Source of the DNA: Crocosphaera sp. UHCC 0190
GTDB taxonomy: Bacteria; Cyanobacteriota; Cyanobacteriia; Cyanobacteriales; Microcystaceae
Assembly: GCF_034932065.1 (NCBI RefSeq)
Contig: NZ_JAYGHP010000006.1
Span: 1-64,000, forward strand
Reading direction: 5' to 3'
DNA: 64,000 nt
This document shows, in pieces, positions 1 to 64,000 of the stretch. Both the position numbers and the translations under genes were made by a program. Numbering within the stretch: position 1 is the first letter of the stretch; each line of letters opens with the position of its first letter. The notes below the pieces were generated by a model, which saw only the letters and a program-made list of their open reading frames with translations, was not told the origin of the DNA and searched no databases.

Positions 1-58
1 TTGTTGATAACAAGTGAAAACGGTTACATCGGGTAAATTTAGTAAAGTATCTAGATGA

Positions 59-3000
59 AAGTCCATTTTTAAGTCTGTAATAAAAAGTAGCTATCGCTAC
101 ATTTTACCACAGAATGCTGAAAGAGCCGGTGATAGTTTAGATGGTGCAGCAGGATTTGATACTTTAATTGTTAATTTAGCTACGATTACTGATGATGTTT
201 CTATCGATTTAAGTCAAGCAACGAATCAATTTAGCGATAGTTTTGGCACTGAAGCAAGTAATTTTGAAGACTTAGGAAGTATTAATTTAGGAAGTGGCGA
301 TGATACGGTTAATTTAGGGAATGGAGTTGGGGTTGATAATGGAGCAGTTATTGATGCAGGAGATGGTTATGATGTTGTTATAGCAGACTTTACGAATGCT
401 GATGATGGCCATATTGGCAGTTCGTTAAGAGGAATTTATAATGATGCTAATACTATCAGAGCAGTGGCTAATGGTGGGGTTATTTTCTTAACCTATAATA
501 ATGTTGAAAATCTCAATTTAATTGGTAGTGCTTATAACGATAATCTCATCGGTTTAGCCAATAATGATACTCTTGCGGGTGGTGCAGGGAATGATACTGT
601 TGACGGGAAAGAAGGAGATGATACCGTAACAGGAGTTAACCCCTATTCTGACACAGCAGGCCAAGGAGAAATTGACACAGCAACGGGAGGAAGTGGTAAC
701 GATACTTTCTTATTAGGTAATAACAGTCAAGCATTTTATGATGATAATGATATTGCGACCAATGGAACCAGTGACTATCTAAAAATAACTGACTTTACTA
801 TTGGGGAAGATAAGATTCAACTACATGGAGATAAGAGTAATTATCGTTTAGATGTTTCCCCCTTAAATGGTTCAGATACTGCTATTTATCTGATTAAACC
901 TAATACTGAACCTGATGAATTAATTGCTGTTCTCGAAAACATTACCTATACTGACTTAGACATTAATTCTGATAGCTTTGTTACTGCATCAGATGTCTTT
1001 AACTTCAGCAAAGCAGACTATATTACCGATGAAGATGGGGCAACTCAAGCAGCTATTACCCTAAATCGTACTTTTGGCAACCGAGGAGAAGCAAGTGTTA
1101 CTGTTAATTTAAGTGATGGTACAGCAACCGCAGGAGAAGATTACACCGACACACCAATAAATGTAACTTTTGCTGATGGAGAAAGCAGTAAAACTGTCTA
1201 TATTCCTTTACAAGATGACACGGTTTATGAAGGCAATGAAACAGTTAATTTAACCTTATCAAATCCCAGTACAGGGACAACCCTTGGCAGTCAAAATAAT
1301 GCCGTTTTAACCATTGTTGATAATTCCACTTTAGCCTTTAGTCAAGCTAATTATACTATTAATGAAGATGGAACGGCGATCGCACCTGTTACTATAACCC
1401 GTAGTGGGGGAACAGATGGCGCAGTTAGTGTTACTTTAAACCTAACTAATGGCACAGCTACAGCACCCAATGATTATACAAATAATAGTCCTATAACGGT
1501 TAATTTTGCATCAGGAGAACGGAAAAAAATTGTCAATATTCCTATCATTAATGACTTAAGCAGAGAGGGTGATGAAACCTTAAATCTAGTTATTTCTAAT
1601 CCCACAGGTGGCGCAAATTTAGGTACTCAAACCACTGCAACCCTAACCATCGCTGACAATGATATTGGTTTAGATGCTCAATATTTTGATGGTTATTTTA
1701 ATGATAATTTGAGTTTCTTTACTAATAATCAACCTGTTTTGAACCGCACTGATAAAACGGTTAATTTCTTAGATAATGCTACTTCTTGGAATTTAGGAAA
1801 TACAGTTTTATCTGATTTAGAAACTTTTAGCGTTCGTTGGCAAGGTGTTATTAATATTCCCACCACAGGAAATTATACTTTTTATCTAAATAGTGATGAT
1901 GCTAGTTATCTATTCTTAGATGGTGCAACTCAATCACCAACTACAACTAATGCACTGATTAATAATGGGGGTCTTCACCCGTCAGTAGAAAAAAGCGGAA
2001 CAACCTATTTACAAGCAGGTTTACATCAAATTTTAATTGTATTTGGTGAAAATGCTGGTGGTAGTATTTCTCAGTTTTCTTGGTCAAGTCAAGATGCTGG
2101 AATCACTAAACAAATTGTTCCTGATAGTGTATTATTCACTGTAAATAGTACGGACTCCCCTGCATTTTTATCCTTCAGTGAAGCGAATTATAATGTTAAT
2201 GAAGAAAACGGAACTATTGATGTAACTGTTACTCGTGACGGACGAACAACGGGAGAAGTTACTGCTACTATTAGCTTGACAAATGGCACAGCAACCTATC
2301 CAAATGATTATACTCAAAACAGCTTTAATATTACCTTTGCTGATGGCGATACGACCCCTAAAATTATTAGTATTCCTATCGTCAATGACACAAAATTTGA
2401 AGCAGATGAAACTATTAATTTAGGATTAACTAATATCACAGGTGGGGCAACATTAGGAACTCAAAGTAATGCAACCATTACTATTATTAGTGAAGATGCT
2501 CCTATCCCTGGTACACTCACCTTTAGTAACTCTCAATTTAGTCTTTATGAAAATGGCACATCTGTAATAGCTGTAACAGTAAATCGTACAGGGGGAAGTG
2601 ATGGAGAAGTTAGCGCAATAATTAGCTTAACCGATGGTACAGCAACCAACCCAGAAGACTATATCAGTAATACTATTACCGTTGATTTTGTTGATGGTGA
2701 AACCTCAAAAATTGTCACCATTCCCATTGAAAATGATGACCTATTGGAAGCTAATGAAACTATCAATTTAACCCTAAACTCTCCCACTAACGGCGCAACT
2801 ATTGGCACAGAAAACACCGCAACTTTAACCATCATTGATGATGATCAACCTGATTTAATTGTAACTAATTTAAGTGGAGAAAATGGGTTTAGCGATCGCA
2901 GTACAAATGTCACCTATACTGTTAAAAATGATAGCAATTTTGCAGCCACAGGCCCTTGGGTAGATCGTTTGTATCTCTCCCCTGATAATATCTTTGGTAA

Positions 3001-6000
3001 CGGTAACGATATTGCCATTGGGAACGATACAGGAGGAACATTAGGGCGAGGTATTGAGTTTGCGGGAACCCTTGACCCCCAAATCGAATATACTCGCACT
3101 ATTCCCGTCATTTTGCCTGAAAACCCCGGTAATTACTACCTGATCGCTGTAACAGATGCAGATGAACAACTCAACGAAGGAGACGCAGAAAACAATAACC
3201 AACTTATTACCGTAACACCCCTAACCGTTACACCTCTTTACTATGCAACCATCGAAACTGATATCATAACTAGCGTAGCAGGGCAAACCATCGAGATAAA
3301 GGGACAAACTATCAGCAATCAAAACGGACAGCCCATACCCTTTGAATTTGCGACGGTTTACCTCGAAAATGAGAATACAGGCGGAATTTTAACTATTGAT
3401 ATTCTCACCGATGCTAACGGTAACTATAACTATAACTTTACCCCCACAGCCAGCCAAGGAGGTAACTATAACCTCTACGCTACCCAATACCTTAACCCTG
3501 GCGAAAGAACCACCCCAGAGGACGAATTTAGCGTTTTAGGGCTAAGTTTCACCCAATCATCCGTTTTACTGAATGTCACAGAAGATGCGGCCAAAACCGG
3601 ACAACTTACCCTAAGAAATTATAGCCCCCAAAGCTTAACAGGACTCACTACCAGTATTATCGGTGCGCCTAGTGACTGGGTAATTAGTACCAGCGTTGAC
3701 CCCACAATCGGCAATAATAACACCAGTACCCTAAATTACAGCATTTTAGCCCCAGATGCCGATATATTGCGGGATACCTTTGAAATTGAAGTAACTACTG
3801 CCGAAGGCGTAACCAGTCGCATTCCTGTTACCGTAGATGTTAACCCCCTGCGATCGCAATTAGTGGCCAGTTTATCCCCCTTAGATGCAGGAATGCTGCG
3901 GGGAGATCAAACCATTGTCGAGTTTACCCTCACCAATACCGGATCATTAGCGTCGGGTAATATAGATGTTCTACTGCCTGATGTACCTTGGTTATCCTTA
4001 GCCACAAATACCACAATTCCCACATTAGATCCCAATGAGTCAACTACTGTCACCCTCACCTTAACCCCAGATGCAGATTTACCCCTAACCCTGTATCAAG
4101 GTAGTATTGCCTTTAACGATAATTTGCGTCCTAGTGATAGTTTACAACTGCCCTTTAATTTCCGCGCCGTATCCGATGCTATAGGGGGTGTTAACTTCAA
4201 TTTTGTTGATGAATTGTATTATTTGGCAGAAGGACAGCCAAAAGTTCAAAATACGACCATTACCCTCTTAGATGGTATCACGGGAGAAATTCTCAACACC
4301 TATACAGATCCTGATGGGATGTTTTCCTTAGATAACCTAACAGAAGGTTTCTATACCCTGAGAGTGGAAGCAGATAAACACGGTATCGGGACACAAAATT
4401 TCGCTGTAGAAGCAGGAGTTACCAAAGATATTGATGTATTTTTACCCTATCAAACCGTTAAATATAACTGGGTTGTTCGTCCCACAGAAATCGCCGATGT
4501 TTACCAAATTACCTTAGAAGCGACCTTTGAAACGGAAGTACCTTTACCTGTCGTCACCGTAACCCCTGGTTCTTTCGATCTCTCCAGTTTAGATGAAGTG
4601 GGAGAAGTGCAGATCATTGATGTTACTGTTACCAATCATGGCTTAATTGGTGCAGAAGATGCTTACTTCTCCTTTGGTGAACATCCTTATTATGATATTG
4701 ACCCACAAATCGACTATTTAGGGACAATTCCCGCTAAAAGTTCCCTAGTTGTTCCCATACGTCTCGAACGCTTAGCAGGAGACGGCCCAGCCCCTTGTGA
4801 CATCTTTGGTGCATTATTCTGGGAATACCAAAACTTTGACCACAGTTTAGACGACTTCATCAACGTTGAACAAAGTACCCCCATTCCTATCTATCATGTT
4901 GACGGAGATTGTCCCTTACCTCAAATCACCTATGGTGGTGGTGGTGTTACTGGTGGTGGTGGTTTCGTCCCTGGTGTGATTACCATACCCTTTATTCCCG
5001 GTTCACCTACCCCTTATGTTACCGCACGGGTTGGTATTGAAATCAGCCAAGATGCGATCATGACTCGTTCCGCTTTTGAGGGAGTTTTGACCTTAGAAAA
5101 CCTCAATGATGATATTTCCTTAGATAATATCCTGATTAATCTGGAAATCACCGATTCTGAGGGTAATCAGGTTAATGATCGCTTTGCTATTACGTCCCCA
5201 ACCTTGATGGGTTTGACTGAGATCAACGGTACTGGTACTCTGGCAGCAGATAGCATCGGAACAGCTAACTTTACTATCATTCCCACCGCTAACGCCGCAC
5301 CTACTACCGAAACTGAATATAATATCGGGGGAAGCTTCAGTTATGTGGAAAATGGTCAAACTATCACCGTTGATCTCTATCCTACGGAAGTTACGGTATT
5401 ACCCCAAGCTGAACTATATTTAGATTACTTCCTAGAACGGAATGTTTACTCAGATGATCCCTTTACTGATCCTATAGAAACATCAGTACCATTTGCTTTA
5501 GGGTTAATTGTTCAAAACCAAGGTTACGGAACGGCCCAAGATTTAGAAATTATCTCCGCAGAACCGAAAATCGTCGAAAGTGAACAAGGTTTACTGATTG
5601 ACTTCGATTTAATTGGTACTTCCGTCGGTTCTCAACCTATTACGCCCTCTCTCAAAGTTAATCTAGGAGATATTGCCCCAGGAGAAATTCAAACCGCTAA
5701 CTGGTATCTGAAATCTACCCTACAAGGGCGTTTTGTGGAATATGATGCCAGTTTTGAGCATATTAACGGCTTAGGTATTCCTGAACTTTCCCAAATTGCA
5801 GAAGTCAATATTCACGAATTAACCCACATTGTACGGGCAACAGTTCCCAATGATGACAGTTTACCTGATTATCTCGTTAATGATGACCCTGACGTTGATA
5901 TTATTCCTGATACTATCTATTTTAGTGACGGGGGGACTGCTGCGGTTAACGCTGTTTATGAGGGGACAACTGATGGCCCTTTAACAACAAGCGATCGCAA

Positions 6001-8389
6001 TGTAGTAATTACGGTTAACTTAACTGACGGTTGGAACTATATTCAACTTGATGATCCGAGTAACGGAGAATCGAGAATTGAAAGGGTTTTACGTTCCGAT
6101 GGTACAGAAGTTTTATTAGAAAATGTTTGGTTAACCGATCGCACTTTCCCCCAAGCAGGCCGCCCAATTTACGAAAATAAGCTTCATTTATTCGATTATA
6201 CGGCGACTTCTGGAGATAATACTTATACTTTAGTTTATGATGCCCCTCCTGATAATCCTCCTATGGTTGCTAATCCTCTTAATAACATTAGTGTGGATGA
6301 AGATGCAACTAATAGCATCATTGACTTAACTAATGTGTTTAGTGATGTTGATGGGGATGTCATTATTAAGAGTGTATCTGCTAATAGTAATACAGGGTTA
6401 GTGACAGCTACGGTTAACAATAATCAATTAACCCTTGATTATCTAGATGATAAATCAGGAACGGCTAATATTACAGTAAGAGGGACATCTAATGGTCAAT
6501 TTGTTGATAATATCTTCACCGTTACTGTAAACCCTGTAGATGATTTACCTGTAGTTCAAAATCCGATTGCACCTGTTACTGTTAATGAAGATGCAGCTAA
6601 TACAATCATTGACTTAACAAATGTGTTTAGTGATGTTGATGGGGATGTCATTAATAAGAGTATTTTAATTAACAGCAATCCAGAGTTAGTAATAGCAACT
6701 ATTAATAATAATCAGCTAACTCTTGATTATCAAGTTAATCAATCAGGAACAGCAGAAATAACCATTCGAGGAACAGCTAACGATCAATTTATTGATAATA
6801 CTTTTACGGTTAATGTTCAAGGTTTGATGCTTACTGTTAATGGAACAGAAATTAGTAATACCCTAGAAACCTATGGTAATGCTTCTGTTTTGAATGGGAA
6901 ATCTGTTCCTCAAGATACCCCCCAAGCTGCTGTTACATATCTGGACAATAATAATCAAGTAAAACTTGAGAATAATGCTTGGAAATACTTTGATTTAACT
7001 AATTACAATATTACCGCTAATACAGCTTTAACCTTTCAATTCCGTAGTGATAGTGAAGGAGAAATACAAGGATTAGGCTTTGATAATAACGACAATCTTT
7101 TTGACAATACTAATACTATTTTTCAACTTTTCGGTACACAAAGCTTCGGAAATCAAGCCTTTAATAATTACAATACTGTTGATGGTTGGAAAACTTATAC
7201 AATTAACGTGGGAGACTTCTTTACGGGTAATTATAACCGTTTAATTTTCATGAATGATAATGATACTCCTAATAATTTAGGTAGTTCTAGTCAGTTCCGT
7301 AATATTATCTTAGAAGAAAATACCCCCCCACCTGTTAGTAATCAACTGACTCTCAATCTTCAGGGAACTAATACTAGCAAAACCCTAGAAACCTATGGCA
7401 ATGCTTCCATTAATAATGGGAACTCTTTACCTCAAGATACTACCCAATCTGTTGTCACTTATCCTGATAATGGTAATGAAGTAAAACTTGAGAATAATGC
7501 TTGGAAATACTTTGATTTAACTAATTATAACATTACTGCAAATACAGCTTTAACCTTTCAATTCCGTAGTGATAGTGAAGGAGAAATACAAGGATTAGGC
7601 TTTGATAATAACGACAATCTTTTTGACAATACTAATACTATTTTTCAACTTTTCGGTACACAAAGCTTCGGAAATCAAGCCTTTAATAATTACAATACTG
7701 TTGATGGTTGGAAAACTTATACAATTAACGTGGGAGACTTCTTTACGGGTAATTATAACCGTTTAATTTTCATGAATGATAATGATACTCCTAATAATTT
7801 AGGTAGTTCTAGTCAGTTCCGTAATATTATCTTAGAAGAAAATACCCCCCCACCTGTTAGTAATCAACTGACTCTCAATCTTCAGGGAACTAATACTAGC
7901 AAAACCCTAGAAACCTATGGCAATGCTTCCATTAATAATGGGAACCCTGCACCTCAAGATACTACCCAATCTGTTGTCACTTATCCTGATAATGGTAATG
8001 AAGTAAAACTTGAGAATAATGCTTGGAAATTCTTTAATTTAACTAATTACAAGATTACTCAAAATACCCGCCTAAGTTTTCAATTCCGCAGTGAAGAAGA
8101 AGGAGAAATACAAGGGGTTGGTTTAGAGAATGATGATAATTTGTTTAATAATACTAACACCATATTTCAACTTTACGGAACTCAAACTTTTGGTAATCAA
8201 GCTTTTAATGATTATCAAGGTTTAAATGATGCTGAAGCTGTTAATGGTTGGAAAGATTACAGTATTAGTCTTGGTCAATATTTTACAGGTGATTATGACC
8301 GTCTTGTTTTCTTTAATGATAATGACACCCCTAATAATTTAGGCAGTTCTGCTCAATTCCGTAATCTTGTTTTGTCTGAGGCACTTTAA
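59..8389 (+). CDS. Giant RTX/Calx-beta/PA14/CARDB surface or secreted protein, 5' end missing or disrupted
   Basis: The frame is open from 59 after a stop at 56-58, but no ATG, GTG or TTG occurs in it until the GTG at 464. RTX-like sequence is already readable from about 116, so the true start is probably lost and the GTG is not convincing. From 464 there are 2641 residues. In order: RTX-type repeats such as GGAGNDTVDG and a type-I-secretion-like calcium region (1-170), two Calx-beta domains (about 176-400), a PA14-like lectin domain (400-563), two more Calx-beta domains (566-795), a CARDB-like domain (795-916), Ig-like and carboxypeptidase-regulatory-like domains (about 1241-1308), two cadherin-like DVDGDVI repeats, and three 174-residue C-terminal repeats. 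This composition is known from large calcium-dependent adhesins and exoproteins of cyanobacteria. The adhesin role is inference. No type I exporter gene lies nearby. Confidence 0.8.
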   Translation, partial: KSIFKSVIKSSYRYILPQNAERAGDSLDGAAGFDTLIVNLATITDDVSIDLSQATNQFSDSFGTEASNFEDLGSINLGSGDDTVNLGNGVGVDNGAVIDAGDGYDVVIADFTNADDGHIGSSLRGIYNDANTIRAVANGGVIFLTYNNVENLNLIGSAYNDNLIGLANNDTLAGGAGNDTVDGKEGDDTVTGVNPYSDTAGQGEIDTATGGSGNDTFLLGNNSQAFYDDNDIATNGTSDYLKITDFTIGEDKIQLHGDKSNYRLDVSPLNGSDTAIYLIKPNTEPDELIAVLENITYTDLDINSDSFVTASDVFNFSKADYITDEDGATQAAITLNRTFGNRGEASVTVNLSDGTATAGEDYTDTPINVTFADGESSKTVYIPLQDDTVYEGNETVNLTLSNPSTGTTLGSQNNAVLTIVDNSTLAFSQANYTINEDGTAIAPVTITRSGGTDGAVSVTLNLTNGTATAPNDYTNNSPITVNFASGERKKIVNIPIINDLSREGDETLNLVISNPTGGANLGTQTTATLTIADNDIGLDAQYFDGYFNDNLSFFTNNQPVLNRTDKTVNFLDNATSWNLGNTVLSDLETFSVRWQGVINIPTTGNYTFYLNSDDASYLFLDGATQSPTTTNALINNGGLHPSVEKSGTTYLQAGLHQILIVFGENAGGSISQFSWSSQDAGITKQIVPDSVLFTVNSTDSPAFLSFSEANYNVNEENGTIDVTVTRDGRTTGEVTATISLTNGTATYPNDYTQNSFNITFADGDTTPKIISIPIVNDTKFEADETINLGLTNITGGATLGTQSNATITIISEDAPIPGTLTFSNSQFSLYENGTSVIAVTVNRTGGSDGEVSAIISLTDGTATNPEDYISNTITVDFVDGETSKIVTIPIENDDLLEANETINLTLNSPTNGATIGTENTATLTIIDDDQPDLIVTNLSGENGFSDRSTNVTYTVKNDSNFAATGPWVDRLYLSPDNIFGNGNDIAIGNDTGGTLGRGIEFAGTLDPQIEYTRTIPVILPENPGNYYLIAVTDADEQLNEGDAENNNQLITVTPLTVTPLYYATIETDIITSVAGQTIEIKGQTISNQNGQPIPFEFATVYLENENTGGILTIDILTDANGNYNYNFTPTASQGGNYNLYATQYLNPGERTTPEDEFSVLGLSFTQSSVLLNVTEDAAKTGQLTLRNYSPQSLTGLTTSIIGAPSDWVISTSVDPTIGNNNTSTLNYSILAPDADILRDTFEIEVTTAEGVTSRIPVTVDVNPLRSQLVASLSPLDAGMLRGDQTIVEFTLTNTGSLASGNIDVLLPDVPWLSLATNTTIPTLDPNESTTVTLTLTPDADLPLTLYQGSIAFNDNLRPSDSLQLPFNFRAVSDAIGGVNFNFVDELYYLAEGQPKVQNTTITLLDGITGEILNTYTDPDGMFSLDNLTEGFYTLRVEADKHGIGTQNFAVEAGVTKDIDVFLPYQTVKYNWVVRPTEIADVYQITLEATFETEVPLPVVTVTPGSFDLSSLDEVGEVQIIDVTVTNHGLIGAEDAYFSFGEHPYYDIDPQIDYLGTIPAKSSLVVPIRLERLAGDGPAPCDIFGALFWEYQNFDHSLDDFINVEQSTPIPIYHVDGDCPLPQITYGGGGVTGGGGFVPGVITIPFIPGSPTPYVTARVGIEISQDAIMTRSAFEGVLTLENLNDDISLDNILINLEITDSEGNQVNDRFAITSPTLMGLTEINGTGTLAADSIGTANFTIIPTANAAPTTETEYNIGGSFSYVENGQTITVDLYPTEVTVLPQAELYLDYFLERNVYSDDPFTDPIETSVPFALGLIVQNQGYGTAQDLEIISAEPKIVESEQGLLIDFDLIGTSVGSQPITPSLKVNLGDIAPGEIQTANWYLKSTLQGRFVEYDASFEHINGLGIPELSQIAEVNIHELTHIVRATVPNDDSLPDYLVNDDPDVDIIPDTIYFSDGGTAAVNAVYEGTTDGPLTTSDRNVVITVNLTDGWNYIQLDDPSNGESRIERVLRSDGTEVLLENVWLTDRTFPQAGRPIYENKLHLFDYTATSGDNTYTLVYDAPPDNPPMVANPLNNISVDEDATNSIIDLTNVFSDVDGDVIIKSVSANSNTGLVTATVNNNQLTLDYLDDKSGTANITVRGTSNGQFVDNIFTVTVNPVDDLPVVQNPIAPVTVNEDAANTIIDLTNVFSDVDGDVINKSILINSNPELVIATINNNQLTLDYQVNQSGTAEITIRGTANDQFIDNTFTVNVQGLMLTVNGTEISNTLETYGNASVLNGKSVPQDTPQAAVTYLDNNNQVKLENNAWKYFDLTNYNITANTALTFQFRSDSEGEIQGLGFDNNDNLFDNTNTIFQLFGTQSFGNQAFNNYNTVDGWKTYTINVGDFFTGNYNRLIFMNDNDTPNNLGSSSQFRNIILEENTPPPVSNQLTLNLQGTNTSKTLETYGNASINNGNSLPQDTTQSVVTYPDNGNEVKLENNAWKYFDLTNYNITANTALTFQFRSDSEGEIQGLGFDNNDNLFDNTNTIFQLFGTQSFGNQAFNNYNTVDGWKTYTINVGDFFTGNYNRLIFMNDNDTPNNLGSSSQFRNIILEENTPPPVSNQLTLNLQGTNTSKTLETYGNASINNGNPAPQDTTQSVVTYPDNGNEVKLENNAWKFFNLTNYKITQNTRLSFQFRSEEEGEIQGVGLENDDNLFNNTNTIFQLYGTQTFGNQAFNDYQGLNDAEAVNGWKDYSISLGQYFTGDYDRLVFFNDNDTPNNLGSSAQFRNLVLSEAL
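6824..8389 (+). repeat. Three tandem 522-bp coding repeats (174 codons each)
   Basis: Units lie at about 6824-7345, 7346-7867 and 7868-8389, with the same landmarks recurring exactly 522 bp apart (for example 6959, 7481 and 8003). By eye, 7019-7428 and 7541-7950 are identical. The third unit has diverged in its second half and carries a small insertion near 8220. Each unit reads as a Gly/Asn-rich beta-type domain containing LETYGNAS and NNAWK(Y/F)F motifs, which I do not recognise as a named family. Confidence 0.9.
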
Positions 8390-8463
8390 ATGAAGAACTC
8401 AGTCGAACGCTGAGGCTCACGCGGAAACCTCATGAGTCCGAGAAACCCTATAATTGCAGTTAC
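8390..8463. other. GC-richer segment between the giant gene and mreD, unknown
   Basis: About 60 bp directly after the giant gene's stop are clearly richer in G+C than either side and hold short self-complementary pieces (CTCATGAG; GAGGCTCACG). It may be a relic of an inserted element or a structured RNA end. Nothing in it is diagnostic. Confidence 0.3.
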
Positions 8464-8997
8464 CTACTTTTGACTACTCGCTTTATAAGGAGCTTTCTCC
8501 CACCAAGAATTAAGGGGATAATAGACCACTGGGGCCCATAAACTGCTTAAAATCGCTGACGATAACACTAATTGTTGATAGTCCCGCCAAATATCAATAA
8601 AAGGGCGCATAAATCTTATAAGATATTGGAGAGAAGTAAGAGTTTCAGCCACAATTACCATACCAAATACAATTAAAGCAACGGAGATAAAATCTTCTTG
8701 AATATATTTTTGTTTTTGAAGACGAGCGGTTAAAACGCCTACCATAACTAAACTCAACATATGGGTAGGATAAGCCCCCGTGAGTCCGTCTTGAATTAAT
8801 CCCATGACTAACCCGGCGATCATTCCCTGAAATACGCTGCGTTTCATACTCCACACCACCACCCAAATTAACACCCAATTAGTGCCAATACCGAGCAATT
8901 CCATTCCAGGAAGACGGGTAAGAGATAGTAGCAGACACAGGGTAGCCGAACTTCCAATAATAATATTATTCAGTAAAGAATACCGTTGCCAGTTCAT
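8464..8997 (-). CDS. mreD: Rod shape-determining membrane protein MreD
   Basis: This 177-residue protein is nearly all hydrophobic, with about five predicted membrane segments starting with one near residues 10-30. That suits MreD, the inner-membrane partner of MreB and MreC in the elongasome that steers lateral peptidoglycan synthesis. MreD sequences are weakly conserved, so the assignment rests mainly on size, topology and position as third gene after mreB and mreC on the same strand. It is separated from mreC by 56 bp holding a heptamer tandem repeat. Confidence 0.85.
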   Translation of the reverse strand: MNWQRYSLLNNIIIGSSATLCLLLSLTRLPGMELLGIGTNWVLIWVVVWSMKRSVFQGMIAGLVMGLIQDGLTGAYPTHMLSLVMVGVLTARLQKQKYIQEDFISVALIVFGMVIVAETLTSLQYLIRFMRPFIDIWRDYQQLVLSSAILSSLWAPVVYYPLNSWWEKAPYKASSQK

Positions 8998-9000
8998 GGG

Positions 9001-9035
9001 TTAATAGTTAATAGTTAATAGTTGATGGTTCATAG
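9001..9035. repeat. Short tandemly repeated heptanucleotide (STRR-like), five units
   Basis: Three perfect TTAATAG units are followed by two degenerate ones (TTGATGG, TTCATAG). They fill most of the mreC-mreD gap. Heptanucleotide STRRs are a known feature of cyanobacterial intergenic DNA. Confidence 0.75.
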
Positions 9036-9053
9036 CTAATGATTTTTTACTTA

Positions 9054-9803
9054 TTACTTACTTTTAAACGGATGAATAACCGCCCATTCTAAATCATTAA
9101 TGGGGGAAGTTAATAAAATTTTGGCTTCAGGGGCCGGGCCTTTCTCCAAGTCAACAGACTGCACCCGTCCAATAGGTAAACCATCAGGAAACAGACGACT
9201 AACCGGAGAAGTCGTAATCGTATCCCCAGGACTAACTTTAGGCACTTTTTCAAAAAAGCGCATCACCGCAATGCGGGAACCATCCCCTTTAATCACCCCC
9301 ATAGTACCAGTACGACTCACCCGCGCCCCCACATGACTCGTCGGGTCACTTACCAGCAAAACGCGACTGGTATGGGGCGTAACATCCACAACCCGACCGA
9401 TTAATCCGCCAATTCCCGTTACCACATAACCCACTTCGATACCGTCTTGACTGCCGCGGCCCAGAATTACCTGTTTCCACCAATCATCCGCGCTGCGGCC
9501 AATGATAGGGGCCGCAATCACGTTTTGTTTTTGAGCTTCAAAATAACCAAGGAGTTTTTGTAATTGTTGGTTTTGTCGCTCTAACTCTACTAAACGTTGT
9601 TCTAATTCCAGGGTTCGTGCGTTGGTTAGTCGCTCTTGTACGACTTCAGGAGACTCGGACTGTAAAGGACGAGTCACCCAATAATACATTTCCAGGATAG
9701 CGGCCCCTTGGGTTTGGCGGAGAAACCAACCCATTCCTAAAGCGACCCCTGCCCATATTAGTTTAGAGCCATACCGAGCATACCAACGACGCACTATCAG
9801 CAT
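9054..9803 (-). CDS. mreC: Rod shape-determining protein MreC
   Basis: MreC is a bitopic periplasmic scaffold linking MreB filaments to the cell-wall synthases. The 249 residues show a membrane anchor near residues 14-30, a Glu/Gln/Leu-rich coiled coil (about 58-92, containing LEQRLVELERQNQQLQKLL) and a beta-barrel core that begins around IIGRSADDWWKQ. It also has the family-typical GIGGLIGRVVDV and LLVSDPTSHVGARV segments. The length is slightly short but within the family. The gene lies 25 bp downstream of mreB and is probably co-transcribed with it. The ATG at 9803 places the anchor correctly. Confidence 0.95.
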   Translation of the reverse strand: MLIVRRWYARYGSKLIWAGVALGMGWFLRQTQGAAILEMYYWVTRPLQSESPEVVQERLTNARTLELEQRLVELERQNQQLQKLLGYFEAQKQNVIAAPIIGRSADDWWKQVILGRGSQDGIEVGYVVTGIGGLIGRVVDVTPHTSRVLLVSDPTSHVGARVSRTGTMGVIKGDGSRIAVMRFFEKVPKVSPGDTITTSPVSRLFPDGLPIGRVQSVDLEKGPAPEAKILLTSPINDLEWAVIHPFKSK

Positions 9804-9828
9804 TTTGTGCCTTTCTCTTGAGTCCTGT

Positions 9829-10872
9829 TTACATCATGCGAGAGCTTTCGCTGAGAACCCGATCTAAAACCGTGGGGTTTTTCAGCACTTCTCCAGTCCC
9901 TTTGACGACGCAACGCAAGGGATCTTCAGCGATATGGGTGACAATTCCGGTTTCATGACTGAGTAAGGTATCGAGTCCCCGTAATAAGGCCCCACCACCC
10001 GCTAACATGATGCCGCGATCAATGATATCCGCCGCTAATTCGGGAGGGGTACGCTCTAACGTCCGTTTAATGGCATCGACAATGACAGCTAAGGGTTCAG
10101 CCATACTTTCGCGGATTTCTTCCCCTTTAATGGTGACGGTACGGGGCAACCCTGACATCAGATGTAAACCGCGCACTTCCATGGTCGGTTCTTCTTCATG
10201 ACGCATAGGATAAGCAGAGGCTAGACGAATTTTGATTTCTTCAGCAGTTCGTTCCCCAATGACCATGTTGTGGACTTTTTTCAGGTAGTGGATGATGGAC
10301 TCGGTTAATTCATCCCCTGCAACCCTGACAGACTCACTTAATACCCGTCCTTGTAAGCTTAAAACTGCTACTTCTGTGGTTCCCCCACCGATGTCAACAA
10401 TCATGTTTCCGGTGGCTTCTGTTACTGGTAAACCGGCCCCTAAAGCAGCGGCGATGGGTTCTTCGATTAAACCCACATCTCTGGCCCCTGCTTCTCTGGC
10501 CGCATCAATGACGGCCCGTCTTTCCACTTCTGTAATACCGCTAGGAATGCCAATCACCATTCGAGGGTTGCCCAGGGGACTACCTTCATGGGCCCGACGA
10601 ATAAACTCTTTGAGCATGATCATGGCACTCAAAAAGTCCGCAATTACCCCATCCCGCAATGGACGCAAGGCCACTACATTACCAGGGGTACGTCCTAACA
10701 TTTTTTTGGCTTCTTCCCCCACGGCCAGGGGAATTTTGCGATCTTTATCAATGGCGACGACAGACGGTTCTTCGAGGACAATACCTTTGCCAGAAACATA
10801 GACAAGGGTGTTAGCAGTGCCTAAATCTATGCCCATGTCCCGCGATAAGGAAAAACGACTAAAAATACCCAC
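9829..10872 (-). CDS. mreB: Actin-like rod shape-determining protein MreB
   Basis: MreB forms membrane-associated actin-like filaments that organise the elongasome. At 347 residues it is full length. The phosphate-1 motif [10 protein letters not shown] lies at 16-25, the phosphate-2 motif [13 protein letters not shown] near 160, and the adenosine motif [15 protein letters not shown] near 290. The N-terminal [16 protein letters not shown] is typical. It is the first gene of a minus-strand mreB-mreC-mreD operon. The start at 10872 matches the usual N-terminus. Nothing is unusual. Confidence 0.98.
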
Positions 10873-11188
10873 GTTTGCTTACGCCCCTTAATATAAAAGA
10901 CTACTATGGCTCAATGACCCACAAGGGGTCGAACGGATTTTATTACGTTTCTTTTAGTAAGTCTAGCTGTATTAATCAATTTATACTAGAAATTTGCCAA
11001 TGGTAAGTAGAAGTTATCAGTGATGTCACGTTTGACAAGGGTTCGGGGGGATTTGTTCCCGTTGTGGAGAGGTGGGAAAAGGAATCTTGCAAAATTAACA
11101 AAGATAAATTTCCTGTCTGGTCATTGATCACTGACAACTGCTAACTGATAAAATACGTTAGTACCAAATAAATTTGAGCATAAATTTT
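10873..11188. other. Divergent promoter region between mreB and ssb
   Basis: About 315 bp separate the divergent mreB and ssb starts. The stretch is AT-rich, with no open frame carrying a convincing ribosome site. A TGATAAAAT string at about 11146-11154 could act as a -10 element for ssb, but no clear -35 partner is visible. The strings CAGTGATG and GATCACTGAC are partly inverted copies of each other. Confidence 0.4.
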
Positions 11189-11560
11189 ATGGGCGTAAAT
11201 GTTGTTAATTTAGTCGGTCGTGCGGGTAGAGATCCAGAAGTCAGATATTTTGAATCGGGAACGGTTTTGTGTACTTTGACTTTGGCCGTTAATCGTCGTT
11301 CTAGTAAAAGTGATGAACCGGATTGGTTTAATTTGAAAATCTGGGGGAAAACCGCAGAAATTGCCGCTAATTATGTTAAAAAAGGTAGCTTAATTGGTAT
11401 TCAAGGTTCATTAGAAATTGAAACTTGGACAGATCGGAATACAGGGACAAATCGTTCGAGTCCTGTAATTCGGGTTGATCGTTTGGATCTATTAGGCTCA
11501 AAACGGGATACTGATGCGAATTTAGTGGGCAGTTATCAAGGAGGAGATGATGAATTTTAA
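11189..11560 (+). CDS. ssb: Single-stranded DNA-binding protein, short cyanobacterial type
   Basis: The OB-fold SSB signature is visible as NLVGRAGRDPEVRYFESG near the N-terminus, then LTLAVNRR and WFNLKIWGKTAEIAANYVKKGSLIGIQGSL. It coats single-stranded DNA in replication and repair. I place the start at the ATG at 11189 (123 residues) because MGVNVVNLVGR matches family N-termini; an in-frame TTG at 11174 would add only five residues. The acidic GGDDEF tail resembles the protein-interaction tip of SSBs. It has no gene partner on its strand. Confidence 0.92.
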   Translation: MGVNVVNLVGRAGRDPEVRYFESGTVLCTLTLAVNRRSSKSDEPDWFNLKIWGKTAEIAANYVKKGSLIGIQGSLEIETWTDRNTGTNRSSPVIRVDRLDLLGSKRDTDANLVGSYQGGDDEF

Positions 11561-11585
11561 AACACTTAATTCTTAATCATTATTG

Positions 11586-11608
11586 GTGGGTTATATCCCA
11601 TAACCCAC
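11586..11608. terminator. Hairpin between convergent ssb and the 11630 gene
   Basis: Perfect 9-bp arms GTGGGTTAT and ATAACCCAC flank a 5-nt loop, 25 bp after the ssb stop. No strong T-run follows on either strand, so it may be a weak terminator or a 3'-end stabiliser. Confidence 0.5.
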
Positions 11609-11629
11609 TCAATACTTCTCTCTGTTGAA

Positions 11630-12031
11630 TTATTTTCTAAATTTCTGATAATCAAAAACAAAATCATAAAAAACAACCCCAATTAAAATTAATCCTGGGA
11701 CTGTTAATCGACTAATAATTAAGGCGACACCAATACTGATAATAATTCCCCATAGAGATGTTTGACGAATGATTTGAAAGTTTTCTATTGTTCGTTGATG
11801 TTGATTGAATTTGATTAACTCATTTTGTTGTATAATTTCTCGATAAATTTGCAGGCAAGTTTCAATTTCTTCTGGAGAAGCAGAAATTAATCGCTTTTGT
11901 AACTCCTCAATCAATTGATAATTTTCTGATGGTTTATCGAAAGATTTTTGAGATGGCTTTTCTGGTTTGATATCTATCATTTTCAGTTTACCTAAGTTAT
12001 TTATATCCAATTTTTTAGGTGTTATCATCAA
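11630..12031 (-). CDS. Hypothetical protein with a C-terminal two-segment membrane anchor
   Basis: The 133 residues have a polar Lys-rich N-terminus (1-40), an amphipathic helical stretch (about 41-85, including EELQKRLISASPEEIETCLQ), then two membrane segments (about 93-108 and 110-126). This layout recalls the cyanobacterial TRADD-N-associated two-transmembrane domain found near signalling and NACHT-type proteins, but I cannot confirm it by eye. The gene starts 77 bp from a divergent sulfotransferase and has no obvious partner. Confidence 0.6.
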   Translation of the reverse strand: MMITPKKLDINNLGKLKMIDIKPEKPSQKSFDKPSENYQLIEELQKRLISASPEEIETCLQIYREIIQQNELIKFNQHQRTIENFQIIRQTSLWGIIISIGVALIISRLTVPGLILIGVVFYDFVFDYQKFRK

Positions 12032-12108
12032 TATTCCTTGACAAATTAGTCAATTCCTGATAGATTTTCCAGACAGTCAACTGTTTAGATATAGGATTCA
12101 ACAAATTA

Positions 12109-12903
12109 ATGCTTATTATCTGTTGTGGCATGATGCGATCAGGATCAACTCTACAGTATCAACTTACTTTAGCAATTCTAGAGAAAACTAACAAAGGAAC
12201 CGGATTAGGAGAAATTCGTGATGGTGACTGTCAGCAACTTCTGCAAACACAATCAGATGATCAAATGCAGGTGTTGAAAGTTCATCAATTTCGTCATCTC
12301 AAGGGAGTAGAAACTGCGATCACACAAGGACAAGCAAAAGGAATTTATACTTATCGTGATATTCGAGATGTTACTGCTTCTTTGATGAAAATGCGAAAAG
12401 CGACCTTTGAAAAACTGATGTTTCATACAAGAGAAATTGAAGAATGTATTCGTGATTTTTATCATTGGACTAATCTCGATCATTTGTTGATTTCTCGCTA
12501 CGAAATCATGGTTAATGATTTAACTCAAGAAGCTTTAAGAATCGCAGACCATCTTAATATTAATCTTTCCCAACAAGAGGCGCAAGTGATTGCCGATGAA
12601 TACAGTATTGAACGCCAAAAAAGTAGAATTAGTAGCTGGAAAAATAATCAAGTCAATGATTCTAAGTTTTATGATCCGAAGAGTTTACTTCATGCTAATC
12701 ATATTGATTCTGGTAAACTTAATAAATGGGTTAATACCCTGACACCTCTACAAGTCGCATATTTAGAAACTACAGCTAAAGATTGGCTGATTTCTCAAAA
12801 TTATCCTCTAAGTCAACCTCTATTTATGGACTGGTTAAGTCAGGTTGTGTATGCTAAATATGGAATTGCTAAAAAGATCAATCGTATCAAAGCTATAAAG
12901 TAA
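12109..12903 (+). CDS. Sulfotransferase-family P-loop protein
   Basis: The N-terminus reads MLIICCGMMRSGSTLQYQLT. GMMRSGST at residues 7-14 matches the PAPS-binding 5'-phosphosulfate loop of the sulfotransferase superfamily. YRDIRDVTASLMKMRK further on resembles the 3'-phosphate-binding region (RxxRDxxxS). At 264 residues it is a normal length. The likely reaction is sulfate transfer from PAPS to a hydroxyl on a carbohydrate or small molecule; the acceptor is unknown. It converges on a glycosyltransferase gene, which hints at modification of an exported glycan, but that is inference. Confidence 0.78.
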   Translation: MLIICCGMMRSGSTLQYQLTLAILEKTNKGTGLGEIRDGDCQQLLQTQSDDQMQVLKVHQFRHLKGVETAITQGQAKGIYTYRDIRDVTASLMKMRKATFEKLMFHTREIEECIRDFYHWTNLDHLLISRYEIMVNDLTQEALRIADHLNINLSQQEAQVIADEYSIERQKSRISSWKNNQVNDSKFYDPKSLLHANHIDSGKLNKWVNTLTPLQVAYLETTAKDWLISQNYPLSQPLFMDWLSQVVYAKYGIAKKINRIKAIK

Positions 12904-12960
12904 GGATAATGATTTACCCATGCAACTTGGTTATACTAAGAATAGTCATTTGTGAGATAA

Positions 12961-14139
12961 TTAATTAGTCATTTCAGGAACATATTCTAATATTTTTTTG
13001 GCTCGTTTTTCCCAAGAAAATTCTTTCCCATACTCGATATTTTCCTGATAACCTCTTATTTTTCTAGGATACATTTCTAATGCTTTTTCAATTGACTCGG
13101 CAAAAAGAATCGGGTTATCGGGTTCGCACCAAACCCCAACAGGAACAGTATTTTTAAAGTACATTAAGGGAGGAATTTCTGTAGAAACAAGGGGGGTTCC
13201 TGATGCTAAATATTGGAAAAATTTGACAGGATTAGTGAAATTTGCTGACTTTCCTGAGAGGTGAGGATGTGCTAAAATATCCGCAGCTTGGAATAAACTA
13301 ACAAGACGCGATCGCGGTACAATCCAACCTAAAAAATTGATATTATTAACTTGTTCATCTTGGGATAATTGTCGATAATGCTTAACTTGTTCTTCTGTTC
13401 CTCCTGTAACACAAAATTGAATATTTGGTAATTCTTTAGCAACATCAATTAATAAATCAACTCCCTTGAAAGGATATAATGCACCGGAATAAATCACTAA
13501 ATGTTTACGATTATCTTTCAATAGTTCATTGCGCCATTTTTGAGCATCTTCTGGGTATCTTTGTAGAAAGGATTGGTTAAACCCATTATGTAACCAAATG
13601 GCTTTATCTGGTGGCATTCCTGCTTCAATTATGCTTTGTCTGGTTAATTCTGATTGAGTAATAATTACTCTAAAATAAGGGTTATTAACAATGTCTTGCT
13701 CAAAGGGTGTTTCTGCAAAGTAATGACGTTCAAAAATAGTAGGAATTTGATTTTTAACAGCAGCTTTAGCAAAATTCCAATCTCTTGTATGAACTGCCTG
13801 AATATTATTTTTTAGATGAATCGGCAAATAATATTTACAGACTAAGGTACTAAGATTTAGACGATTAATTCCTTTATCAATTATTTGAGGAATAGATAAG
13901 GGTAAAACCTTTAATTTATCTTGAACATCATAAAATTCTACCAAGCTTTGAGCAGGTTTTTGGGGTTTAAAGGGAGATAGTAAAGGGAATAAATTAAATC
14001 CTGATGTTTGTTTCTCTGGATAAGCTAAAATGGAAGGATAGCCAAGATTAGCGACAGAATTGGCACACATTACATCAAGATGTTCATGTGCAGAGTCAGG
14101 TTTTTGTGAAAGTTGACTATAAACTAAATAATGTTTCAT
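12961..14139 (-). CDS. GT4-like glycosyltransferase (family 1 group)
   Basis: The C-terminal half has the GT-B nucleotide-sugar domain: YSGALYPFKGVDLLIDVAKE, then NINFLGWIVPRSRLVSLFQAADI and HPHLSGKSANFTNPVKFFQYLASGTPLVSTE. The usual glutamate in the K-x-x-E-Y-L-A-x-G-x-P segment is glutamine here (FFQYLASGTP), a mild departure worth checking. The N-terminal acceptor domain is poorly conserved, as usual. At 392 residues it is typical. The probable role is transfer of a sugar to an exopolysaccharide or glycolipid in the cytoplasm; donor and acceptor cannot be read from sequence. Confidence 0.85.
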   Translation of the reverse strand: MKHYLVYSQLSQKPDSAHEHLDVMCANSVANLGYPSILAYPEKQTSGFNLFPLLSPFKPQKPAQSLVEFYDVQDKLKVLPLSIPQIIDKGINRLNLSTLVCKYYLPIHLKNNIQAVHTRDWNFAKAAVKNQIPTIFERHYFAETPFEQDIVNNPYFRVIITQSELTRQSIIEAGMPPDKAIWLHNGFNQSFLQRYPEDAQKWRNELLKDNRKHLVIYSGALYPFKGVDLLIDVAKELPNIQFCVTGGTEEQVKHYRQLSQDEQVNNINFLGWIVPRSRLVSLFQAADILAHPHLSGKSANFTNPVKFFQYLASGTPLVSTEIPPLMYFKNTVPVGVWCEPDNPILFAESIEKALEMYPRKIRGYQENIEYGKEFSWEKRAKKILEYVPEMTN

Positions 14140-14215
14140 TGGGAATTCATTTGAACATTGGCTTAATGATAATTTGTATTATAGGGCATTTTAGTCAATT
14201 ATCGAGAAGAAAACA

Positions 14216-14617
14216 ATGAAGTTATTCTTCGCTTATCAACCAAATGATCAATGGAAGATAGAAGGTGCATTGAAACGATTTAGAGATAACTATTTATCAC
14301 GGGATTGGAAATCATTCTGTAAGCAAGACGGAAAAATTATTAAAATTTATCGTGATCTTCGTCATCGTAATGCTCATCCAGATTGGTTATTTACTCAAGG
14401 AGGATATCTTTCAAAAGAACAAATGGAAAAATCTCTAGATGATATGATTTTTTTAAGTCGTTTTTATGGTTATATGATTCTAGCGATAGCAGGTGTTAAA
14501 GAGTTAAAACCAGAATTTCCATCACCACACAAGGAATCGCCACCTTTATGTACTTTATACCCAAAGCCGTCTAAAAGTTATATCAATCTACAAGATAAAG
14601 AAATTGCTCCAAAATAA
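14216..14617 (+). CDS. Small HEPN-like protein, apparently shortened by an in-frame stop
   Basis: The 133 residues contain YRDLRHRNAHPDWLF, which matches the Rx4-6H signature of HEPN domains, many of which are RNases in toxin or defence systems. The rest is helical. The start is the ATG at 14216 after GAGAAG; an in-frame stop lies just upstream. After the TAA at 14615 the same frame stays open for 29 more codons (14618-14704, reading TKILKENIASFADDWNSEKM onward) and stops at 14705. This suggests a longer ancestral protein cut by a recent nonsense change. No nucleotidyltransferase partner is adjacent. The HEPN call rests on one motif. Confidence 0.5.
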   Translation: MKLFFAYQPNDQWKIEGALKRFRDNYLSRDWKSFCKQDGKIIKIYRDLRHRNAHPDWLFTQGGYLSKEQMEKSLDDMIFLSRFYGYMILAIAGVKELKPEFPSPHKESPPLCTLYPKPSKSYINLQDKEIAPK

Positions 14618-14713
14618 ACTAAAATACTAAAAGAAAATATTGCTAGTTTTGCCGATGATTGGAATAGTGAAAAAATGAATATAAATGAAAATTATAATAA
14701 CAGATAATTAAAT

Positions 14714-14737
14714 AAAAAAAGGTGGGCAATGCCCACC
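14714..14737 (-). terminator. Rho-independent terminator of flv3
   Basis: Read on the minus strand, GGTGGGCATTGCCCACC forms a 6-bp GC stem with a 5-nt loop, followed by TTTTTTT. It starts 9 bp after the flv3 stop. Confidence 0.85.
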
Positions 14738-14745
14738 CTACAAGT

Positions 14746-16473
14746 TTAATAGTAATTTCCTACTTTTCGGTGATGAATTGCGGTTAAACCATCAGGGTTT
14801 GAGACTCGTCCATTGGTAACTTTACTATACACAACCCAATGATCATTACACTCCATTCGACTCACCACTTCACACTCTAAATAAGCTAAAGCATCCACTA
14901 AAATTGGTGATCCATTATTAGCAGTTTGGATATTTATCCCTTCAAAACGATCTGCACCAGGGGGAAACCGTTTGAGAAAATGCTTCATTAAGGGTTGATA
15001 TTTCCCTTCTTCCAGTATGTTTAAAAGGAAGCTATCTCCCACCTGCATTAAAGATTCTATCGCACGATCTTTGGCCACGGAAACCGTAAACCCAGGAGGA
15101 TCAAAACTTGCTTGTGTCACCCAAGAAGCTAACATTGCCCCATTGATTTCTCCTTTGGTTGCTGTTAGAATATATAAGCCGCCACTAATGCGACCGATCG
15201 CCTTATCTAAGTCCGTATCTAAAGATTTGCGTTGTTTAACTTTGCGATCTTGGGTTAAGGTTTGCCCTAAGTCCGTCCCTGCTTCTTCACAGAGTTGATA
15301 AATACCTTCTGTCGGGATATCCTTAACACGAATGGACTTAAACCCTTGACCTAAACCTGCTTCTCGAAACTTGGTTAATAAGGGGTCAATTGGTTCGTCA
15401 TTTCCCCCATAAGACTCAAATAAACCCACATATTGCTTATCTTTCACCGCAGCAATAATGGTTCCTATATTACTGGTGGTTTCCTTGTTGTGACTGCCTT
15501 CTAAGGGAGGCATTCCGATCACAATTCCCGCAGAACGGCTAACAATTTCATTCACATCTTGGGGATCAGCAGATTTAAGATCCACCATTTCCACCGCAAC
15601 CCCTGCTTTATTTATACCTTTAGCAATGGCTTGGGAAAGGCGATCGCTGTATCCGTAGTCAGAAACATAAAACACCGCCACACTTTTCTCGGCTTTGCTT
15701 TGTTCCTCACTCCAAGTGCGATAGCGTTCTACTAACTCATGAACATTATAGCGCAATAGAGGGCCATGTCCATTGGCAACGGTGGTAATTTCTCCTAACT
15801 TATCCATGCGTTTCATTGCAGAGAGAACAGACCGAGCATTAGGCCCCATTAAACATTCATAATAGAAGTGATAGTCTGGGGCGATCGCGTCTAAATGTTC
15901 ATCATAGAGACTATCGGAACAATAGTGCATTCCAAAGACATCACAAGTAAAGAGGGTTTCTGTCCCTTTATCATAGGTTAAAATGGTGTCAGGCCAATGT
16001 AAATTAGGCGCACTAACAAATTCTAAAACATGACCTTTCCCTAAGTCTAAAGACTCCCCACTTTTCACTAAAATGCGTTCAAAAGGTTGGTGTACAAAAT
16101 CTTCTAAAAATTGGATAGCAACCTTAGACCCGACAATGGTAATTTGGGGCGCAAGTGCTAAAATATCCTTGACTAAACCACTGTGATCTGGTTCTGTGTG
16201 ACTGATGACCAGATAATCAATGGTTTTCGGGTCGATTAATCCCGTTAATGTCTCTAAGTATAGCTGACGGAATTTAGCGTGAGAAGTGTCTACTAAAGCA
16301 ATTTTATCCCCACGAATAATATAAGAGTTGTAAGTGGTTCCGTTTTGGAGTCCAAACTCGATATCAAAACGATCTCTATCCCAGTCGAGAGAGCGAATTG
16401 TGGTAGTATCTTGAGCAATATCCGCAGTTTGTATGGTTAGGCGTTTTTCTGTTTTGATCGGGGTTGCAACCAT
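14746..16473 (-). CDS. flv3: Three-domain flavodiiron protein, Flv3-like
   Basis: Cyanobacterial class-C flavodiiron proteins pass electrons from the photosynthetic chain to O2, forming water and protecting photosystem I in fluctuating light. The 575 residues hold a metallo-beta-lactamase-like diiron domain (about 35-245), a flavodoxin domain (about 265-405) and a C-terminal flavin reductase domain (about 425-575). All canonical iron ligands are visible: H92, E94, D96 and H97 in HTEPDH, then H159, D178 and H236. Intact ligands fit Flv3 or Flv4 rather than Flv1 or Flv2. The N-terminus with FDIEFGLQNGTTYNSY is most like Flv3. No second flv gene is beside it, as is common for flv1/flv3. Confidence 0.88.
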   Translation of the reverse strand: MVATPIKTEKRLTIQTADIAQDTTTIRSLDWDRDRFDIEFGLQNGTTYNSYIIRGDKIALVDTSHAKFRQLYLETLTGLIDPKTIDYLVISHTEPDHSGLVKDILALAPQITIVGSKVAIQFLEDFVHQPFERILVKSGESLDLGKGHVLEFVSAPNLHWPDTILTYDKGTETLFTCDVFGMHYCSDSLYDEHLDAIAPDYHFYYECLMGPNARSVLSAMKRMDKLGEITTVANGHGPLLRYNVHELVERYRTWSEEQSKAEKSVAVFYVSDYGYSDRLSQAIAKGINKAGVAVEMVDLKSADPQDVNEIVSRSAGIVIGMPPLEGSHNKETTSNIGTIIAAVKDKQYVGLFESYGGNDEPIDPLLTKFREAGLGQGFKSIRVKDIPTEGIYQLCEEAGTDLGQTLTQDRKVKQRKSLDTDLDKAIGRISGGLYILTATKGEINGAMLASWVTQASFDPPGFTVSVAKDRAIESLMQVGDSFLLNILEEGKYQPLMKHFLKRFPPGADRFEGINIQTANNGSPILVDALAYLECEVVSRMECNDHWVVYSKVTNGRVSNPDGLTAIHHRKVGNYY

Positions 16474-16650
16474 ATTCCTCTCCGTTATTATATTTCCATT
16501 TTTGTTTATATTGTGACACGATTCTGGGTTAAGGGATGTTTAAAATGCTTATGAAACTGTTCAAAAAGTGTCATCAATTCCCAGACATTGAGAAATCAAT
16601 TAATTTTTAGGTCAAAGAATCTCGACAAAATAATATCGCTTACTCAATAA

Positions 16651-17277
16651 TTAAAGACGGCTTTCTGCTTGAAAAATTTGCTTTGCTGTCAACAATAATT
16701 CTGGAAAAATCAAAGAACTAATATTTTCTTCTCTTTTAAACAAACTGACTTGATATTCTCCATTAATTAACTGATAAATTGAAATAGTAGGTTCTTTGGG
16801 GCTGCCAATATATCTGGCTGAACCTTTAGCTAAATAATCAATAATCCAATATTCTTTAATCCCTAATTCTTCATAATCATCAAACTTTTTTAGGTAATCA
16901 TCGCGCCAATTAGAACTAACAATTTCAATCACTAATTTAGCTGATATTCCCAGAGAAATTGAAGAAGCTTTTTCCCAATAAGTATCATTGACTAACTTTT
17001 CCCGATCCAAGACAATAATATCAGGAACATAGCCAGTATTAGGCCGATTAGGTTTAATAGCAGCAGTATTAGGAATGAAATAGGGTAACTGTAGCCTTCT
17101 GATTTCTAAGCCTAACTCAAAAGAGATAAAGCCGCCAATTTCTTCATGTTTTCCAATAGGGCGCATCATTTCGACTAATTTTCCTTCAATTAATTGATAT
17201 TGTTTGCCATCATCGGGATAGTCGTTGATATAATCATCAAAACTGAGAAGTTTGGGGATACTTTGGGTAGTTGTCAT
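16651..17277 (-). CDS. Uma2 family (DUF820) PD-(D/E)XK nuclease-fold protein
   Basis: Uma2 proteins are abundant in cyanobacteria and have a restriction-endonuclease-like fold of unknown biological role. In these 208 residues I see YQLIEGKLVEM, then YVPDIIVLDREKL with the family's PD, then KLVIEIVSSN followed by KKFDDYEELGIKEYWIID, giving the PD...ExV core. The length is normal and the core looks intact. The gene stands alone, divergent from hicA across 260 bp. Confidence 0.88.
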   Translation of the reverse strand: MTTTQSIPKLLSFDDYINDYPDDGKQYQLIEGKLVEMMRPIGKHEEIGGFISFELGLEIRRLQLPYFIPNTAAIKPNRPNTGYVPDIIVLDREKLVNDTYWEKASSISLGISAKLVIEIVSSNWRDDYLKKFDDYEELGIKEYWIIDYLAKGSARYIGSPKEPTISIYQLINGEYQVSLFKREENISSLIFPELLLTAKQIFQAESRL

Positions 17278-17337
17278 AGAAGATAAATTAAACTAACATT
17301 ATCTACATTGTACAGGACTTACGCAGCGATGCTAACC

Positions 17338-17365
17338 GTAGGGGCAATTCATGAATTGCCCCTAC
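17338..17365. repeat. 28-bp palindrome, family member A (GTAGGGGCAATTC...)
   Basis: Perfect inverted repeat with arms GTAGGGGCAATTCA and TGAATTGCCCCTAC. It is the same sequence as at 60916-60943, and lies between divergent Uma2 and hicA genes. Confidence 0.9.
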
Positions 17366-17537
17366 AATAAGACACTATTTATATAATATTATTTTACTTA
17401 ATCTGTTGTCCTAAGCCACTAAAAAATTGCCATAACCATCGGATAATTCAATAGTTTCTTCTATCGTGCCGTTAAAATTTCAGGTATAACTCTCTTTTCA
17501 TGGTAAAATGGTTTAATAATTTGGGTAATCAGTTGTT

Positions 17538-17786
17538 TTGGGTAAATATGAAAAGTTATTACAAAAAATTGTGCAAGGGACTGCTAATACTAACATACCC
17601 TTCGATGAATTGTGCCAGTTGTTAAAGCGTTTGGGGTTTGAGGAAAGAATTCGCGGAGGACACCACATCTTTAGACGAGAAGGCATTGAAGAAAAACCGA
17701 ATTTACAAAAAGATACTAACAAAGCTAAAGCCTATCAGGTTCGTCAAATTAGAGAAATTATTGTTAAATATCACTTAGGAGAGTAA
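17538..17786 (+). CDS. hicA: HicA-type toxin (mRNA interferase)
   Basis: HicA toxins are small double-stranded-RNA-binding-fold ribonucleases that cleave mRNA. The 82 residues contain FDELCQLLKRLGFEERIRGG followed by HHIFRREG, the conserved region with the catalytic histidine. The start is a TTG at 17538: the translation MGKYEKLLQKI matches family N-termini, no ATG is available, and a stop lies 12 bp upstream. No clear Shine-Dalgarno precedes it, which would keep toxin synthesis low. The antitoxin gene begins 5 bp after the stop. Confidence 0.85.
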   Translation: MGKYEKLLQKIVQGTANTNIPFDELCQLLKRLGFEERIRGGHHIFRREGIEEKPNLQKDTNKAKAYQVRQIREIIVKYHLGE

Positions 17787-17791
17787 TTTTT

Positions 17792-18004
17792 ATGTATAAA
17801 TATCAATTATTCATGTATTGGAGTGAAGAAGATCAGATATTTATTGTTGAAGTGCCTGAATTACCCGGTTGTGTTGCTCATGGAAATACTCAAATATCTG
17901 CTTTAGAAAATATTCAGGCAGCAATTCAATTATGGATTGAAACCGCACAAGAATTTGGTGATCCCATTCCCCAACCTCATTATCAAAGATTAATTATGGC
18001 ATGA
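17792..18004 (+). CDS. hicB: HicB-type antitoxin
   Basis: HicB binds and neutralises HicA and often represses the operon. The 70 residues show the partial RNase H-like fold typical of short HicB proteins: EVPELPGCVAHGNTQISALE, then AIQLWIETAQEFGDPIPQP. It lacks a C-terminal DNA-binding domain, so autoregulation by this protein alone is doubtful. GGAGAGT lies just before the ATG at 17792, so translation should be stronger than that of hicA. Confidence 0.85.
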   Translation: MYKYQLFMYWSEEDQIFIVEVPELPGCVAHGNTQISALENIQAAIQLWIETAQEFGDPIPQPHYQRLIMA

Positions 18005-18060
18005 TTTTAGTTTGATTTTTCTCTAAATTCCCTAGATGAATGGCTAAATTGATAATCTTA

Positions 18061-20943
18061 CTATGAATTGGTTAACTGTTGTAACTGTTGTAAACGACGA
18101 CTTTCTTGTTCAATTACCTTACGAGAAAATCCTTTATCTTGGGCAAGAAGTTCATTAAAAATTGCTCCTTCAATTACCAAGAAAAACGCTTTAGGAGAAG
18201 TCACAATACAAGTTCCCATTGCTTCTAAATTACCGAGAATTTCCAACTCATTTAAAAGGGTTACTGGTTCAATTTCTTCCACAAAAACCGTCTCATCTTC
18301 CTGGAGACGTTGAGACTCTACTTGACCATCTAAAAGCATCAATAAGTCTTTGCAAACTTCTCCTTGTTCCCAAATTATATCAGATTTATGATACTCTTTG
18401 ATCGGAACTTGATAGGATAATTCCATTAAGCTTTCTGCTTTCAATGCTTTCAATAAATCACAACTGGAAAGATACAATAATCGTTCTAAGGGTGTGACAA
18501 CTTTGGTTTCTTGTTCATCGGCATTAGCTAAGATTTGCTGTGCGGTTTCTTTCAGGGAAGGATTCAACATTAAATAAGAATCTAACAGTTGACGGGCCTG
18601 TTGTTTTCCCCGTTCATTATCCAGTTTCGCTAATAAATAAAGACTCACTGTTTTGGTTAAAGAATCTGGTTCTGCAAGCAAAGTTTCTAAGTAACTTGCC
18701 ATCACTTTATCAGACAATTTAGCTGGTTTTGGCCCTTCTTGTTTTAACTGTTGTTGTAGACGAGATAAATGAGTGTCACTCAATCTTTCTGACCATTTTT
18801 GTTCATGATCTTCTAATAAACTTGGTAACACATTTGGTGTTAAACTTGCTAATGCTAACACAAGACGAGTGGCTTCCGTTCCTGAGTCCCATTGTTCCAA
18901 AATCTTGAGAACTCCCTTAGCAATAACCCGTTGTTTTTGGGCAACTGTAGACCGTAAAATCTCTAAACCAGTCCTTAAATGAGGAATAGCTAAAGTAGCA
19001 GGAGGATGTAACAATGCGAGTTCAATATCTTGTAAATCTTGTAGTTGATGTAAGAGAATATGACTGCGGCGTTCGAGTTGAGATTCTTCATCCAAATTAG
19101 CAAGAATTTGTTTTTCTTCTTCTAAAGTAATACCATATTCTCGTGATAAAGATTCAACGGTTCCTCCTTCTTTATCTAATACATCACCAATCGCTTTTTC
19201 CTTTTTTACCACCTTTAATAATTCCCTTCCTAACCCTTTTGCTCCCCGTCTTCGTTTACTACCAACCATTCCCCGAATGCGTTGACGGAAGGTTTGTAAA
19301 CGCAATTGATTTTCACGGGAACGCTTTTGATTTGGGTCTAATAAATCGGGATCTTCGACCCCTAATTCTGTTAAGATATTTAAGTGTTCTTGTTCACTAA
19401 TGCCTAATTCTTGGCGCATTTGTTGCAGCACTTCTAAACTACTTGCTGTGTTAACATAACCTTCTTCTAAAGAATCTCGTAAAATGCCTTTGTATGCTTC
19501 TAGACGTTTATCACCAGTAAAACCCGGTAAAATCTTCGCTAACACATAAACTTCATCTGCGGTTAATAAGTCAATAGAACGACCTTCTAAGAAGCGAGAA
19601 ACATCAACCTGTAAGCGGGTTAACTGTTGTCTTAAACGACTGGCTAAACTTTCACGGGAATAACGTTCAAGACTTCTTCCCCAAGTACGATATAGCCATA
19701 AAGTGCTAGTTAATACTAATAAGATATTAAACAAATATTGTACTTGAATGGGAAACTTACTAATATAAGAACGTCCCGCAAAAATAAAAAAGAAATTAAA
19801 CACCAAAAAAGTTGTTAAGGTAAAAAATTGGTGTTGTAACTGTTGAGGCGTTAGGATAGGATTATTTTTTAATTGATAGGTTTTGTAGATTTTTTCTAAT
19901 TGGATGCCGACAAAATATCCCAAAGCACTAAATAACCCAACCGTTAAGGGTGCAGCAATTAATCTGGGAATAGGAATGGGGGTATTAAAAATATAAAATC
20001 CTGGAGATAACAAGAGTTCTAATTGATTTTCTTGATGAGTCCAAGCACCAGATAATAAATAAGCCCAACTACCTGAATAAAGATAATAATAAAGGAAAAA
20101 ACCCACTGCTAAACCCGCATAACTGTAATAAAGAAACTTATAATCAGGCTTTTTGATAGCATCCCAATAGGAACGTTCAGCATCAATATCAATACAAGGA
20201 CTATTACAAGCAACACAAGCACTGGTTTCTGTTCCATCAGGGTTTTGACGACGACACATAGATTGAGTAATTGCGGTTGTTTTTCCTTCATGGGCCACAC
20301 TATTAAGAAGTCCTCTGGGTTCCCCATAAAACTCTTGTACAGGGGCCATAGGACAGAAATATTGACACCAAGTTTTTCCCCCATAAAGATAACCAATAAG
20401 AATAGCAGAAGCAATAGTAAATAGTAAGAAACCCCCTAAAATAGTGCGGTTAGAATCATAGAATAAAAGACGGCCACAAACACCAACATATAACAAAGCA
20501 AATTGTAGTTTTAAGCTATTTTTTCCTAACCAAGAATCAGCCTTGATTTTCACTAATTCATAATGAGTTTGTCCTGTGTTGGGATCAACTCTTTTCCGTT
20601 GTCGTTGTTTTCCCAAAGCACGAAACAGTTGAGACATGAACCCCAAAGGACAAATTCTCCGCCAAAATTCATGACCAAAAACTAATAACATAAACACGCC
20701 ACTAGGAACAATTAAGCCCCAAAATAAAGACGCACCTAAATAGTAGGGTTGCTGTTCTAAACAAACCCCTTGAACCCGAATGCAAGCATCAGGATTAATT
20801 TTAAAAGGACTCCAATGGGTATTACTATTAGTTAATAAAGGAGAAATTGGGTCATAAAAGAGAGAAAAAATCAGAATCAGCCAACCGCAGGCCAGAAACC
20901 ATCTGACCCTGTGCATAAACTTTTCAGGAATGGTAGCTAACAT
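18061..20943 (-). CDS. Membrane Fe-S (NapH/FixG-like) protein with C-terminal cyclic-nucleotide-binding domain
   Basis: The 960 residues begin with a polytopic membrane part (first segment about 12-30). It carries cysteine motifs of the NapH/RdxA/CcoG type: RICPLGFMSQ (C98), WCQYFCPMAP (C193, C197) and a ferredoxin-like CVACNSPCIDID (C243, C246, C250). More membrane segments follow to about residue 420. A long helical region (about 430-820) has repeated GI...EE...IL..L motifs. The C-terminal 830-945 looks like a CAP-family effector-binding domain (HKSDIIWEQGEVCKDLLMLL). The combination suggests a membrane redox unit gated or sensed through a nucleotide-domain output. It is the third gene after a MinD-like ATPase and a winged-helix protein. 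Its function is unknown. Confidence 0.75.
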   Translation of the reverse strand: MLATIPEKFMHRVRWFLACGWLILIFSLFYDPISPLLTNSNTHWSPFKINPDACIRVQGVCLEQQPYYLGASLFWGLIVPSGVFMLLVFGHEFWRRICPLGFMSQLFRALGKQRQRKRVDPNTGQTHYELVKIKADSWLGKNSLKLQFALLYVGVCGRLLFYDSNRTILGGFLLFTIASAILIGYLYGGKTWCQYFCPMAPVQEFYGEPRGLLNSVAHEGKTTAITQSMCRRQNPDGTETSACVACNSPCIDIDAERSYWDAIKKPDYKFLYYSYAGLAVGFFLYYYLYSGSWAYLLSGAWTHQENQLELLLSPGFYIFNTPIPIPRLIAAPLTVGLFSALGYFVGIQLEKIYKTYQLKNNPILTPQQLQHQFFTLTTFLVFNFFFIFAGRSYISKFPIQVQYLFNILLVLTSTLWLYRTWGRSLERYSRESLASRLRQQLTRLQVDVSRFLEGRSIDLLTADEVYVLAKILPGFTGDKRLEAYKGILRDSLEEGYVNTASSLEVLQQMRQELGISEQEHLNILTELGVEDPDLLDPNQKRSRENQLRLQTFRQRIRGMVGSKRRRGAKGLGRELLKVVKKEKAIGDVLDKEGGTVESLSREYGITLEEEKQILANLDEESQLERRSHILLHQLQDLQDIELALLHPPATLAIPHLRTGLEILRSTVAQKQRVIAKGVLKILEQWDSGTEATRLVLALASLTPNVLPSLLEDHEQKWSERLSDTHLSRLQQQLKQEGPKPAKLSDKVMASYLETLLAEPDSLTKTVSLYLLAKLDNERGKQQARQLLDSYLMLNPSLKETAQQILANADEQETKVVTPLERLLYLSSCDLLKALKAESLMELSYQVPIKEYHKSDIIWEQGEVCKDLLMLLDGQVESQRLQEDETVFVEEIEPVTLLNELEILGNLEAMGTCIVTSPKAFFLVIEGAIFNELLAQDKGFSRKVIEQESRRLQQLQQLTNS

Positions 20944-20973
20944 GGGATTTCAACAGGGTAAAATGAACAATAA

Positions 20974-21324
20974 TTAATCAATTGTGTCAGTTTGAGATTC
21001 TTCTTGAGACTCTTTTGAGGCTTTCTTTTTATCAGCCAGTTTTTTAAACAAAGATTGGCCTCGTTTTGGGGGATAAGTTACTCGATAATACCGTTCATCT
21101 TCTTCGATAGTTTCTTCTAAAAAACCTTTTTTAACTAAAGGTTCTAGAAATTTCAACGCGGTTTCTTCATCTTGACAAAGATGAATGGCAACATCGAGTA
21201 AACTAGCTTGATTTTGACGACGAATCCAGTTAATTAGATGTTGTTGTGGTTCAGGCAGTTTTTGGAAATCACGAAAGGTTAACCCAGAGGAACGAGACGA
21301 CTCATCTTGGGAGGATTTAGTCAT
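20974..21324 (-). CDS. Small winged-helix-like protein
   Basis: The 116 residues contain FQKLPEPQQHLINWIRRQNQ and then ASLLDVAIHLCQDEETALKF, which suit a winged helix-turn-helix, followed by a short beta wing (RYYRVTYPP) and a charged Lys/Glu-rich tail. It could bind DNA or act as a protein adaptor; no sensor domain is present. It lies 17 bp downstream of the MinD-like ATPase gene and 30 bp upstream of the Fe-S membrane gene, all on the minus strand, so the three are probably one operon. Confidence 0.65.
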   Translation of the reverse strand: MTKSSQDESSRSSGLTFRDFQKLPEPQQHLINWIRRQNQASLLDVAIHLCQDEETALKFLEPLVKKGFLEETIEEDERYYRVTYPPKRGQSLFKKLADKKKASKESQEESQTDTID

Positions 21325-21341
21325 AATAATATCCTCTAAAT

Positions 21342-22115
21342 TTAGCCTTGAATATGGGAGACAATTCGTTGTACTTCCTTAGTTAAAGGGTGGTCAGGAT
21401 GATGTAAACAAAACAGTCCTTGACTACCTAAACGCAGCATTTCTGTAGATAAAGGAAGAATTCCCGCCACTGGTAATTGATAGGTTTCATGGACTTTATC
21501 TTTGAGAATACCAAAGTCAAAATCAGGCAATGCTTTATTAACCACCAGCAGCATTTTGGGAACTTCTAATTCTCTGGCGACTTCCACAATAACTGCCGTT
21601 CCTAAATAGTCTTGTTGGTCAGGACGTAAAATAATAACCAGGGTGCTAGAAAGTCCAATAGCCAGCAAAGTTTCTTCGTTTAATCCGGGATGAGTATCGA
21701 CAAAAAGATAATCTAAATCAAAGACCTCGCTGACTTCATAAAACCCTCTTTGTAGAAGTTCTACATCGTATCCTTCACTAAGAATTGTGGCAATATCTTC
21801 ACTTTTCATGCTGGAAGGAATCAGGAAAATTTTGCCATTGGGGTTATTAACTTGTGTGTTGGGATCGGTCAGAACATAACTTACATCGTAAGCGATTTGT
21901 TCAGCTTCACAGTCATCCCAAAGATAATCATTGAGAGTTCTATGAATTTTTGTTTCATCGAGGCGAAAAAGAATGTGAATACCTGGAGATTGAATGTCTG
22001 TATCGACAATACCAACACGCTTACCTAACATAGCCATGGTGGTTGCTAGGTTAGCTGTCATGTTGGATTTTCCTGTACCACCGCGATAGGAGTGGATAGA
22101 AACAATTTCGGTCAT
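21342..22115 (-). CDS. MinD/ParA-like deviant-Walker-A ATPase
   Basis: The N-terminus has SYRGGTGKSNMTAN with the P-loop at residues 10-17. The position usually held by the signature lysine of deviant Walker A motifs is arginine (R11), and K16 is kept. GIVDTDIQSPGIHILF and DYLFVDTHPG give the switch and Walker B aspartates. At 257 residues it is typical. Such ATPases dimerise on ATP binding and position or load cargo at membranes or DNA. It is not the divisome MinD, since no minC or minE is adjacent. As first gene of a unit encoding a membrane Fe-S/cyclic-nucleotide-domain protein, it may control that protein's placement or maturation (inference). Confidence 0.85.
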   Translation of the reverse strand: MTEIVSIHSYRGGTGKSNMTANLATTMAMLGKRVGIVDTDIQSPGIHILFRLDETKIHRTLNDYLWDDCEAEQIAYDVSYVLTDPNTQVNNPNGKIFLIPSSMKSEDIATILSEGYDVELLQRGFYEVSEVFDLDYLFVDTHPGLNEETLLAIGLSSTLVIILRPDQQDYLGTAVIVEVARELEVPKMLLVVNKALPDFDFGILKDKVHETYQLPVAGILPLSTEMLRLGSQGLFCLHHPDHPLTKEVQRIVSHIQG

Positions 22116-22369
22116 AGTTAAGTGTTGTGATTGGATTCAATAATAATTAGGTGCAATGCAAGCGATAATTTAGCTAACAGAGGCTCATCACGGTTCAACT
22201 AGGCTAGGAAACAACATTGAGCTTCTACTGTTAGGGTTCCCAAAAAGCTCACGAAAATATTCATGTCCTAGTTTACTCAATAATTAGGGACAATCACTGA
22301 ACAGGTTTACGGAAGTTTATAGGTTATTGGTTGTTCAAGATTTTCCCTACTGATATCCCTCATAACCCT

Positions 22370-22397
22370 GTAGAGACGCTGTATACAACGTCTCTAC
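22370..22397. repeat. 28-bp palindrome, variant GTAGAGACG...
   Basis: Inverted repeat with arms GTAGAGACG and CGTCTCTAC around an imperfect centre (CTGTATACAA). It lies 6 bp after the stop of the minus-strand aminotransferase gene, and has the same length and GTAG/CTAC ends as the other palindromes. Confidence 0.85.
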
Positions 22398-22403
22398 TTG
22401 ATC

Positions 22404-23537
22404 TTAGGTTAAATGTCTAACTAATGCGTCTCCGACGGTTTTGGCCTCTTCTTCTGTCATTCCTGATGTCAACGGAGGACAAATATGATTCGGACACCAA
22501 TATTCAGCGCGGGGCAAACTTTGTTCGGGACACATATCCTTAAATACGGGTTGTAAATGACAGGGAATTTCGTAAACTGTTCCCCCTAAAAAGATGTCCT
22601 CTGCTGCTAAAGCGTTTTTAACCTCTGGGATGGTTTTTCCTTCCGGTAGCAGTACCATTAATTTATATTGACTGGCACTGTCCATGTGATCTGTGGAAAC
22701 AAACTTAATCCCTGCTTCTCTCAAGGGTGCTGTAATTAACTCATAACACTTTTGTCGTCGCTTGATCATCTCTGGTAACTTAACTAACTGAATACGTCCT
22801 AAAACCGCATGAATTTCCGTCATACGGGTACTATTACCAAAGTCCGTATGTAACCCCCCAAAGTCCATTCCTCGCTTTCCTTGGTTTCTCAGCGATCGCG
22901 CGATATAGTCTTCTTCATCGTCGTTTAGGGTGATCATTCCTCCTTCAAAGGTGGTCATAATTTTGGTGGGAAAGAAGGAAAAAGCGGCCCCATCTCCTAA
23001 ATTTCCGGCCTGTACCCCCTTAATTTGACTTCCGTGAGCATGGGCCGTATCTTCTAGGACAAATAAGCCGTTTTCGTGACAATACTCTACAATTTGGGGA
23101 AACTCAGGGGAAATGACACCGCCAATATGCACCCATAACACCCCAGAAATGGCGGGGGTTGCCCCTTTTTTGACCGCTTCTTTTACCATGTCTAAAGAGG
23201 GTGCAAAGGTGGTTTCATCCATGTCTAAGTATTGAACCTGTCCCCCTACCCTCAAAACGGCGGCCACAGTAGCAAAATTAGTGTTTGTCGGCACTAGAAC
23301 CGTTGTTTTTTCTGCTTTCTTAAGACGTAAAATGATTTCGAGGCCGGATGAACCCGTATTAACGGCGATCGCGTGTTTTGTGCCAACATACTCAGCAAAG
23401 GCTTTTTCAAATTCTGCCGTATTCTCCCCTAAAATGAGTCTACCGGACTTAAGAATCTTTTTGGACTCCTCGGCGAAAAAGTCAATTTCTTCCTCTGTAA
23501 TATCGAAATAAAAGGGTTTGATGGGGTTATTGGTCAT
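22404..23537 (-). CDS. DegT/DnrJ/EryC1/StrS family PLP-dependent sugar aminotransferase
   Basis: This family transaminates keto-sugar nucleotides to amino sugars used in glycans or antibiotics. The 377 residues show AVNTGSSGLEIILRL (cofactor phosphate contacts), LEDTAHAHGS with D163 for the PLP ring nitrogen, and FSFFPTKIMTTFEGGM with K192 as the Schiff-base lysine. All expected residues are present. It stands alone with no dehydratase beside it. The sugar substrate cannot be told; a surface-glycan role is inference from the glycosyltransferases elsewhere in the window. Confidence 0.88.
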   Translation of the reverse strand: MTNNPIKPFYFDITEEEIDFFAEESKKILKSGRLILGENTAEFEKAFAEYVGTKHAIAVNTGSSGLEIILRLKKAEKTTVLVPTNTNFATVAAVLRVGGQVQYLDMDETTFAPSLDMVKEAVKKGATPAISGVLWVHIGGVISPEFPQIVEYCHENGLFVLEDTAHAHGSQIKGVQAGNLGDGAAFSFFPTKIMTTFEGGMITLNDDEEDYIARSLRNQGKRGMDFGGLHTDFGNSTRMTEIHAVLGRIQLVKLPEMIKRRQKCYELITAPLREAGIKFVSTDHMDSASQYKLMVLLPEGKTIPEVKNALAAEDIFLGGTVYEIPCHLQPVFKDMCPEQSLPRAEYWCPNHICPPLTSGMTEEEAKTVGDALVRHLT

Positions 23538-23654
23538 GTTATTTTACTGGTTTTTGATGAGGGTGCGTTTCAAATATCACAGTTTAGGGGAATTAGTTGA
23601 AAATTGCTAGTCTGTGTTAGGGGAAGTTAAAAGTAATAAGTTAAAAGTTAAAGG

Positions 23655-23861
23655 TTAAAATTCAACTTCTTCAAGTAAGGTAATTACTTGTTCTTTGGTG
23701 ACAGTGGGAAAACCATCTAAAAAATCATCAATGGATTCTCCTGCTTTTAAATAATCTAATAAAGTTTGTACTGAGACTCTCGTACCTGCAAAAACGGGAG
23801 TCCCACTCATAATTTCAGCGGATACACTGATAATTGTAGAATTGTTTAACATTGTTTTCAA
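23655..23861 (-). CDS. DUF433 family protein (antitoxin-like), no adjacent toxin
   Basis: The 68 residues contain IMSGTPVFAGTRVSVQTLLD and DDFLDGFPTVTKEQV, the usual DUF433 pattern, an HTH-like small protein family often paired with DUF5615 PIN-like toxins. No DUF5615 frame lies within 200 bp on either side, so it may be an orphan antitoxin. A strong hairpin lies 59 bp upstream of its start. Confidence 0.85.
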   Translation of the reverse strand: MKTMLNNSTIISVSAEIMSGTPVFAGTRVSVQTLLDYLKAGESIDDFLDGFPTVTKEQVITLLEEVEF

Positions 23862-23919
23862 TCAGGGTCAATTATCTCTATAATCAATTTTAGTATAATT
23901 ATTAGCTTAGAAGTGTAAC

Positions 23920-23956
23920 AAAATCTTCTTTATTTTTAAATAATAAAGAAGATTTT
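23920..23956. terminator. Strong hairpin terminator for the DUF3754 operon
   Basis: Perfect 15-bp arms (AAAATCTTCTTTATT and its complement) flank a 7-nt loop. The symmetric arms give a T-rich 3' side on both strands. It lies 124 bp beyond the DUF3754 stop and upstream of the DUF433 gene, so it separates two same-strand units. Confidence 0.7.
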
Positions 23957-24080
23957 GCATTAGCTGTAATTATTCAGTAATTTTACGATACTTCATAATC
24001 ATCAATTATATGTATATAGGCAAATGGTTAGAAAATCAATCCTTAGAACAGTTATTATAAAACCATTGCTTACTGTTTAA

Positions 24081-25421
24081 TTAACACCCATTATATTGAA
24101 ACGCATTATCCCAAACATAATCAATCACCATTCTCGCTTTTTTTAATGGCAAAACTAAAATATTTCCTTGCTCATCATAGGATAAAATCGGAACATCTAT
24201 TTGCTCATTTTCATCACTTTTTCCTGTAACAATTTTACCGTGAATATGCTGTAAATTATTCAATGGCCCATGAATATCAAAATTAAGATCAATTCCTAAC
24301 TTTTCCGTCATCCATTGTTCAATTTTCCGATCAAGTTGTTCAGGAGTGAATTTTTCTTGACTGGTTAATAAATGATAATAAACTAAAATAATTTCCTTAC
24401 ATTCTTCTTCTTCTGCAATATCAGCTAAAGCTTGAAAAACACTAGCATTATTGGCTAAATTCTTAAAAAACAAAGTATCACTAACTTCTTTTTGAAACTT
24501 AATTTGTTTACTTTTATATTGATTATACTGTCTAAAAGCAAATCCTCCCAATGTAATAGTTAAGGATAAAGTTGCCACTAAAATAGGCATAATATCACGA
24601 ACTTTTTCTTTTTCAACCTTAATAAATTCAACTATTGAAGGAGCATTAATTAAAATAGAAATAGCAACAATAATGATTAAAATATTAGGAACTGCTTTCA
24701 AAATAAGGGGAACTGCTGCTCCAATTGCTGGTACACCAAATAACAACCTATCTTTCCAAGTCATGCTAGTTCTAATATTAGGAAATAGTAACTCAATATC
24801 AAGTTTTGGTATATTTTTATAGAAATAAAGATACATTTTTCCTGGAATAAAATTTAACTCTTTTTCTTGCTTATTTTTCTTAGCTTTTGCTTGAAAGTAA
24901 CCCTCTCCTTTAAAGTGAATTAATAAAACGACTCTCTCCAAAATATCAACAATTTTTTCTCGTTCAAAAAAACCAAATTTTTTCTGTGTAATTGTTTCAT
25001 CAATGTCTCCACGATAGTAACAAAAAAACTGTTCAAAATCATCAAAATCAATCTCTGTTTTGAGATTGATTAAAGATTTTTTGTCTAATGACTGTTGGAT
25101 AATTCTATTGGGTAACTGTTGATAATTAGCTCTTTCTAAAATATAATTAAAACCCGCAATAACCTGAATTTTCATAGCTTCATGATCTCGAAGACTAGGA
25201 CTATTTAAGGGTTGAATATCCGTATTAGGATTAAATACAACATAATTATCTTTAATGCTTTCTAAGGTTTGATGAAACCGAAAATGAAAGAAAGCAGATA
25301 AAATCTCACAAAACTCTCTAAATATCTTAATATCCTCATCCCGAAGTTTTCCATCTTCCAGACATAAATTAATCAAATCTGTGCGACGATAGGGAATAAA
25401 AGATTCTCGTTTATCAACCAT
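24081..25421 (-). CDS. DUF3754 (TMEM143-like) membrane protein
   Basis: The N-terminus KRESFIPYRRTDLINLCLED, a helical domain, and a central pair of membrane segments (about 255-285 and 293-310 from the upstream start) followed by LFFKNLANNASVFQALADIA and LSYDEQGNILVLPLKKA match the DUF3754/TMEM143 family. Its function is unknown. An ATG at 25451 would add ten residues, but MVDKRESFIPYRR at 25421 fits the usual start better. It lies just downstream of the SLH lipoprotein gene and may be co-transcribed with it. The protein probably sits in a membrane with large cytoplasmic ends. Confidence 0.78.
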   Translation of the reverse strand: MVDKRESFIPYRRTDLINLCLEDGKLRDEDIKIFREFCEILSAFFHFRFHQTLESIKDNYVVFNPNTDIQPLNSPSLRDHEAMKIQVIAGFNYILERANYQQLPNRIIQQSLDKKSLINLKTEIDFDDFEQFFCYYRGDIDETITQKKFGFFEREKIVDILERVVLLIHFKGEGYFQAKAKKNKQEKELNFIPGKMYLYFYKNIPKLDIELLFPNIRTSMTWKDRLLFGVPAIGAAVPLILKAVPNILIIIVAISILINAPSIVEFIKVEKEKVRDIMPILVATLSLTITLGGFAFRQYNQYKSKQIKFQKEVSDTLFFKNLANNASVFQALADIAEEEECKEIILVYYHLLTSQEKFTPEQLDRKIEQWMTEKLGIDLNFDIHGPLNNLQHIHGKIVTGKSDENEQIDVPILSYDEQGNILVLPLKKARMVIDYVWDNAFQYNGC

Positions 25422-25468
25422 AATAATATCATAGAAATTAGTTATAACCAAACTCTTACAATTGTCTA

Positions 25469-26644
25469 CTATTTCTGTAAAATATCCTTAGCAGAAAGTC
25501 CATCTCCTTGATAACCAAAATACCATAAAGTAGCCGCAGCTTCTCCTAAAGTAACAGGTTTTTTGGGTTGAAAAAGGGTAGTATAACCAAAGACACGACG
25601 CACATTAGACTGTTCACTATTTTGAAAATCTCCATATAAAGCTTGTATTGCTTTAACATCAATTTTTGCCGTATCTTGGAAACCCCAAGTTTCTTTGATA
25701 TTATCAAGAGATGCTTTCGGTAAACCTTTACCCATGTCTAAAGGAACCTTCCAAGTAATTAAATCTTCTCTCGTTAAAGGTGCATTAGGACGAAACAAAG
25801 AAGCACTACTATCGGAGGTTAAACGAGAGGGAATGATCCCTGCTTCAGCTAACCCTTGAATAATGGGAAAATCAGGATCATTAACCCCAACATCAGAGAA
25901 AGCAGGTTGAGAGGTTTTAACCCCTAAACGAAGTTGTTTTGCTGGTGTATTTTCATAGAATTTATTATAAGCTTCAAGTAACCATCTGGCATAGGTTCGA
26001 CGATTAATAATTGCCGTTGCATTTAAAGTTTTATTCCCTGTTTTATCAAGACTTAAAACCCCCAAATTAGCCACCTCTTGTACATAGGAACTTAAGGCAT
26101 CAGGAATATTTTCAAAATTAACAATTTCACCCGTATTAGAAGGGTTAGAAGGGGGTTGACTGTCTGATGGGGTTGCCGTTATGGTAGAATTTAATCGTTG
26201 ATAGTCTAAAGAATAGTCTACCGTTCCATCATTGGCAGCAAGAAAAGAAAGTTTGACATCTAATCCATCTTTCTGCGCTGCTAATATGTTATTATTAGCA
26301 TCAAAAGGTTGGGTAATTTCCCAAGAATTAGACTTAAATTGCTCTTGATAAAAACCAACAATTGTGTTAATATCTTCCTGAGATGACCAACGAGTTAAAC
26401 CTTTATCTTCAGTGCTATTGTCGGCAACTTCTTTTAAAGTTGAATTCGGATCTTGGGGAATAATAGTAGGAAAATTTTCAGGCAGTTTTGCTTGAGATAG
26501 TTCAGTTTGTTGAGAATTTTTTTGTAATCCAGGGTTAGGAGATAAACGATTTTCTAAGCCATTAATGCCAGTACAAGCAGTTAAGAAAGTAATCAACAAG
26601 CCAAGAATACTATAACGAATAATCAGTGAGATTTTTAACAACAT
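25469..26644 (-). CDS. Lipoprotein with SLH-like C-terminal domains
   Basis: A signal peptide with a lipobox (FLTACTG, Cys near 24) marks a lipoprotein. Residues about 50-150 form a small alpha/beta domain (VGFYQEQFKSNSWEI). From about 180 onward there are S-layer-homology-like segments: YVQEVANLGVLS, ARWLLEAYNKFY, AFSDVGVNDPDFPIIQGLAE, LTREDLITWKV and LGEAAATLWYFGY. SLH domains bind cell-wall polymers and are common in cyanobacterial outer-envelope proteins. The DUF3754 gene follows closely. Confidence 0.82.
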   Translation of the reverse strand: MLLKISLIIRYSILGLLITFLTACTGINGLENRLSPNPGLQKNSQQTELSQAKLPENFPTIIPQDPNSTLKEVADNSTEDKGLTRWSSQEDINTIVGFYQEQFKSNSWEITQPFDANNNILAAQKDGLDVKLSFLAANDGTVDYSLDYQRLNSTITATPSDSQPPSNPSNTGEIVNFENIPDALSSYVQEVANLGVLSLDKTGNKTLNATAIINRRTYARWLLEAYNKFYENTPAKQLRLGVKTSQPAFSDVGVNDPDFPIIQGLAEAGIIPSRLTSDSSASLFRPNAPLTREDLITWKVPLDMGKGLPKASLDNIKETWGFQDTAKIDVKAIQALYGDFQNSEQSNVRRVFGYTTLFQPKKPVTLGEAAATLWYFGYQGDGLSAKDILQK

Positions 26645-26710
26645 AGATTAACAACCAAAAGCAAATATAATCTGATCTAATACCCAATTCGGTTTCATGA
26701 GGACATTGAT

Positions 26711-26738
26711 GTAGAAGCAATTCATGAATTGCTCCTAC
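26711..26738. repeat. 28-bp palindrome, variant of family A
   Basis: Nearly the same as 17338-17365, with arms GTAGAAGCAATTCA and TGAATTGCTCCTAC and one mismatched pair. It lies 35 bp beyond the stop of the minus-strand 7TM-HD gene. Confidence 0.88.
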
Positions 26739-26773
26739 AGGGTAGATAAGCTGACAATAAAGATCATAACATT

Positions 26774-29242
26774 TTAATTAGATTTACTGGTGCTTTGATG
26801 TTCCAAAGCACCTTTAGGATAAACAATGCGTTGATGGTGAAATTGCTGCCATACCTTAACAAAAACCTCAGCAATTATTGGTAACTCCTCATATTTAATA
26901 CCACAATCTGTTAATTGATTATCCCGCCAACGGGCCTTAAAAATCTTATGAATCATCGCCAATGCCGTTTCTGGAGTCGCTTCTTTTAAAGACCTTAATG
27001 CCGCTTCACAGCCATCAGCCAACATAAGAATACCCGTTTCCCGTGACTGAGGAACAGGGCCAGCATAACGAAAATCTGCTTCAGAAATGGGTTCCGTTCC
27101 ATTTCTTTCCGCCTCTTGTTTTGCCTGATAATAAAAATAGGAAATCAGCAAAGTCCCTTGATGTTCAGGAATAAAATCACGAATAACGCGAGGCAGTCCA
27201 TACTTATCCGCCATAACTAACCCTTCAGAAACGTGCTTTTTAATAATCTCGATACTGGCCCAAGGATCATTCATTTCATCATGTTTATTAGGCGCACCCA
27301 TTTGATTTTCAATAAATCCTAGGGGATCGTGCATTTTGCCAATATCATGATATAAAGTCCCCGCCCTGACCAATTCCACATTACAGTGTAATTCACGGGC
27401 TGCTGCTTCCGCCAAACAAGCCACAAATAAGGTATGTTGAAAAGTTCCAGGGGTTTCCATTGCCAAGCGTTTCAACAGCGCACAATTAGGGTTAGCCAGT
27501 TCTACCAAACGAATAGGGGTAACTAAATCAAAAATCCGTTCTAAATAAGGGGAAATTCCCAAGGCCATCACACTCCAGGCCATGCCCGATAACCCATAAA
27601 GAATTGCCCCCGGCAAAATGGCCGACCAGATAGTTCCCGCCACTGGTGCCGCAATTAAATAACCTAAAAAGTAAACACTACCTTGTAAAAGACCAATTGC
27701 ACCCCCTAAACGGGCTAATTCATCCCGTGAACGCAGTCGCCCTGCCATCAAAGCGGCCAAGAGTCCCCCAGCTGTTCCCGCTAAGACATAACTCCAATTA
27801 ATAGTGGTTGCAGCAAAGGTCGATAAACCACTTAACAGAACAACTTGAGTAATAGCCAAGGTGGGGCCATAAAAGCTGCTGGTGAGTAACCCTACGGCGG
27901 GTAGATTAGTATAGCCTAAATTAAAAATTCCCAGTAGCGGTGTACTCAAACTCAACAAACACAACAAAAGATGATCTCGCCGACGCATGGGACGGTGAAG
28001 ACGATAACTGATGACACAAAAAGCGGTAACTGTCCCGGCCACCAAAACGGCAGACACCCCCAACCCAAACCAATTAATGCCCCGACGACTAAGCTTGAAA
28101 CTATCAAGAAGGACAAATTCTTCTTGGGTAATGTTTTCTCCCGCTTCAACGATCACATCGCCGGCCTTAACTTCGACAATTACGGGTTCAACGGCTTGGG
28201 CCGCTTGTTCTGCCCGTCGCTTCGTTTCTTCTTTATCTACCGTTAAATTATGCTGATTTTGTAGAATTTTCATCAACAGTCCCGTGGCCCCTTGCTGGGC
28301 CGAAGAGGACAGGGAACTGTCTAATTGAATAGTAATGATATCTGTTAGCAAATAATCCGGCATTCCTGGGGGAATTCCTTGGGTTAAAATTTTCTGTAAG
28401 GTGGTTATTAGAGTTTTTTGGGTTTTATTCCAAGTCTGATCATCGAGGTTTAAAAAGAGTCTGATGAGTTCGGAACTCAGGGGAGAAAGCTTTAAACTAG
28501 CCTTTTCTGAGGTGGCCTTAGCATAGCGTTGACGAGACTGTTTAATCGTTTCTAGAAGCCCTTTGAGGGTGGCAGTTGAGGTGGTTTGACCATAATTATC
28601 TAATTGGGCGATCGCCGTTGTTAAGGGAGGTTGTAACTCTTGGGTTTTTTGAGATAATGAGGTGGCTTTGTTCCCTGTGGTTAATCGTGTGACGACAGTT
28701 TGCCAGTCTTTTTCCGTCGCCGTGCGTAAATATTGTTGGGTCGAGAGGGGAATGATTTTAGGGTTAATGAAGGGAAAAGGGGCGGTTTGTTGCCGTAATT
28801 GGTCAATCTCCCCCATGGTTTCTGACAAGTTTAATTTGAGTTGGGTGGTTAATTGTACATCCCGTTGTAAGACGGGAACGACCCCTGTGCGGACTTCTTT
28901 GCGTTTTTCTTCAGTGGTTTGGGAATCTTCAAAAGTACCATTCTTCGGTGCAATAATCCTAACTGGGGAAACCGTTCCCACCGATAGCTGAGGCTGGTTA
29001 TAGAAGCGATAACCGATCACACTGGTCAAAGATATCACAGCTAACCCCCACATTACGGGTGGGTGAATGTTTCTGATAGACTGAGACTTGTGCAGTTTTC
29101 CGAGCCAATTCGACGATGGGAGAGATGTGGCTGTTTTTTTGGGGTCTGTTGTCTTCCCCTCCCTTGAGAATAAACCACGACTGTTTTGGTACTGTTGTCG
29201 TAGTTTCTCTAAGTGTTGCGTTAAGAATTGGAGCGTTTTCAT
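26774..29242 (-). CDS. pgpH: 7TM-HD phosphodiesterase, PgpH type (probable cyclic di-AMP hydrolase)
   Basis: PgpH proteins hydrolyse cyclic di-AMP with an HD domain under control of a 7TM receptor module. The 822 residues show an N-terminal membrane segment (about 63-82), an extracytoplasmic 7TMR-HDED domain (about 90-375), about seven membrane segments (about 390-570) and a cytoplasmic HD domain (about 590-800). The metal-binding motif LYHDIGKM lies near 632, with EHQGT and MLADGCEAA downstream as further HD-family ligands. All looks intact. The name is based on architecture. Cyclic di-AMP signalling is known in cyanobacteria and linked to osmotic and day-night control. Confidence 0.9.
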   Translation of the reverse strand: MKTLQFLTQHLEKLRQQYQNSRGLFSREGKTTDPKKTATSLPSSNWLGKLHKSQSIRNIHPPVMWGLAVISLTSVIGYRFYNQPQLSVGTVSPVRIIAPKNGTFEDSQTTEEKRKEVRTGVVPVLQRDVQLTTQLKLNLSETMGEIDQLRQQTAPFPFINPKIIPLSTQQYLRTATEKDWQTVVTRLTTGNKATSLSQKTQELQPPLTTAIAQLDNYGQTTSTATLKGLLETIKQSRQRYAKATSEKASLKLSPLSSELIRLFLNLDDQTWNKTQKTLITTLQKILTQGIPPGMPDYLLTDIITIQLDSSLSSSAQQGATGLLMKILQNQHNLTVDKEETKRRAEQAAQAVEPVIVEVKAGDVIVEAGENITQEEFVLLDSFKLSRRGINWFGLGVSAVLVAGTVTAFCVISYRLHRPMRRRDHLLLCLLSLSTPLLGIFNLGYTNLPAVGLLTSSFYGPTLAITQVVLLSGLSTFAATTINWSYVLAGTAGGLLAALMAGRLRSRDELARLGGAIGLLQGSVYFLGYLIAAPVAGTIWSAILPGAILYGLSGMAWSVMALGISPYLERIFDLVTPIRLVELANPNCALLKRLAMETPGTFQHTLFVACLAEAAARELHCNVELVRAGTLYHDIGKMHDPLGFIENQMGAPNKHDEMNDPWASIEIIKKHVSEGLVMADKYGLPRVIRDFIPEHQGTLLISYFYYQAKQEAERNGTEPISEADFRYAGPVPQSRETGILMLADGCEAALRSLKEATPETALAMIHKIFKARWRDNQLTDCGIKYEELPIIAEVFVKVWQQFHHQRIVYPKGALEHQSTSKSN

Positions 29243-29381
29243 CTTGTGTGAGGTCGTGTAAAAACGTCAGCGCGGATTGGTCATGAGCTTCATTAGCTAC
29301 TAAATTAAACTAGGATATACCTTTAAGGGTGGTTCATGGTCGGAGAATAACCTCAGCTTAATTATTGACTTCTCTATTACT

Positions 29382-30287
29382 TTAATCGTTCTCTCCTTCT
29401 ATGGGGGTAGGTTGTAAATATTCTTTTTGCGAAATTAGCATCAATGGGGGCCTCTGCTGCATCACCCCAGGCGAACTTACTGCCGTCTTGTCCCCGATTG
29501 TCTCTCCCTGTGCTACCTTGTCAACACCCGCCCATCGCTCCCATAATGTAAAGATTTGTTGATAGGATAAGGGGGGATCTGGGTCAATTTGTTGAGCTAA
29601 ACGCCAAGGAACGGGAATGCCTAAAACACTATTATAGGCTCCTGACAGGGTTCCCGTTAAGGTACTAATTAGGAGACACCCGGTTTGTACTGCTTGTAAA
29701 ACACTCAGGCGAAAATTATTAGGGGTGCGATTAAAGCAATATAAGGATAAGGGAATTACTGTCTTTTCTGGAGACGTTTGTTGTCGAAAATACCGATTTA
29801 CTTCTGTTAAAGGGGTTCCTTTATCTAAAAATTCTTGGATTTTTTGTAATGAACTTTCCCAGGATAGGGGAACTTTGTCCGTAATTTCTAACAGGTTTAC
29901 TGGGGTATTTTTAGCAAGTTTTTCATTTAAAATTTTTCCTAATAAGTCGTTGAAAAATACAATTTCTTTGACAGTTTCTGACGGAATATCCCAAAGGTTG
30001 ATTAAGGGATTTAATTGTTGCTGGAATTGGTAAGGAGTATCATAAAAGAGAAGACTCAAGGGCAATATTCCTAAGATTAATTCCCCAGAGCTTAAACTGG
30101 GTTTTTCGGGAGAGATCACAACCCAGTCCTCTGACATTATTTCTCCCTTTTCAATTAATTTTATCATAACTTTTTTACTCATAATACGCCACCAAAATTG
30201 AGATCTTTCTCGATTAATTAAGGTTTCGCCAATGAGATTACCAAATAAACTACCTTGAAATCGACTGAAAAGGGAGTAAGTTATCAT
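29382..30287 (-). CDS. Degenerate ADP-ribosylglycohydrolase (DraG)-like protein
   Basis: FQGSLFGNLIGE near the N-terminus resembles the GxxxGxxxGE entry of the ADP-ribosylglycohydrolase fold. STLTGTLSGAYNSVLGIPVPW (about 215-235) resembles its C-terminal GAxxGAxxGxxxIP segment. The metal-binding aspartates expected there (TDDT and D-S-D-T) are absent, so hydrolase activity is unlikely. At 301 residues it is of ordinary length. The ATG follows the upstream DUF1517 stop codon with no gap, so the two are probably translationally coupled. The role is unknown; a binding-only protein is one guess. Confidence 0.6.
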   Translation of the reverse strand: MITYSLFSRFQGSLFGNLIGETLINRERSQFWWRIMSKKVMIKLIEKGEIMSEDWVVISPEKPSLSSGELILGILPLSLLFYDTPYQFQQQLNPLINLWDIPSETVKEIVFFNDLLGKILNEKLAKNTPVNLLEITDKVPLSWESSLQKIQEFLDKGTPLTEVNRYFRQQTSPEKTVIPLSLYCFNRTPNNFRLSVLQAVQTGCLLISTLTGTLSGAYNSVLGIPVPWRLAQQIDPDPPLSYQQIFTLWERWAGVDKVAQGETIGDKTAVSSPGVMQQRPPLMLISQKEYLQPTPIEGEND

Positions 30288-31295
30288 TTAAACTAATTGT
30301 ACCATTTGGGTGTATTCAGTAATAAATTCATCATAGGTTAAGCTATCATTTTCTGCTTGCGGACTCCACAATAATTCTAATTTTAGTAAATAATCAGGGG
30401 GCATTGCTGCTAAAGTTTTTAAGGCTGTTTCTAATGCTTCTGTGGTTTGAATATCTTTAAATAGGGGACGATCATGGGCCGTTCCTACTAATAATGTTAC
30501 CACAATATACATGGCAGATTCATCTTCAGGAGCTAGAACTGTTTTTTCTTGGATATTTCCCCCAACATTCCTTAAGGTTTCTTGGCTTAATTTACTGCGT
30601 TGTTCTAAGGATAAGCTTTCAAATTTTGCTTCAGCTTGATCAAGCTTGATTTTTTCAGAACTGCCTAATCCATGACTCCAATATTCAGAATGTCTCAGTA
30701 AGACTAAAATGGACTCTTGTAACAATTCTCTTAACCCTTCTTCGGTGCTAGTATTCGCCCTTAAACTCAGTTCTGTTAACTCTAATTGGACATCTTTTGC
30801 TGATGCTAATAAGGCGACTTGTAACTGAGAAATAGTAAAAATATCATTGTCTAATTCTCGATTTGATGATTCTGTTGTAGACTTATTATTACTCGCATTT
30901 GAAACACTTTTTAGGATGAGAAAAATGATAATTCCTGACACCCCAAAAAAGAGAATTCCTAAAAAAATAGTCGTCCCGGTGGCCCCCATGGGGGTTCCGC
31001 TTCCAGTGCGAGATCGACTATGATAATAAGTGGGATTGTTATCAGAATAAACTCGGACTCTTGAGGTTTTTTTGGGAGAGGTTGAACTGCTACTAGAACT
31101 AGATTTTGAGGAACTTTTTGAACTGCGACTAAATGATCCTCCTCGACTCCGTCCCCCACTACTTCTGGCCTGGGCCTCTGACTGAAAATTAAGTAAATTT
31201 GATGAGGTTAGTTGAGTTTTGGGAATCTCGATGCTGTTTATGGTGGCGATCGCTAATAAAGTTGTTAATAAAAGATTTGTTGTTTTTCTTAACAT
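30288..31295 (-). CDS. DUF1517 family membrane protein
   Basis: The protein has a signal peptide-like N-terminus, a Ser/Arg-rich low-complexity stretch (SSGGRSRGGSFSRSS onward), a membrane segment (TIFLGILFFGVSGIIIFLIL) and the helical DUF1517 domain (ISQLQVALLASAKDVQLELT...). The family is shared by cyanobacteria and plastids; no biochemical activity is settled. I start at the ATG at 31295, which places the hydrophobic signal at the N-terminus; an ATG at 31340 would add 15 polar residues. It overlaps no gene but directly abuts the DraG-like gene downstream. Confidence 0.85.
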   Translation of the reverse strand: MLRKTTNLLLTTLLAIATINSIEIPKTQLTSSNLLNFQSEAQARSSGGRSRGGSFSRSSKSSSKSSSSSSSTSPKKTSRVRVYSDNNPTYYHSRSRTGSGTPMGATGTTIFLGILFFGVSGIIIFLILKSVSNASNNKSTTESSNRELDNDIFTISQLQVALLASAKDVQLELTELSLRANTSTEEGLRELLQESILVLLRHSEYWSHGLGSSEKIKLDQAEAKFESLSLEQRSKLSQETLRNVGGNIQEKTVLAPEDESAMYIVVTLLVGTAHDRPLFKDIQTTEALETALKTLAAMPPDYLLKLELLWSPQAENDSLTYDEFITEYTQMVQLV

Positions 31296-31403
31296 AATCT
31301 GACATTTCCTATCTTCTATCTCTAGTGTTAGGGTTCCCAATTTGAATAATAAATTATCTTTTTTTGGGAAAAAACTCTAGGGAGATCATGGTTACTAAGT
31401 CTT

Positions 31404-31472
31404 GATATAGAAACCGCACAAGAATTAGGAAGACCGATACCGGAACCCAAAGGAAGGTTATTATTTGTCTAA
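31404..31472 (+). pseudogene. HicB antitoxin C-terminal remnant
   Basis: The frame reads DIETAQELGRPIPEPKGRLL and then FV before a TAA. This closely matches the C-terminus of HicB proteins and resembles IETAQEFGDPIPQP of the intact hicB at 17792. The preceding codons do not look like HicB and no start is present. It is a decayed fragment of a second hicAB-type locus. Confidence 0.75.
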
Positions 31473-31583
31473 TATATCTCATATTAAAGACATGGAAATC
31501 TTTGGTTTTTATGTTGGAGAGAAAGGAAAATTATGTCGGGTGTTTATACAGCAAATCTTAAGGGTAATTCAAGTATCCTTGAT

Positions 31584-31647
31584 GGTGGGTTACGGTGGAC
31601 AATTAATTAACAAATTAGCGGCATAACCGATCGCCACCTAACCCACC
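31584..31647. repeat. Imperfect inverted repeat in the 31341-31773 gene gap
   Basis: Arms GGTGGGTTACGGTGG and CCACCTAACCCACC (one bulge) are separated by about 35 bp. The sequence type is common in cyanobacterial intergenic DNA. Apart from this and the hicB remnant, the 430-bp gap before the acyl-AMP ligase holds no recognisable gene. Confidence 0.65.
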
Positions 31648-31773
31648 CTACGCAATGATTAAATGTTTTGTGATCTTGCCAATGTGAAGATTTCCTTTAG
31701 AATTGAAACAGTGTTTTGTTATATTTAAACTTTAATCCCTGTCATAGTCTCACCTTTCTTCTCTTATCTAATC

Positions 31774-33570
31774 ATGACTCAAAGCTTAGAAAAATCCTTA
31801 ACCACCCCAACTACCCTCATTGAATTATTACGTCTACGGGCCACCAACACCCCAGACGGCCACGGTTATACCTTCCTTATTGACGGCAAAACAGAAACTC
31901 CTCCCCTTACCTACGGAGAATTAGATCGACAAGCAAAAGCGATCGCCACCTTACTCCAAAAATACGAAGCTAGAGGGGAACGGGCCCTATTATTGTACCC
32001 CCAAGGGTTAGAAGTCATTGCCGCGTTTTGTGGGTGTTTATATGCAGGAGTGATCGCCATTCCTGTCCCCCCACCAGAGTCGGGAAGACTCAAGCGCACC
32101 TTACCCCGTTTACGGGCTATTGTCAAAGATGCCAATGCTAAATTTGCCCTCACCACAGAAGGTATTTTATCCCTGGTAGAAAACGTCAAAGACGAATTTC
32201 CCGAATTTAATCAAATGAATTGGATCGACACCGCAACGGTTGATCTTTCCTTAGCTGAGCATTGGCAAGATCCCCAAGTAGACAAAGATGAACTGGCTTA
32301 CCTACAATACACCTCTGGTTCAACTTCTACCCCCAAAGGCGTAATGCTCTCTCACTTTAATTTAATGCACCATGCCCACTATTTACAACGGGCCTGCGGT
32401 TATGATGAAAACAGCATTACCCATACTTGGATGCCCTATTTTCATGATTATGGTTTAGTAGAAGGCATGATGGTTCCCCTCTACAACGGAACACCCTGTT
32501 ATCTCATGTCTCCCTTTTCCTTTATCAAGCGTCCCATTCAATGGCTACGCAATATAACTAAATACAAAGTTACTCATTCCCAAGCTCCCAACTTTGCCTA
32601 TGATCTCTGTATTCGTCGGGTTAAACCCCAAGAGATCCCCCAACTTAATTTAAGCAGTTGGCAAGCAGCAGGAAATGCCGCCGAACCCATTAATCCTAGA
32701 GTAATGGCCAATTTTGTGGAAACCTTCTCTCCTTGTGGGTTTGAATGGGAAACCTTTGCTCCTGCTTACGGGTTGGCAGAATATACTTTACTGGTATCAA
32801 CTAAACCCAAAGGGAGTCATCCTGTTTTTGCTTGTTTAGACGCTTCTGCTTTGGAACAGGATAAAATTGTGGATGCTGACCCGGAACAAGAGAAAGGTAT
32901 TCGGGTTTTAGCGAGTTGTGGCCAGTTGGTTTGTGAGACAAAAGTTGCCATTGTTCACCCTGATACTTTAACCCGTTGTGCTGCAGATGAAGTAGGAGAA
33001 ATTTGGGTATCTGACCCCAGTATGGCCCAAGGTTATTGGCAACGACAAGAAGAAACAGAAAATACCTTTGGGGCTTATATTAAAGAGACTCAAGAAGGGC
33101 CTTTTTTAAGAACCGGAGATTTAGGGTTTCTTAAAGAGGGGGAACTCTATATCACGGGACGGATGAAAGATTTAATTATCATTCGAGGAACCAATCATTA
33201 TCCCCAAGATCTTGAATGGACAGTGCAACATCTTGATCCAGTTTTTCGCTCAGATTATGGAGCAGCTTTTTCCATTGAAAACGGAGGAGAAGAACATTTA
33301 GTAATTGTCCAAGAGATTGAACGGCGTACAGGTGATTTAGATACAGAAAAATTATTAGGAGATATTCGCCAAGAAATCGCTGAAGAACATGAAATCCAAA
33401 CTTATGCTATTGTTTTAGCTAAATCGGGAACTGTATTAAAAACAGCCAGTGGTAAAATTCAGCGTCGCGCTTGTCGTCAAAACTTCCTGAATGGAAACAT
33501 TAATATAATGGCAGTTTGGAGTGAAAATACTGATGTTACCAGTCGGTTTTCCGTAAAAAATGAAGACTAA
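31774..33570 (+). CDS. Fatty acyl-AMP ligase (FAAL)-like adenylating enzyme
   Basis: FAALs activate fatty acids as acyl-adenylates and pass them to acyl carrier proteins for polyketide, lipopeptide or hydrocarbon synthesis. The 598 residues carry the AMP-binding P-loop YTSGSTSTPKG (179-189), MPYFHDYGLVEG typical of FAALs, PAYGLAEYTLLV, FLRTGDLGFL and a C-terminal SGKIQRRACR with the adenylation lysine. No ACP, PKS or NRPS gene follows, so it acts as a stand-alone ligase. A plain acyl-CoA synthetase is less likely given the FAAL-like FHDYGLVEG and PPPESGRLKRTL segments. Confidence 0.88.
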   Translation: MTQSLEKSLTTPTTLIELLRLRATNTPDGHGYTFLIDGKTETPPLTYGELDRQAKAIATLLQKYEARGERALLLYPQGLEVIAAFCGCLYAGVIAIPVPPPESGRLKRTLPRLRAIVKDANAKFALTTEGILSLVENVKDEFPEFNQMNWIDTATVDLSLAEHWQDPQVDKDELAYLQYTSGSTSTPKGVMLSHFNLMHHAHYLQRACGYDENSITHTWMPYFHDYGLVEGMMVPLYNGTPCYLMSPFSFIKRPIQWLRNITKYKVTHSQAPNFAYDLCIRRVKPQEIPQLNLSSWQAAGNAAEPINPRVMANFVETFSPCGFEWETFAPAYGLAEYTLLVSTKPKGSHPVFACLDASALEQDKIVDADPEQEKGIRVLASCGQLVCETKVAIVHPDTLTRCAADEVGEIWVSDPSMAQGYWQRQEETENTFGAYIKETQEGPFLRTGDLGFLKEGELYITGRMKDLIIIRGTNHYPQDLEWTVQHLDPVFRSDYGAAFSIENGGEEHLVIVQEIERRTGDLDTEKLLGDIRQEIAEEHEIQTYAIVLAKSGTVLKTASGKIQRRACRQNFLNGNINIMAVWSENTDVTSRFSVKNED

Positions 33571-33583
33571 TTTAAGTTAAAAT

Positions 33584-33611
33584 GTAGAGGCAATCCCCCC
33601 GTGGTTGCCCG
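33584..33611. repeat. 28-bp degenerate palindrome after the FAAL gene
   Basis: GTAGAGGCAA at one end and TTGCCCG at the other, with a C-rich centre. It starts 13 bp after the FAAL stop. Only the inner GGCAA/TTGCC arms still pair well. Confidence 0.6.
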
Positions 33612-33646
33612 AAAATTCTTGGTATTATATTGGTGAGAGGAATGAA

Positions 33647-34159
33647 ATGATTATGAATAAAACAATTAACTTAATTATTGTATGCAGCTTATTATTATTA
33701 GGCTGTTCCCCTTCAACAGAAGCGAAATTTAAGGACAATTCTTCGTCAGTTATTTCCCAAGGGAATGGTCAAAAATTACCCATTGAAGCTACAATTAATG
33801 TCGGAGAAAAAGTTATAGAATTAGAAGTTGCTAAAACACCAGAACAACAACAAATTGGTTTAATGTATCGTAAATCTATTGAGAAAAATCAAGGCATGAT
33901 TTTTCTATTTGAGGAACTTAGACCCGTGCGTTTTTGGATGAAAAATGTTACGATTCCTCTAGATATGATTTTTCTGGCCAATGGCAAAGTCAAAGCCGTT
34001 ATCTCGGAAGTTCCCCCCTGTAACAGTGATCCCTGTCCCACTTACGGCCCTGAGACGTTGGTCAACCAAGTCATTGAACTTGGGGGTGGACAAGCCAGAG
34101 AATTAGGGATCAAGGAAGGAGATAAACTAGATGTTAAGTTTTTGGATAATTCTCAATAG
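33647..34159 (+). CDS. DUF192 family lipoprotein
   Basis: A lipoprotein signal (VCSLLLLGCSPS) precedes the DUF192 domain, seen as ELEVAKTPEQQQIGLMYRKS, GMIFLFEELRPVRFWMKNVT and IPLDMIFL. This small beta domain is widespread and its function is not known. I choose the ATG at 33647 (170 residues) because GAGAGG lies about 8 bp upstream and the signal peptide then begins the protein; a TTG at 33605 inside the preceding repeat is unlikely. Confidence 0.85.
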   Translation: MIMNKTINLIIVCSLLLLGCSPSTEAKFKDNSSSVISQGNGQKLPIEATINVGEKVIELEVAKTPEQQQIGLMYRKSIEKNQGMIFLFEELRPVRFWMKNVTIPLDMIFLANGKVKAVISEVPPCNSDPCPTYGPETLVNQVIELGGGQARELGIKEGDKLDVKFLDNSQ

Positions 34160-34685
34160 CTCTAGTAGAATCATTGAGAGGAAAATCTTATAAGTTTTAC
34201 TGACTTAAAGTTTTACAAACTTAAATTGATTTTTTGAATCATCGATCACAACATCCTTTATAGTATATGGGAAAGAACTCCTCAGAATAGAGTGAGCGAC
34301 TTACCAATCTTGACAGGTTGAGTGGGAAGAAAAATCAAGGCTTAAAATCAATCAAGGAAACCTTGTTAGTCTTATCTGAGCGATCTTTTACTTAATTTAG
34401 TGGTGTGAGGGTGAAGTAAGCGACGCTGATTTAAATCAGAAGTTGTTTTCTATTATTCTATGAAAGCTCAAAATTAGAAATCTTCAAAAGGGTAGCAAAC
34501 CCTATCAGAAAGATGTATCTTGAGTGATCGTGGATAATGAACCCTAAAATTGTTATTCTCTTATACGGAAAACGTCCCCAAAACGATGAAGTAAACTTTC
34601 GGTTTCGAGTGATGACTCAGAAATCAAATCAACTTTTTTTGGGAAGAAAACATCATCCAAAATCAACCCTAAAGTGAAGATAATC
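34160..34685. other. Long leader or intergenic region before the DUF2949 gene
   Basis: About 525 bp without a supported gene. It holds several short inverted strings, including GGGTAGCAAACCC near 34491-34503 and TTTAAATCAGAAG near 34430. I recognise no riboswitch family. A 46-codon frame at 34537-34677 lacks a ribosome site. The length and gene-like base mix suggest a long 5' UTR or a small RNA. Confidence 0.35.
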
Positions 34686-34877
34686 ATGACAAACACCACT
34701 TACACACTATTTTTACGCTTTTTACGCGAAGAATTAGCCTTGTCTGCTGACTCAATTGCGATCGCACAACGCTCCGTTGAACAAACCCAGGGCCCTTTAC
34801 CCATGTTACTCTGGCAATATGGATTAATTACTTTACATGAGCTAGATCGGATTTATGATTGGTTAGAGGAGGCGTAA
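34686..34877 (+). CDS. DUF2949 family small protein
   Basis: The 63 residues (from the ATG at 34686) contain LFLRFLREELALSADSIAIA, then PLPMLLWQYGLITLHELDRI. This matches DUF2949, a cyanobacterial family of short helical proteins with no known role. A GTG at 34674 would add four residues. A clear terminator hairpin follows at 34994-35022, so it is probably a single-gene transcript with a long leader. Confidence 0.8.
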   Translation: MTNTTYTLFLRFLREELALSADSIAIAQRSVEQTQGPLPMLLWQYGLITLHELDRIYDWLEEA

Positions 34878-34993
34878 CATTGATCTTGAATTAGGAGTAA
34901 GTCATTGATGATTAGGCAATCAATAAACAATATTTTTTCTCCCCAAGTTCATTACCAAAAAATCAATAAATTAACTAAAATATCTCTTAAAGA

Positions 34994-35022
34994 AGCGGGA
35001 ATATCAACTAGCCCGCTTTTTT
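34994..35022 (+). terminator. Rho-independent terminator after the DUF2949 gene
   Basis: Stem AGCGGG/CCCGCT with a 12-nt loop followed by TTTTTT. Its position inside an upstream extension of the next reading frame shows that the nucleoside hydrolase starts later, at 35049. Confidence 0.85.
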
Positions 35023-35048
35023 GGTGTTTAACTTTTAAAATAAATTCA

Positions 35049-35984
35049 ATGAGCAAAAAATTAGTATTATTCGATCATGATGGGGCAATTGATGATATTT
35101 TAGCCACCATGTTATTGATGACGATGCCCCACGTACAACCACTGGGAATTATTGTTACCCCAGCTGATTGTTATATTAATGCCGCCCTTAATGTCACCCG
35201 AAAACTGCTAGATTTCATGAGATGTCATCACATTCCCGTCGCAGAAAGTACCGTCAGAGGAATCCATCCCTTTCCCGCCTTGTATCGCCGAGATTCCCTG
35301 ATTATGGATAACTTTCCCCTCCTAAATCAACAAGACACTCTCAAAACCCCTCTTGTCCCTGAAACTGGACAACAGTTCATGGTCAACACCCTACAAAATG
35401 CAGTAGAACCCGTTACTTTAATGGTAACAGGGCCCTTAACCACTGTTGCGACCGCCTTAGAGATGAATCCTGAAATTGAGGGAAAAATCAAAGAAATTGT
35501 CTGGATGGGCGGTGTATTAAACGTTTCAGGCAATGTAGAAAGAGAATTTGCTCCCGAACATGATGGCACAGCAGAATGGAATGCTTACTGGGATGCGATC
35601 GCCGTTGAACGGGTTTGGCAAACCCAGATCCCCCTAATTTTATGTACCCTAGATATTACGAATACTGTCCCTGTAACTGCTGAATTTATCCGTCAATTAG
35701 CTAAACAACGTCATTATCCCTTATCTGATTTAGCGGGACTCTGTTACGCCTTAGCTATTCCCCAAGACTACTATTGTTGGGATGTCTTAGCTACTGCTTA
35801 TTTACATCGTCCAGAGCTATTTTCTGTTAAAGCATGGAAAACCGAGGTAATTACGACAGGATATAGTCAGGGAAGGATTAAAGTGGTTGAAAATGGTCGC
35901 AAGGTTTTGGCCATGGATAGTATTAATACAGAAGCGTTTCATCACTATTTATTGCAACAGTGGGGACGGCAACTGATAAGCTGA
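35049..35984 (+). CDS. Inosine-uridine-preferring nucleoside hydrolase family protein
   Basis: These enzymes split ribonucleosides to base and ribose using a calcium-bound aspartate cluster. With the start at 35049 (311 residues) the N-terminus reads KLVLFDHDGAIDDILAT, the family's DxDxxxDD calcium site (D9, D11, D15, D16). The second residue of the usual DTDPG motif is His here. The conserved MGGVLNVSGN and EWNAYWDAIA segments are present. A longer frame from 34905 runs through a terminator and is not credible. It may act in nucleoside salvage. Confidence 0.88.
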   Translation: MSKKLVLFDHDGAIDDILATMLLMTMPHVQPLGIIVTPADCYINAALNVTRKLLDFMRCHHIPVAESTVRGIHPFPALYRRDSLIMDNFPLLNQQDTLKTPLVPETGQQFMVNTLQNAVEPVTLMVTGPLTTVATALEMNPEIEGKIKEIVWMGGVLNVSGNVEREFAPEHDGTAEWNAYWDAIAVERVWQTQIPLILCTLDITNTVPVTAEFIRQLAKQRHYPLSDLAGLCYALAIPQDYYCWDVLATAYLHRPELFSVKAWKTEVITTGYSQGRIKVVENGRKVLAMDSINTEAFHHYLLQQWGRQLIS

Positions 35985-36003
35985 ATAATAAAGGAAATTA
36001 TTA

Positions 36004-36441
36004 ATGTTTAGGTTTATGAAAGTTCGTGCGATCGCTATTATTCTTGGTTGTTTCTTTTGGTTATTTAGCCAACCGGCCTTAGCCTTGACCAATATTCAGT
36101 TATTGGATGTCTCTTACAAAGATTGTTCCCCAGAATTAGCCCAAGGTATTGTTACCAGTGGGGGATCGAGTTTACCTGCCGATTGTTACATTATTACCGG
36201 AAAAGCCAAAAATACTTCCGGCAAAACTGTCTATGATGCTGACGTATTTGGCCGCATTAATGATGCCAATAACGAACCTATTTTACAAAACCGCAGTCGT
36301 GTCGGTTCCATTCCTGAAGTGCCACCAGGGGTCAGTGAGTTTGAACTGAGAATTAGTGTCCCCTCCGATCAACCGACCCCTTTGAAATTGAAGCAATTTA
36401 AGGCTTCTGGGTTTACGACCAAAGTCAACCCTATTTTTTAA
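36004..36441 (+). CDS. Exported hypothetical protein, FxLYD-like beta domain
   Basis: A signal peptide (about 1-27, ending QPALA) precedes a single small beta domain of about 118 residues with KAKNTSGKTVYDADVFGRIN and PPGVSEFELRISVP. It resembles FxLYD-type domains that carry a conserved N-terminal Cys pair (here C41 and C61 approximately). It is probably periplasmic. AAAGGAA lies upstream of the ATG at 36004. It lies 20 bp after the nucleoside hydrolase and is probably co-transcribed. Function unknown. Confidence 0.65.
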   Translation: MFRFMKVRAIAIILGCFFWLFSQPALALTNIQLLDVSYKDCSPELAQGIVTSGGSSLPADCYIITGKAKNTSGKTVYDADVFGRINDANNEPILQNRSRVGSIPEVPPGVSEFELRISVPSDQPTPLKLKQFKASGFTTKVNPIF

Positions 36442-36452
36442 GGGTAGTCCAC

Positions 36453-36734
36453 CTAAAACCCCCCCATCATTGATGGGACGCTCCCTAGCATTTGAGAGAT
36501 GATTTGCAGTAAGAAAATGGCTACGATGGGGGAAATATCTAAACCCCCTAAAGGCGGGATAAAAGAACGGAAAATATTAAGATAAGGATCAGTGATAGGA
36601 CTTAAAAAGGACATGATTCCATAGGCCCACTCAGCAGTTTGAAACCAAGAAAGCAAAATCCGTACAAAGATCAGTAGTAAATAGATATTGAGAAAGCTCA
36701 TTAAAGTTTGAACAATCAGTAGGGTAGCATCCAT
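36453..36734 (-). CDS. YggT family membrane protein
   Basis: The 93 residues form two membrane segments (about 8-28 and 66-86) with the family signature LLIFVRILLSWFQ and SPITDPYLNIFRSFIPP between them. YggT proteins (Ycf19/CCB3-like in plastids) are linked to membrane assembly, for example cytochrome b6 haem attachment for CCB3, and to nucleoid or division effects in cyanobacteria. The exact role here is not known. Confidence 0.93.
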   Translation of the reverse strand: MDATLLIVQTLMSFLNIYLLLIFVRILLSWFQTAEWAYGIMSFLSPITDPYLNIFRSFIPPLGGLDISPIVAIFLLQIISQMLGSVPSMMGGF

Positions 36735-37193
36735 GAGTTAACAATCTTCCTGATTTATGATGGTGTCACCCATCGATCTTATATCAAAACCGATAACATA
36801 GTTTTGGCCAGTCTGTAAAACTACAGAACCCTTACCCTCTTCTCCCTGGAAATTCGGTGATTTTGCTCACAACTTTTTTTAAGCACAAGAGGGATGATAG
36901 AGACAAGGGGATGTTACGTTTCTTCAACTTTTTTTCTGTATAGTCCCTTTGACCCTTGGTTATGATGACGATGTCAGTTTGATCAGTCAGTTACAATCGG
37001 AAGGGAGTCTCTAGAATTTCCCTAAGACAAGGAAATTTCAAGGACTTCCCGCAATGCCTGAAAACAAGGAGTTTTATGTTTAGACTCCCCAACCTAACTC
37101 CACTGACTCAGTAAATTCCTTGAGGAATCATTGACCAATCCGATGTAGTGATCCGACGTGACAACTTTAACTCAGTTGAAAGGAAGAAAATCT
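36735..37193. other. Long leader region before the Mo-nitrogenase C-terminal-like gene
   Basis: About 460 bp divergent from yggT. It contains an imperfect GGAAGGGAGTC...GGACTTCCC pairing (about 37000-37050), then AAGGAG directly before a 12-codon frame (37076-37114, MFRLPNLTPLTQ), and GGAGT/ACTCC arms overlapping that start. It looks like a structured 5' UTR with a possible leader peptide, but no known riboswitch class fits. Confidence 0.4.
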
Positions 37194-37556
37194 ATGAGTG
37201 TTACCGACTATACCATAAAAAACTTTATTTTGAGCAGTTGGACCAATCCCCAATCTCCTCACTCATTTTCTGCTACTAAATGGCTAAAATTGCCCTTTTC
37301 TAAAAGTATAAAACCAATTCGTGCTTGGTTGGCTGAACAAGAAATCCGCGATCGCGCTTTTGCTCATCGTCTCTGTCGTTTAATTCCGTCTCAATGTCCC
37401 TTTGAACGGGAAATTAAGTTCTTTGACCATGTATTGGTGAGTATTCCTCCTCTATGCAAGCTCAATCCCCTCTATGATGACTTAATGATGCTACGTTTCC
37501 GCGCTCTTTGTTATCTTGCTGATGAGTGGAATGAAGATATTAGCCCCTATTGTTAA
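37194..37556 (+). CDS. Mo-dependent nitrogenase C-terminal domain-like protein
   Basis: The 120 residues contain FAHRLCRLIPSQCPFEREIK and PPLCKLNPLYDDLMMLRFRA. These match a Pfam family named for the Mo-dependent nitrogenase C-terminus and found as free small proteins in cyanobacteria. The conserved cysteines in CRLIPSQCPFER and PPLCKLNP are present. Despite the name, a nitrogenase role has not been shown for the free proteins, and no nif gene is adjacent. I start at the ATG at 37194, preceded by AAAGGAAG; an upstream GTG at 37158 is weaker. Confidence 0.85.
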   Translation: MSVTDYTIKNFILSSWTNPQSPHSFSATKWLKLPFSKSIKPIRAWLAEQEIRDRAFAHRLCRLIPSQCPFEREIKFFDHVLVSIPPLCKLNPLYDDLMMLRFRALCYLADEWNEDISPYC

Positions 37557-37640
37557 GTTAAAAAATAATACTTATGTACCAAGACAGGGAAAAATAGTGT
37601 AACATTTTTATGTTATCTATCATTGAGAGCAATAATTGCC

Positions 37641-38411
37641 ATGGCGATTATCCCCCTGAAAGCTTGGTATTTAGGAGAATACGAACCGTTACGGGAAGTA
37701 GTGAAACGTCCTCCTGATTTACGGTTAAGTCGGAATAGTTTACTAAAATCTGCTTTAAGAGCCGATTTTTTGGATGAAAAACAGATAATTGAGGAATCCG
37801 AATGGTTTCAACGTTATTTAGAAGGGGAAGCCGTCGAATTTTACATAGAAGGCAGTGGCGGTTATATTATTGCTAACCTAGATTTAGTGTCTCAGGAAAT
37901 GTACCTGAGCAAGCAAGACATTACAGCCACTTTAGAACCGATCATTTTTTTTAGTGGACAAACAGAATATCCTGATTCTAGTCAGATTATTCAAACTGTT
38001 TTGGGGGAAACCATAGAGAAATATAATCAGCGATCGCGTCATCTCCTCTCGTTAACCGTCGCTTCTCGTCCCCAAGACTCCCCCTTAAGACTCAGTGATA
38101 GTCAACTGCGTAAACTGCGAAAAAGCCTATTATTAGTGGTAGATGGGACAGCTATTACCAGTATTAAACAGGATGACATCTCTCGTTTAATTCCCAGTCC
38201 TTCTATTTGTACCGAGTTGGGATACGCTTTGCAACATAAACGAGGGGGGCAAATTTTACTGTTACATCAACAGCGAGCAGAGTTATCAGGAAAATGGCCC
38301 TTTGATCTGCCACCCCATCAACAACTTGAATTTAAAACATCTGCTGAGTTGAGTCAAACCTTACCTGTTGTTTTAGAAGCTTTATTGCAACGCTTCAAAT
38401 TAGCCCCCTAG
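37641..38411 (+). CDS. Conserved cyanobacterial protein with a TIR/deoxyribosyltransferase-like C-terminal domain
   Basis: The N-terminal two thirds (PLKAWYLGEYEPLREVVKRP, FYIEGSGGYIIANLDLVSQE) match no family I know. The C-terminal part has LLLVVDGTAI, then SPSICTELGYALQHKRGGQI, then FDLPPHQQLEF. That order is the pattern of TIR/STALD and nucleoside 2-deoxyribosyltransferase-like nucleotide-binding folds (hhhhDxT, N/S-hhxELGYA, K-hhLL, FDL). The glutamate in TELGYA would be the catalytic-type residue. The start is the ATG at 37641 (256 residues). An 83-residue protein follows 40 bp downstream. Possible roles include NAD or nucleotide handling; this is inference. Confidence 0.6.
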   Translation: MAIIPLKAWYLGEYEPLREVVKRPPDLRLSRNSLLKSALRADFLDEKQIIEESEWFQRYLEGEAVEFYIEGSGGYIIANLDLVSQEMYLSKQDITATLEPIIFFSGQTEYPDSSQIIQTVLGETIEKYNQRSRHLLSLTVASRPQDSPLRLSDSQLRKLRKSLLLVVDGTAITSIKQDDISRLIPSPSICTELGYALQHKRGGQILLLHQQRAELSGKWPFDLPPHQQLEFKTSAELSQTLPVVLEALLQRFKLAP

Positions 38412-38451
38412 TCACCGATAATAGGAAAGAAGACCAGAGGAATTACTGACT

Positions 38452-38703
38452 ATGCCCAGAAAAGCCGATGAATACGCCGTTTATTTGTTCTTATCCAGTG
38501 GCCACCGCGAGGAAGTAAGGTTTAGCCAAATTCAAGAGTTTCAGAAGTGGTATAGCGGGGAATTAGTGCCTAAATTTGATTCTGAGGAATTTATCAATGT
38601 TCCTATCAAAAATATTCAGGGAGAATATATGGTTGTTCGTCCTGCAAGTATTATGGCCATTCGGGTTGAACCCGTATTTTTTGGGAGTGTAGAACGAGAG
38701 TAA
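38452..38703 (+). CDS. Small conserved hypothetical protein
   Basis: The 83 residues have alternating beta/alpha character (EYAVYLFLSSGHREEVRFSQ, then FINVPIKNIQGEYMVVRPAS) and no membrane segment, Cys pair or known motif. It lies 40 bp after the TIR/deoxyribosyltransferase-like gene on the same strand and may be co-transcribed. I do not recognise the family. Confidence 0.7.
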   Translation: MPRKADEYAVYLFLSSGHREEVRFSQIQEFQKWYSGELVPKFDSEEFINVPIKNIQGEYMVVRPASIMAIRVEPVFFGSVERE

Positions 38704-38801
38704 TTTTTAAATAAATGGAGTGACACAAACCCGTGAGCAACTCTGTCATTCAAGGAAAATGGTAGATTAGAACAGAAGCTTATCTAATAGGAGTTTAACT
38801 C

Positions 38802-39116
38802 ATGAGTCAGACCCCCATAACAGTTACTTACTCGTTAGAAGAAGTCTTAGGAGAGATCAAGCAAAGTATCAAAGACGTAAATCAGAACCTAGACACCCTA
38901 AAAAAAGATTTGAGTGACTTTAGGACTGAGACTAGAGTATCTATTGAATCACTTAAGGGGGAAATTAAAACTCTTGATACGGAAGTCAAAGGAATTAATA
39001 AACGGTTAGATTCTCAAGAATTTATCAATCGTTCGGTTTCAGTTGGCTTCATTTTAGCCTTTATCACAGGGGTTATCAAGTTATTTTTTCCGAACCTTCT
39101 CAACTTTCCCCATTAA
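38802..39116 (+). CDS. Coiled-coil protein with C-terminal membrane anchor
   Basis: The 104 residues are a long heptad-like coiled coil (about 10-75, with VNQNLDTLKKDLSDFRTET and LKGEIKTLDTEVKGINKRLD) followed by one membrane segment (about 80-98). The layout is typical of tail-anchored cyanobacterial hypotheticals. TAGGAG lies about 10 bp before the ATG. No partner is obvious. Confidence 0.75.
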   Translation: MSQTPITVTYSLEEVLGEIKQSIKDVNQNLDTLKKDLSDFRTETRVSIESLKGEIKTLDTEVKGINKRLDSQEFINRSVSVGFILAFITGVIKLFFPNLLNFPH

Positions 39117-39173
39117 TATGGATGAAAAACTGTCTTTTTGATAATATTCAAAAGCTCTCTGTATTATTATCCT

Positions 39174-40337
39174 ATGAATAAAGCGATCGCAATATTATCT
39201 ATCGGACTCGGATTAATCTTTTGTAGCCCACAAATAATAAGTTCAGAAGAACCGCCATTAAGTCAAGTTAAACTGACAGAAATTAATGCAGTTTGGGGAG
39301 AAGATGAACAACTTTGGGGAACTGCAGAAAACCCAGGAGATAAATGGGCATTAATTCGAGCAATTAGTTATAGTTTACGTTATTTAGATACCCCAAAAGC
39401 GGCTGAAGTTTATAATAATTATCCTATTCCTGGTATTACTCGTGATCGTGTGCGTCGTTCTTTAATCAGGTTTAAGGAATTATTAAAAACCGCTAAAAAC
39501 CCCGAAGAATTGCAAACAGCAGTACAAAAAGAGTTTATTTTATATCAATCTCAAGGCAATGATAATCAAGGAACTGTACATTTTACAGGCTATTTTGAAC
39601 CTGTTTATACAGCAAGTCGTCAGCGTACTCAAGAATATATTTATCCTCTTTATCGTCAACCCAAAAACTTTGAAAGTTTGGCAAAACCTCACCCAACTCG
39701 TTTAGAATTAGAAGGAAAAGATGGCTTAGGAAATAGTAGTATTATTAAAGGGAATGAATTAATTTGGATGCGTGATCGATTAGAAGCTTATTTAGTTCAT
39801 GTTCAAGGCTCAGCAAAACTTAAATTAACCGATGGTAAAACTATCAGTATTGGTTACGATGGAAGCACAGATTATCCTTATGTTAGTATCGGTAAAGAGT
39901 TAGTAAATGATGGGGTCTTTGCCTTAGATAAACTAACTTTACCCATTTTAATTGACTATTTAACGAAAAATCCTCAAGAATTAAGTAACTATTTGCCTCG
40001 TAATAATCGTTTTGTTTTTTTTCGGGAAACTAATGGCGCACCCCCTCAAGGAAGTATCGGGGTTCCTGTTACTGCGGAACGTTCCATTGCTACTGATAAA
40101 TCTATTATGCCCCCTGGTGCGTTAGCATTAATAAAAACTCGGATTCCTTATACAACCAACACTGGAGAAATAGAAACTAAATTAGTGAGTCGTTATGTTT
40201 TAGATCAAGATACTGGAAGTGCGATTAAAGGGCCGGGAAGGGTTGATATTTTTATGGGTACAGGGAAAACAGCAGGTGATCGCGCCGGGTTAATTAGTAA
40301 TACGGGACAACTGTATTATTTATTATTAAAAAATTAG
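39174..40337 (+). CDS. mltA: Membrane-bound lytic murein transglycosylase A
   Basis: MltA cleaves glycan strands of peptidoglycan to 1,6-anhydro ends. From the ATG at 39174 (387 residues) a signal peptide is followed by the MltA barrel domain (FTGYFEPVYTASRQRTQEYI; LEAYLVHVQGSAKLKLTDG) and the C-terminal 3D domain with GPGRVDIFMGTGKTAGD carrying the catalytic aspartate. The lipobox is not clear, so it may be soluble in the periplasm. A frame extension to 39138 adds 12 unlikely residues. A 28-bp palindrome begins at the last base of the stop codon. Confidence 0.92.
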   Translation: MNKAIAILSIGLGLIFCSPQIISSEEPPLSQVKLTEINAVWGEDEQLWGTAENPGDKWALIRAISYSLRYLDTPKAAEVYNNYPIPGITRDRVRRSLIRFKELLKTAKNPEELQTAVQKEFILYQSQGNDNQGTVHFTGYFEPVYTASRQRTQEYIYPLYRQPKNFESLAKPHPTRLELEGKDGLGNSSIIKGNELIWMRDRLEAYLVHVQGSAKLKLTDGKTISIGYDGSTDYPYVSIGKELVNDGVFALDKLTLPILIDYLTKNPQELSNYLPRNNRFVFFRETNGAPPQGSIGVPVTAERSIATDKSIMPPGALALIKTRIPYTTNTGEIETKLVSRYVLDQDTGSAIKGPGRVDIFMGTGKTAGDRAGLISNTGQLYYLLLKN

Positions 40338-40364
40338 TAGGGGTCAATATCCGTTGACCCCTAC
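40337..40364. repeat. 28-bp palindrome, GTAGGGGTCAA type
   Basis: Arms GTAGGGGTCAA and TTGACCCCTAC around an imperfect TATCCG centre. It overlaps the last base of the mltA stop codon. Confidence 0.9.
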
Positions 40365-40396
40365 AACAAGGTTGTGAATCTTTAAATATTATTACT

Positions 40397-42403
40397 ATGA
40401 ATTCTCATCTTTTTGCTTTACAAGCACCCTTTAAACCCACAGGCGATCAACCTCAAGCGATCGCTCAATTAATAGCATCTTTACAAGCAGGAAATCGCTT
40501 TCAAACCCTATTAGGAGCAACGGGAACGGGGAAAACATTTTCCGTTGCTTCGGTGATTGAAAAGATAGGAAAACCGACTTTAGTATTAGCTCATAATAAA
40601 ACATTGGCGGCTCAATTATGTAATGAATTACGACAATTTTTTCCTGATAATGCAGTAGAATATTTTATTAGTTATTATGACTATTATCAGCCAGAGGCTT
40701 ATATTCCTGTAAGTGATACTTATATTGAAAAAACTGCTTCTATTAATGATGAAATTGATATGCTAAGGCATTCAGCAACCCGCTCTTTATTTGAGCGTAA
40801 AGATGTGATTGTTGTTGCTTCTATTAGTTGTATTTATGGTTTAGGAATGCCCGCCGAATATTTAAAGGCATCTGTCCCTTTAGAAGTGGGGAAAGAAGTC
40901 GATCAGCGTCAACTTTTACGAGATTTAGTTACTATTCAATACTCTCGCAATGATCTGGAATTACAACGAGGAAGGTTTCGGGTTAAAGGGGATGTTTTAG
41001 AAATTGTTCCAGCTTATGAAGATAGAGTTATTCGCGTTGAATTTTTTGGTGATGAAATTGATGCTATTCGTTATTTAGATCCAGTCACAGGTGAGATTTT
41101 AAATAGTCTCAAAAACATGAATATTTATCCTGCAAGACATTTTGTTACCCCTGATGAACAATTAGAATCAGCTTGTGAAGCGATTGATTCGGAATTAAAA
41201 GAACAAGTTTCCTTGTTAGAAAAGGCAGGTAAACTATTAGAAGCACAACGAATTGATCAACGCACTCGTTATGATTTAGAACTCTTAAAAGAAGTCGGTT
41301 ATTGTAATGGGGTTGAAAATTATTCTCGTCATTTAGCAGGAAGAAAAGCAGGATCACCACCAGAATGTTTAATTGATTATTTTCCTAAAGATTGGTTATT
41401 AGTAGTTGATGAATCTCATGTAACTGTGCCACAAATTAGAGGGATGTACAATGGAGATCAAGCCCGTAAAAAAGTCTTAATTGATCATGGGTTTCGTTTA
41501 CCGAGTGCCGCAGATAATCGACCTTTAAAATCAGAAGAATTTTGGGATAAAGTGAGTCAGTGTATTTTTGTTTCTGCTACTCCTGGAAATTGGGAAATTG
41601 AACAATCAGAAGATAGAGTTATTCAACAAATTATTCGTCCAACAGGAGTATTAGACCCGGAAATTTTTGTTCGTCCAACAGAGGGGCAGGTTGATGACTT
41701 ATTAGGAGAAATAAAACAAAGAGTTAAGCTCAATGAAAGGGTTTTAATTACTACTTTAACAAAGCGTATGGCTGAAGATTTAACAGAATATTTTCAAGAA
41801 AGAGATGTTAAAGTACAATATTTACATTCAGAAATTAAATCTATTGAACGCATTGAAATTTTACAAGCCTTAAGAAATGGAGAGTTTGATGTATTAATTG
41901 GTGTTAATTTATTAAGAGAAGGATTAGATTTGCCTGAAGTCTCTTTAGTCGCTATTTTAGATGCAGATAAAGAAGGGTTTTTAAGAGCAGAAAAAGCCTT
42001 AATTCAAACTATTGGACGTGCTGCACGTCATATTAATGGACAAGCTATTTTATATGGGGATAATTTAACAGATAGTATGATCAAAGCTATTGAAGAAACT
42101 GAAAGAAGGCGAGGTATTCAAATGGCACATAATAAGCTAAATAATATTACACCACAGTCAATTATTAAGCGTTATAGCAATTCAATTTTATCCTTTTTAG
42201 ACATTTCTCGTCGTTTAAACTCTCAGCAGTTAGAAGAAGTTTATACCCAAGCTGATGATTTACCCTTAGATAAAATCCCAGAATTAATCCAACAATTAGA
42301 AACCCAAATGCAAGAAGCAGCTAAAAATTTAGCGTTTGAAGAAGCAGCCAAATATCGAGATAAAATCAAACATCTGAGAAATAAAATATTAGGGCATAAA
42401 TAG
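40397..42403 (+). CDS. uvrB: Excinuclease ABC subunit B
   Basis: UvrB verifies damage and recruits UvrC in nucleotide excision repair. The 668 residues show the Walker A motif GATGTGKT (40-47), the damage-probing beta-hairpin [12 protein letters not shown] (about 93-104), [10 protein letters not shown], helicase motif DESHV, the motif V/VI region [10 protein letters not shown] and QTIGRAARH, and a C-terminal UVR motif ([15 protein letters not shown]). It is complete and ordinary. It is separated from mltA by a palindromic repeat only. Confidence 0.98.
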
Positions 42404-42429
42404 GCTATACTGCTACAAATCAAAAGAAA

Positions 42430-42457
42430 GTAGGGGTCAACGGCCGTTGACCCCTAC
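42430..42457. repeat. 28-bp perfect palindrome, GTAGGGGTCAACGG type
   Basis: Perfect arms GTAGGGGTCAACGG and CCGTTGACCCCTAC, 27 bp after the uvrB stop. A near copy lies at 45642-45669, on the other side of the LamG-LTD gene pair. Confidence 0.92.
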
Positions 42458-42492
42458 TAATTATCTTTGTATTATGTTGGGTAATAATCTAC

Positions 42493-42835
42493 GCGGAATT
42501 TTTGCATTAATCTTTGGTTATGGTTATATTTCTTAAATAAACTCTCTGTAAAATTACTAAAAAAGACAAAACAAGAATGCTTTTTCCGTATTTTTCCTAG
42601 TAGCGATAATCACAATCACAATGGCACAATGAGATTAATCACACAGAAATGATGTTTCAAGTTCCAGTAACAAGAAGAGTCATTAGTTACTTAATTTAAT
42701 AAATCATAAACAGTGTGAGACTACTTTTTTGTGACTTTTCTAAGTCATTAACAATATTAGGAGATTTCCATAATGACGGCTGTACAAATCCTAACGCAAC
42801 AGAATTTACAATCAGTATTAAGTTTTGATGGTAAA
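42493..42835 (+). repeat. Duplicated leader block, copy 1 (promoter, leader and first 20 codons)
   Basis: This block repeats at 43851-44193, exactly 1358 bp away, with only about a dozen differences by eye and no indels. It covers about 280 bp of leader plus the first codons of each LamG-LTD gene. It includes AGGAG before both ATGs. Its left end, GCGGAATTTTTG, is the 3' half of the terminator seen in full before copy 2. Confidence 0.92.
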
Positions 42836-43804
42836 GATGATTATATTGATCTCGCTAAAAAGTCAGTCTTTAATGTTAGTAAAAACTTAACACTTTCTGC
42901 TTGGATTAATGTTAACAGCAACCGGGAATGGGCAGCAATTATTTCCAAGATTTTTGATACAGGTTCTACTGAAAGTGGTTATGGTATCCTTCTTGATGGC
43001 AAAAGTGGTGTATATTTTGGTTTAAAAGTGCCATCAAAAGGGATTCAATATCTTAGCAGTGGTGCTAATACCGTGAAACTCAATCAGTGGCATCATATTG
43101 CTTGCACCTATGATGGTCAAACCATAAAAATTTATATTGATGGTGTTGAAAAAGCGTCCCAAAATCTTCCTGATTCTAAAATTGATTATGAGCCTGAAAA
43201 TAACTTATATATTGGGATGTATAAGGATGACAATGAAGCCTATCATTATACAGGTAAAATAGCCGAAGTTTGTGTTTGGGATAAAGTTTGTACCCTTGAA
43301 GAAATCAAACAAAATATGAACCATCGTTTAACTGGCAAAGAAGCTGGTTTAATCGGTTATTGGCCCTTAAATGGGAATGCTTCTGATCAAACTGCTAATA
43401 ATAATAGCGGAGCAATTAATGGAGCAAATTGGACACAAGAAAACTTAGAATTTCTGCAACCTCTTAAAGCTAATGTAGAGATTGCGGAAATTGTTTACAA
43501 AGGCCATGTAAAACGGACTCAATCTGATGAATATATTGAGATTCGTAATAGTGGTAATGGTGCTGCTGACTTATCCAATTGGAAAGTTACCTCATCAGGA
43601 AAGGAGCAAATCTTTGCATTTCCAGAAGGTACATCTTTAGCCGCAGGTCAAATTATTCGAGTTTATACTAACGAAGTTCATCAAGAATCAGGTGGTTTTA
43701 GTTTCGGCAGTAAAACGGCTATTTGGAACGATAAAGGTGACATGGGTAAAGTATTAGATTCTGAAGGCAATGAAGTGTCTAGCTTTAGCTATGATAATAA
43801 CTAA
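42773..43804 (+). CDS. LamG-LTD protein, first of a tandem pair
   Basis: The 343 residues have a LamG/concanavalin-like jelly-roll domain (about 12-225: VLSFDGKDDYIDL, LTLSAWINVNS, NQWHHIACTYDGQTIKIYID, GKIAEVCVWDKV). A Lamin Tail Domain follows (about 233-340: DEYIEIRNSGNGAADLSNWK, FAFPEGTSLAAGQIIRVYTN). LamG folds bind glycans or proteins; LTDs are found on secreted and nuclear proteins. There is no signal peptide, so localisation is unclear. A terminator follows. Its partner gene shares leader, N-terminus and LTD, while the LamG region has diverged. Confidence 0.85.
   Translation: MTAVQILTQQNLQSVLSFDGKDDYIDLAKKSVFNVSKNLTLSAWINVNSNREWAAIISKIFDTGSTESGYGILLDGKSGVYFGLKVPSKGIQYLSSGANTVKLNQWHHIACTYDGQTIKIYIDGVEKASQNLPDSKIDYEPENNLYIGMYKDDNEAYHYTGKIAEVCVWDKVCTLEEIKQNMNHRLTGKEAGLIGYWPLNGNASDQTANNNSGAINGANWTQENLEFLQPLKANVEIAEIVYKGHVKRTQSDEYIEIRNSGNGAADLSNWKVTSSGKEQIFAFPEGTSLAAGQIIRVYTNEVHQESGGFSFGSKTAIWNDKGDMGKVLDSEGNEVSSFSYDNN
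43475..43794 (+). repeat. Duplicated LTD-coding block, copy 1 (copy 2 at 44803-45122)
   Basis: About 320 bp coding for the Lamin Tail Domain match 44803-45122 with about ten base differences by eye. The offset is 1328 bp, against 1358 bp for the leader blocks, so the LamG segment between differs by 30 bp. Confidence 0.9.
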
Positions 43805-43829
43805 GTCATTCAATTGAATTTAGTTAATG

Positions 43830-43861
43830 ATTCCGCATAGCTTTCTGTATGCGGAATTTTT
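43830..43861 (+). terminator. Rho-independent terminator of the first LamG-LTD gene
   Basis: Ten-bp arms ATTCCGCATA and TATGCGGAAT, 8-nt loop, then TTTT. Its 3' arm is also the first sequence of the duplicated leader block. Confidence 0.88.
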
Positions 43862-44193
43862 GTATTAATCTTGGGTTATGGTTATATTTCTTAAATAAAC
43901 TCTCTGTAAAATTACTAAAAAAGACAAAACAAGCATGATTTTTCCGTATTTTTCCTAGTAGCGATAATCACAATCACAATGGCACAATGAGATTAATCAC
44001 ACAGAAATGATGTTTCAAGTTCCAGTAACAAGAAGAATCATTAGTTACTTAATTTAATAAATCATAAACAGTGTGAGACTACTTTTTTGTGACTTTTCTA
44101 AGTCATTAACAATATTAGGAGATTTTCAAAATGACGGCTGTACAAACCCTAACGCAACAGAATTTACAATCAGTCTTAAATTTTGATGGACAA
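43851..44193 (+). repeat. Duplicated leader block, copy 2
   Basis: Matches 42493-42835 without indels. It overlaps the 3' arm of the terminator of the first LamG-LTD gene. The strong conservation over non-coding bases points either to a recent event or to a leader under selection. Confidence 0.92.
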
Positions 44194-45609
44194 GATGACT
44201 ATGTAGAAATTCGAGATCCTTTTGAAAATAATACAGCTTTTACGATTTCTCTTTGGATTAATCCTGCTCTTTTAAATTCTGCTTTCCATGGATTTATTGG
44301 GAAACAAGGAGATGCACATCGTAAACCTGGAATGTGGATATGTCCTAGTGATAAGGCACTACATTATGACTCCTATAGTACCTCCGATCAACGTTATTCT
44401 GGTGTATTAAAAAATTTCTTTGAAAGTACGCAACAATGGGTTCATATTGCCTGGGTAAAAGAGGATACTGAGTACAAAATCTATCGCAACGGAGAACTAT
44501 TTGCAACTGAACCTGCACCCACCAATTTTTATACAACGAATACTAGCTATTGGTTAGGAAGAGTTGATAATTTTTTTCCTGGAAAAATGACAGAAGTTCG
44601 TATCTGGAATAAAGCCCGCAGCCAAGGGGAAATCAAAAAAGATATGAACCATCGTTTAACAGGCAAAGAAGCAGGCTTAATGGCTTATTTCCCCTTAAAT
44701 GGTGATGTTTTTGATCAAACTAACAATAATAATAACGGAACGATTCACGGGGCAAGTTGGACAGAAGAAAACTTAGACTGTCTTGAACCTTTGAAGGCTA
44801 CAGTAGAGATTGCGGAAATTGTTTACAAAGGCCATGTAAAACGGACTCAATCTGATGAATATATTGAGATTCGTAATAGTGGTAATGGTGTTGCTGACTT
44901 ATCTAATTGGAAAGTTACCTCATCAGGAAAGGATCAAATCTTTGCATTTCCAGAAGGTACATCTTTAGCCGCAGGTCAAATTATTCGAGTTTATACTAAC
45001 GAAGTTCATCAAGAATCAGGTGGTTTTAGTTTCGGCAGTAAAACGGCTATTTGGAACGATAAAGGTGACATCGGTAAAGTATTAGATGCTGAAGGAAATG
45101 AAGTATCTAGTTTTAGTTACGGTGATCAACCTAAAAAAGAAGAGTCTGTTGATACTATTAAAGCAGAATTAGGCATTTCTGGGTTAAAAATTAACATCAG
45201 TGAAAGCGATATTAAGCAGTTAATGACACCTCAAATTAAAGTCAGCTTTTTAGATGCTTTCCGCAGTGCCATGAAAAGCTTTATGGAAGATGGAAACTTA
45301 GGAGAAAGTCCCCTATCTATTCTTCACGAATTACCTGGAGAATATGGCTTATCCGATAACCCTAATGCCCAAGAAATGAATGAGAAAATGAAAGAATTAC
45401 TCAATGATTGTGGCATGGAATTACTCACTGATGCAGAAGATCCTGCGGATGAATGGGCAGGTAAAGTGATGTGTGATGAAACAGGAGAACAATACGGAAC
45501 TAATAGCTATTGGATCTTTAAATTATCTCCCTCTCAATTTACTGATCTTAACTATGCTGTGGTTGATAAAGCTGGAGTTAAACCTACCGTTAACTGGGGT
45601 TTCAGCTAA
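44131..45609 (+). CDS. LamG-LTD protein with an extra C-terminal domain, second of the pair
   Basis: The first 20 residues and the LTD (about 225-335) nearly equal those of the upstream gene. The LamG domain between (VLNFDGQDDYVEIRD, FTISLWINPALLN, WVHIAWVKEDTEYKIYRNGE, GKMTEVRIWNKA) is only distantly similar. Residues about 339-492 are an added acidic domain with DTIKAELGISGLKINISESD and PGEYGLSDNPNAQEMNEKMK, ending PTVNWGFS, which I do not recognise. It has no signal peptide. It is preceded by its own copy of the leader, so both genes are probably under the same control. A 28-bp palindrome lies 33 bp after the stop. Confidence 0.85.
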   Translation: MTAVQTLTQQNLQSVLNFDGQDDYVEIRDPFENNTAFTISLWINPALLNSAFHGFIGKQGDAHRKPGMWICPSDKALHYDSYSTSDQRYSGVLKNFFESTQQWVHIAWVKEDTEYKIYRNGELFATEPAPTNFYTTNTSYWLGRVDNFFPGKMTEVRIWNKARSQGEIKKDMNHRLTGKEAGLMAYFPLNGDVFDQTNNNNNGTIHGASWTEENLDCLEPLKATVEIAEIVYKGHVKRTQSDEYIEIRNSGNGVADLSNWKVTSSGKDQIFAFPEGTSLAAGQIIRVYTNEVHQESGGFSFGSKTAIWNDKGDIGKVLDAEGNEVSSFSYGDQPKKEESVDTIKAELGISGLKINISESDIKQLMTPQIKVSFLDAFRSAMKSFMEDGNLGESPLSILHELPGEYGLSDNPNAQEMNEKMKELLNDCGMELLTDAEDPADEWAGKVMCDETGEQYGTNSYWIFKLSPSQFTDLNYAVVDKAGVKPTVNWGFS

Positions 45610-45641
45610 CTTTTAAACGCCATAAGTAACCTCATCTCTCA

Positions 45642-45669
45642 CTAGGGGGCAACGGCCGTTGACCCCTAC
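45642..45669. repeat. 28-bp palindrome, near copy of 42430-42457
   Basis: CTAGGGGGCAACGG and CCGTTGACCCCTAC arms, differing from the 42430 copy at two positions. It lies 33 bp after the second LamG-LTD stop. Confidence 0.88.
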
Positions 45670-45778
45670 AATTTTTTTCTTTATTATTACTGTATAGAAA
45701 CTAATATCACGTTTTCCTAGGCAATTATTCTCAATTATTGTATAATCTCATTGCCATTAATCTCAAGCTTTCTTATTC

Positions 45779-46927
45779 ATGGATAACGCCTTATTAGTTC
45801 AACTCATTGGCATTAGCGGTTACATTATTTATATCACCACCTCAGCAGCGGTATACGGTATTTTTGCCCTAGGACTAAATTTACAATGGGGTTTCACTGG
45901 ACTCATTAACTTTGGCGTGGTTGCTTTCATGACCTTGGGAGCCTATACTACTGTTTTATTAACCCTCACAGGTTTTCCCTTCGTCCTTGCCATCTTAGCG
46001 GGTGCAGTTTTAGCAGCAATATTAGGGTTATTAATTGGACTTTCTACCTTACGTCTCAGGGAAGATTATCTTGCTATTGTTACGATTGGGGTATCAGAAT
46101 TAGTTCGTTTAGTTGCGTTAAATGAAGAATGGTTGACTAAAGGTGCATTAGGATTAAGACAATATCCCCTTCCCTTGAATATTGAACCAAGTTTTCCCCT
46201 TAAATTAAGTCTCATTGCTATCTTAACTCTTTTAGGAATTTATGCAGGATGGACACTCTATAAAAGTCTTGCTTCTCAATGGAAACAAAATAAGGAAATT
46301 CAAGGTAAAAGTTATCAACCGAGAAAACCTATTACTTTAGTTATTTGGGGAATTATTGCCACCGCTTTAATCTTATTAGTGTATATTACAGGAATAACAG
46401 CCCTTTCTTATTATACCTATAAAGCCGGATTAATGGTGTTGGTTTTGTCTGTCTTAGCGATCACTTATAGTGGATTAGAATTTTTAGTTCATTCTCCTTG
46501 GGGACGCATTCTTAAAGCCATTCGAGAAGATGAAGAAATTCCCAAAGCTCTAGGCAAAAATATTTTATGGTATAAGTTACAATCTTTTATGTTAGGCGGT
46601 GCGATCGCCGGTATTGCAGGTGCTTTCTTTGCTTGGCAATTAACGGCAATTTATCCCGATAAATTTGATCCTCTAATTACTTTTAATACTTGGATTATTG
46701 TTGTTTTAGGTGGTTCAGGTAGTAATGCAGGTACAATTTTAGGAGCAATTATTTTTTGGGCTTATGATTCCTTAACGCGCTTTATATTACCTCAACTTGG
46801 TATTTTAAGTCCCAGTCAAGCTGGTTATTTTCGGATTATGGTAATTGGCTTAATTTTAATGGTCTTAATGGTTTGGCGACCTCAAGGAATTTTAGGTAAA
46901 AAAGAAGAATTAACCTTAGGTCGTTAA
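45779..46927 (+). CDS. livM: Branched-chain amino acid ABC transporter permease, LivM family
   Basis: This 382-residue polytopic membrane protein has AVYGIFALGLNLQWGFTGLI near the N-terminus, the typical TLRLREDYLAIVTIGVSELV, the cytoplasmic coupling segment HSPWGRILKAIREDEEIPKA and the C-terminal VLGGSGSNAGTILGA. All are LivM/BraE signatures. In cyanobacteria the neutral amino acid N-I system spreads its Nat genes over the genome, which would fit this lone permease. An insert of about 60 residues lies after LRQYPLPL. Substrate choice is inference. Confidence 0.9.
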   Translation: MDNALLVQLIGISGYIIYITTSAAVYGIFALGLNLQWGFTGLINFGVVAFMTLGAYTTVLLTLTGFPFVLAILAGAVLAAILGLLIGLSTLRLREDYLAIVTIGVSELVRLVALNEEWLTKGALGLRQYPLPLNIEPSFPLKLSLIAILTLLGIYAGWTLYKSLASQWKQNKEIQGKSYQPRKPITLVIWGIIATALILLVYITGITALSYYTYKAGLMVLVLSVLAITYSGLEFLVHSPWGRILKAIREDEEIPKALGKNILWYKLQSFMLGGAIAGIAGAFFAWQLTAIYPDKFDPLITFNTWIIVVLGGSGSNAGTILGAIIFWAYDSLTRFILPQLGILSPSQAGYFRIMVIGLILMVLMVWRPQGILGKKEELTLGR

Positions 46928-46951
46928 TTGTCATATTACTTGTTAATTAGG

Positions 46952-48694
46952 TCACGGACTAATCGTAATGGTAAAAAATATCCCATCATCCTGTAAAGAA
47001 TTTCCGCCTTGAAATAGCTCCTTTCCTAAACGGTTTGCCCAGTCAATACGGGCATTAAAAAAACTACCATATTGTAGTTGTAAACCGATCCCAACGGAAG
47101 CTAATTCATTAATCGCTGGATCTGGTGTATCCCCGCTATTCCAACCTTGACCATAATTTAAAAAAGGCACAATTTGCACCAAAACCTTATCATTAGGCAT
47201 ACGATAAATCGGTAAACGTACTTCCATTCCTGCAAAAATTCCATTATCGGTTAACAAAGAATTCTGTCGATATCCTTCTACATTCCCTAAACCCCCTAAA
47301 GAAAATTGCTCTAAAGAAACAATAGGACGATCAGCAATTTGGAAATCACTTCTGATCAAAAATAAAGTATCAGGTGCCAATAATCTAACCCATTGTGCTT
47401 GACCCCGCCATAAAAAATAGTTACTATAAGGAGACTCAGGATTAACAGAAAAATCAAAGGGTTTTGTTGTCCCTAATGCTTCAATTCCCCAGTTAAATTC
47501 TGACCGTGCAGACAACACTTGTTGATCGCTTCTTCCTACCCATTCCTGAGCAAATCTGATGGTTGAAATATGAGTTCTTCCATTATTATCTGAACCCCTC
47601 CCAGGAAAAGGAAGTCCCTGTAAATAAAGAGTTTTAGTTTGTTGATGATCGAGATCTAACTCTAAAGCAAACTGTTGATTAGGAGTTTCTATAATAGGTT
47701 GTTTAAATTTGAAAGAATACTTTTGATAATCGGAATTAATCTCTAAAATATCTAAGGGTTGCTCAATAATTTCCCCTGTTAAATTCCTAAAACCTACTTG
47801 AACTGTGCCATTATAAACATTGACCGGAACTTGATAAGTCACCTCAATATCATCACTGCCATCTGTATTAAAATATGTTAGCTCAACTTTATCCCCATTA
47901 CCCGTTAAATTCTTCTCAGATAGATTAAACCCTCGACGAATTTCTCCCACTTGAGGGTTGCGTCCATCATCAATAATAGCTGTCGGAAAAAAAGAACGTG
48001 CTGTAACTACATTAACAATTAAAAAATTATTACCTGGACGGGGACTCGCAGTTAATTCTGCGGAAATTTTCTCAATGATCGGATTTAATTGTAAAATTTG
48101 TAACCCTTCGACTAAACGGTTAATATTTAAGGGCGTTTCCCCCGCTAATGCCAAGCGATCGCGGACATAATTTGGGTTCAGTTTTCCCTCAACTGTTACC
48201 TTAACATCTTCTAATTTTCCCTCGACAATATTAATTGTAACGATTCCATTTTCAATGGTTTGGGGAGGAATATAAGACCCAGAAGTCACATAACCATTAT
48301 CAACATAAAGTTTCGTAATTGCTGATCTCGCTTGCAATAATTCAGAAAAGGTAATGGGACGACCCGTAAATTGCTGAGTCGCCTGAGCTAATTCTTCTGT
48401 ACTAAAAGCCGTATTTCCCTGAAACTGAAACTGCTTAACTGTAATGGTTCCTGATATATTAGCAGGAACTTCCTCTACAGTATTCGGATTAAAGGAAGGG
48501 ATTTTTAGGGGAGTTTCTGGTAAAGGGACAGGTTGGGTAGGGGTTAACTCCGGCAAAGAGGGGGGACGAACAGGGTTTTCTTCAAAGGGTTGTGCCTGAA
48601 GTTTACCGCCATTCAAACCACTAAGCCATAGAATACCAGCAAAAACAATCAACAAATTAGGGAGACGGAGACTGGTTAGTCGTTGACAAATCAT
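46952..48694 (-). CDS. Two-partner secretion outer-membrane translocator (ShlB/FhaC family)
   Basis: TpsB proteins are 16-strand outer-membrane barrels that export a TpsA exoprotein. The 580 residues show a signal peptide (1-34), a Pro-rich linker (about 40-75), a POTRA domain (ITVKQFQFQGNTAFSTEELA, about 85-160), a second POTRA-like part ending near 230, and a C-terminal barrel with LEQFSLGGLGNVEGYRQN, the family's lid-lock-like VRGY-type motif. The barrel ends in FFTITISP. The start codon lies 38 bp inside the end of the upstream TpsA gene, so the two are co-transcribed and probably translationally coupled. Confidence 0.93.
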   Translation of the reverse strand: MICQRLTSLRLPNLLIVFAGILWLSGLNGGKLQAQPFEENPVRPPSLPELTPTQPVPLPETPLKIPSFNPNTVEEVPANISGTITVKQFQFQGNTAFSTEELAQATQQFTGRPITFSELLQARSAITKLYVDNGYVTSGSYIPPQTIENGIVTINIVEGKLEDVKVTVEGKLNPNYVRDRLALAGETPLNINRLVEGLQILQLNPIIEKISAELTASPRPGNNFLIVNVVTARSFFPTAIIDDGRNPQVGEIRRGFNLSEKNLTGNGDKVELTYFNTDGSDDIEVTYQVPVNVYNGTVQVGFRNLTGEIIEQPLDILEINSDYQKYSFKFKQPIIETPNQQFALELDLDHQQTKTLYLQGLPFPGRGSDNNGRTHISTIRFAQEWVGRSDQQVLSARSEFNWGIEALGTTKPFDFSVNPESPYSNYFLWRGQAQWVRLLAPDTLFLIRSDFQIADRPIVSLEQFSLGGLGNVEGYRQNSLLTDNGIFAGMEVRLPIYRMPNDKVLVQIVPFLNYGQGWNSGDTPDPAINELASVGIGLQLQYGSFFNARIDWANRLGKELFQGGNSLQDDGIFFTITISP

Positions 48695-51428
48695 AGCAAG
48701 TGGCTGGCATAAAACCGGAACTGTGAGGAGTCACAGCGGATGCTTGGGCCGTCAGCACTACTTTACCATCGGCATCGGTGATCCATCCTTGTGCTTCCAC
48801 GATGGGAGGCCTGTGTGTTTCCCTCTGGTTAAGAGGTTCGGGGGAGGATGAACGATTGTTATGAACTTCTGATGAAGGCTCGAAATTGGACAAAGTATTA
48901 TTAGGATAACCTAATTCAGTTAATCCTGTCTGAGTATTGACACCTTCATGGGGGTTTGGGTATAAACCCCCGCGTCCCCTAATGATAAATTCTCCTCTAG
49001 TTAAGGCCCCACCAGGACTACAAGCATCAATAATGAGTTTTTTGGCATCCACCACATCGGCGGGAAGTTTCACTAAGCTTCTTTGGGGATCAACATCAGG
49101 ACGGTTAATGGCCACAGTCCCTAATTGACCAAACTGGGAACTAGCAGTAATGTCACTCAGGGGAGTCAGTTTTGCTCGTTCTTCAATGCCAAATACCCCC
49201 GAAGTCGTAATATCAATATTACCCCCTTGCCCTAGAAAAGCATTGGCAAAAATATCACTATTTTCGGCGGGAACGGCAATAATAAATCGGGCGTTAATAT
49301 CTATGTTCCCTCCGTTACCACTTCCTTGTTGGGTTCCTGCAGTGGTAGAAATTTGGCTATCATGTCTTAGGATTAACAATTGGTTGACATCAAGGGCAAT
49401 GTTTCCCCCTTCTCCTGATGCCGTTTCCGCAGTTAGGCGGCTATCATTATCTAATAAGATATTTTGCGCCTTAATATTAATATTACCCGCATTTCCTAAA
49501 CCAAAACTGCTGACAGTCACTTCTGAATCATTGTTGACCGTTAGATTATCGGTAATAATGTTTAAACTCCCTGCATTAGCTAAGGTATTATCAACTTCTA
49601 ATAATTCTGGTGCAATGCCCAATCTTACTAATTCTTGGACATTTTCCGGCGTTAAGGGTTGACTGGTAGCAGTGAGTTGACTGTTGTTGTCTACAACAAT
49701 CGACCCAGCATTGAGGGTTAAATTACCCCCTTGACCTAAACCAATACTTCTAACCGCTACTCGTGAGTGATTATTAACTGTTAATTTGTCCGTTTTAATG
49801 GTTAAATTTCCTGCATTCCCTGTTCCTTGGGAAGAGGCAGTTAAAACGCCTTGATCTAGAAGAATAGTATTGGCTTGAATATTTATATTTCCCGCCGTTC
49901 CTTCCCCCAAACTTGCCGCAGAAAGAACGCCCCCATTCGCCACCATTAATCGATCAGTATTAAGGTTAAGACTACCTCCTTGGCCAAAACCCAAGAATCT
50001 GATATCGCTAAACCCTGATTCAATAAAAATTGCACTAGGAACTCTTCCTGCTTCAATGCGATTGGGAATAATCTCGGTGCCAGTGATTTGTACCGATTCA
50101 GAGGCATTGATGTTAACTGTTCCCCCTTTACCCGTAGCTGTATTAGGGGGATCTCCTCGTAAAACAGCAGTGGCAGCCGAAATCAGTCCTCCATCTTGTA
50201 ATCCTAAGTTTTTGGCATTGATATTTATGTCTCCTCCATTGCCTGAACCCACTGTAGTTGTACTTATGGTGCTATTGGTCAAAAAACCCGTTCCTATAAC
50301 ATCAACTGAATCAGAAGCATTAATTTCCACGTTACCCCCTTGTCCTGCACCAAACACCTCTGATGCAACTAATGCTCCATCACGCAAAATTAACTTTTGA
50401 GTGTTGATGATAATATTACCCCCCGAACCTGTTACCCCTGAGCCAACCTCAGCGAACAAACCCGTGAGAAAATCTTGCGTTTTGGAACCCGTCATTTCAA
50501 CAGACTCGGTAGCGTTAACAGTAATATCTCCCGCCGTTTGAGAGTCTTGAGGACGACTAAATATTTGTGCATTATTGTCTAAGGAAATTCGTCTTCCTTG
50601 TAGCTGAATCGAGGAATTAAACCCTCGGATAATCTCGAATCCTTGTGAGAACAAGATATCTTGAAAGTTGTTGACTCCTTCATAACCTAGTTTAAATCCA
50701 CTGTTAGTCTTAGTTATTTGAACGGTACTCTTGCTGCCAACGCTTCCTAATTCTATGCGTCCATTGGTAACGTTTATTCCTTCAGCTTCGTTTTCTTCAT
50801 TACCTGCTCCTATAAAGTGGATATTTCCCCCCACAAAAGCTAAGGTATTGCCAGGATTGACGCTCAGATCAATCACTCGGTCAAGCAGAATATTTCCTGG
50901 GTTAGAGCCAAATTGTAACCCAACCGGAACACTCATAGTTAACAATGGATTGGGTTGTGTATTAGTGGCACTAAATTGAACCCCATCAGCAAATTCTATG
51001 GACTCCGCACTACTCGCTAAAAAAGACCCCCCAATATTGACTTGAGCATTGGGGCCAAAAGTAATGCCATTGGGATTAATTAAAAATAAATTAGCCGTAC
51101 CATTGGCGCGAATTATTCCCTCAATCTGGGAAATAGAAGCACCGGTGACACGGCTAATAATATTATTTATCTGATTAGAATTATTAAAATATGCCTCGAC
51201 TTTGTCGGGAATAGAAAACTGATTAAAACTGTGAAATAAATTATTACCCTGTTGTGTCCCCCCAGTAATTTCTAATTGATTACCTGTTGGGGTTACTTGG
51301 GTGTTTACAGTTCCATCACTAGAGACTTGCGCTAGAGTTGAGGGAACAACCGTTAAGTAACTGACGGTAAGGATGCTGATACAGGCTGGGAATCTGTGAA
51401 TTGTAAAATAACGACTGACACTCATCAC
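48657..51428 (-). CDS. Filamentous haemagglutinin-type two-partner secretion exoprotein (TpsA)
   Basis: The 923 residues have a signal peptide (1-33, ending STLA) followed by the TPS domain needed for export (NNLFHSFNQFSIPDKVEAYF, then LFLINPNGITFGPNAQVNIG with the NPNG motif). A long parallel beta-helix follows, made of repeats such as GNINIQANTILLDQG, GNLTIKTDKLTVNN and GNINIKAQNILLDND. The C-terminal 120 residues are non-repetitive with several Cys (IDACSPGG; PATCYDL) and may be a cap. It is probably exported to the surface by the downstream TpsB. Length is modest for the class. No adhesion target can be read. Confidence 0.92.
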   Translation of the reverse strand: MMSVSRYFTIHRFPACISILTVSYLTVVPSTLAQVSSDGTVNTQVTPTGNQLEITGGTQQGNNLFHSFNQFSIPDKVEAYFNNSNQINNIISRVTGASISQIEGIIRANGTANLFLINPNGITFGPNAQVNIGGSFLASSAESIEFADGVQFSATNTQPNPLLTMSVPVGLQFGSNPGNILLDRVIDLSVNPGNTLAFVGGNIHFIGAGNEENEAEGINVTNGRIELGSVGSKSTVQITKTNSGFKLGYEGVNNFQDILFSQGFEIIRGFNSSIQLQGRRISLDNNAQIFSRPQDSQTAGDITVNATESVEMTGSKTQDFLTGLFAEVGSGVTGSGGNIIINTQKLILRDGALVASEVFGAGQGGNVEINASDSVDVIGTGFLTNSTISTTTVGSGNGGDININAKNLGLQDGGLISAATAVLRGDPPNTATGKGGTVNINASESVQITGTEIIPNRIEAGRVPSAIFIESGFSDIRFLGFGQGGSLNLNTDRLMVANGGVLSAASLGEGTAGNINIQANTILLDQGVLTASSQGTGNAGNLTIKTDKLTVNNHSRVAVRSIGLGQGGNLTLNAGSIVVDNNSQLTATSQPLTPENVQELVRLGIAPELLEVDNTLANAGSLNIITDNLTVNNDSEVTVSSFGLGNAGNINIKAQNILLDNDSRLTAETASGEGGNIALDVNQLLILRHDSQISTTAGTQQGSGNGGNIDINARFIIAVPAENSDIFANAFLGQGGNIDITTSGVFGIEERAKLTPLSDITASSQFGQLGTVAINRPDVDPQRSLVKLPADVVDAKKLIIDACSPGGALTRGEFIIRGRGGLYPNPHEGVNTQTGLTELGYPNNTLSNFEPSSEVHNNRSSSPEPLNQRETHRPPIVEAQGWITDADGKVVLTAQASAVTPHSSGFMPATCYDLSTTNQSPSP

Positions 51429-51569
51429 ACATTAGTTAGATGTCTATGTTGTAAGTCTGAGTCTAAGGATAATCCATCGAAACTGACCTTTTAATTATAG
51501 ACTGCATCCCTATACCAATGCTTGTTAGATTTTTTAAATCTCAACGTATTGCATTGATTTATCAATCTA

Positions 51570-51731
51570 CTAACATCTAGCACATCCTTGAGGTTGAGTG
51601 GTTTCGGTAACAGGATTATGGCTTTCCCCTTGAGTTTGTTGTTGGGTGGGAACATTAGCCATTACAGAAACATTAATACCAGCAGTTAAAGCAACGGTTA
51701 AGATAGCGACTAAAGTGTTGTTGAATTTCAT
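51570..51731 (-). CDS. Small exported Cys-containing peptide, unrecognised
   Basis: A 53-codon frame with AAAGGAG about 10 bp upstream of the ATG at 51731. It reads MKFNNTLVAILTVALTAGIN then VSVMA, a clean signal peptide with an AMA-type cleavage region, followed by a short polar mature part rich in Gln and Thr ending QPQGCARC. The strong ribosome site, the signal peptide and the two terminal cysteines support a real gene. It lies 140 bp upstream of the TpsA gene on the same strand. Function unknown; a secreted or envelope peptide is inferred. Confidence 0.65.
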   Translation of the reverse strand: MKFNNTLVAILTVALTAGINVSVMANVPTQQQTQGESHNPVTETTQPQGCARC

Positions 51732-51915
51732 TGTTTTGGCTCCTTTTGTGTTGGTTGTTTGTTTGTTCTCTATGTCTACATAATAAGCGGTGATTCTAGA
51801 TAAAACCTACCGGAGATATGCGTGAGTTTTAAGCAAAAAAAATCTTTTTTTCCGTAGAAAGCACACAGTGATTAAAAACACTGCTCATAAGCTGGAAAAA
51901 TTAGGGAGTAGATCT

Positions 51916-52032
51916 ATGAACATCATCGGTTATGGCATAGGCTTGCCAGGTCTTCTCTGGAACCTTGAACATACCCTCTTGGGAAAATCCCCTAATCCGG
52001 TAATCAAAGTCATCCTTAGAGAGAGATTGTAA
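51916..52032 (+). CDS. Possible 38-residue small protein
   Basis: An ATG at 51916 follows AGGGAG by 8 bp. The frame reads MNIIGYGIGLPGLLWNLEHT and continues to a TAA at 52030, with a basic end (KVILRERL). The only support is the ribosome site and a protein-like composition; chance remains possible. Confidence 0.35.
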   Translation: MNIIGYGIGLPGLLWNLEHTLLGKSPNPVIKVILRERL

Positions 52033-52213
52033 CAGGCAACTTAAACATTCCTAAGTGATCCTAACCAGAACTGAATTTTGTTCTTACCCATACTATAGTT
52101 GATATTACCTAATTTTACTCGAAGTTTCAAGTAAAATTAAACAAACAAATCATCTCGATACAATCAGATACAAAACGCAAAATAACCTTGGTCATTGGGT
52201 AAAATCAAAACAA

Positions 52214-52240
52214 AATTGGACAATATTGTCCAATTTTTTT
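52214..52240 (+). terminator. Terminator-like hairpin with T-run
   Basis: Eleven-bp perfect arms beginning AATTGGACAAT, with the right arm running into TTTTTTT. It would end a plus-strand transcript such as that of the 51916 small frame. Confidence 0.65.
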
Positions 52241-52329
52241 AGATATGTTAAGCCGAATAAAATAGACAATATTACTCAAACTTGAACACAAGACTTTAAT
52301 CCCCAAAACTGAGGGGTTATATAGCAGAA

Positions 52330-52357
52330 GGCAGGGGGCAGGAGGCAGGAGGCAGGA
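52330..52357. repeat. STRR heptanucleotide repeat, four units of GGCAGGA type
   Basis: One GGCAGGG and three perfect GGCAGGA units. GGCAGGA-like heptamers are a known cyanobacterial short tandem repeat. Confidence 0.85.
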
Positions 52358-52543
52358 GGTTAAAACCTCACTGCTATTGGGTTTGAGGTTTGAAAAATGT
52401 CCTATCCTCCTTGGCGGTTGCTATATAAGCTATTAAGCATCCAAATGGCTAGTTTAGACTGCGGGGGAGCAGGGAGAAAGGGGTTGAGGGTTTGTACCAA
52501 GACTTTAAATAAGCGGTTTAAATTCACAACAGCTTACATCCTG

Positions 52544-55156
52544 TTAACCTGCTTGCTCTTGAGCTAATAAAGCTTCTGCATTTTCCTGGGAGAGGGGTTT
52601 GGAAAAGAAATATCCTTGTCCATATTCGCATTGTAGGGACTCTAAGATCTCAAGTTGTGTCGATGTTTCGATCCCTTCAGCAATGACATCTAAGTGCAAA
52701 TTATGCCCCAAGGAAATAATGGTTTGTACAATGGAAATATACTTACCACTCTCTTCTCCTTCCTCCATACGCCCCACAAAAGACTTATCAACCTTGAGAG
52801 TATCTACGGGAAAACGGTGTAAATAACTCAAAGAGGAATATCCTGTGCCAAAATCATCGATACTCAGCCGTAAACCTAACCCTTTTAATCGATTCAGTAA
52901 TTCAATCGCCGCTTCCACATCATTCATCATCATGCTTTCGGTGATCTCTAATTTCAGGCGATCGCCATCAATCTCAGATTCATCTAAAATACTCTCAATC
53001 TGCTTGACTAAATCGGGTTGAGCAAACTGACGGCCCGATAGATTGACACTCATAATTAAAGCAGGAGTCCGGGGAAATTTCTCATGCCAGTAACGAATTT
53101 GCTCACAAGCTTCAGTTAAAATCCATTCTCCCAAAGGAACAATTAAGCCAGTTTCTTCAGCAACGGGGATAAAATCCCCTGGAGAGACAAACCCCCGTTG
53201 AGGGGAAATCCAGCGAACCAAAGCCTCAAAACCCGCTATTTGACGAGTTTTCAGAGAGATGATCGGTTGATAATAAAGTTGAAACTCTCCCTTTTCTAAT
53301 CCTAAACGTAGGTCGGTTTCCAATTGCCAACGTTGTACCGCTTGGGTATCCATTCCCGTTTCAAAGATTTGGGGACGACCCGATCCAATGTCCTTGGCCC
53401 GATACATAGCGATATCCGCATAACGAAGCAATTGGCCACCCTGAAAGTCTTGGCCGGTACGATCAAAAGCAATTCCGATACTAATCGTCGTAAAAATTTC
53501 TTGTCCTTGCCAGTAAAAAGGTTGACTTAAATCTTGTTGGAGTGTTTCAGCAAAGGTTTTTACCGATTGAGAGTCCCTCACGCCTTGTAACCAGATGACA
53601 AACTCATCACCCCCAACCCGTCCCAAATACTCAGAAGATGTCAGGTGTTTTTGTAAACGCTGAGCAATTTCCATCAATAAATAGTCCCCTGCTTGATGTC
53701 CTAACCCATCATTAATGGTTTTGAAGCGATTAACGTCAATAAACAAAACGGCTATCAATTCCCCTTTGACAAAGGCTTTGCTAGTGTTAATTTTTTTCAG
53801 TTTTCCTTCTAATGACCGTCGATTAGCCAATCCCGTCAAAGGATCATGATAAGTTTGATAAACAGTCTTATAGGCTAAAACAAAGGCCCCCGCCAGCAAA
53901 AAACCCAATAATGGGGGAATAATAGGAATCCAGCCAGATTGGGTGAAAATCACAAAACCCAATCCCCATAATCCTCCAAGGGCGATTAGGACATTGCCCC
54001 CTAAGAGCCAAAGACGCTGCGATCGCCAAACAACAATTCCCCCCAATAATGACCAAAGCCAAATCCAAGCCCATTCCAGGCCCTGATTCCAAAACCAAAA
54101 GGGTTGTTGGCCATCCAACACTGTCCCTAAAATTTGACTGACGATTTGGCTATGAATCACTACCCCTGGCATTTCAAAATTTTTCGTTTGGGTAGCACTA
54201 TAAGGGGTGGGAAAGGTGTCTTTACTACTAGGGGCGGTGACTCCAATTAAAACAATCTTATCTTTTACCCAATCGGGGTCAATTTTCCCCTCTAGGACTT
54301 CTGTTAAGGAGACTTCTCTCGCCGCATTTGTGCCTCGATATTTTAATAAAATTTGCCAGCCTAAAGCTTCTGATGGTGGTAGTTGATAACCTCCGGCGTT
54401 ACTTGACAGACGAGGAAAGGACACTGGTCCAATTTGCAAGGCCTCTGGTTTAACTTGTAACCCTTGATTTTTCTGAGCTAGGTAATTGAGGGCAATTTGT
54501 AAAGCAAAAGAACTTTCTTTAATCTTCCCTGATTTGGATTGAATGTACATAAACGTACGACGCACCACATTATCAGGATCAATCGGGAGATCGCTAAAAC
54601 CTACTCGATGGGAGGGAATCTCATCAGGTGGGGGGACTCCTTCGCTGTCAGCGGTGGGAAGTTGCTTAACCACAACAATATTGTCAGCTTGTAAAACTTG
54701 ATGTAGTAATTCACCGCCAGGGGGATGGGGAAGATCCCGATAAATATCAAGACCAATAATTTTGGGGTTGTAGATTTGTAATTTATCAAGTAATTGAGCA
54801 ATGACTTCATCAGAAAGAGGCCATTTTTTTTGTTGTTGAATATCTGCTTCCGTAATCCCCACCACTAACAACCGAGAATCATGGCCCCCAAAAGGTAAAG
54901 CTCTGATCAGTTGATCGTAGGCGACTAATTCCAAAAATTGTAAGCGGCCAGTCTGTCTGAGTCCAATTAACGGCAAAGTAACCAAAACACTCGAAAGAAG
55001 AATGGCCGAAATTGAGGACATTCTCGCCTTTTTAAGTTTTGGACTGGGTTGACTCATTGGGGGGTTAAACAACCCATCAATCTCTTGGGAAGGTTGTTTG
55101 TTGACTTGAGCAACAAAGAAAAAAGAGCGAATTATTTGATGGAGCTTACCTATCAC
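52544..55156 (-). CDS. CHASE2-GGDEF-EAL cyclic di-GMP signalling protein
   Basis: The 870 residues hold a membrane segment (about 48-68), an extracytoplasmic CHASE2 sensor (about 80-345), further membrane segments (about 360-425), a GGDEF domain (about 435-600) and an EAL domain (about 615-860). The cyclase motif GGDEF is intact near 517, but an RxxD inhibitory site is not evident before it. The EAL motif EALVRW lies near 644, and ITESMMM, DDFGTGYSS and LKVDKSFV keep the catalytic residues. It may both make and break cyclic di-GMP. It is divergent from a DUF928 gene, a frequent cyanobacterial neighbour of CHASE2. Confidence 0.93.
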   Translation of the reverse strand: MIGKLHQIIRSFFFVAQVNKQPSQEIDGLFNPPMSQPSPKLKKARMSSISAILLSSVLVTLPLIGLRQTGRLQFLELVAYDQLIRALPFGGHDSRLLVVGITEADIQQQKKWPLSDEVIAQLLDKLQIYNPKIIGLDIYRDLPHPPGGELLHQVLQADNIVVVKQLPTADSEGVPPPDEIPSHRVGFSDLPIDPDNVVRRTFMYIQSKSGKIKESSFALQIALNYLAQKNQGLQVKPEALQIGPVSFPRLSSNAGGYQLPPSEALGWQILLKYRGTNAAREVSLTEVLEGKIDPDWVKDKIVLIGVTAPSSKDTFPTPYSATQTKNFEMPGVVIHSQIVSQILGTVLDGQQPFWFWNQGLEWAWIWLWSLLGGIVVWRSQRLWLLGGNVLIALGGLWGLGFVIFTQSGWIPIIPPLLGFLLAGAFVLAYKTVYQTYHDPLTGLANRRSLEGKLKKINTSKAFVKGELIAVLFIDVNRFKTINDGLGHQAGDYLLMEIAQRLQKHLTSSEYLGRVGGDEFVIWLQGVRDSQSVKTFAETLQQDLSQPFYWQGQEIFTTISIGIAFDRTGQDFQGGQLLRYADIAMYRAKDIGSGRPQIFETGMDTQAVQRWQLETDLRLGLEKGEFQLYYQPIISLKTRQIAGFEALVRWISPQRGFVSPGDFIPVAEETGLIVPLGEWILTEACEQIRYWHEKFPRTPALIMSVNLSGRQFAQPDLVKQIESILDESEIDGDRLKLEITESMMMNDVEAAIELLNRLKGLGLRLSIDDFGTGYSSLSYLHRFPVDTLKVDKSFVGRMEEGEESGKYISIVQTIISLGHNLHLDVIAEGIETSTQLEILESLQCEYGQGYFFSKPLSQENAEALLAQEQAG

Positions 55157-55422
55157 AGCAGTTTAAATTAGTGGGCAATAAAGAGAGTCGGGGATGTTAA
55201 TCTTAAAGACTTCCCAATTTTTACAAAACAACTGGGAGAACTTCAAGTATCTTGTGATTGTTATCACAGCCTTTAAAAATAACTGGACGGAGAACAACAA
55301 TGGAGAGTAGAATATAAAATAAGGGTATTAATTAAATTATTGCACTCAATCCTATTGCATAGATCTTAAATCCAAATTAACTTGGATTATTTATTAATTA
55401 AGTGTATTGACAGGGAAAAGAA

Positions 55423-56265
55423 ATGATTCTCAACAAACGCTCCATCAAGAAAGCAGCAACACTGCTCAGTGTTACCTTAGTGACAACTCTATCTTTGATG
55501 GATTGGGTGGTCATGGCCCAAACTCAAATACCTTCTAATGATCAAGAAGAGTCGATCGCTAATCAGGTTCCTGACCGCCGTAAAGGAGGGGCAAGTAGAC
55601 GACCTCAAGCACAAGAAAATGCTGAGAATGAGATGGCTGAAGCCCCCCAAAGACGTAAACCTGCGGCAAGTCGCCCCTTCAATAATCAATGTGACTTTGA
55701 TCCGCAACAGTTAACAGCTTTAATTCCTAAAAATTTGGTCGGTGCAACAGCAACAAATGATCCGACTTTATTATTCTCTGTTCCTGCCATTTCTACCAAG
55801 ACAGAAATTGAATTTGTATTGCGTGGGCCGCAAGATGAATTGGTGCAGAAAAAAAGCTTTCAGGGTCAAGGCAAAGAGGGAATTATGAGCTTACAACTCC
55901 CTAAAGTTCCTCTTCTTTCTACCGCCAATTCCCAAGACAAATATCATTGGTATTTATCGGTTATTTGCAATGCTGATGATCGAGCCTATGATGTGGTGGT
56001 GGAAGGGTTATTACAACCAGTCCAACTGGACTCCAATCTGGTACACCAAATTGATCAAGCCACATTAGCTGAACAAGTAAACCTGTATCAAGATCATCAA
56101 GTTTGGCATGAAACCCTTAAGGTTTTAGTCGAATTAAAACGATCGCAGCCCCAAGATTCAGCCATCTTGGCCCTGTGGACAGATTTGCTGAAATCAGTGG
56201 ATTTAGACCCGGTTATTGGTCAAAAATCCCTCTTAGAACCCCAAATTCTAACGTTTAACCCTTAA
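55423..56265 (+). CDS. DUF928 family exported protein
   Basis: A signal peptide (1-33, ending VVMAQ) is followed by a low-complexity linker with two RRK-rich repeats (DRRKGGASRRPQAQ; QRRKPAASRP) and the DUF928 domain (QLTALIPKNLVGATATNDPT, then LFSVPAISTKTEIEFVLRGP, and WYLSVICNADDRAYDVVVEG). This family occurs mainly in cyanobacteria, commonly beside CHASE2 proteins, and is probably periplasmic. It may supply a ligand or adaptor for the CHASE2 sensor encoded divergently; this is inference. AGGGA precedes the ATG. Its 3' end overlaps the next gene by 4 bp, tail to tail. Confidence 0.88.
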   Translation: MILNKRSIKKAATLLSVTLVTTLSLMDWVVMAQTQIPSNDQEESIANQVPDRRKGGASRRPQAQENAENEMAEAPQRRKPAASRPFNNQCDFDPQQLTALIPKNLVGATATNDPTLLFSVPAISTKTEIEFVLRGPQDELVQKKSFQGQGKEGIMSLQLPKVPLLSTANSQDKYHWYLSVICNADDRAYDVVVEGLLQPVQLDSNLVHQIDQATLAEQVNLYQDHQVWHETLKVLVELKRSQPQDSAILALWTDLLKSVDLDPVIGQKSLLEPQILTFNP

Positions 56266-56990
56266 CTCAATAAAGCCTTGATAAAAAATTGAGGCAATAC
56301 CAACATCCGTCGCCAACGCCAAGGTTCTTGATACAGCCGATAAAGCCATTCTAGGTTGTTTTCCCGTAACCAATGAGGGGCGCGGTTTTTTATGCCTGAC
56401 CAAACATCAAAACTTCCCCCAACCCCAATCCAAATCGCCTGGGGACATAAATGTCTATTCTCCTGAATCCAGTATTCTTGACGGGGGACTCCTAACCCCA
56501 CCAAAATTAAGCGAGGTTGTTGAGTTTTTAGGGTTTGTTTCCAGGTTTCCTGTTCTTCTGGGGATAAATAACCATGGGATGTGAGAATGGAGATTTCTGG
56601 GATTCTATTGCGCCAATAATTGGCTGCATCTTCTGTAACTCCTGGTTTGCCACCATAAAAGATAATGGGAGAAGACGAGCTAATAGGAGCGAATTTTTCG
56701 AGCAAAGATTGAGCTAACTCAATTCCTGGACAGCGTTGCTGTTGCTTTCCCCGAAATCTTAAATAGATTACTACCCCTGCCCCATCAGGAATCACTAATT
56801 CGGCAGTTTGAATGACTTGAGCCACCTCAGACTCTTGTTGGGCCAACATGGCCATCTCTGCATTGAGGGTCACAACATGAACCCCTTGATTATGCTCTAT
56901 ACAGTTTAGTAACCAATCACTATAGTTATCACTCAGATGAACGGGTAAACCGAGAACAGGAAATGTATTTAGGGGAGTAAACATAACCAA
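56262..56990 (-). CDS. WecG/TagA/CpsF family glycosyltransferase (GT26)
   Basis: This family adds N-acetylmannosaminuronate or ManNAc to lipid-linked sugars or builds exopolysaccharides. The 242 residues include HVVTLNAEMAMLAQQ, VIPDGAGVVIYLR, FYGGKPGVTEDA, LVGLGVPRQEYWIQENRHLC and WIGVGGSFDVWSG, all family signatures. The length is normal. It shares its last 4 bp with the convergent DUF928 gene. The substrate is not predictable. Confidence 0.92.
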   Translation of the reverse strand: MVMFTPLNTFPVLGLPVHLSDNYSDWLLNCIEHNQGVHVVTLNAEMAMLAQQESEVAQVIQTAELVIPDGAGVVIYLRFRGKQQQRCPGIELAQSLLEKFAPISSSSPIIFYGGKPGVTEDAANYWRNRIPEISILTSHGYLSPEEQETWKQTLKTQQPRLILVGLGVPRQEYWIQENRHLCPQAIWIGVGGSFDVWSGIKNRAPHWLRENNLEWLYRLYQEPWRWRRMLVLPQFFIKALLS

Positions 56991-57256
56991 AGGGGGACAA
57001 AAGTTTAAAGTTTTTTAACAACCTAGAGATTAACACACAAGGATGGCTGTTTTAGCGGCAGAGAAGTGATAGCTTAGTTATATTGTGATTAATGATACGT
57101 AGCTATTTTCAAAGGTTGGGTTAAGATCGGTAAAATTTTGGGCGATCATGGTCATTAGATTTCAAAAACCCTGCCCTAATAAACTCAGCAGTGATTGTGA
57201 ATTTTACTGTCTAATCCGTCAAAAATAAAATTTTCTTAAGCTTTTACTTCTCCATT

Positions 57257-58222
57257 ATGCACAAAAAAAACCTTTTTCGGCTCATTCCGTCCTGCTTAAG
57301 TCTGGTACTTTTCGGCTTATCCATCTGGACAATTCAGCAAAATTTACAAAATTATCAAGCAGACACTTTTTGGCAGACTTTATCGAAGATTCCCCACCAT
57401 CATATTCTCTGGGCGATCGCCTTGATGAGTATCAATTATCTAATTATGACGGGATATGATTTTCTTGGGGTGGCTTATGTTCGTCGTTCTATTCCTTACT
57501 CAAAAACGGCTTTAGTCGGAATTATCTGTTCTGGCATTAGCAACAGTGTCGGGTTTGCCTTATTAAGTAGTTGTATGATTCGTTATCGATTTTATTCCGC
57601 TTGGGGATTATCTGTCGTTGCGATCGCTCAAATTTCTGCTTTTTGTAATCTATCTTTTTGTTTAGGATTGTTTGTGGTAGGGGCAATTGTTTTTCTGAAG
57701 GAACCCTTAGCCATTCCTAATTTATTAGATTTGCCTTTTATTTCTGTTCGACCATTGGGATTGATTTTTCTGTTGATTATTGTCGCTTATTTGTTCCTCA
57801 CTGTTGCCCGTCAAAAGCCATTAATTATTGGTAAATGGACTTTACCCCATCTTCCGGTGAGACTAGCTTTAGGTCAATTGTTAGTTTCTGCCTTAGATTG
57901 GTCTTTAGCTGCGGCTGTTTTTTATGCCATTTTAAGCGCATCTGTTTCTTTACCCTATTCTACTTTTTTTGGAATTTATATGTTAGCACAAGTGGCGGGA
58001 TTAGCCAGTAATGTGCCAGGGGGATTAGGGGTTTTTGAAACGGTAATGATTTTGTTACTATCTTCCTTTATTTCTTCTGAGGAATTATTAGGGTCATTAT
58101 TAATTTATCGTGGGGTTTATTATTTTATTCCTTTGACGGTTTCTGCTGTATTGTTAGGTAAATATGAATTAGGGCGTTTTTTGGGTAATAAAAGTAGTTC
58201 TTGGGCAGAAGTTCAACAGTAA
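57257..58222 (+). CDS. Lysylphosphatidylglycerol synthase-TM/YbhN-like membrane protein
   Basis: The 321 residues form about eight membrane segments with SINYLIMTGYDFLGVAYVRR, CSGISNSVGFALLSS and LASNVPGGLGVFETVMILLL, the UPF0104 (YbhN) signature. It corresponds to the flippase-like half of MprF; the aminoacyl-transferase half is missing. Related proteins are linked to lipid transport, but the role here is unknown. The gene stands alone on its strand. Confidence 0.85.
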   Translation: MHKKNLFRLIPSCLSLVLFGLSIWTIQQNLQNYQADTFWQTLSKIPHHHILWAIALMSINYLIMTGYDFLGVAYVRRSIPYSKTALVGIICSGISNSVGFALLSSCMIRYRFYSAWGLSVVAIAQISAFCNLSFCLGLFVVGAIVFLKEPLAIPNLLDLPFISVRPLGLIFLLIIVAYLFLTVARQKPLIIGKWTLPHLPVRLALGQLLVSALDWSLAAAVFYAILSASVSLPYSTFFGIYMLAQVAGLASNVPGGLGVFETVMILLLSSFISSEELLGSLLIYRGVYYFIPLTVSAVLLGKYELGRFLGNKSSSWAEVQQ

Positions 58223-58264
58223 TAAAATAACAGGAAACAGGAAATAGAAAACTGGGAAATCAGT

Positions 58265-58708
58265 CTAACCTTTGGGTTGATTTTTAAATGCTAAAATTAA
58301 CCCCAAAGCCTGTTCTACAATATCTGTTTGATTGACTTTTTTTTCTAATTCTTCTGGTTGATAACGTCCTTCTTCAACCTCTAAAGAAGCTGTATCTAAG
58401 GCATTAGGATAAGCTTGTTCTAAGGTTTCTCTTAACTCATCCTCACTTAAATAATAACCTTTCGCTTTGCGCCGTTTATTTTTTAGTTGAATTTCTCGCA
58501 CAGAGTTACGAATAGAAACATCCCAGGAACGAGTTGTGCGGTTTTCTGCTTGCTGTTTAATTAGATGAAGTAATACAATAACAGCATAGCTACGAATATT
58601 ACTAATAATACCGCTTTTACCCATTTCTTCCAGGTCTTCTACAATGGCCAAAGAACCTCTAATATCACCTTTTAGTAGTAATTCTTTGAGTTCTAGTATT
58701 TCTTCCAT
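58265..58708 (-). CDS. DUF29 family protein
   Basis: The 147 residues show the helical DUF29 pattern: LLKGDIRGSLAIVEDLEEMG, RSYAVIVLLHLIKQQAENRT, TRSWDVSIRNSVREIQ. DUF29 proteins are abundant in cyanobacteria and have no known function. It lies 37 bp downstream of the threonine synthase gene on the same strand. Confidence 0.85.
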   Translation of the reverse strand: MEEILELKELLLKGDIRGSLAIVEDLEEMGKSGIISNIRSYAVIVLLHLIKQQAENRTTRSWDVSIRNSVREIQLKNKRRKAKGYYLSEDELRETLEQAYPNALDTASLEVEEGRYQPEELEKKVNQTDIVEQALGLILAFKNQPKG

Positions 58709-58744
58709 AGTTTCAATCGGATAAATAATGAGTTCTTTATTATG

Positions 58745-59869
58745 CTAAAATCCCATCACTTCAGCAATTTTTGATATTTCAGGTTTAATGCCTGATTTAA
58801 CTTGATTGTTACTATGTTTAATAGCACAATCAGGATCTTTTAGTCCATTTCCTGTTAAGACACAAACCACAGTTGCCTCACTGGGAACTTGCTCTTTTAC
58901 CTTTAATAAACCGGCCACAGAAGCGGCACTCGCGGGTTCACAAAAGATGCCTTCATGGGCTGCTAAAAGACGATAAGCCTCTAGGATTTCCTCATCAGTA
59001 ACAGCATTAAATTGACCAAGACTGGCTTCTTTTGCTGCCCAAGCTTTATCCCAACCAGCAGGGTTGCCGATGCGAATTGCTGTTGCTAAAGTTTGGGGAT
59101 TAGAAATAGGTTTACCATCAATGAATGGGGCAGCACCTGCGGCTTGAAAACCCATCATTTTTGGCAATTTATCACATTTTCCAACGCTATGATATTGACA
59201 AAATCCCATCCAATAAGCACTAATATTTCCCGCATTTCCCACTGGAATACATAACCAGTCGGGGGAATTTCCTAAGACATCAATAATCTCAAAAGCGGCG
59301 GTTTTTTGTCCTTCTAAACGGTAGGGGTTAACAGAATTAACTAAGGTTACGGGATAATTTTCGGCCATTTTCCGCACCACCGTTAACGCCTCATCAAAAT
59401 TCCCTTCAATGGCAATCACTTCTGCCCCATATAATAAAGCTTGGGCGAGTTTTCCTAGGGCTACATAGCCATCAGGAATAATCACAAATGCCCGCATTCC
59501 TGCCCGTCTAGCGTAGGCAGCAGCAGCAGCAGAAGTATTCCCTGTACTGGCACAAATCACGGCTTTGGCCCCGTCTTCTTTCGCTTTCGAGATGGCCATA
59601 GTCATGCCCCGATCTTTAAAGCTTCCAGTGGGGTTTAAGCCATCATATTTTACCAATACTTTAACCCCCCGTCCGATTTGTTGGGAGATGTAGGGAACGG
59701 GAATGAGGGGAGTATTGCCTTCGAGAAGGGTAATAACCGGAGTTTCTTCGGTGACAGGAAGATAGGGACGATAGGTTTCAATTAATCCCCGCCAAGGTTT
59801 GAAGTCTGAAGGGGTAGGGGTTTCAATGCTGTTATGAGGGGGTTGAGACGTGATGGGTTGAACAGTCAT
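58745..59869 (-). CDS. thrC: Threonine synthase
   Basis: Threonine synthase converts O-phosphohomoserine to threonine with PLP. The 374 residues contain [20 protein letters not shown] with the PLP lysine K85, [20 protein letters not shown] for phosphate binding, and [17 protein letters not shown]. The glycine-rich [15 protein letters not shown] follows. The length matches the bacterial short form. It is complete, with no regulatory ACT domain. Confidence 0.95.
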
Positions 59870-60005
59870 AGGGTGATGGGTTTCAGACTTCTGTTTTTTG
59901 ACCAGGATTTTCCTATCCTCCTATTGTACCTAAAAGAGCGTCCTAATCTTCAATAGTTGACTTTTGGTTAAAGTTATGTAATAGTTATTTTTTGGGTATT
60001 AATAT

Positions 60006-60089
60006 GCGGGACTGGCGGAATTGGTAGACGCGCTAGATTCAGATTCTAGTGTTCTTTCGGACTTTCGGGTTCAAGTCCCGAGTTCCGCA
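60006..60089 (+). tRNA. tRNA-Leu(CAG)
   Basis: The acceptor arms GCGGGAC and GTTCCGC pair (one G-T), with discriminator A. The anticodon arm CTAGA-TTCAGAT-TCTAG gives anticodon CAG, reading CUG. A long variable arm (TGTTCTTTCGGACTT) marks a class II tRNA, and the T-arm GGGTTCAAGTCCC is standard. The CCA end is not encoded. It is 84 nt long. Confidence 0.97.
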
Positions 60090-60114
60090 TTAATTGAAAG
60101 GGTTTCCTCTCCCT

Positions 60115-60897
60115 ATGATTACCAGTGTTCGGAATCCTCTGGTTAAACAGATTCGTAGTTTGCATCGGACGAAGGGAAGACGCGAACAAAATCTTTTTCT
60201 ATTGGAAGGCACTCATTTGCTAGAGACGGCTTGTCAGGTGAATTTTTCCCTTGTAACCTTATGTTACACTGAGCAATGGCAAGCCCGTTACCCTCAATTG
60301 TGGGAAAATGCGCTTAAACGGGTAGAACGGCACGAATTAGTTACCCCAGAGGTATTAGCAACTATGGCAACGACGGTTAACCCTGATGGGGTGGTTGCTA
60401 CAGCAGTATCTCGGAAGATGGCCATTGGTGCGATCGCTGATTTTAAGTTAGGATTAGTATTGGAAAGATTGCAAGATCCTGGTAATTTAGGGACAATTAT
60501 TCGCACGGCAGTAGGGACTGAAATTGATGGAATTTGGTTAAGTGATGATAGTGTTGATATTGATCATCCTAAAGTATTAAGGGCTTCTGCGGGGGCTTGG
60601 TTTCAGCTTCCTTTGATGGTTGTTTCAGACTTAACGGATGTAATTAAAACCTATCAAAAATCAGGTATTAATATTGTAGCAACATTACCCAATGCCAATC
60701 AAACTTATTGGGATTTAGATTTTAGGAAACCCACTTTAATCTTATTGGGAAATGAAGGAGCAGGGTTATCAGATGATTTAGTTGAGTTAGCCGATGAAAC
60801 TGTGACTATTCCTTTGGGAAAAGGGGTAGAGTCATTAAATGTAGCCATTGCTGCTGCTTTAATGTTATATGAAGCGAGACGACAAGGTAAACAATAA
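60115..60897 (+). CDS. TrmH/SpoU family RNA 2'-O-methyltransferase
   Basis: The 260 residues have an N-terminal RNA-binding domain (VRNPLVKQIRSLHRTKGRRE, FLLEGTHLLETA) and the knotted SPOUT domain with motifs LQDPGNLGTIIRTA, LLGNEGAGLS and IPLGKGVESLNVAIAA. The asparagine, arginine and glutamate expected for 2'-O-methylation are present. It probably methylates rRNA or tRNA. I start at the ATG at 60115, as MITSVRNPLVKQIR is the typical beginning; an upstream TTG at 60094 is unneeded. It lies 25 bp after the tRNA-Leu and may share its transcript. Confidence 0.92.
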   Translation: MITSVRNPLVKQIRSLHRTKGRREQNLFLLEGTHLLETACQVNFSLVTLCYTEQWQARYPQLWENALKRVERHELVTPEVLATMATTVNPDGVVATAVSRKMAIGAIADFKLGLVLERLQDPGNLGTIIRTAVGTEIDGIWLSDDSVDIDHPKVLRASAGAWFQLPLMVVSDLTDVIKTYQKSGINIVATLPNANQTYWDLDFRKPTLILLGNEGAGLSDDLVELADETVTIPLGKGVESLNVAIAAALMLYEARRQGKQ

Positions 60898-60915
60898 TTC
60901 CAGTATAGGGTTTAT

Positions 60916-60943
60916 GTAGGGGCAATTCATGAATTGCCCCTAC
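60916..60943. repeat. 28-bp palindrome, identical to 17338-17365
   Basis: Perfect arms GTAGGGGCAATTCA and TGAATTGCCCCTAC, 18 bp after the methyltransferase stop and between convergent genes. No T-run follows. Confidence 0.92.
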
Positions 60944-61003
60944 TGTGTACTGTATAAACTCGCTAATTGCTGTCACCTTATTAATAACCACATAATTAAA
61001 ACA

Positions 61004-62110
61004 TTATTGGCTGATTTTTGAGGGAATATCTAATTGTTGAGTGGCAGCTTTTTGGGCGGCCAATTTTGGTTTTACATAAAGATTTTCTAACAAAACCCCA
61101 CCACCCGCTACCCAAGGGGGAAGAATTAATGCCCCCAGAATTCCTAATAATTGAACGCCACTTAATACCCCTAAAAGTTGATACAATGGCGGCACATTAA
61201 CAGATGATCCTACCAAAAGAGGATCAAGAACATAGGTTTCTACATTTTGAATAATAACAAATAATAATAATACCCAGAGAAAAAACCATCCCCCTTGGGC
61301 GACTGCAACAATTAGGGCAGGAATTGACCCTAAAACTGGGCCAAAGAAAGGAATTAAATTAGTAATTCCGGCAATGGTTCCCAACCCTAGGGCAAATTCA
61401 CCAAGTCCTAAAAATTTTAGTCCCAAACTAACCGCTAAACCTAAAATAAAAGAGACTAATAATCTGCCTTGAATATACCCTCCCATTTTTTGACTTACAG
61501 GAATAACTTGGGCTTCTAAACGTTCATCCCAAGGGACAGGAAATAAGCTAACAATTCCTTTAACTAAGTTTTTGGAACCTGATAGCATATAACCTGATAA
61601 TAAGATGGCTAAAATTACATTAAAAACGCTACCAATTATCCCTCTTGTTAAGCCACCCACCCCAATTAGTAATTGCTGACTAGAACGTAATGTCCAAGAT
61701 ACCAAAGATTGCAGATTAAATAATCGATTAATAAACTCAATAACGTCTGGTTCTGTAAAGCCTTTTTGAGTCATAAATGTTTGAATTTCACTACCTAAAA
61801 CCTCTAGATATACGGGAAATTTTTCTAGTAAATTTTGAATTTGACTGATGATTGTTGGCCCTAATAGGAAGCTAATGCCAGTTATTAAAAATAGTAATCC
61901 TAGATAGACTGAAATGACAGCCAACCAACGAGGAAAACCAATCTTTTCCACACTTTTAACCAAGGGAGAAAGGGTAGACGCAATGACAACGGCAATCATT
62001 AAAATAACAAGAAGTCCTCGGAGATGCCATAATAATAAAATGGCAAATCCTGAGCCAGCAATCAGGAACAAATTAGAGAAAGAGATTGAGATTTGTTGCT
62101 TAGGTATCAT
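61004..62110 (-). CDS. AI-2E family (PF01594) membrane permease
   Basis: The 368 residues have about eight membrane segments. The conserved GITNLIPFFGPVLGSIPALI, IQNVETYVLDPLLVG and PLYQLLGVLSGVQLLGILGA segments define the family, which includes transporters of autoinducer-2 or sodium/protons and many of unknown substrate. A central amphipathic region (about 90-150) is typical. Its 5' end overlaps the 3' end of the prolyl oligopeptidase gene by 11 bp, so they are likely co-transcribed. AI-2 transport is not implied. Confidence 0.9.
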   Translation of the reverse strand: MIPKQQISISFSNLFLIAGSGFAILLLWHLRGLLVILMIAVVIASTLSPLVKSVEKIGFPRWLAVISVYLGLLFLITGISFLLGPTIISQIQNLLEKFPVYLEVLGSEIQTFMTQKGFTEPDVIEFINRLFNLQSLVSWTLRSSQQLLIGVGGLTRGIIGSVFNVILAILLSGYMLSGSKNLVKGIVSLFPVPWDERLEAQVIPVSQKMGGYIQGRLLVSFILGLAVSLGLKFLGLGEFALGLGTIAGITNLIPFFGPVLGSIPALIVAVAQGGWFFLWVLLLFVIIQNVETYVLDPLLVGSSVNVPPLYQLLGVLSGVQLLGILGALILPPWVAGGGVLLENLYVKPKLAAQKAATQQLDIPSKISQ

Positions 62111-64000
62111 AGTTAATAATATTAATAGGCTCTAGATTTTCAGCAGGATCAAATCCAAAAATACGAGAATAGAAAAAGAATTCACTATCTAATGCTCGCT
62201 TAATATTTTCAGCACGACGGAACCCATGTTGTTCTTGTTCAAAGGGAACATAAGCAACTGGGATTCCTTTATTTTTTAGACATTCTATCATCTTTTCTGC
62301 TTGGTTAGGAGGAACCACTTTATCTTCTAATCCCTGAAAGAAGATGACGGGACAATCTAATTTCTCTGAAAAATGGATGGGAGATCTCGCTTCATAAATT
62401 GCTTTTTCTTCAGGATATTTACCAATCAAACCGTCTAAATAACGAGATTCAAATTTATGAGTATCTTTGGCCAATGCTTCTAAATCACTAATGCCATAAT
62501 AACTCGCTCCCGCCTTAAATGTATCCTTAAAAGTTAAGGCAGCTAAAGTAGTATAACCTCCCGCACTTCCGCCAGAAATTGCCAAGCGATCGCCGTCTAC
62601 TTTTCCTTGATAAACTAAATATTTTGCCCCATTAATACAGTCATCAACATCAACAATTCCCCAATTTTTATCTAACCGTTGACGGTATTCTCTACCAAAC
62701 CCTGTACTGCCACCATAATTAACATCAAGATAGGCAAATCCTCGACTTGTCCAATATTGAATTTTTAGACTAAAATTAGGGGAAGCTGCGGCAGTTGGCC
62801 CTCCATGACTTTTAACTAATAAAGGGGGTAATTCTCCATTAGTACCAATATAATCTTTATTCGTGGGAGGATAATACCAACCATAAGCACTTAAACCATT
62901 TTCTGTGGGAAAAGTAATCAATTCTGGTATGGAAAAATAGCCTGGATCAATATCAACATTACTGGAAGATTGTAGGATTTTTGTTTGCCCTAACTTTAAG
63001 TTTAAATAAATAGCTGCTGTGGGTTCTGTTGAGGAGCCACCAATTAACACAATATGCTGTTGATGAGCATGAAGAGAGGCAATATTTGTGTAGGGGGTAT
63101 CTAATAAACTTAATTGTTTATTCGAGATATCTAAACTAGCTAAATACCACCGTCCATCTTGAGTAAAAGTACAAATTATTTTATTGGCAGAAGTGAAGGC
63201 ATAAGTTGATAAACCAAACACCCAATGAGGATAAGAAAATTCTGCTGTTAAAGGAAAAAGAGGAACAATACTACCCGGTGATTTATAACAATAAAGATTC
63301 CACCAACCATTTTTGTCACTGGAAAAATATAATTGGCCGTCAGGAGACCATTTAGGTTCATTAATTGATTCATCAATATCACCAGCAAGACATTTTATTT
63401 CTTCTAATGAACCATCATCTTGAACATTTCCTAACCATAATTTTGTGGCATTCCAAGGCATATTAGGATGATTCCAACTAATCCAAACCAGTTTCGTTCC
63501 ATCAGGGTTAAGACGGGGAGAAGAATAAAAATCATGACCAGAAACTAAGGTTTTGATTGCTCCTGTTTTAAGATCAATAGAAACTAAGGTATTTTGAGGT
63601 TCAACCTCAGCATTACTATGATCTTCACAAACACTAATTAAACGATTATTTTTCTTGTCTAAAATAAAATCTGCATAACGATATTTGTTTTCTGGAGTGA
63701 CAGGTGAGGGGTCTTGATTAGGGAATTTTTGATAAATTCTTTGATCAGAAAAATTCACAAAATAAATAATACCCTCCACAACTAAAAATGAGCCGCCACC
63801 ATATTCATGAACACGACTACGAACATTAAAAGGTTGAGGAGTCATTTCTAGGTTTTGACCATCAGATGTGTATTTTATTAGTACATTACGTCCCCCTTCT
63901 GTGGGCCGTCCTTCTAACCAATAAATGTCATCGCCATCAAAAATAATACCACCTAAACCAAGACTTCCTGCCACAATTAAATCAGATGTAATCGGAGATT
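62100..64000 (-). CDS. S9 family prolyl oligopeptidase-like peptidase, 5' end beyond the window
   Basis: At least 630 residues are visible. The N-terminal half is a beta-propeller (repeats such as PRLNPDGTKLVWISWNHPNM and EPKWSPDGQLYFSSDKNGWW). The C-terminal half is an alpha/beta hydrolase with nucleophile motif SGGSAGGYTT, aspartate in QGLEDKVVPPNQ and histidine in QEQHGFR, a complete triad. The frame is still open at base 64000: residues upstream of the GTG at 63974 read SPITSDLIV, which fits family N-termini, so that GTG is not the start. It resembles acylaminoacyl- or dipeptidyl-peptidase types and cleaves short peptides; the substrate is unknown. Confidence 0.93.
   Translation of the reverse strand, partial: SPITSDLIVAGSLGLGGIIFDGDDIYWLEGRPTEGGRNVLIKYTSDGQNLEMTPQPFNVRSRVHEYGGGSFLVVEGIIYFVNFSDQRIYQKFPNQDPSPVTPENKYRYADFILDKKNNRLISVCEDHSNAEVEPQNTLVSIDLKTGAIKTLVSGHDFYSSPRLNPDGTKLVWISWNHPNMPWNATKLWLGNVQDDGSLEEIKCLAGDIDESINEPKWSPDGQLYFSSDKNGWWNLYCYKSPGSIVPLFPLTAEFSYPHWVFGLSTYAFTSANKIICTFTQDGRWYLASLDISNKQLSLLDTPYTNIASLHAHQQHIVLIGGSSTEPTAAIYLNLKLGQTKILQSSSNVDIDPGYFSIPELITFPTENGLSAYGWYYPPTNKDYIGTNGELPPLLVKSHGGPTAAASPNFSLKIQYWTSRGFAYLDVNYGGSTGFGREYRQRLDKNWGIVDVDDCINGAKYLVYQGKVDGDRLAISGGSAGGYTTLAALTFKDTFKAGASYYGISDLEALAKDTHKFESRYLDGLIGKYPEEKAIYEARSPIHFSEKLDCPVIFFQGLEDKVVPPNQAEKMIECLKNKGIPVAYVPFEQEQHGFRRAENIKRALDSEFFFYSRIFGFDPAENLEPINIINYDT

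Follow-up and report, generated by a model that had tools for sequence, protein, structure and literature searches.

Concerted evolution of prokaryotic paralogues by gene conversion is known from psbA, psbD and tuf, and conversion of psbA and psbD is well described in cyanobacteria (PMC6053082). Domain movement (DOMO) in the specificity genes of type I restriction systems shifts variable recognition domains through recombination at the conserved repeats beside them (PMC3077401), and core/tip displacement in Rhs decouples a constant core from a variable end by homologous recombination (PMC2935791). The role of prokaryotic lamin-tail domains has been poorly understood so far, and the literature searched, subscription journals lying mostly outside it, yielded nothing on lamin-tail or LamG domains in this setting and no account of lamin-tail proteins exchanging heads.

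The window, i.e. the whole stretch of 64,000 nucleotides analysed here, was found to carry two tandem genes, A and B, both on the + strand between uvrB and a gene which, judged from its sequence, encodes a LivM-like permease (ORF list). Both predicted proteins contain a Laminin_G_3 domain (LamG, PF13385; 112.2 bits in A and 78.8 bits in B, gathering cut-off 27.6) and a Lamin Tail Domain (LTD, PF00932; 72.5 and 69.7 bits, gathering cut-off 34.3). Gene B is longer than gene A because it has an extra C-terminal domain of ~160 aa, for which no Pfam match was obtained. The relatives compared were the Crocosphaera MAGs MO_133.B10 and MO_188.B44 (MO_133 and MO_188 below), G017 from the same genus group, Cyanothece BG0011 and Cyanothece UBA12306; the host genus is sampled by one genome, and the comparisons are between species and genera. 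The features of the locus are:

40397-42403, + strand: uvrB, upstream neighbour of the pair (ORF translation)
42430-42457, no strand: 28-bp perfect palindrome, terminator-like, 5' of the pair
42490-42503, + strand: 3' arm of a gene-A-type terminator, opening leader A (alignment)
42490-42772, + strand: leader of gene A, the secondary copy, 97% identical to 43848-44130
42773-43804, + strand: gene A, 343 aa; constant 22-codon N-terminus, LamG-A, hinge and LTD, ending ...SFSYDNN
42827-43309, + strand: LamG-A (Laminin_G_3, Pfam), grouping with Cyanothece BG0011 gene 2
43261-43482, + strand: hinge of gene A, 78% identical to the hinge of gene B
43472-43792, + strand: LTD of gene A (Pfam), with the homogenised tract at about 43483-43743
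43829-43858, + strand: intact terminator 3' of gene A, homologous to the terminator after BG0011 gene 1
43848-44130, + strand: leader of gene B, in its ancestral place 3' of the gene 1 terminator
44131-45609, + strand: gene B, 492 aa; constant N-terminus, LamG-B, hinge, LTD and C-terminal domain
44185-44637, + strand: LamG-B, orthologous to the LamG of Crocosphaera MO_133, MO_188 and G017
44800-45120, + strand: LTD of gene B (Pfam)
45121-45606, + strand: C-terminal domain of gene B, absent from gene A
45779-46927, + strand: presumed branched-chain amino-acid ABC permease, LivM-like, downstream neighbour

Among the features that differ from the sequence-only reading of this DNA are that gene B reaches 45609 and that the leader repeat opens inside the gene A terminator. 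The C-terminal domain of gene B is also present in Crocosphaera, and it follows the LTD in Phormidium, Sphaerospermopsis and a Thiotrichaceae MAG (loci L050-L058). The uvrB gene likewise lies 5' of LTD genes or their remnants in Crocosphaera MO_133 and MO_188 (loci L041 and L045), and the LivM-like gene is also the downstream neighbour in MO_133 and G017. The 28-bp palindrome, GTAGGGGTCAACGGCCGTTGACCCCTAC, occurs in intergenic DNA at 40337-40364, 42430-42457 and 45642-45669, two of these copies flanking the gene pair, and it looks like a repeat family or a terminator. One ORF of the window, at 38802-39116, resembles small coiled-coil proteins encoded beside the MO_188 LamG gene; in that locus (L040, 4640-5664 and 7988-8632) such proteins are tandem and near-identical, have a C-terminal membrane segment and adjoin the LamG gene.

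Genes A and B are alike at their ends and different in the middle. The direct repeats at 42490-42789 and 43848-44147 (300 bp) are 97% identical, in agreement with the near-identical ~280-bp leaders that the sequence-only reading had described for two tandem genes, and the 20 alike codons that it reported extend to a constant N-terminus of 22 codons, with a drop in identity at codon ~22 (about 42838). In a 60-bp windowed profile, the leaders of A and B match at 57-60 of 60 positions, LamG gives 14-30 matches per 36-60 aligned bases, the hinge (43253-43480) 42-52 of 60, and the LTD again 57-60 of 60 from about 43483, where identity rises. The strong divergence of LamG between its flanks was thus confirmed, the cores being ~40% identical at the DNA level, and the LTD, for which about ten differences in 320 bp had been estimated, has 12 in 321 nt (96.3% identical). 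A and B clearly differ again over the final ~55 bp of their common LTD; with the hinge diverged as well, the near-identical LTD core (43483-43743) forms a tract with limits at either end. A smooth gradient of divergence had been named as the observation that would speak against a mosaic; the borders found were steps, with an intermediate hinge. At variable sites, runs of identity between A and B were longer than in any of 10,000 permutations for three stretches of the leader and for the longest stretch of the LTD. Genome-wide, the leader, the LamG_3 domain and the LTD of the A/B kind were each found exactly twice.

Comparison with the relatives gave different histories for these parts. In the LTD tree A and B are sisters (99/99) and an orthologous clade is rejected (p-AU 0.0004), and in the leader tree they are joined at 100/100 with the alternative topology rejected (p-AU 0.0003). 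In the LamG tree it is the clade of A and B that is rejected (p-AU 0.0007): LamG-B joins the Crocosphaera genes (76-81% aa identity, dS 0.37-0.56), and LamG-A joins gene 2 of BG0011, an A-type comparison based on this one gene, degraded and at a contig end, in small samples. The site patterns were distributed in the same way, with 52 leader sites separating A and B from Crocosphaera versus 3 against, 26 sites of the LTD core uniting A and B versus 4 against, and 8 LamG sites for such a union versus 167 against. Between the LTDs of A and B dS is 0.10, versus 0.60-0.71 to those of MO_188, MO_133 and BG0011; for LamG the values are dS 0.94 and dN 0.51 between A and B, and dS 0.37 and dN 0.09 between LamG-B and MO_188. 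From the trees, the dS values and the site patterns it follows that the LamG lineages predate the genus split and that the leader and LTD core were homogenised later. A single common cause, interlocus recombination, accounts for both the likeness of leader and LTD core and the conflict in LamG; that recombination homogenised the flanks, which had been proposed from the window as gene conversion, is strongly supported by this alignment with relatives.

The direction of copying was deduced from the remains of an older gene. The 3' end of gene A (...SFSYDNN) and its terminator have homologous counterparts in gene 1 of BG0011 (0 of 2000 shuffles reached an equal score), an X-domain-LTD gene located directly 5' of the leader and gene 2. 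In MO_133, a stub of ~110 bp of the gene 1 LTD, ending ...SFSYDNH, lies 5' of the leader. Because of this homology and this stub, gene A occupies the old gene 1 slot and leader B the ancestral place. The slot now has a copied leader of gene 2 type and a LamG-A head on an LTD tail of gene 1 type, and gene 2 has LamG-B. The first bases of leader A (42490-42503) are the 3' arm of the terminator of gene 1, and this half-terminator marks leader A as the copied one; the scar suggests that leader A was copied from the intergenic region between gene 1 and gene 2. A segment of 103 bp of the leader can also be recognised 5' of BG0011 gene 1 (72%, E 3e-12), which fits a common regulatory element.

The pair is therefore best explained, with good probability, as an old tandem lectin-type locus in which recombination between neighbouring copies exchanges heads while the leader and LTD arms evolve in concert. 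The ancestral order would have been gene 1, then the leader and gene 2, between uvrB and the LivM-like permease gene. A leader-LamG-A-LTD unit of gene 2 type would have entered gene 1 by recombination in the LTD and displaced the X head there, and conversion of the leader and LTD core between A and B would have come afterwards. Such events, unequal recombination or gene conversion, would have two homology arms, the leader with the N-terminus in front of the head and the LTD behind it, and, recurring, would either replace a head or homogenise the arms, so that heads remain exchangeable and arms evolve in concert. The LTD may act as a common docking or assembly part, the leader may give both genes the same expression, and the LamG-A and LamG-B heads may recognise different glycan-type ligands. 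As for tempo, the best reading is a slow, evolutionary exchange of heads together with concerted evolution of leader and LTD.

A rival history starts from a recent duplication of gene B in tandem, after which the LamG and hinge of one copy were replaced by a lateral LamG-A with no repeated conversion. It would account for a replaced block that is one continuous segment of ~650 bp, and an A-type donor is present in BG0011. It is nevertheless rather unlikely, as gene A has the tail and terminator of a gene 1, with homology to their counterparts in BG0011 gene 1, and the LTD stub of gene 1 persists in MO_133, so that gene 1 predates any duplication of gene B; in addition, diverged sequence lies on either side of the LTD core, as is the case for a conversion tract. 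The good conservation of the LTD across the nearest relatives would agree with old paralogues in which leader and LTD are under strong purifying selection and LamG is free to diverge, with no recombination, but this is the least probable of the explanations: synonymous sites of the LTD are included in the likeness (dS 0.10 between A and B versus 0.6-0.7 to Crocosphaera), the noncoding leaders of A and B are much more alike than either is to that of Crocosphaera, and the trees conflict significantly, the AU tests refuting this explanation for leader and LTD core.

Constant flanks around a variable middle, with heads that differ between species at one locus, also recall an active diversity generator, whether a retroelement or an expression site with silent cassettes, making new LamG variants within the population. 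Such a generator is very improbable here. The search for a reverse transcriptase gave no RVT_1 match in the genome, which rules out a diversity-generating retroelement, and a silent-cassette store is ruled out by the presence of only two LamG_3 domains and two leaders genome-wide, both in full ORFs; the search for further LamG cassettes with the same leader, advised in the sequence-only reading, returned none beyond the pair. The LamG-B orthologues, moreover, are under purifying selection (dN/dS about 0.2-0.3), and dN is also below dS between LamG-A and BG0011, its sole A-type relative. In every comparison of LamG dN stayed below dS, and positive selection on this domain was rejected. Selection for different LamG ligands, which had been part of the original proposal, was hence not borne out, and what speaks for it is solely the retention of two very different LamG heads. 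The proposed diversity-generating arrangement survives as the slower exchange of heads, here and in relatives, and falls as a dedicated generator.

The slow exchange of heads has counterparts in other genomes. In an architecture scan, the LTD relatives were found to have a constant LTD behind LamG-A-like, LamG-B, X domain, D domain or ricin-B heads, and the C-terminal domain of gene B was present in some and missing in others. MO_188 and MO_133 have LamG-B-X-LTD-C at the site of LamG-B-LTD-C in the window, and BG0011 has LamG-A at the gene 2 site where the window has LamG-B. Methylomonas (L059, 4456-7863) and Crenothrix (L060, 2-2877) each carry two tandem LTD genes with unrelated heads, whose LTDs separate by genome (Mm1=Mm2/Cr1=Cr2 at 26 sites, versus 0 and 1 for the other patterns) with ortholog topologies rejected. 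The middle of gene 1 differs between these genera, being either a ricin-B pair or a D domain, and is framed by an N-terminal part 91% identical and an LTD ~90% identical. Two Microcystis species (L014, 706-1845; L015, 1501-3072) differ by an X domain of 432 bp, in frame and directly after codon 16, between flanks 97-98% identical, by either gain or loss. Different central domains between homologous flanks of the same locus were seen, in three comparisons, between species and genera. The recurrence in Methylococcales and the Microcystis indel suggest that prokaryotic lamin-tail domains are a constant base for exchangeable recognition heads. It is possible, though tentative, that bacterial LTD proteins of the A/B type form a widespread head-exchange family in which the LTD is both dock and recombination arm; tandem or transferred genes would then trade LamG, ricin-B, X and D heads, and populations would have a slowly changing set of recognition specificities. 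The viral collection searched contained one distant LTD only. The corresponding locus of G017 (L043, 272-2224), 5' of the LivM-like gene, has a transposase-like ORF that forms an in-frame fusion with a LamG tail and with a second, complete LamG-B.

The LTD has an immunoglobulin-like fold. LamG was assigned to the concanavalin-like fold by sequence and fold comparison, with ConA-like matches such as 4dqa. The AlphaFold model of gene B is weak as a whole, with a mean pLDDT of 59, and is good only in LamG, and the structure model of the X domain (mean pLDDT 46) is too weak to use. The fold search with gene B confirmed no more than the concanavalin-like fold of LamG; it listed many clostridial neurotoxin binding domains at 10-14% identity, matches that reflect a common lectin-type fold and carry no information on toxicity. 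A hydrophobic N-terminal signal was not recognised in the sequence of either protein. The leader had no match near the gathering score in Rfam that would point to a riboswitch or other known RNA, and the consensus fold of five leaders, with its unfavourable covariation term, does not support a structured RNA. With function and ligands inferred from domain names, A and B are most likely a lectin-type recognition pair that would have common regulation through the leader, a common dock or assembly part in the LTD and different ligands.

With psbA, psbD and tuf the locus shares paralogues that are closer within a genome than orthologues at syntenic positions are between species, a likeness attributed in those genes to gene conversion (PMC6053082). 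Those are described as homogenised paralogues, whereas in A and B only the leader, the first 22 codons and the LTD core are homogenised, with the central domain left out or exchanged. The pair is a clear case of partial concerted evolution, with ends homogenised and middle diverged, in which a terminator scar shows the direction of copying. As in DOMO, variable domains move between positions and loci, but the DOMO repeats flank two TRDs in one gene and concern within-species alleles (PMC3077401), whereas A and B belong to another family and were compared between species. Constant and variable parts are decoupled as in Rhs (PMC2935791), the variable part of A and B being the N-terminal head, without an array of silent tips. 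In the flanks of A and B, the LTD and leader cluster by genome, within a bounded tract and with conflicting phylogeny outside it, as is found under concerted evolution, and the locus works like DOMO and Rhs, outside those protein families.
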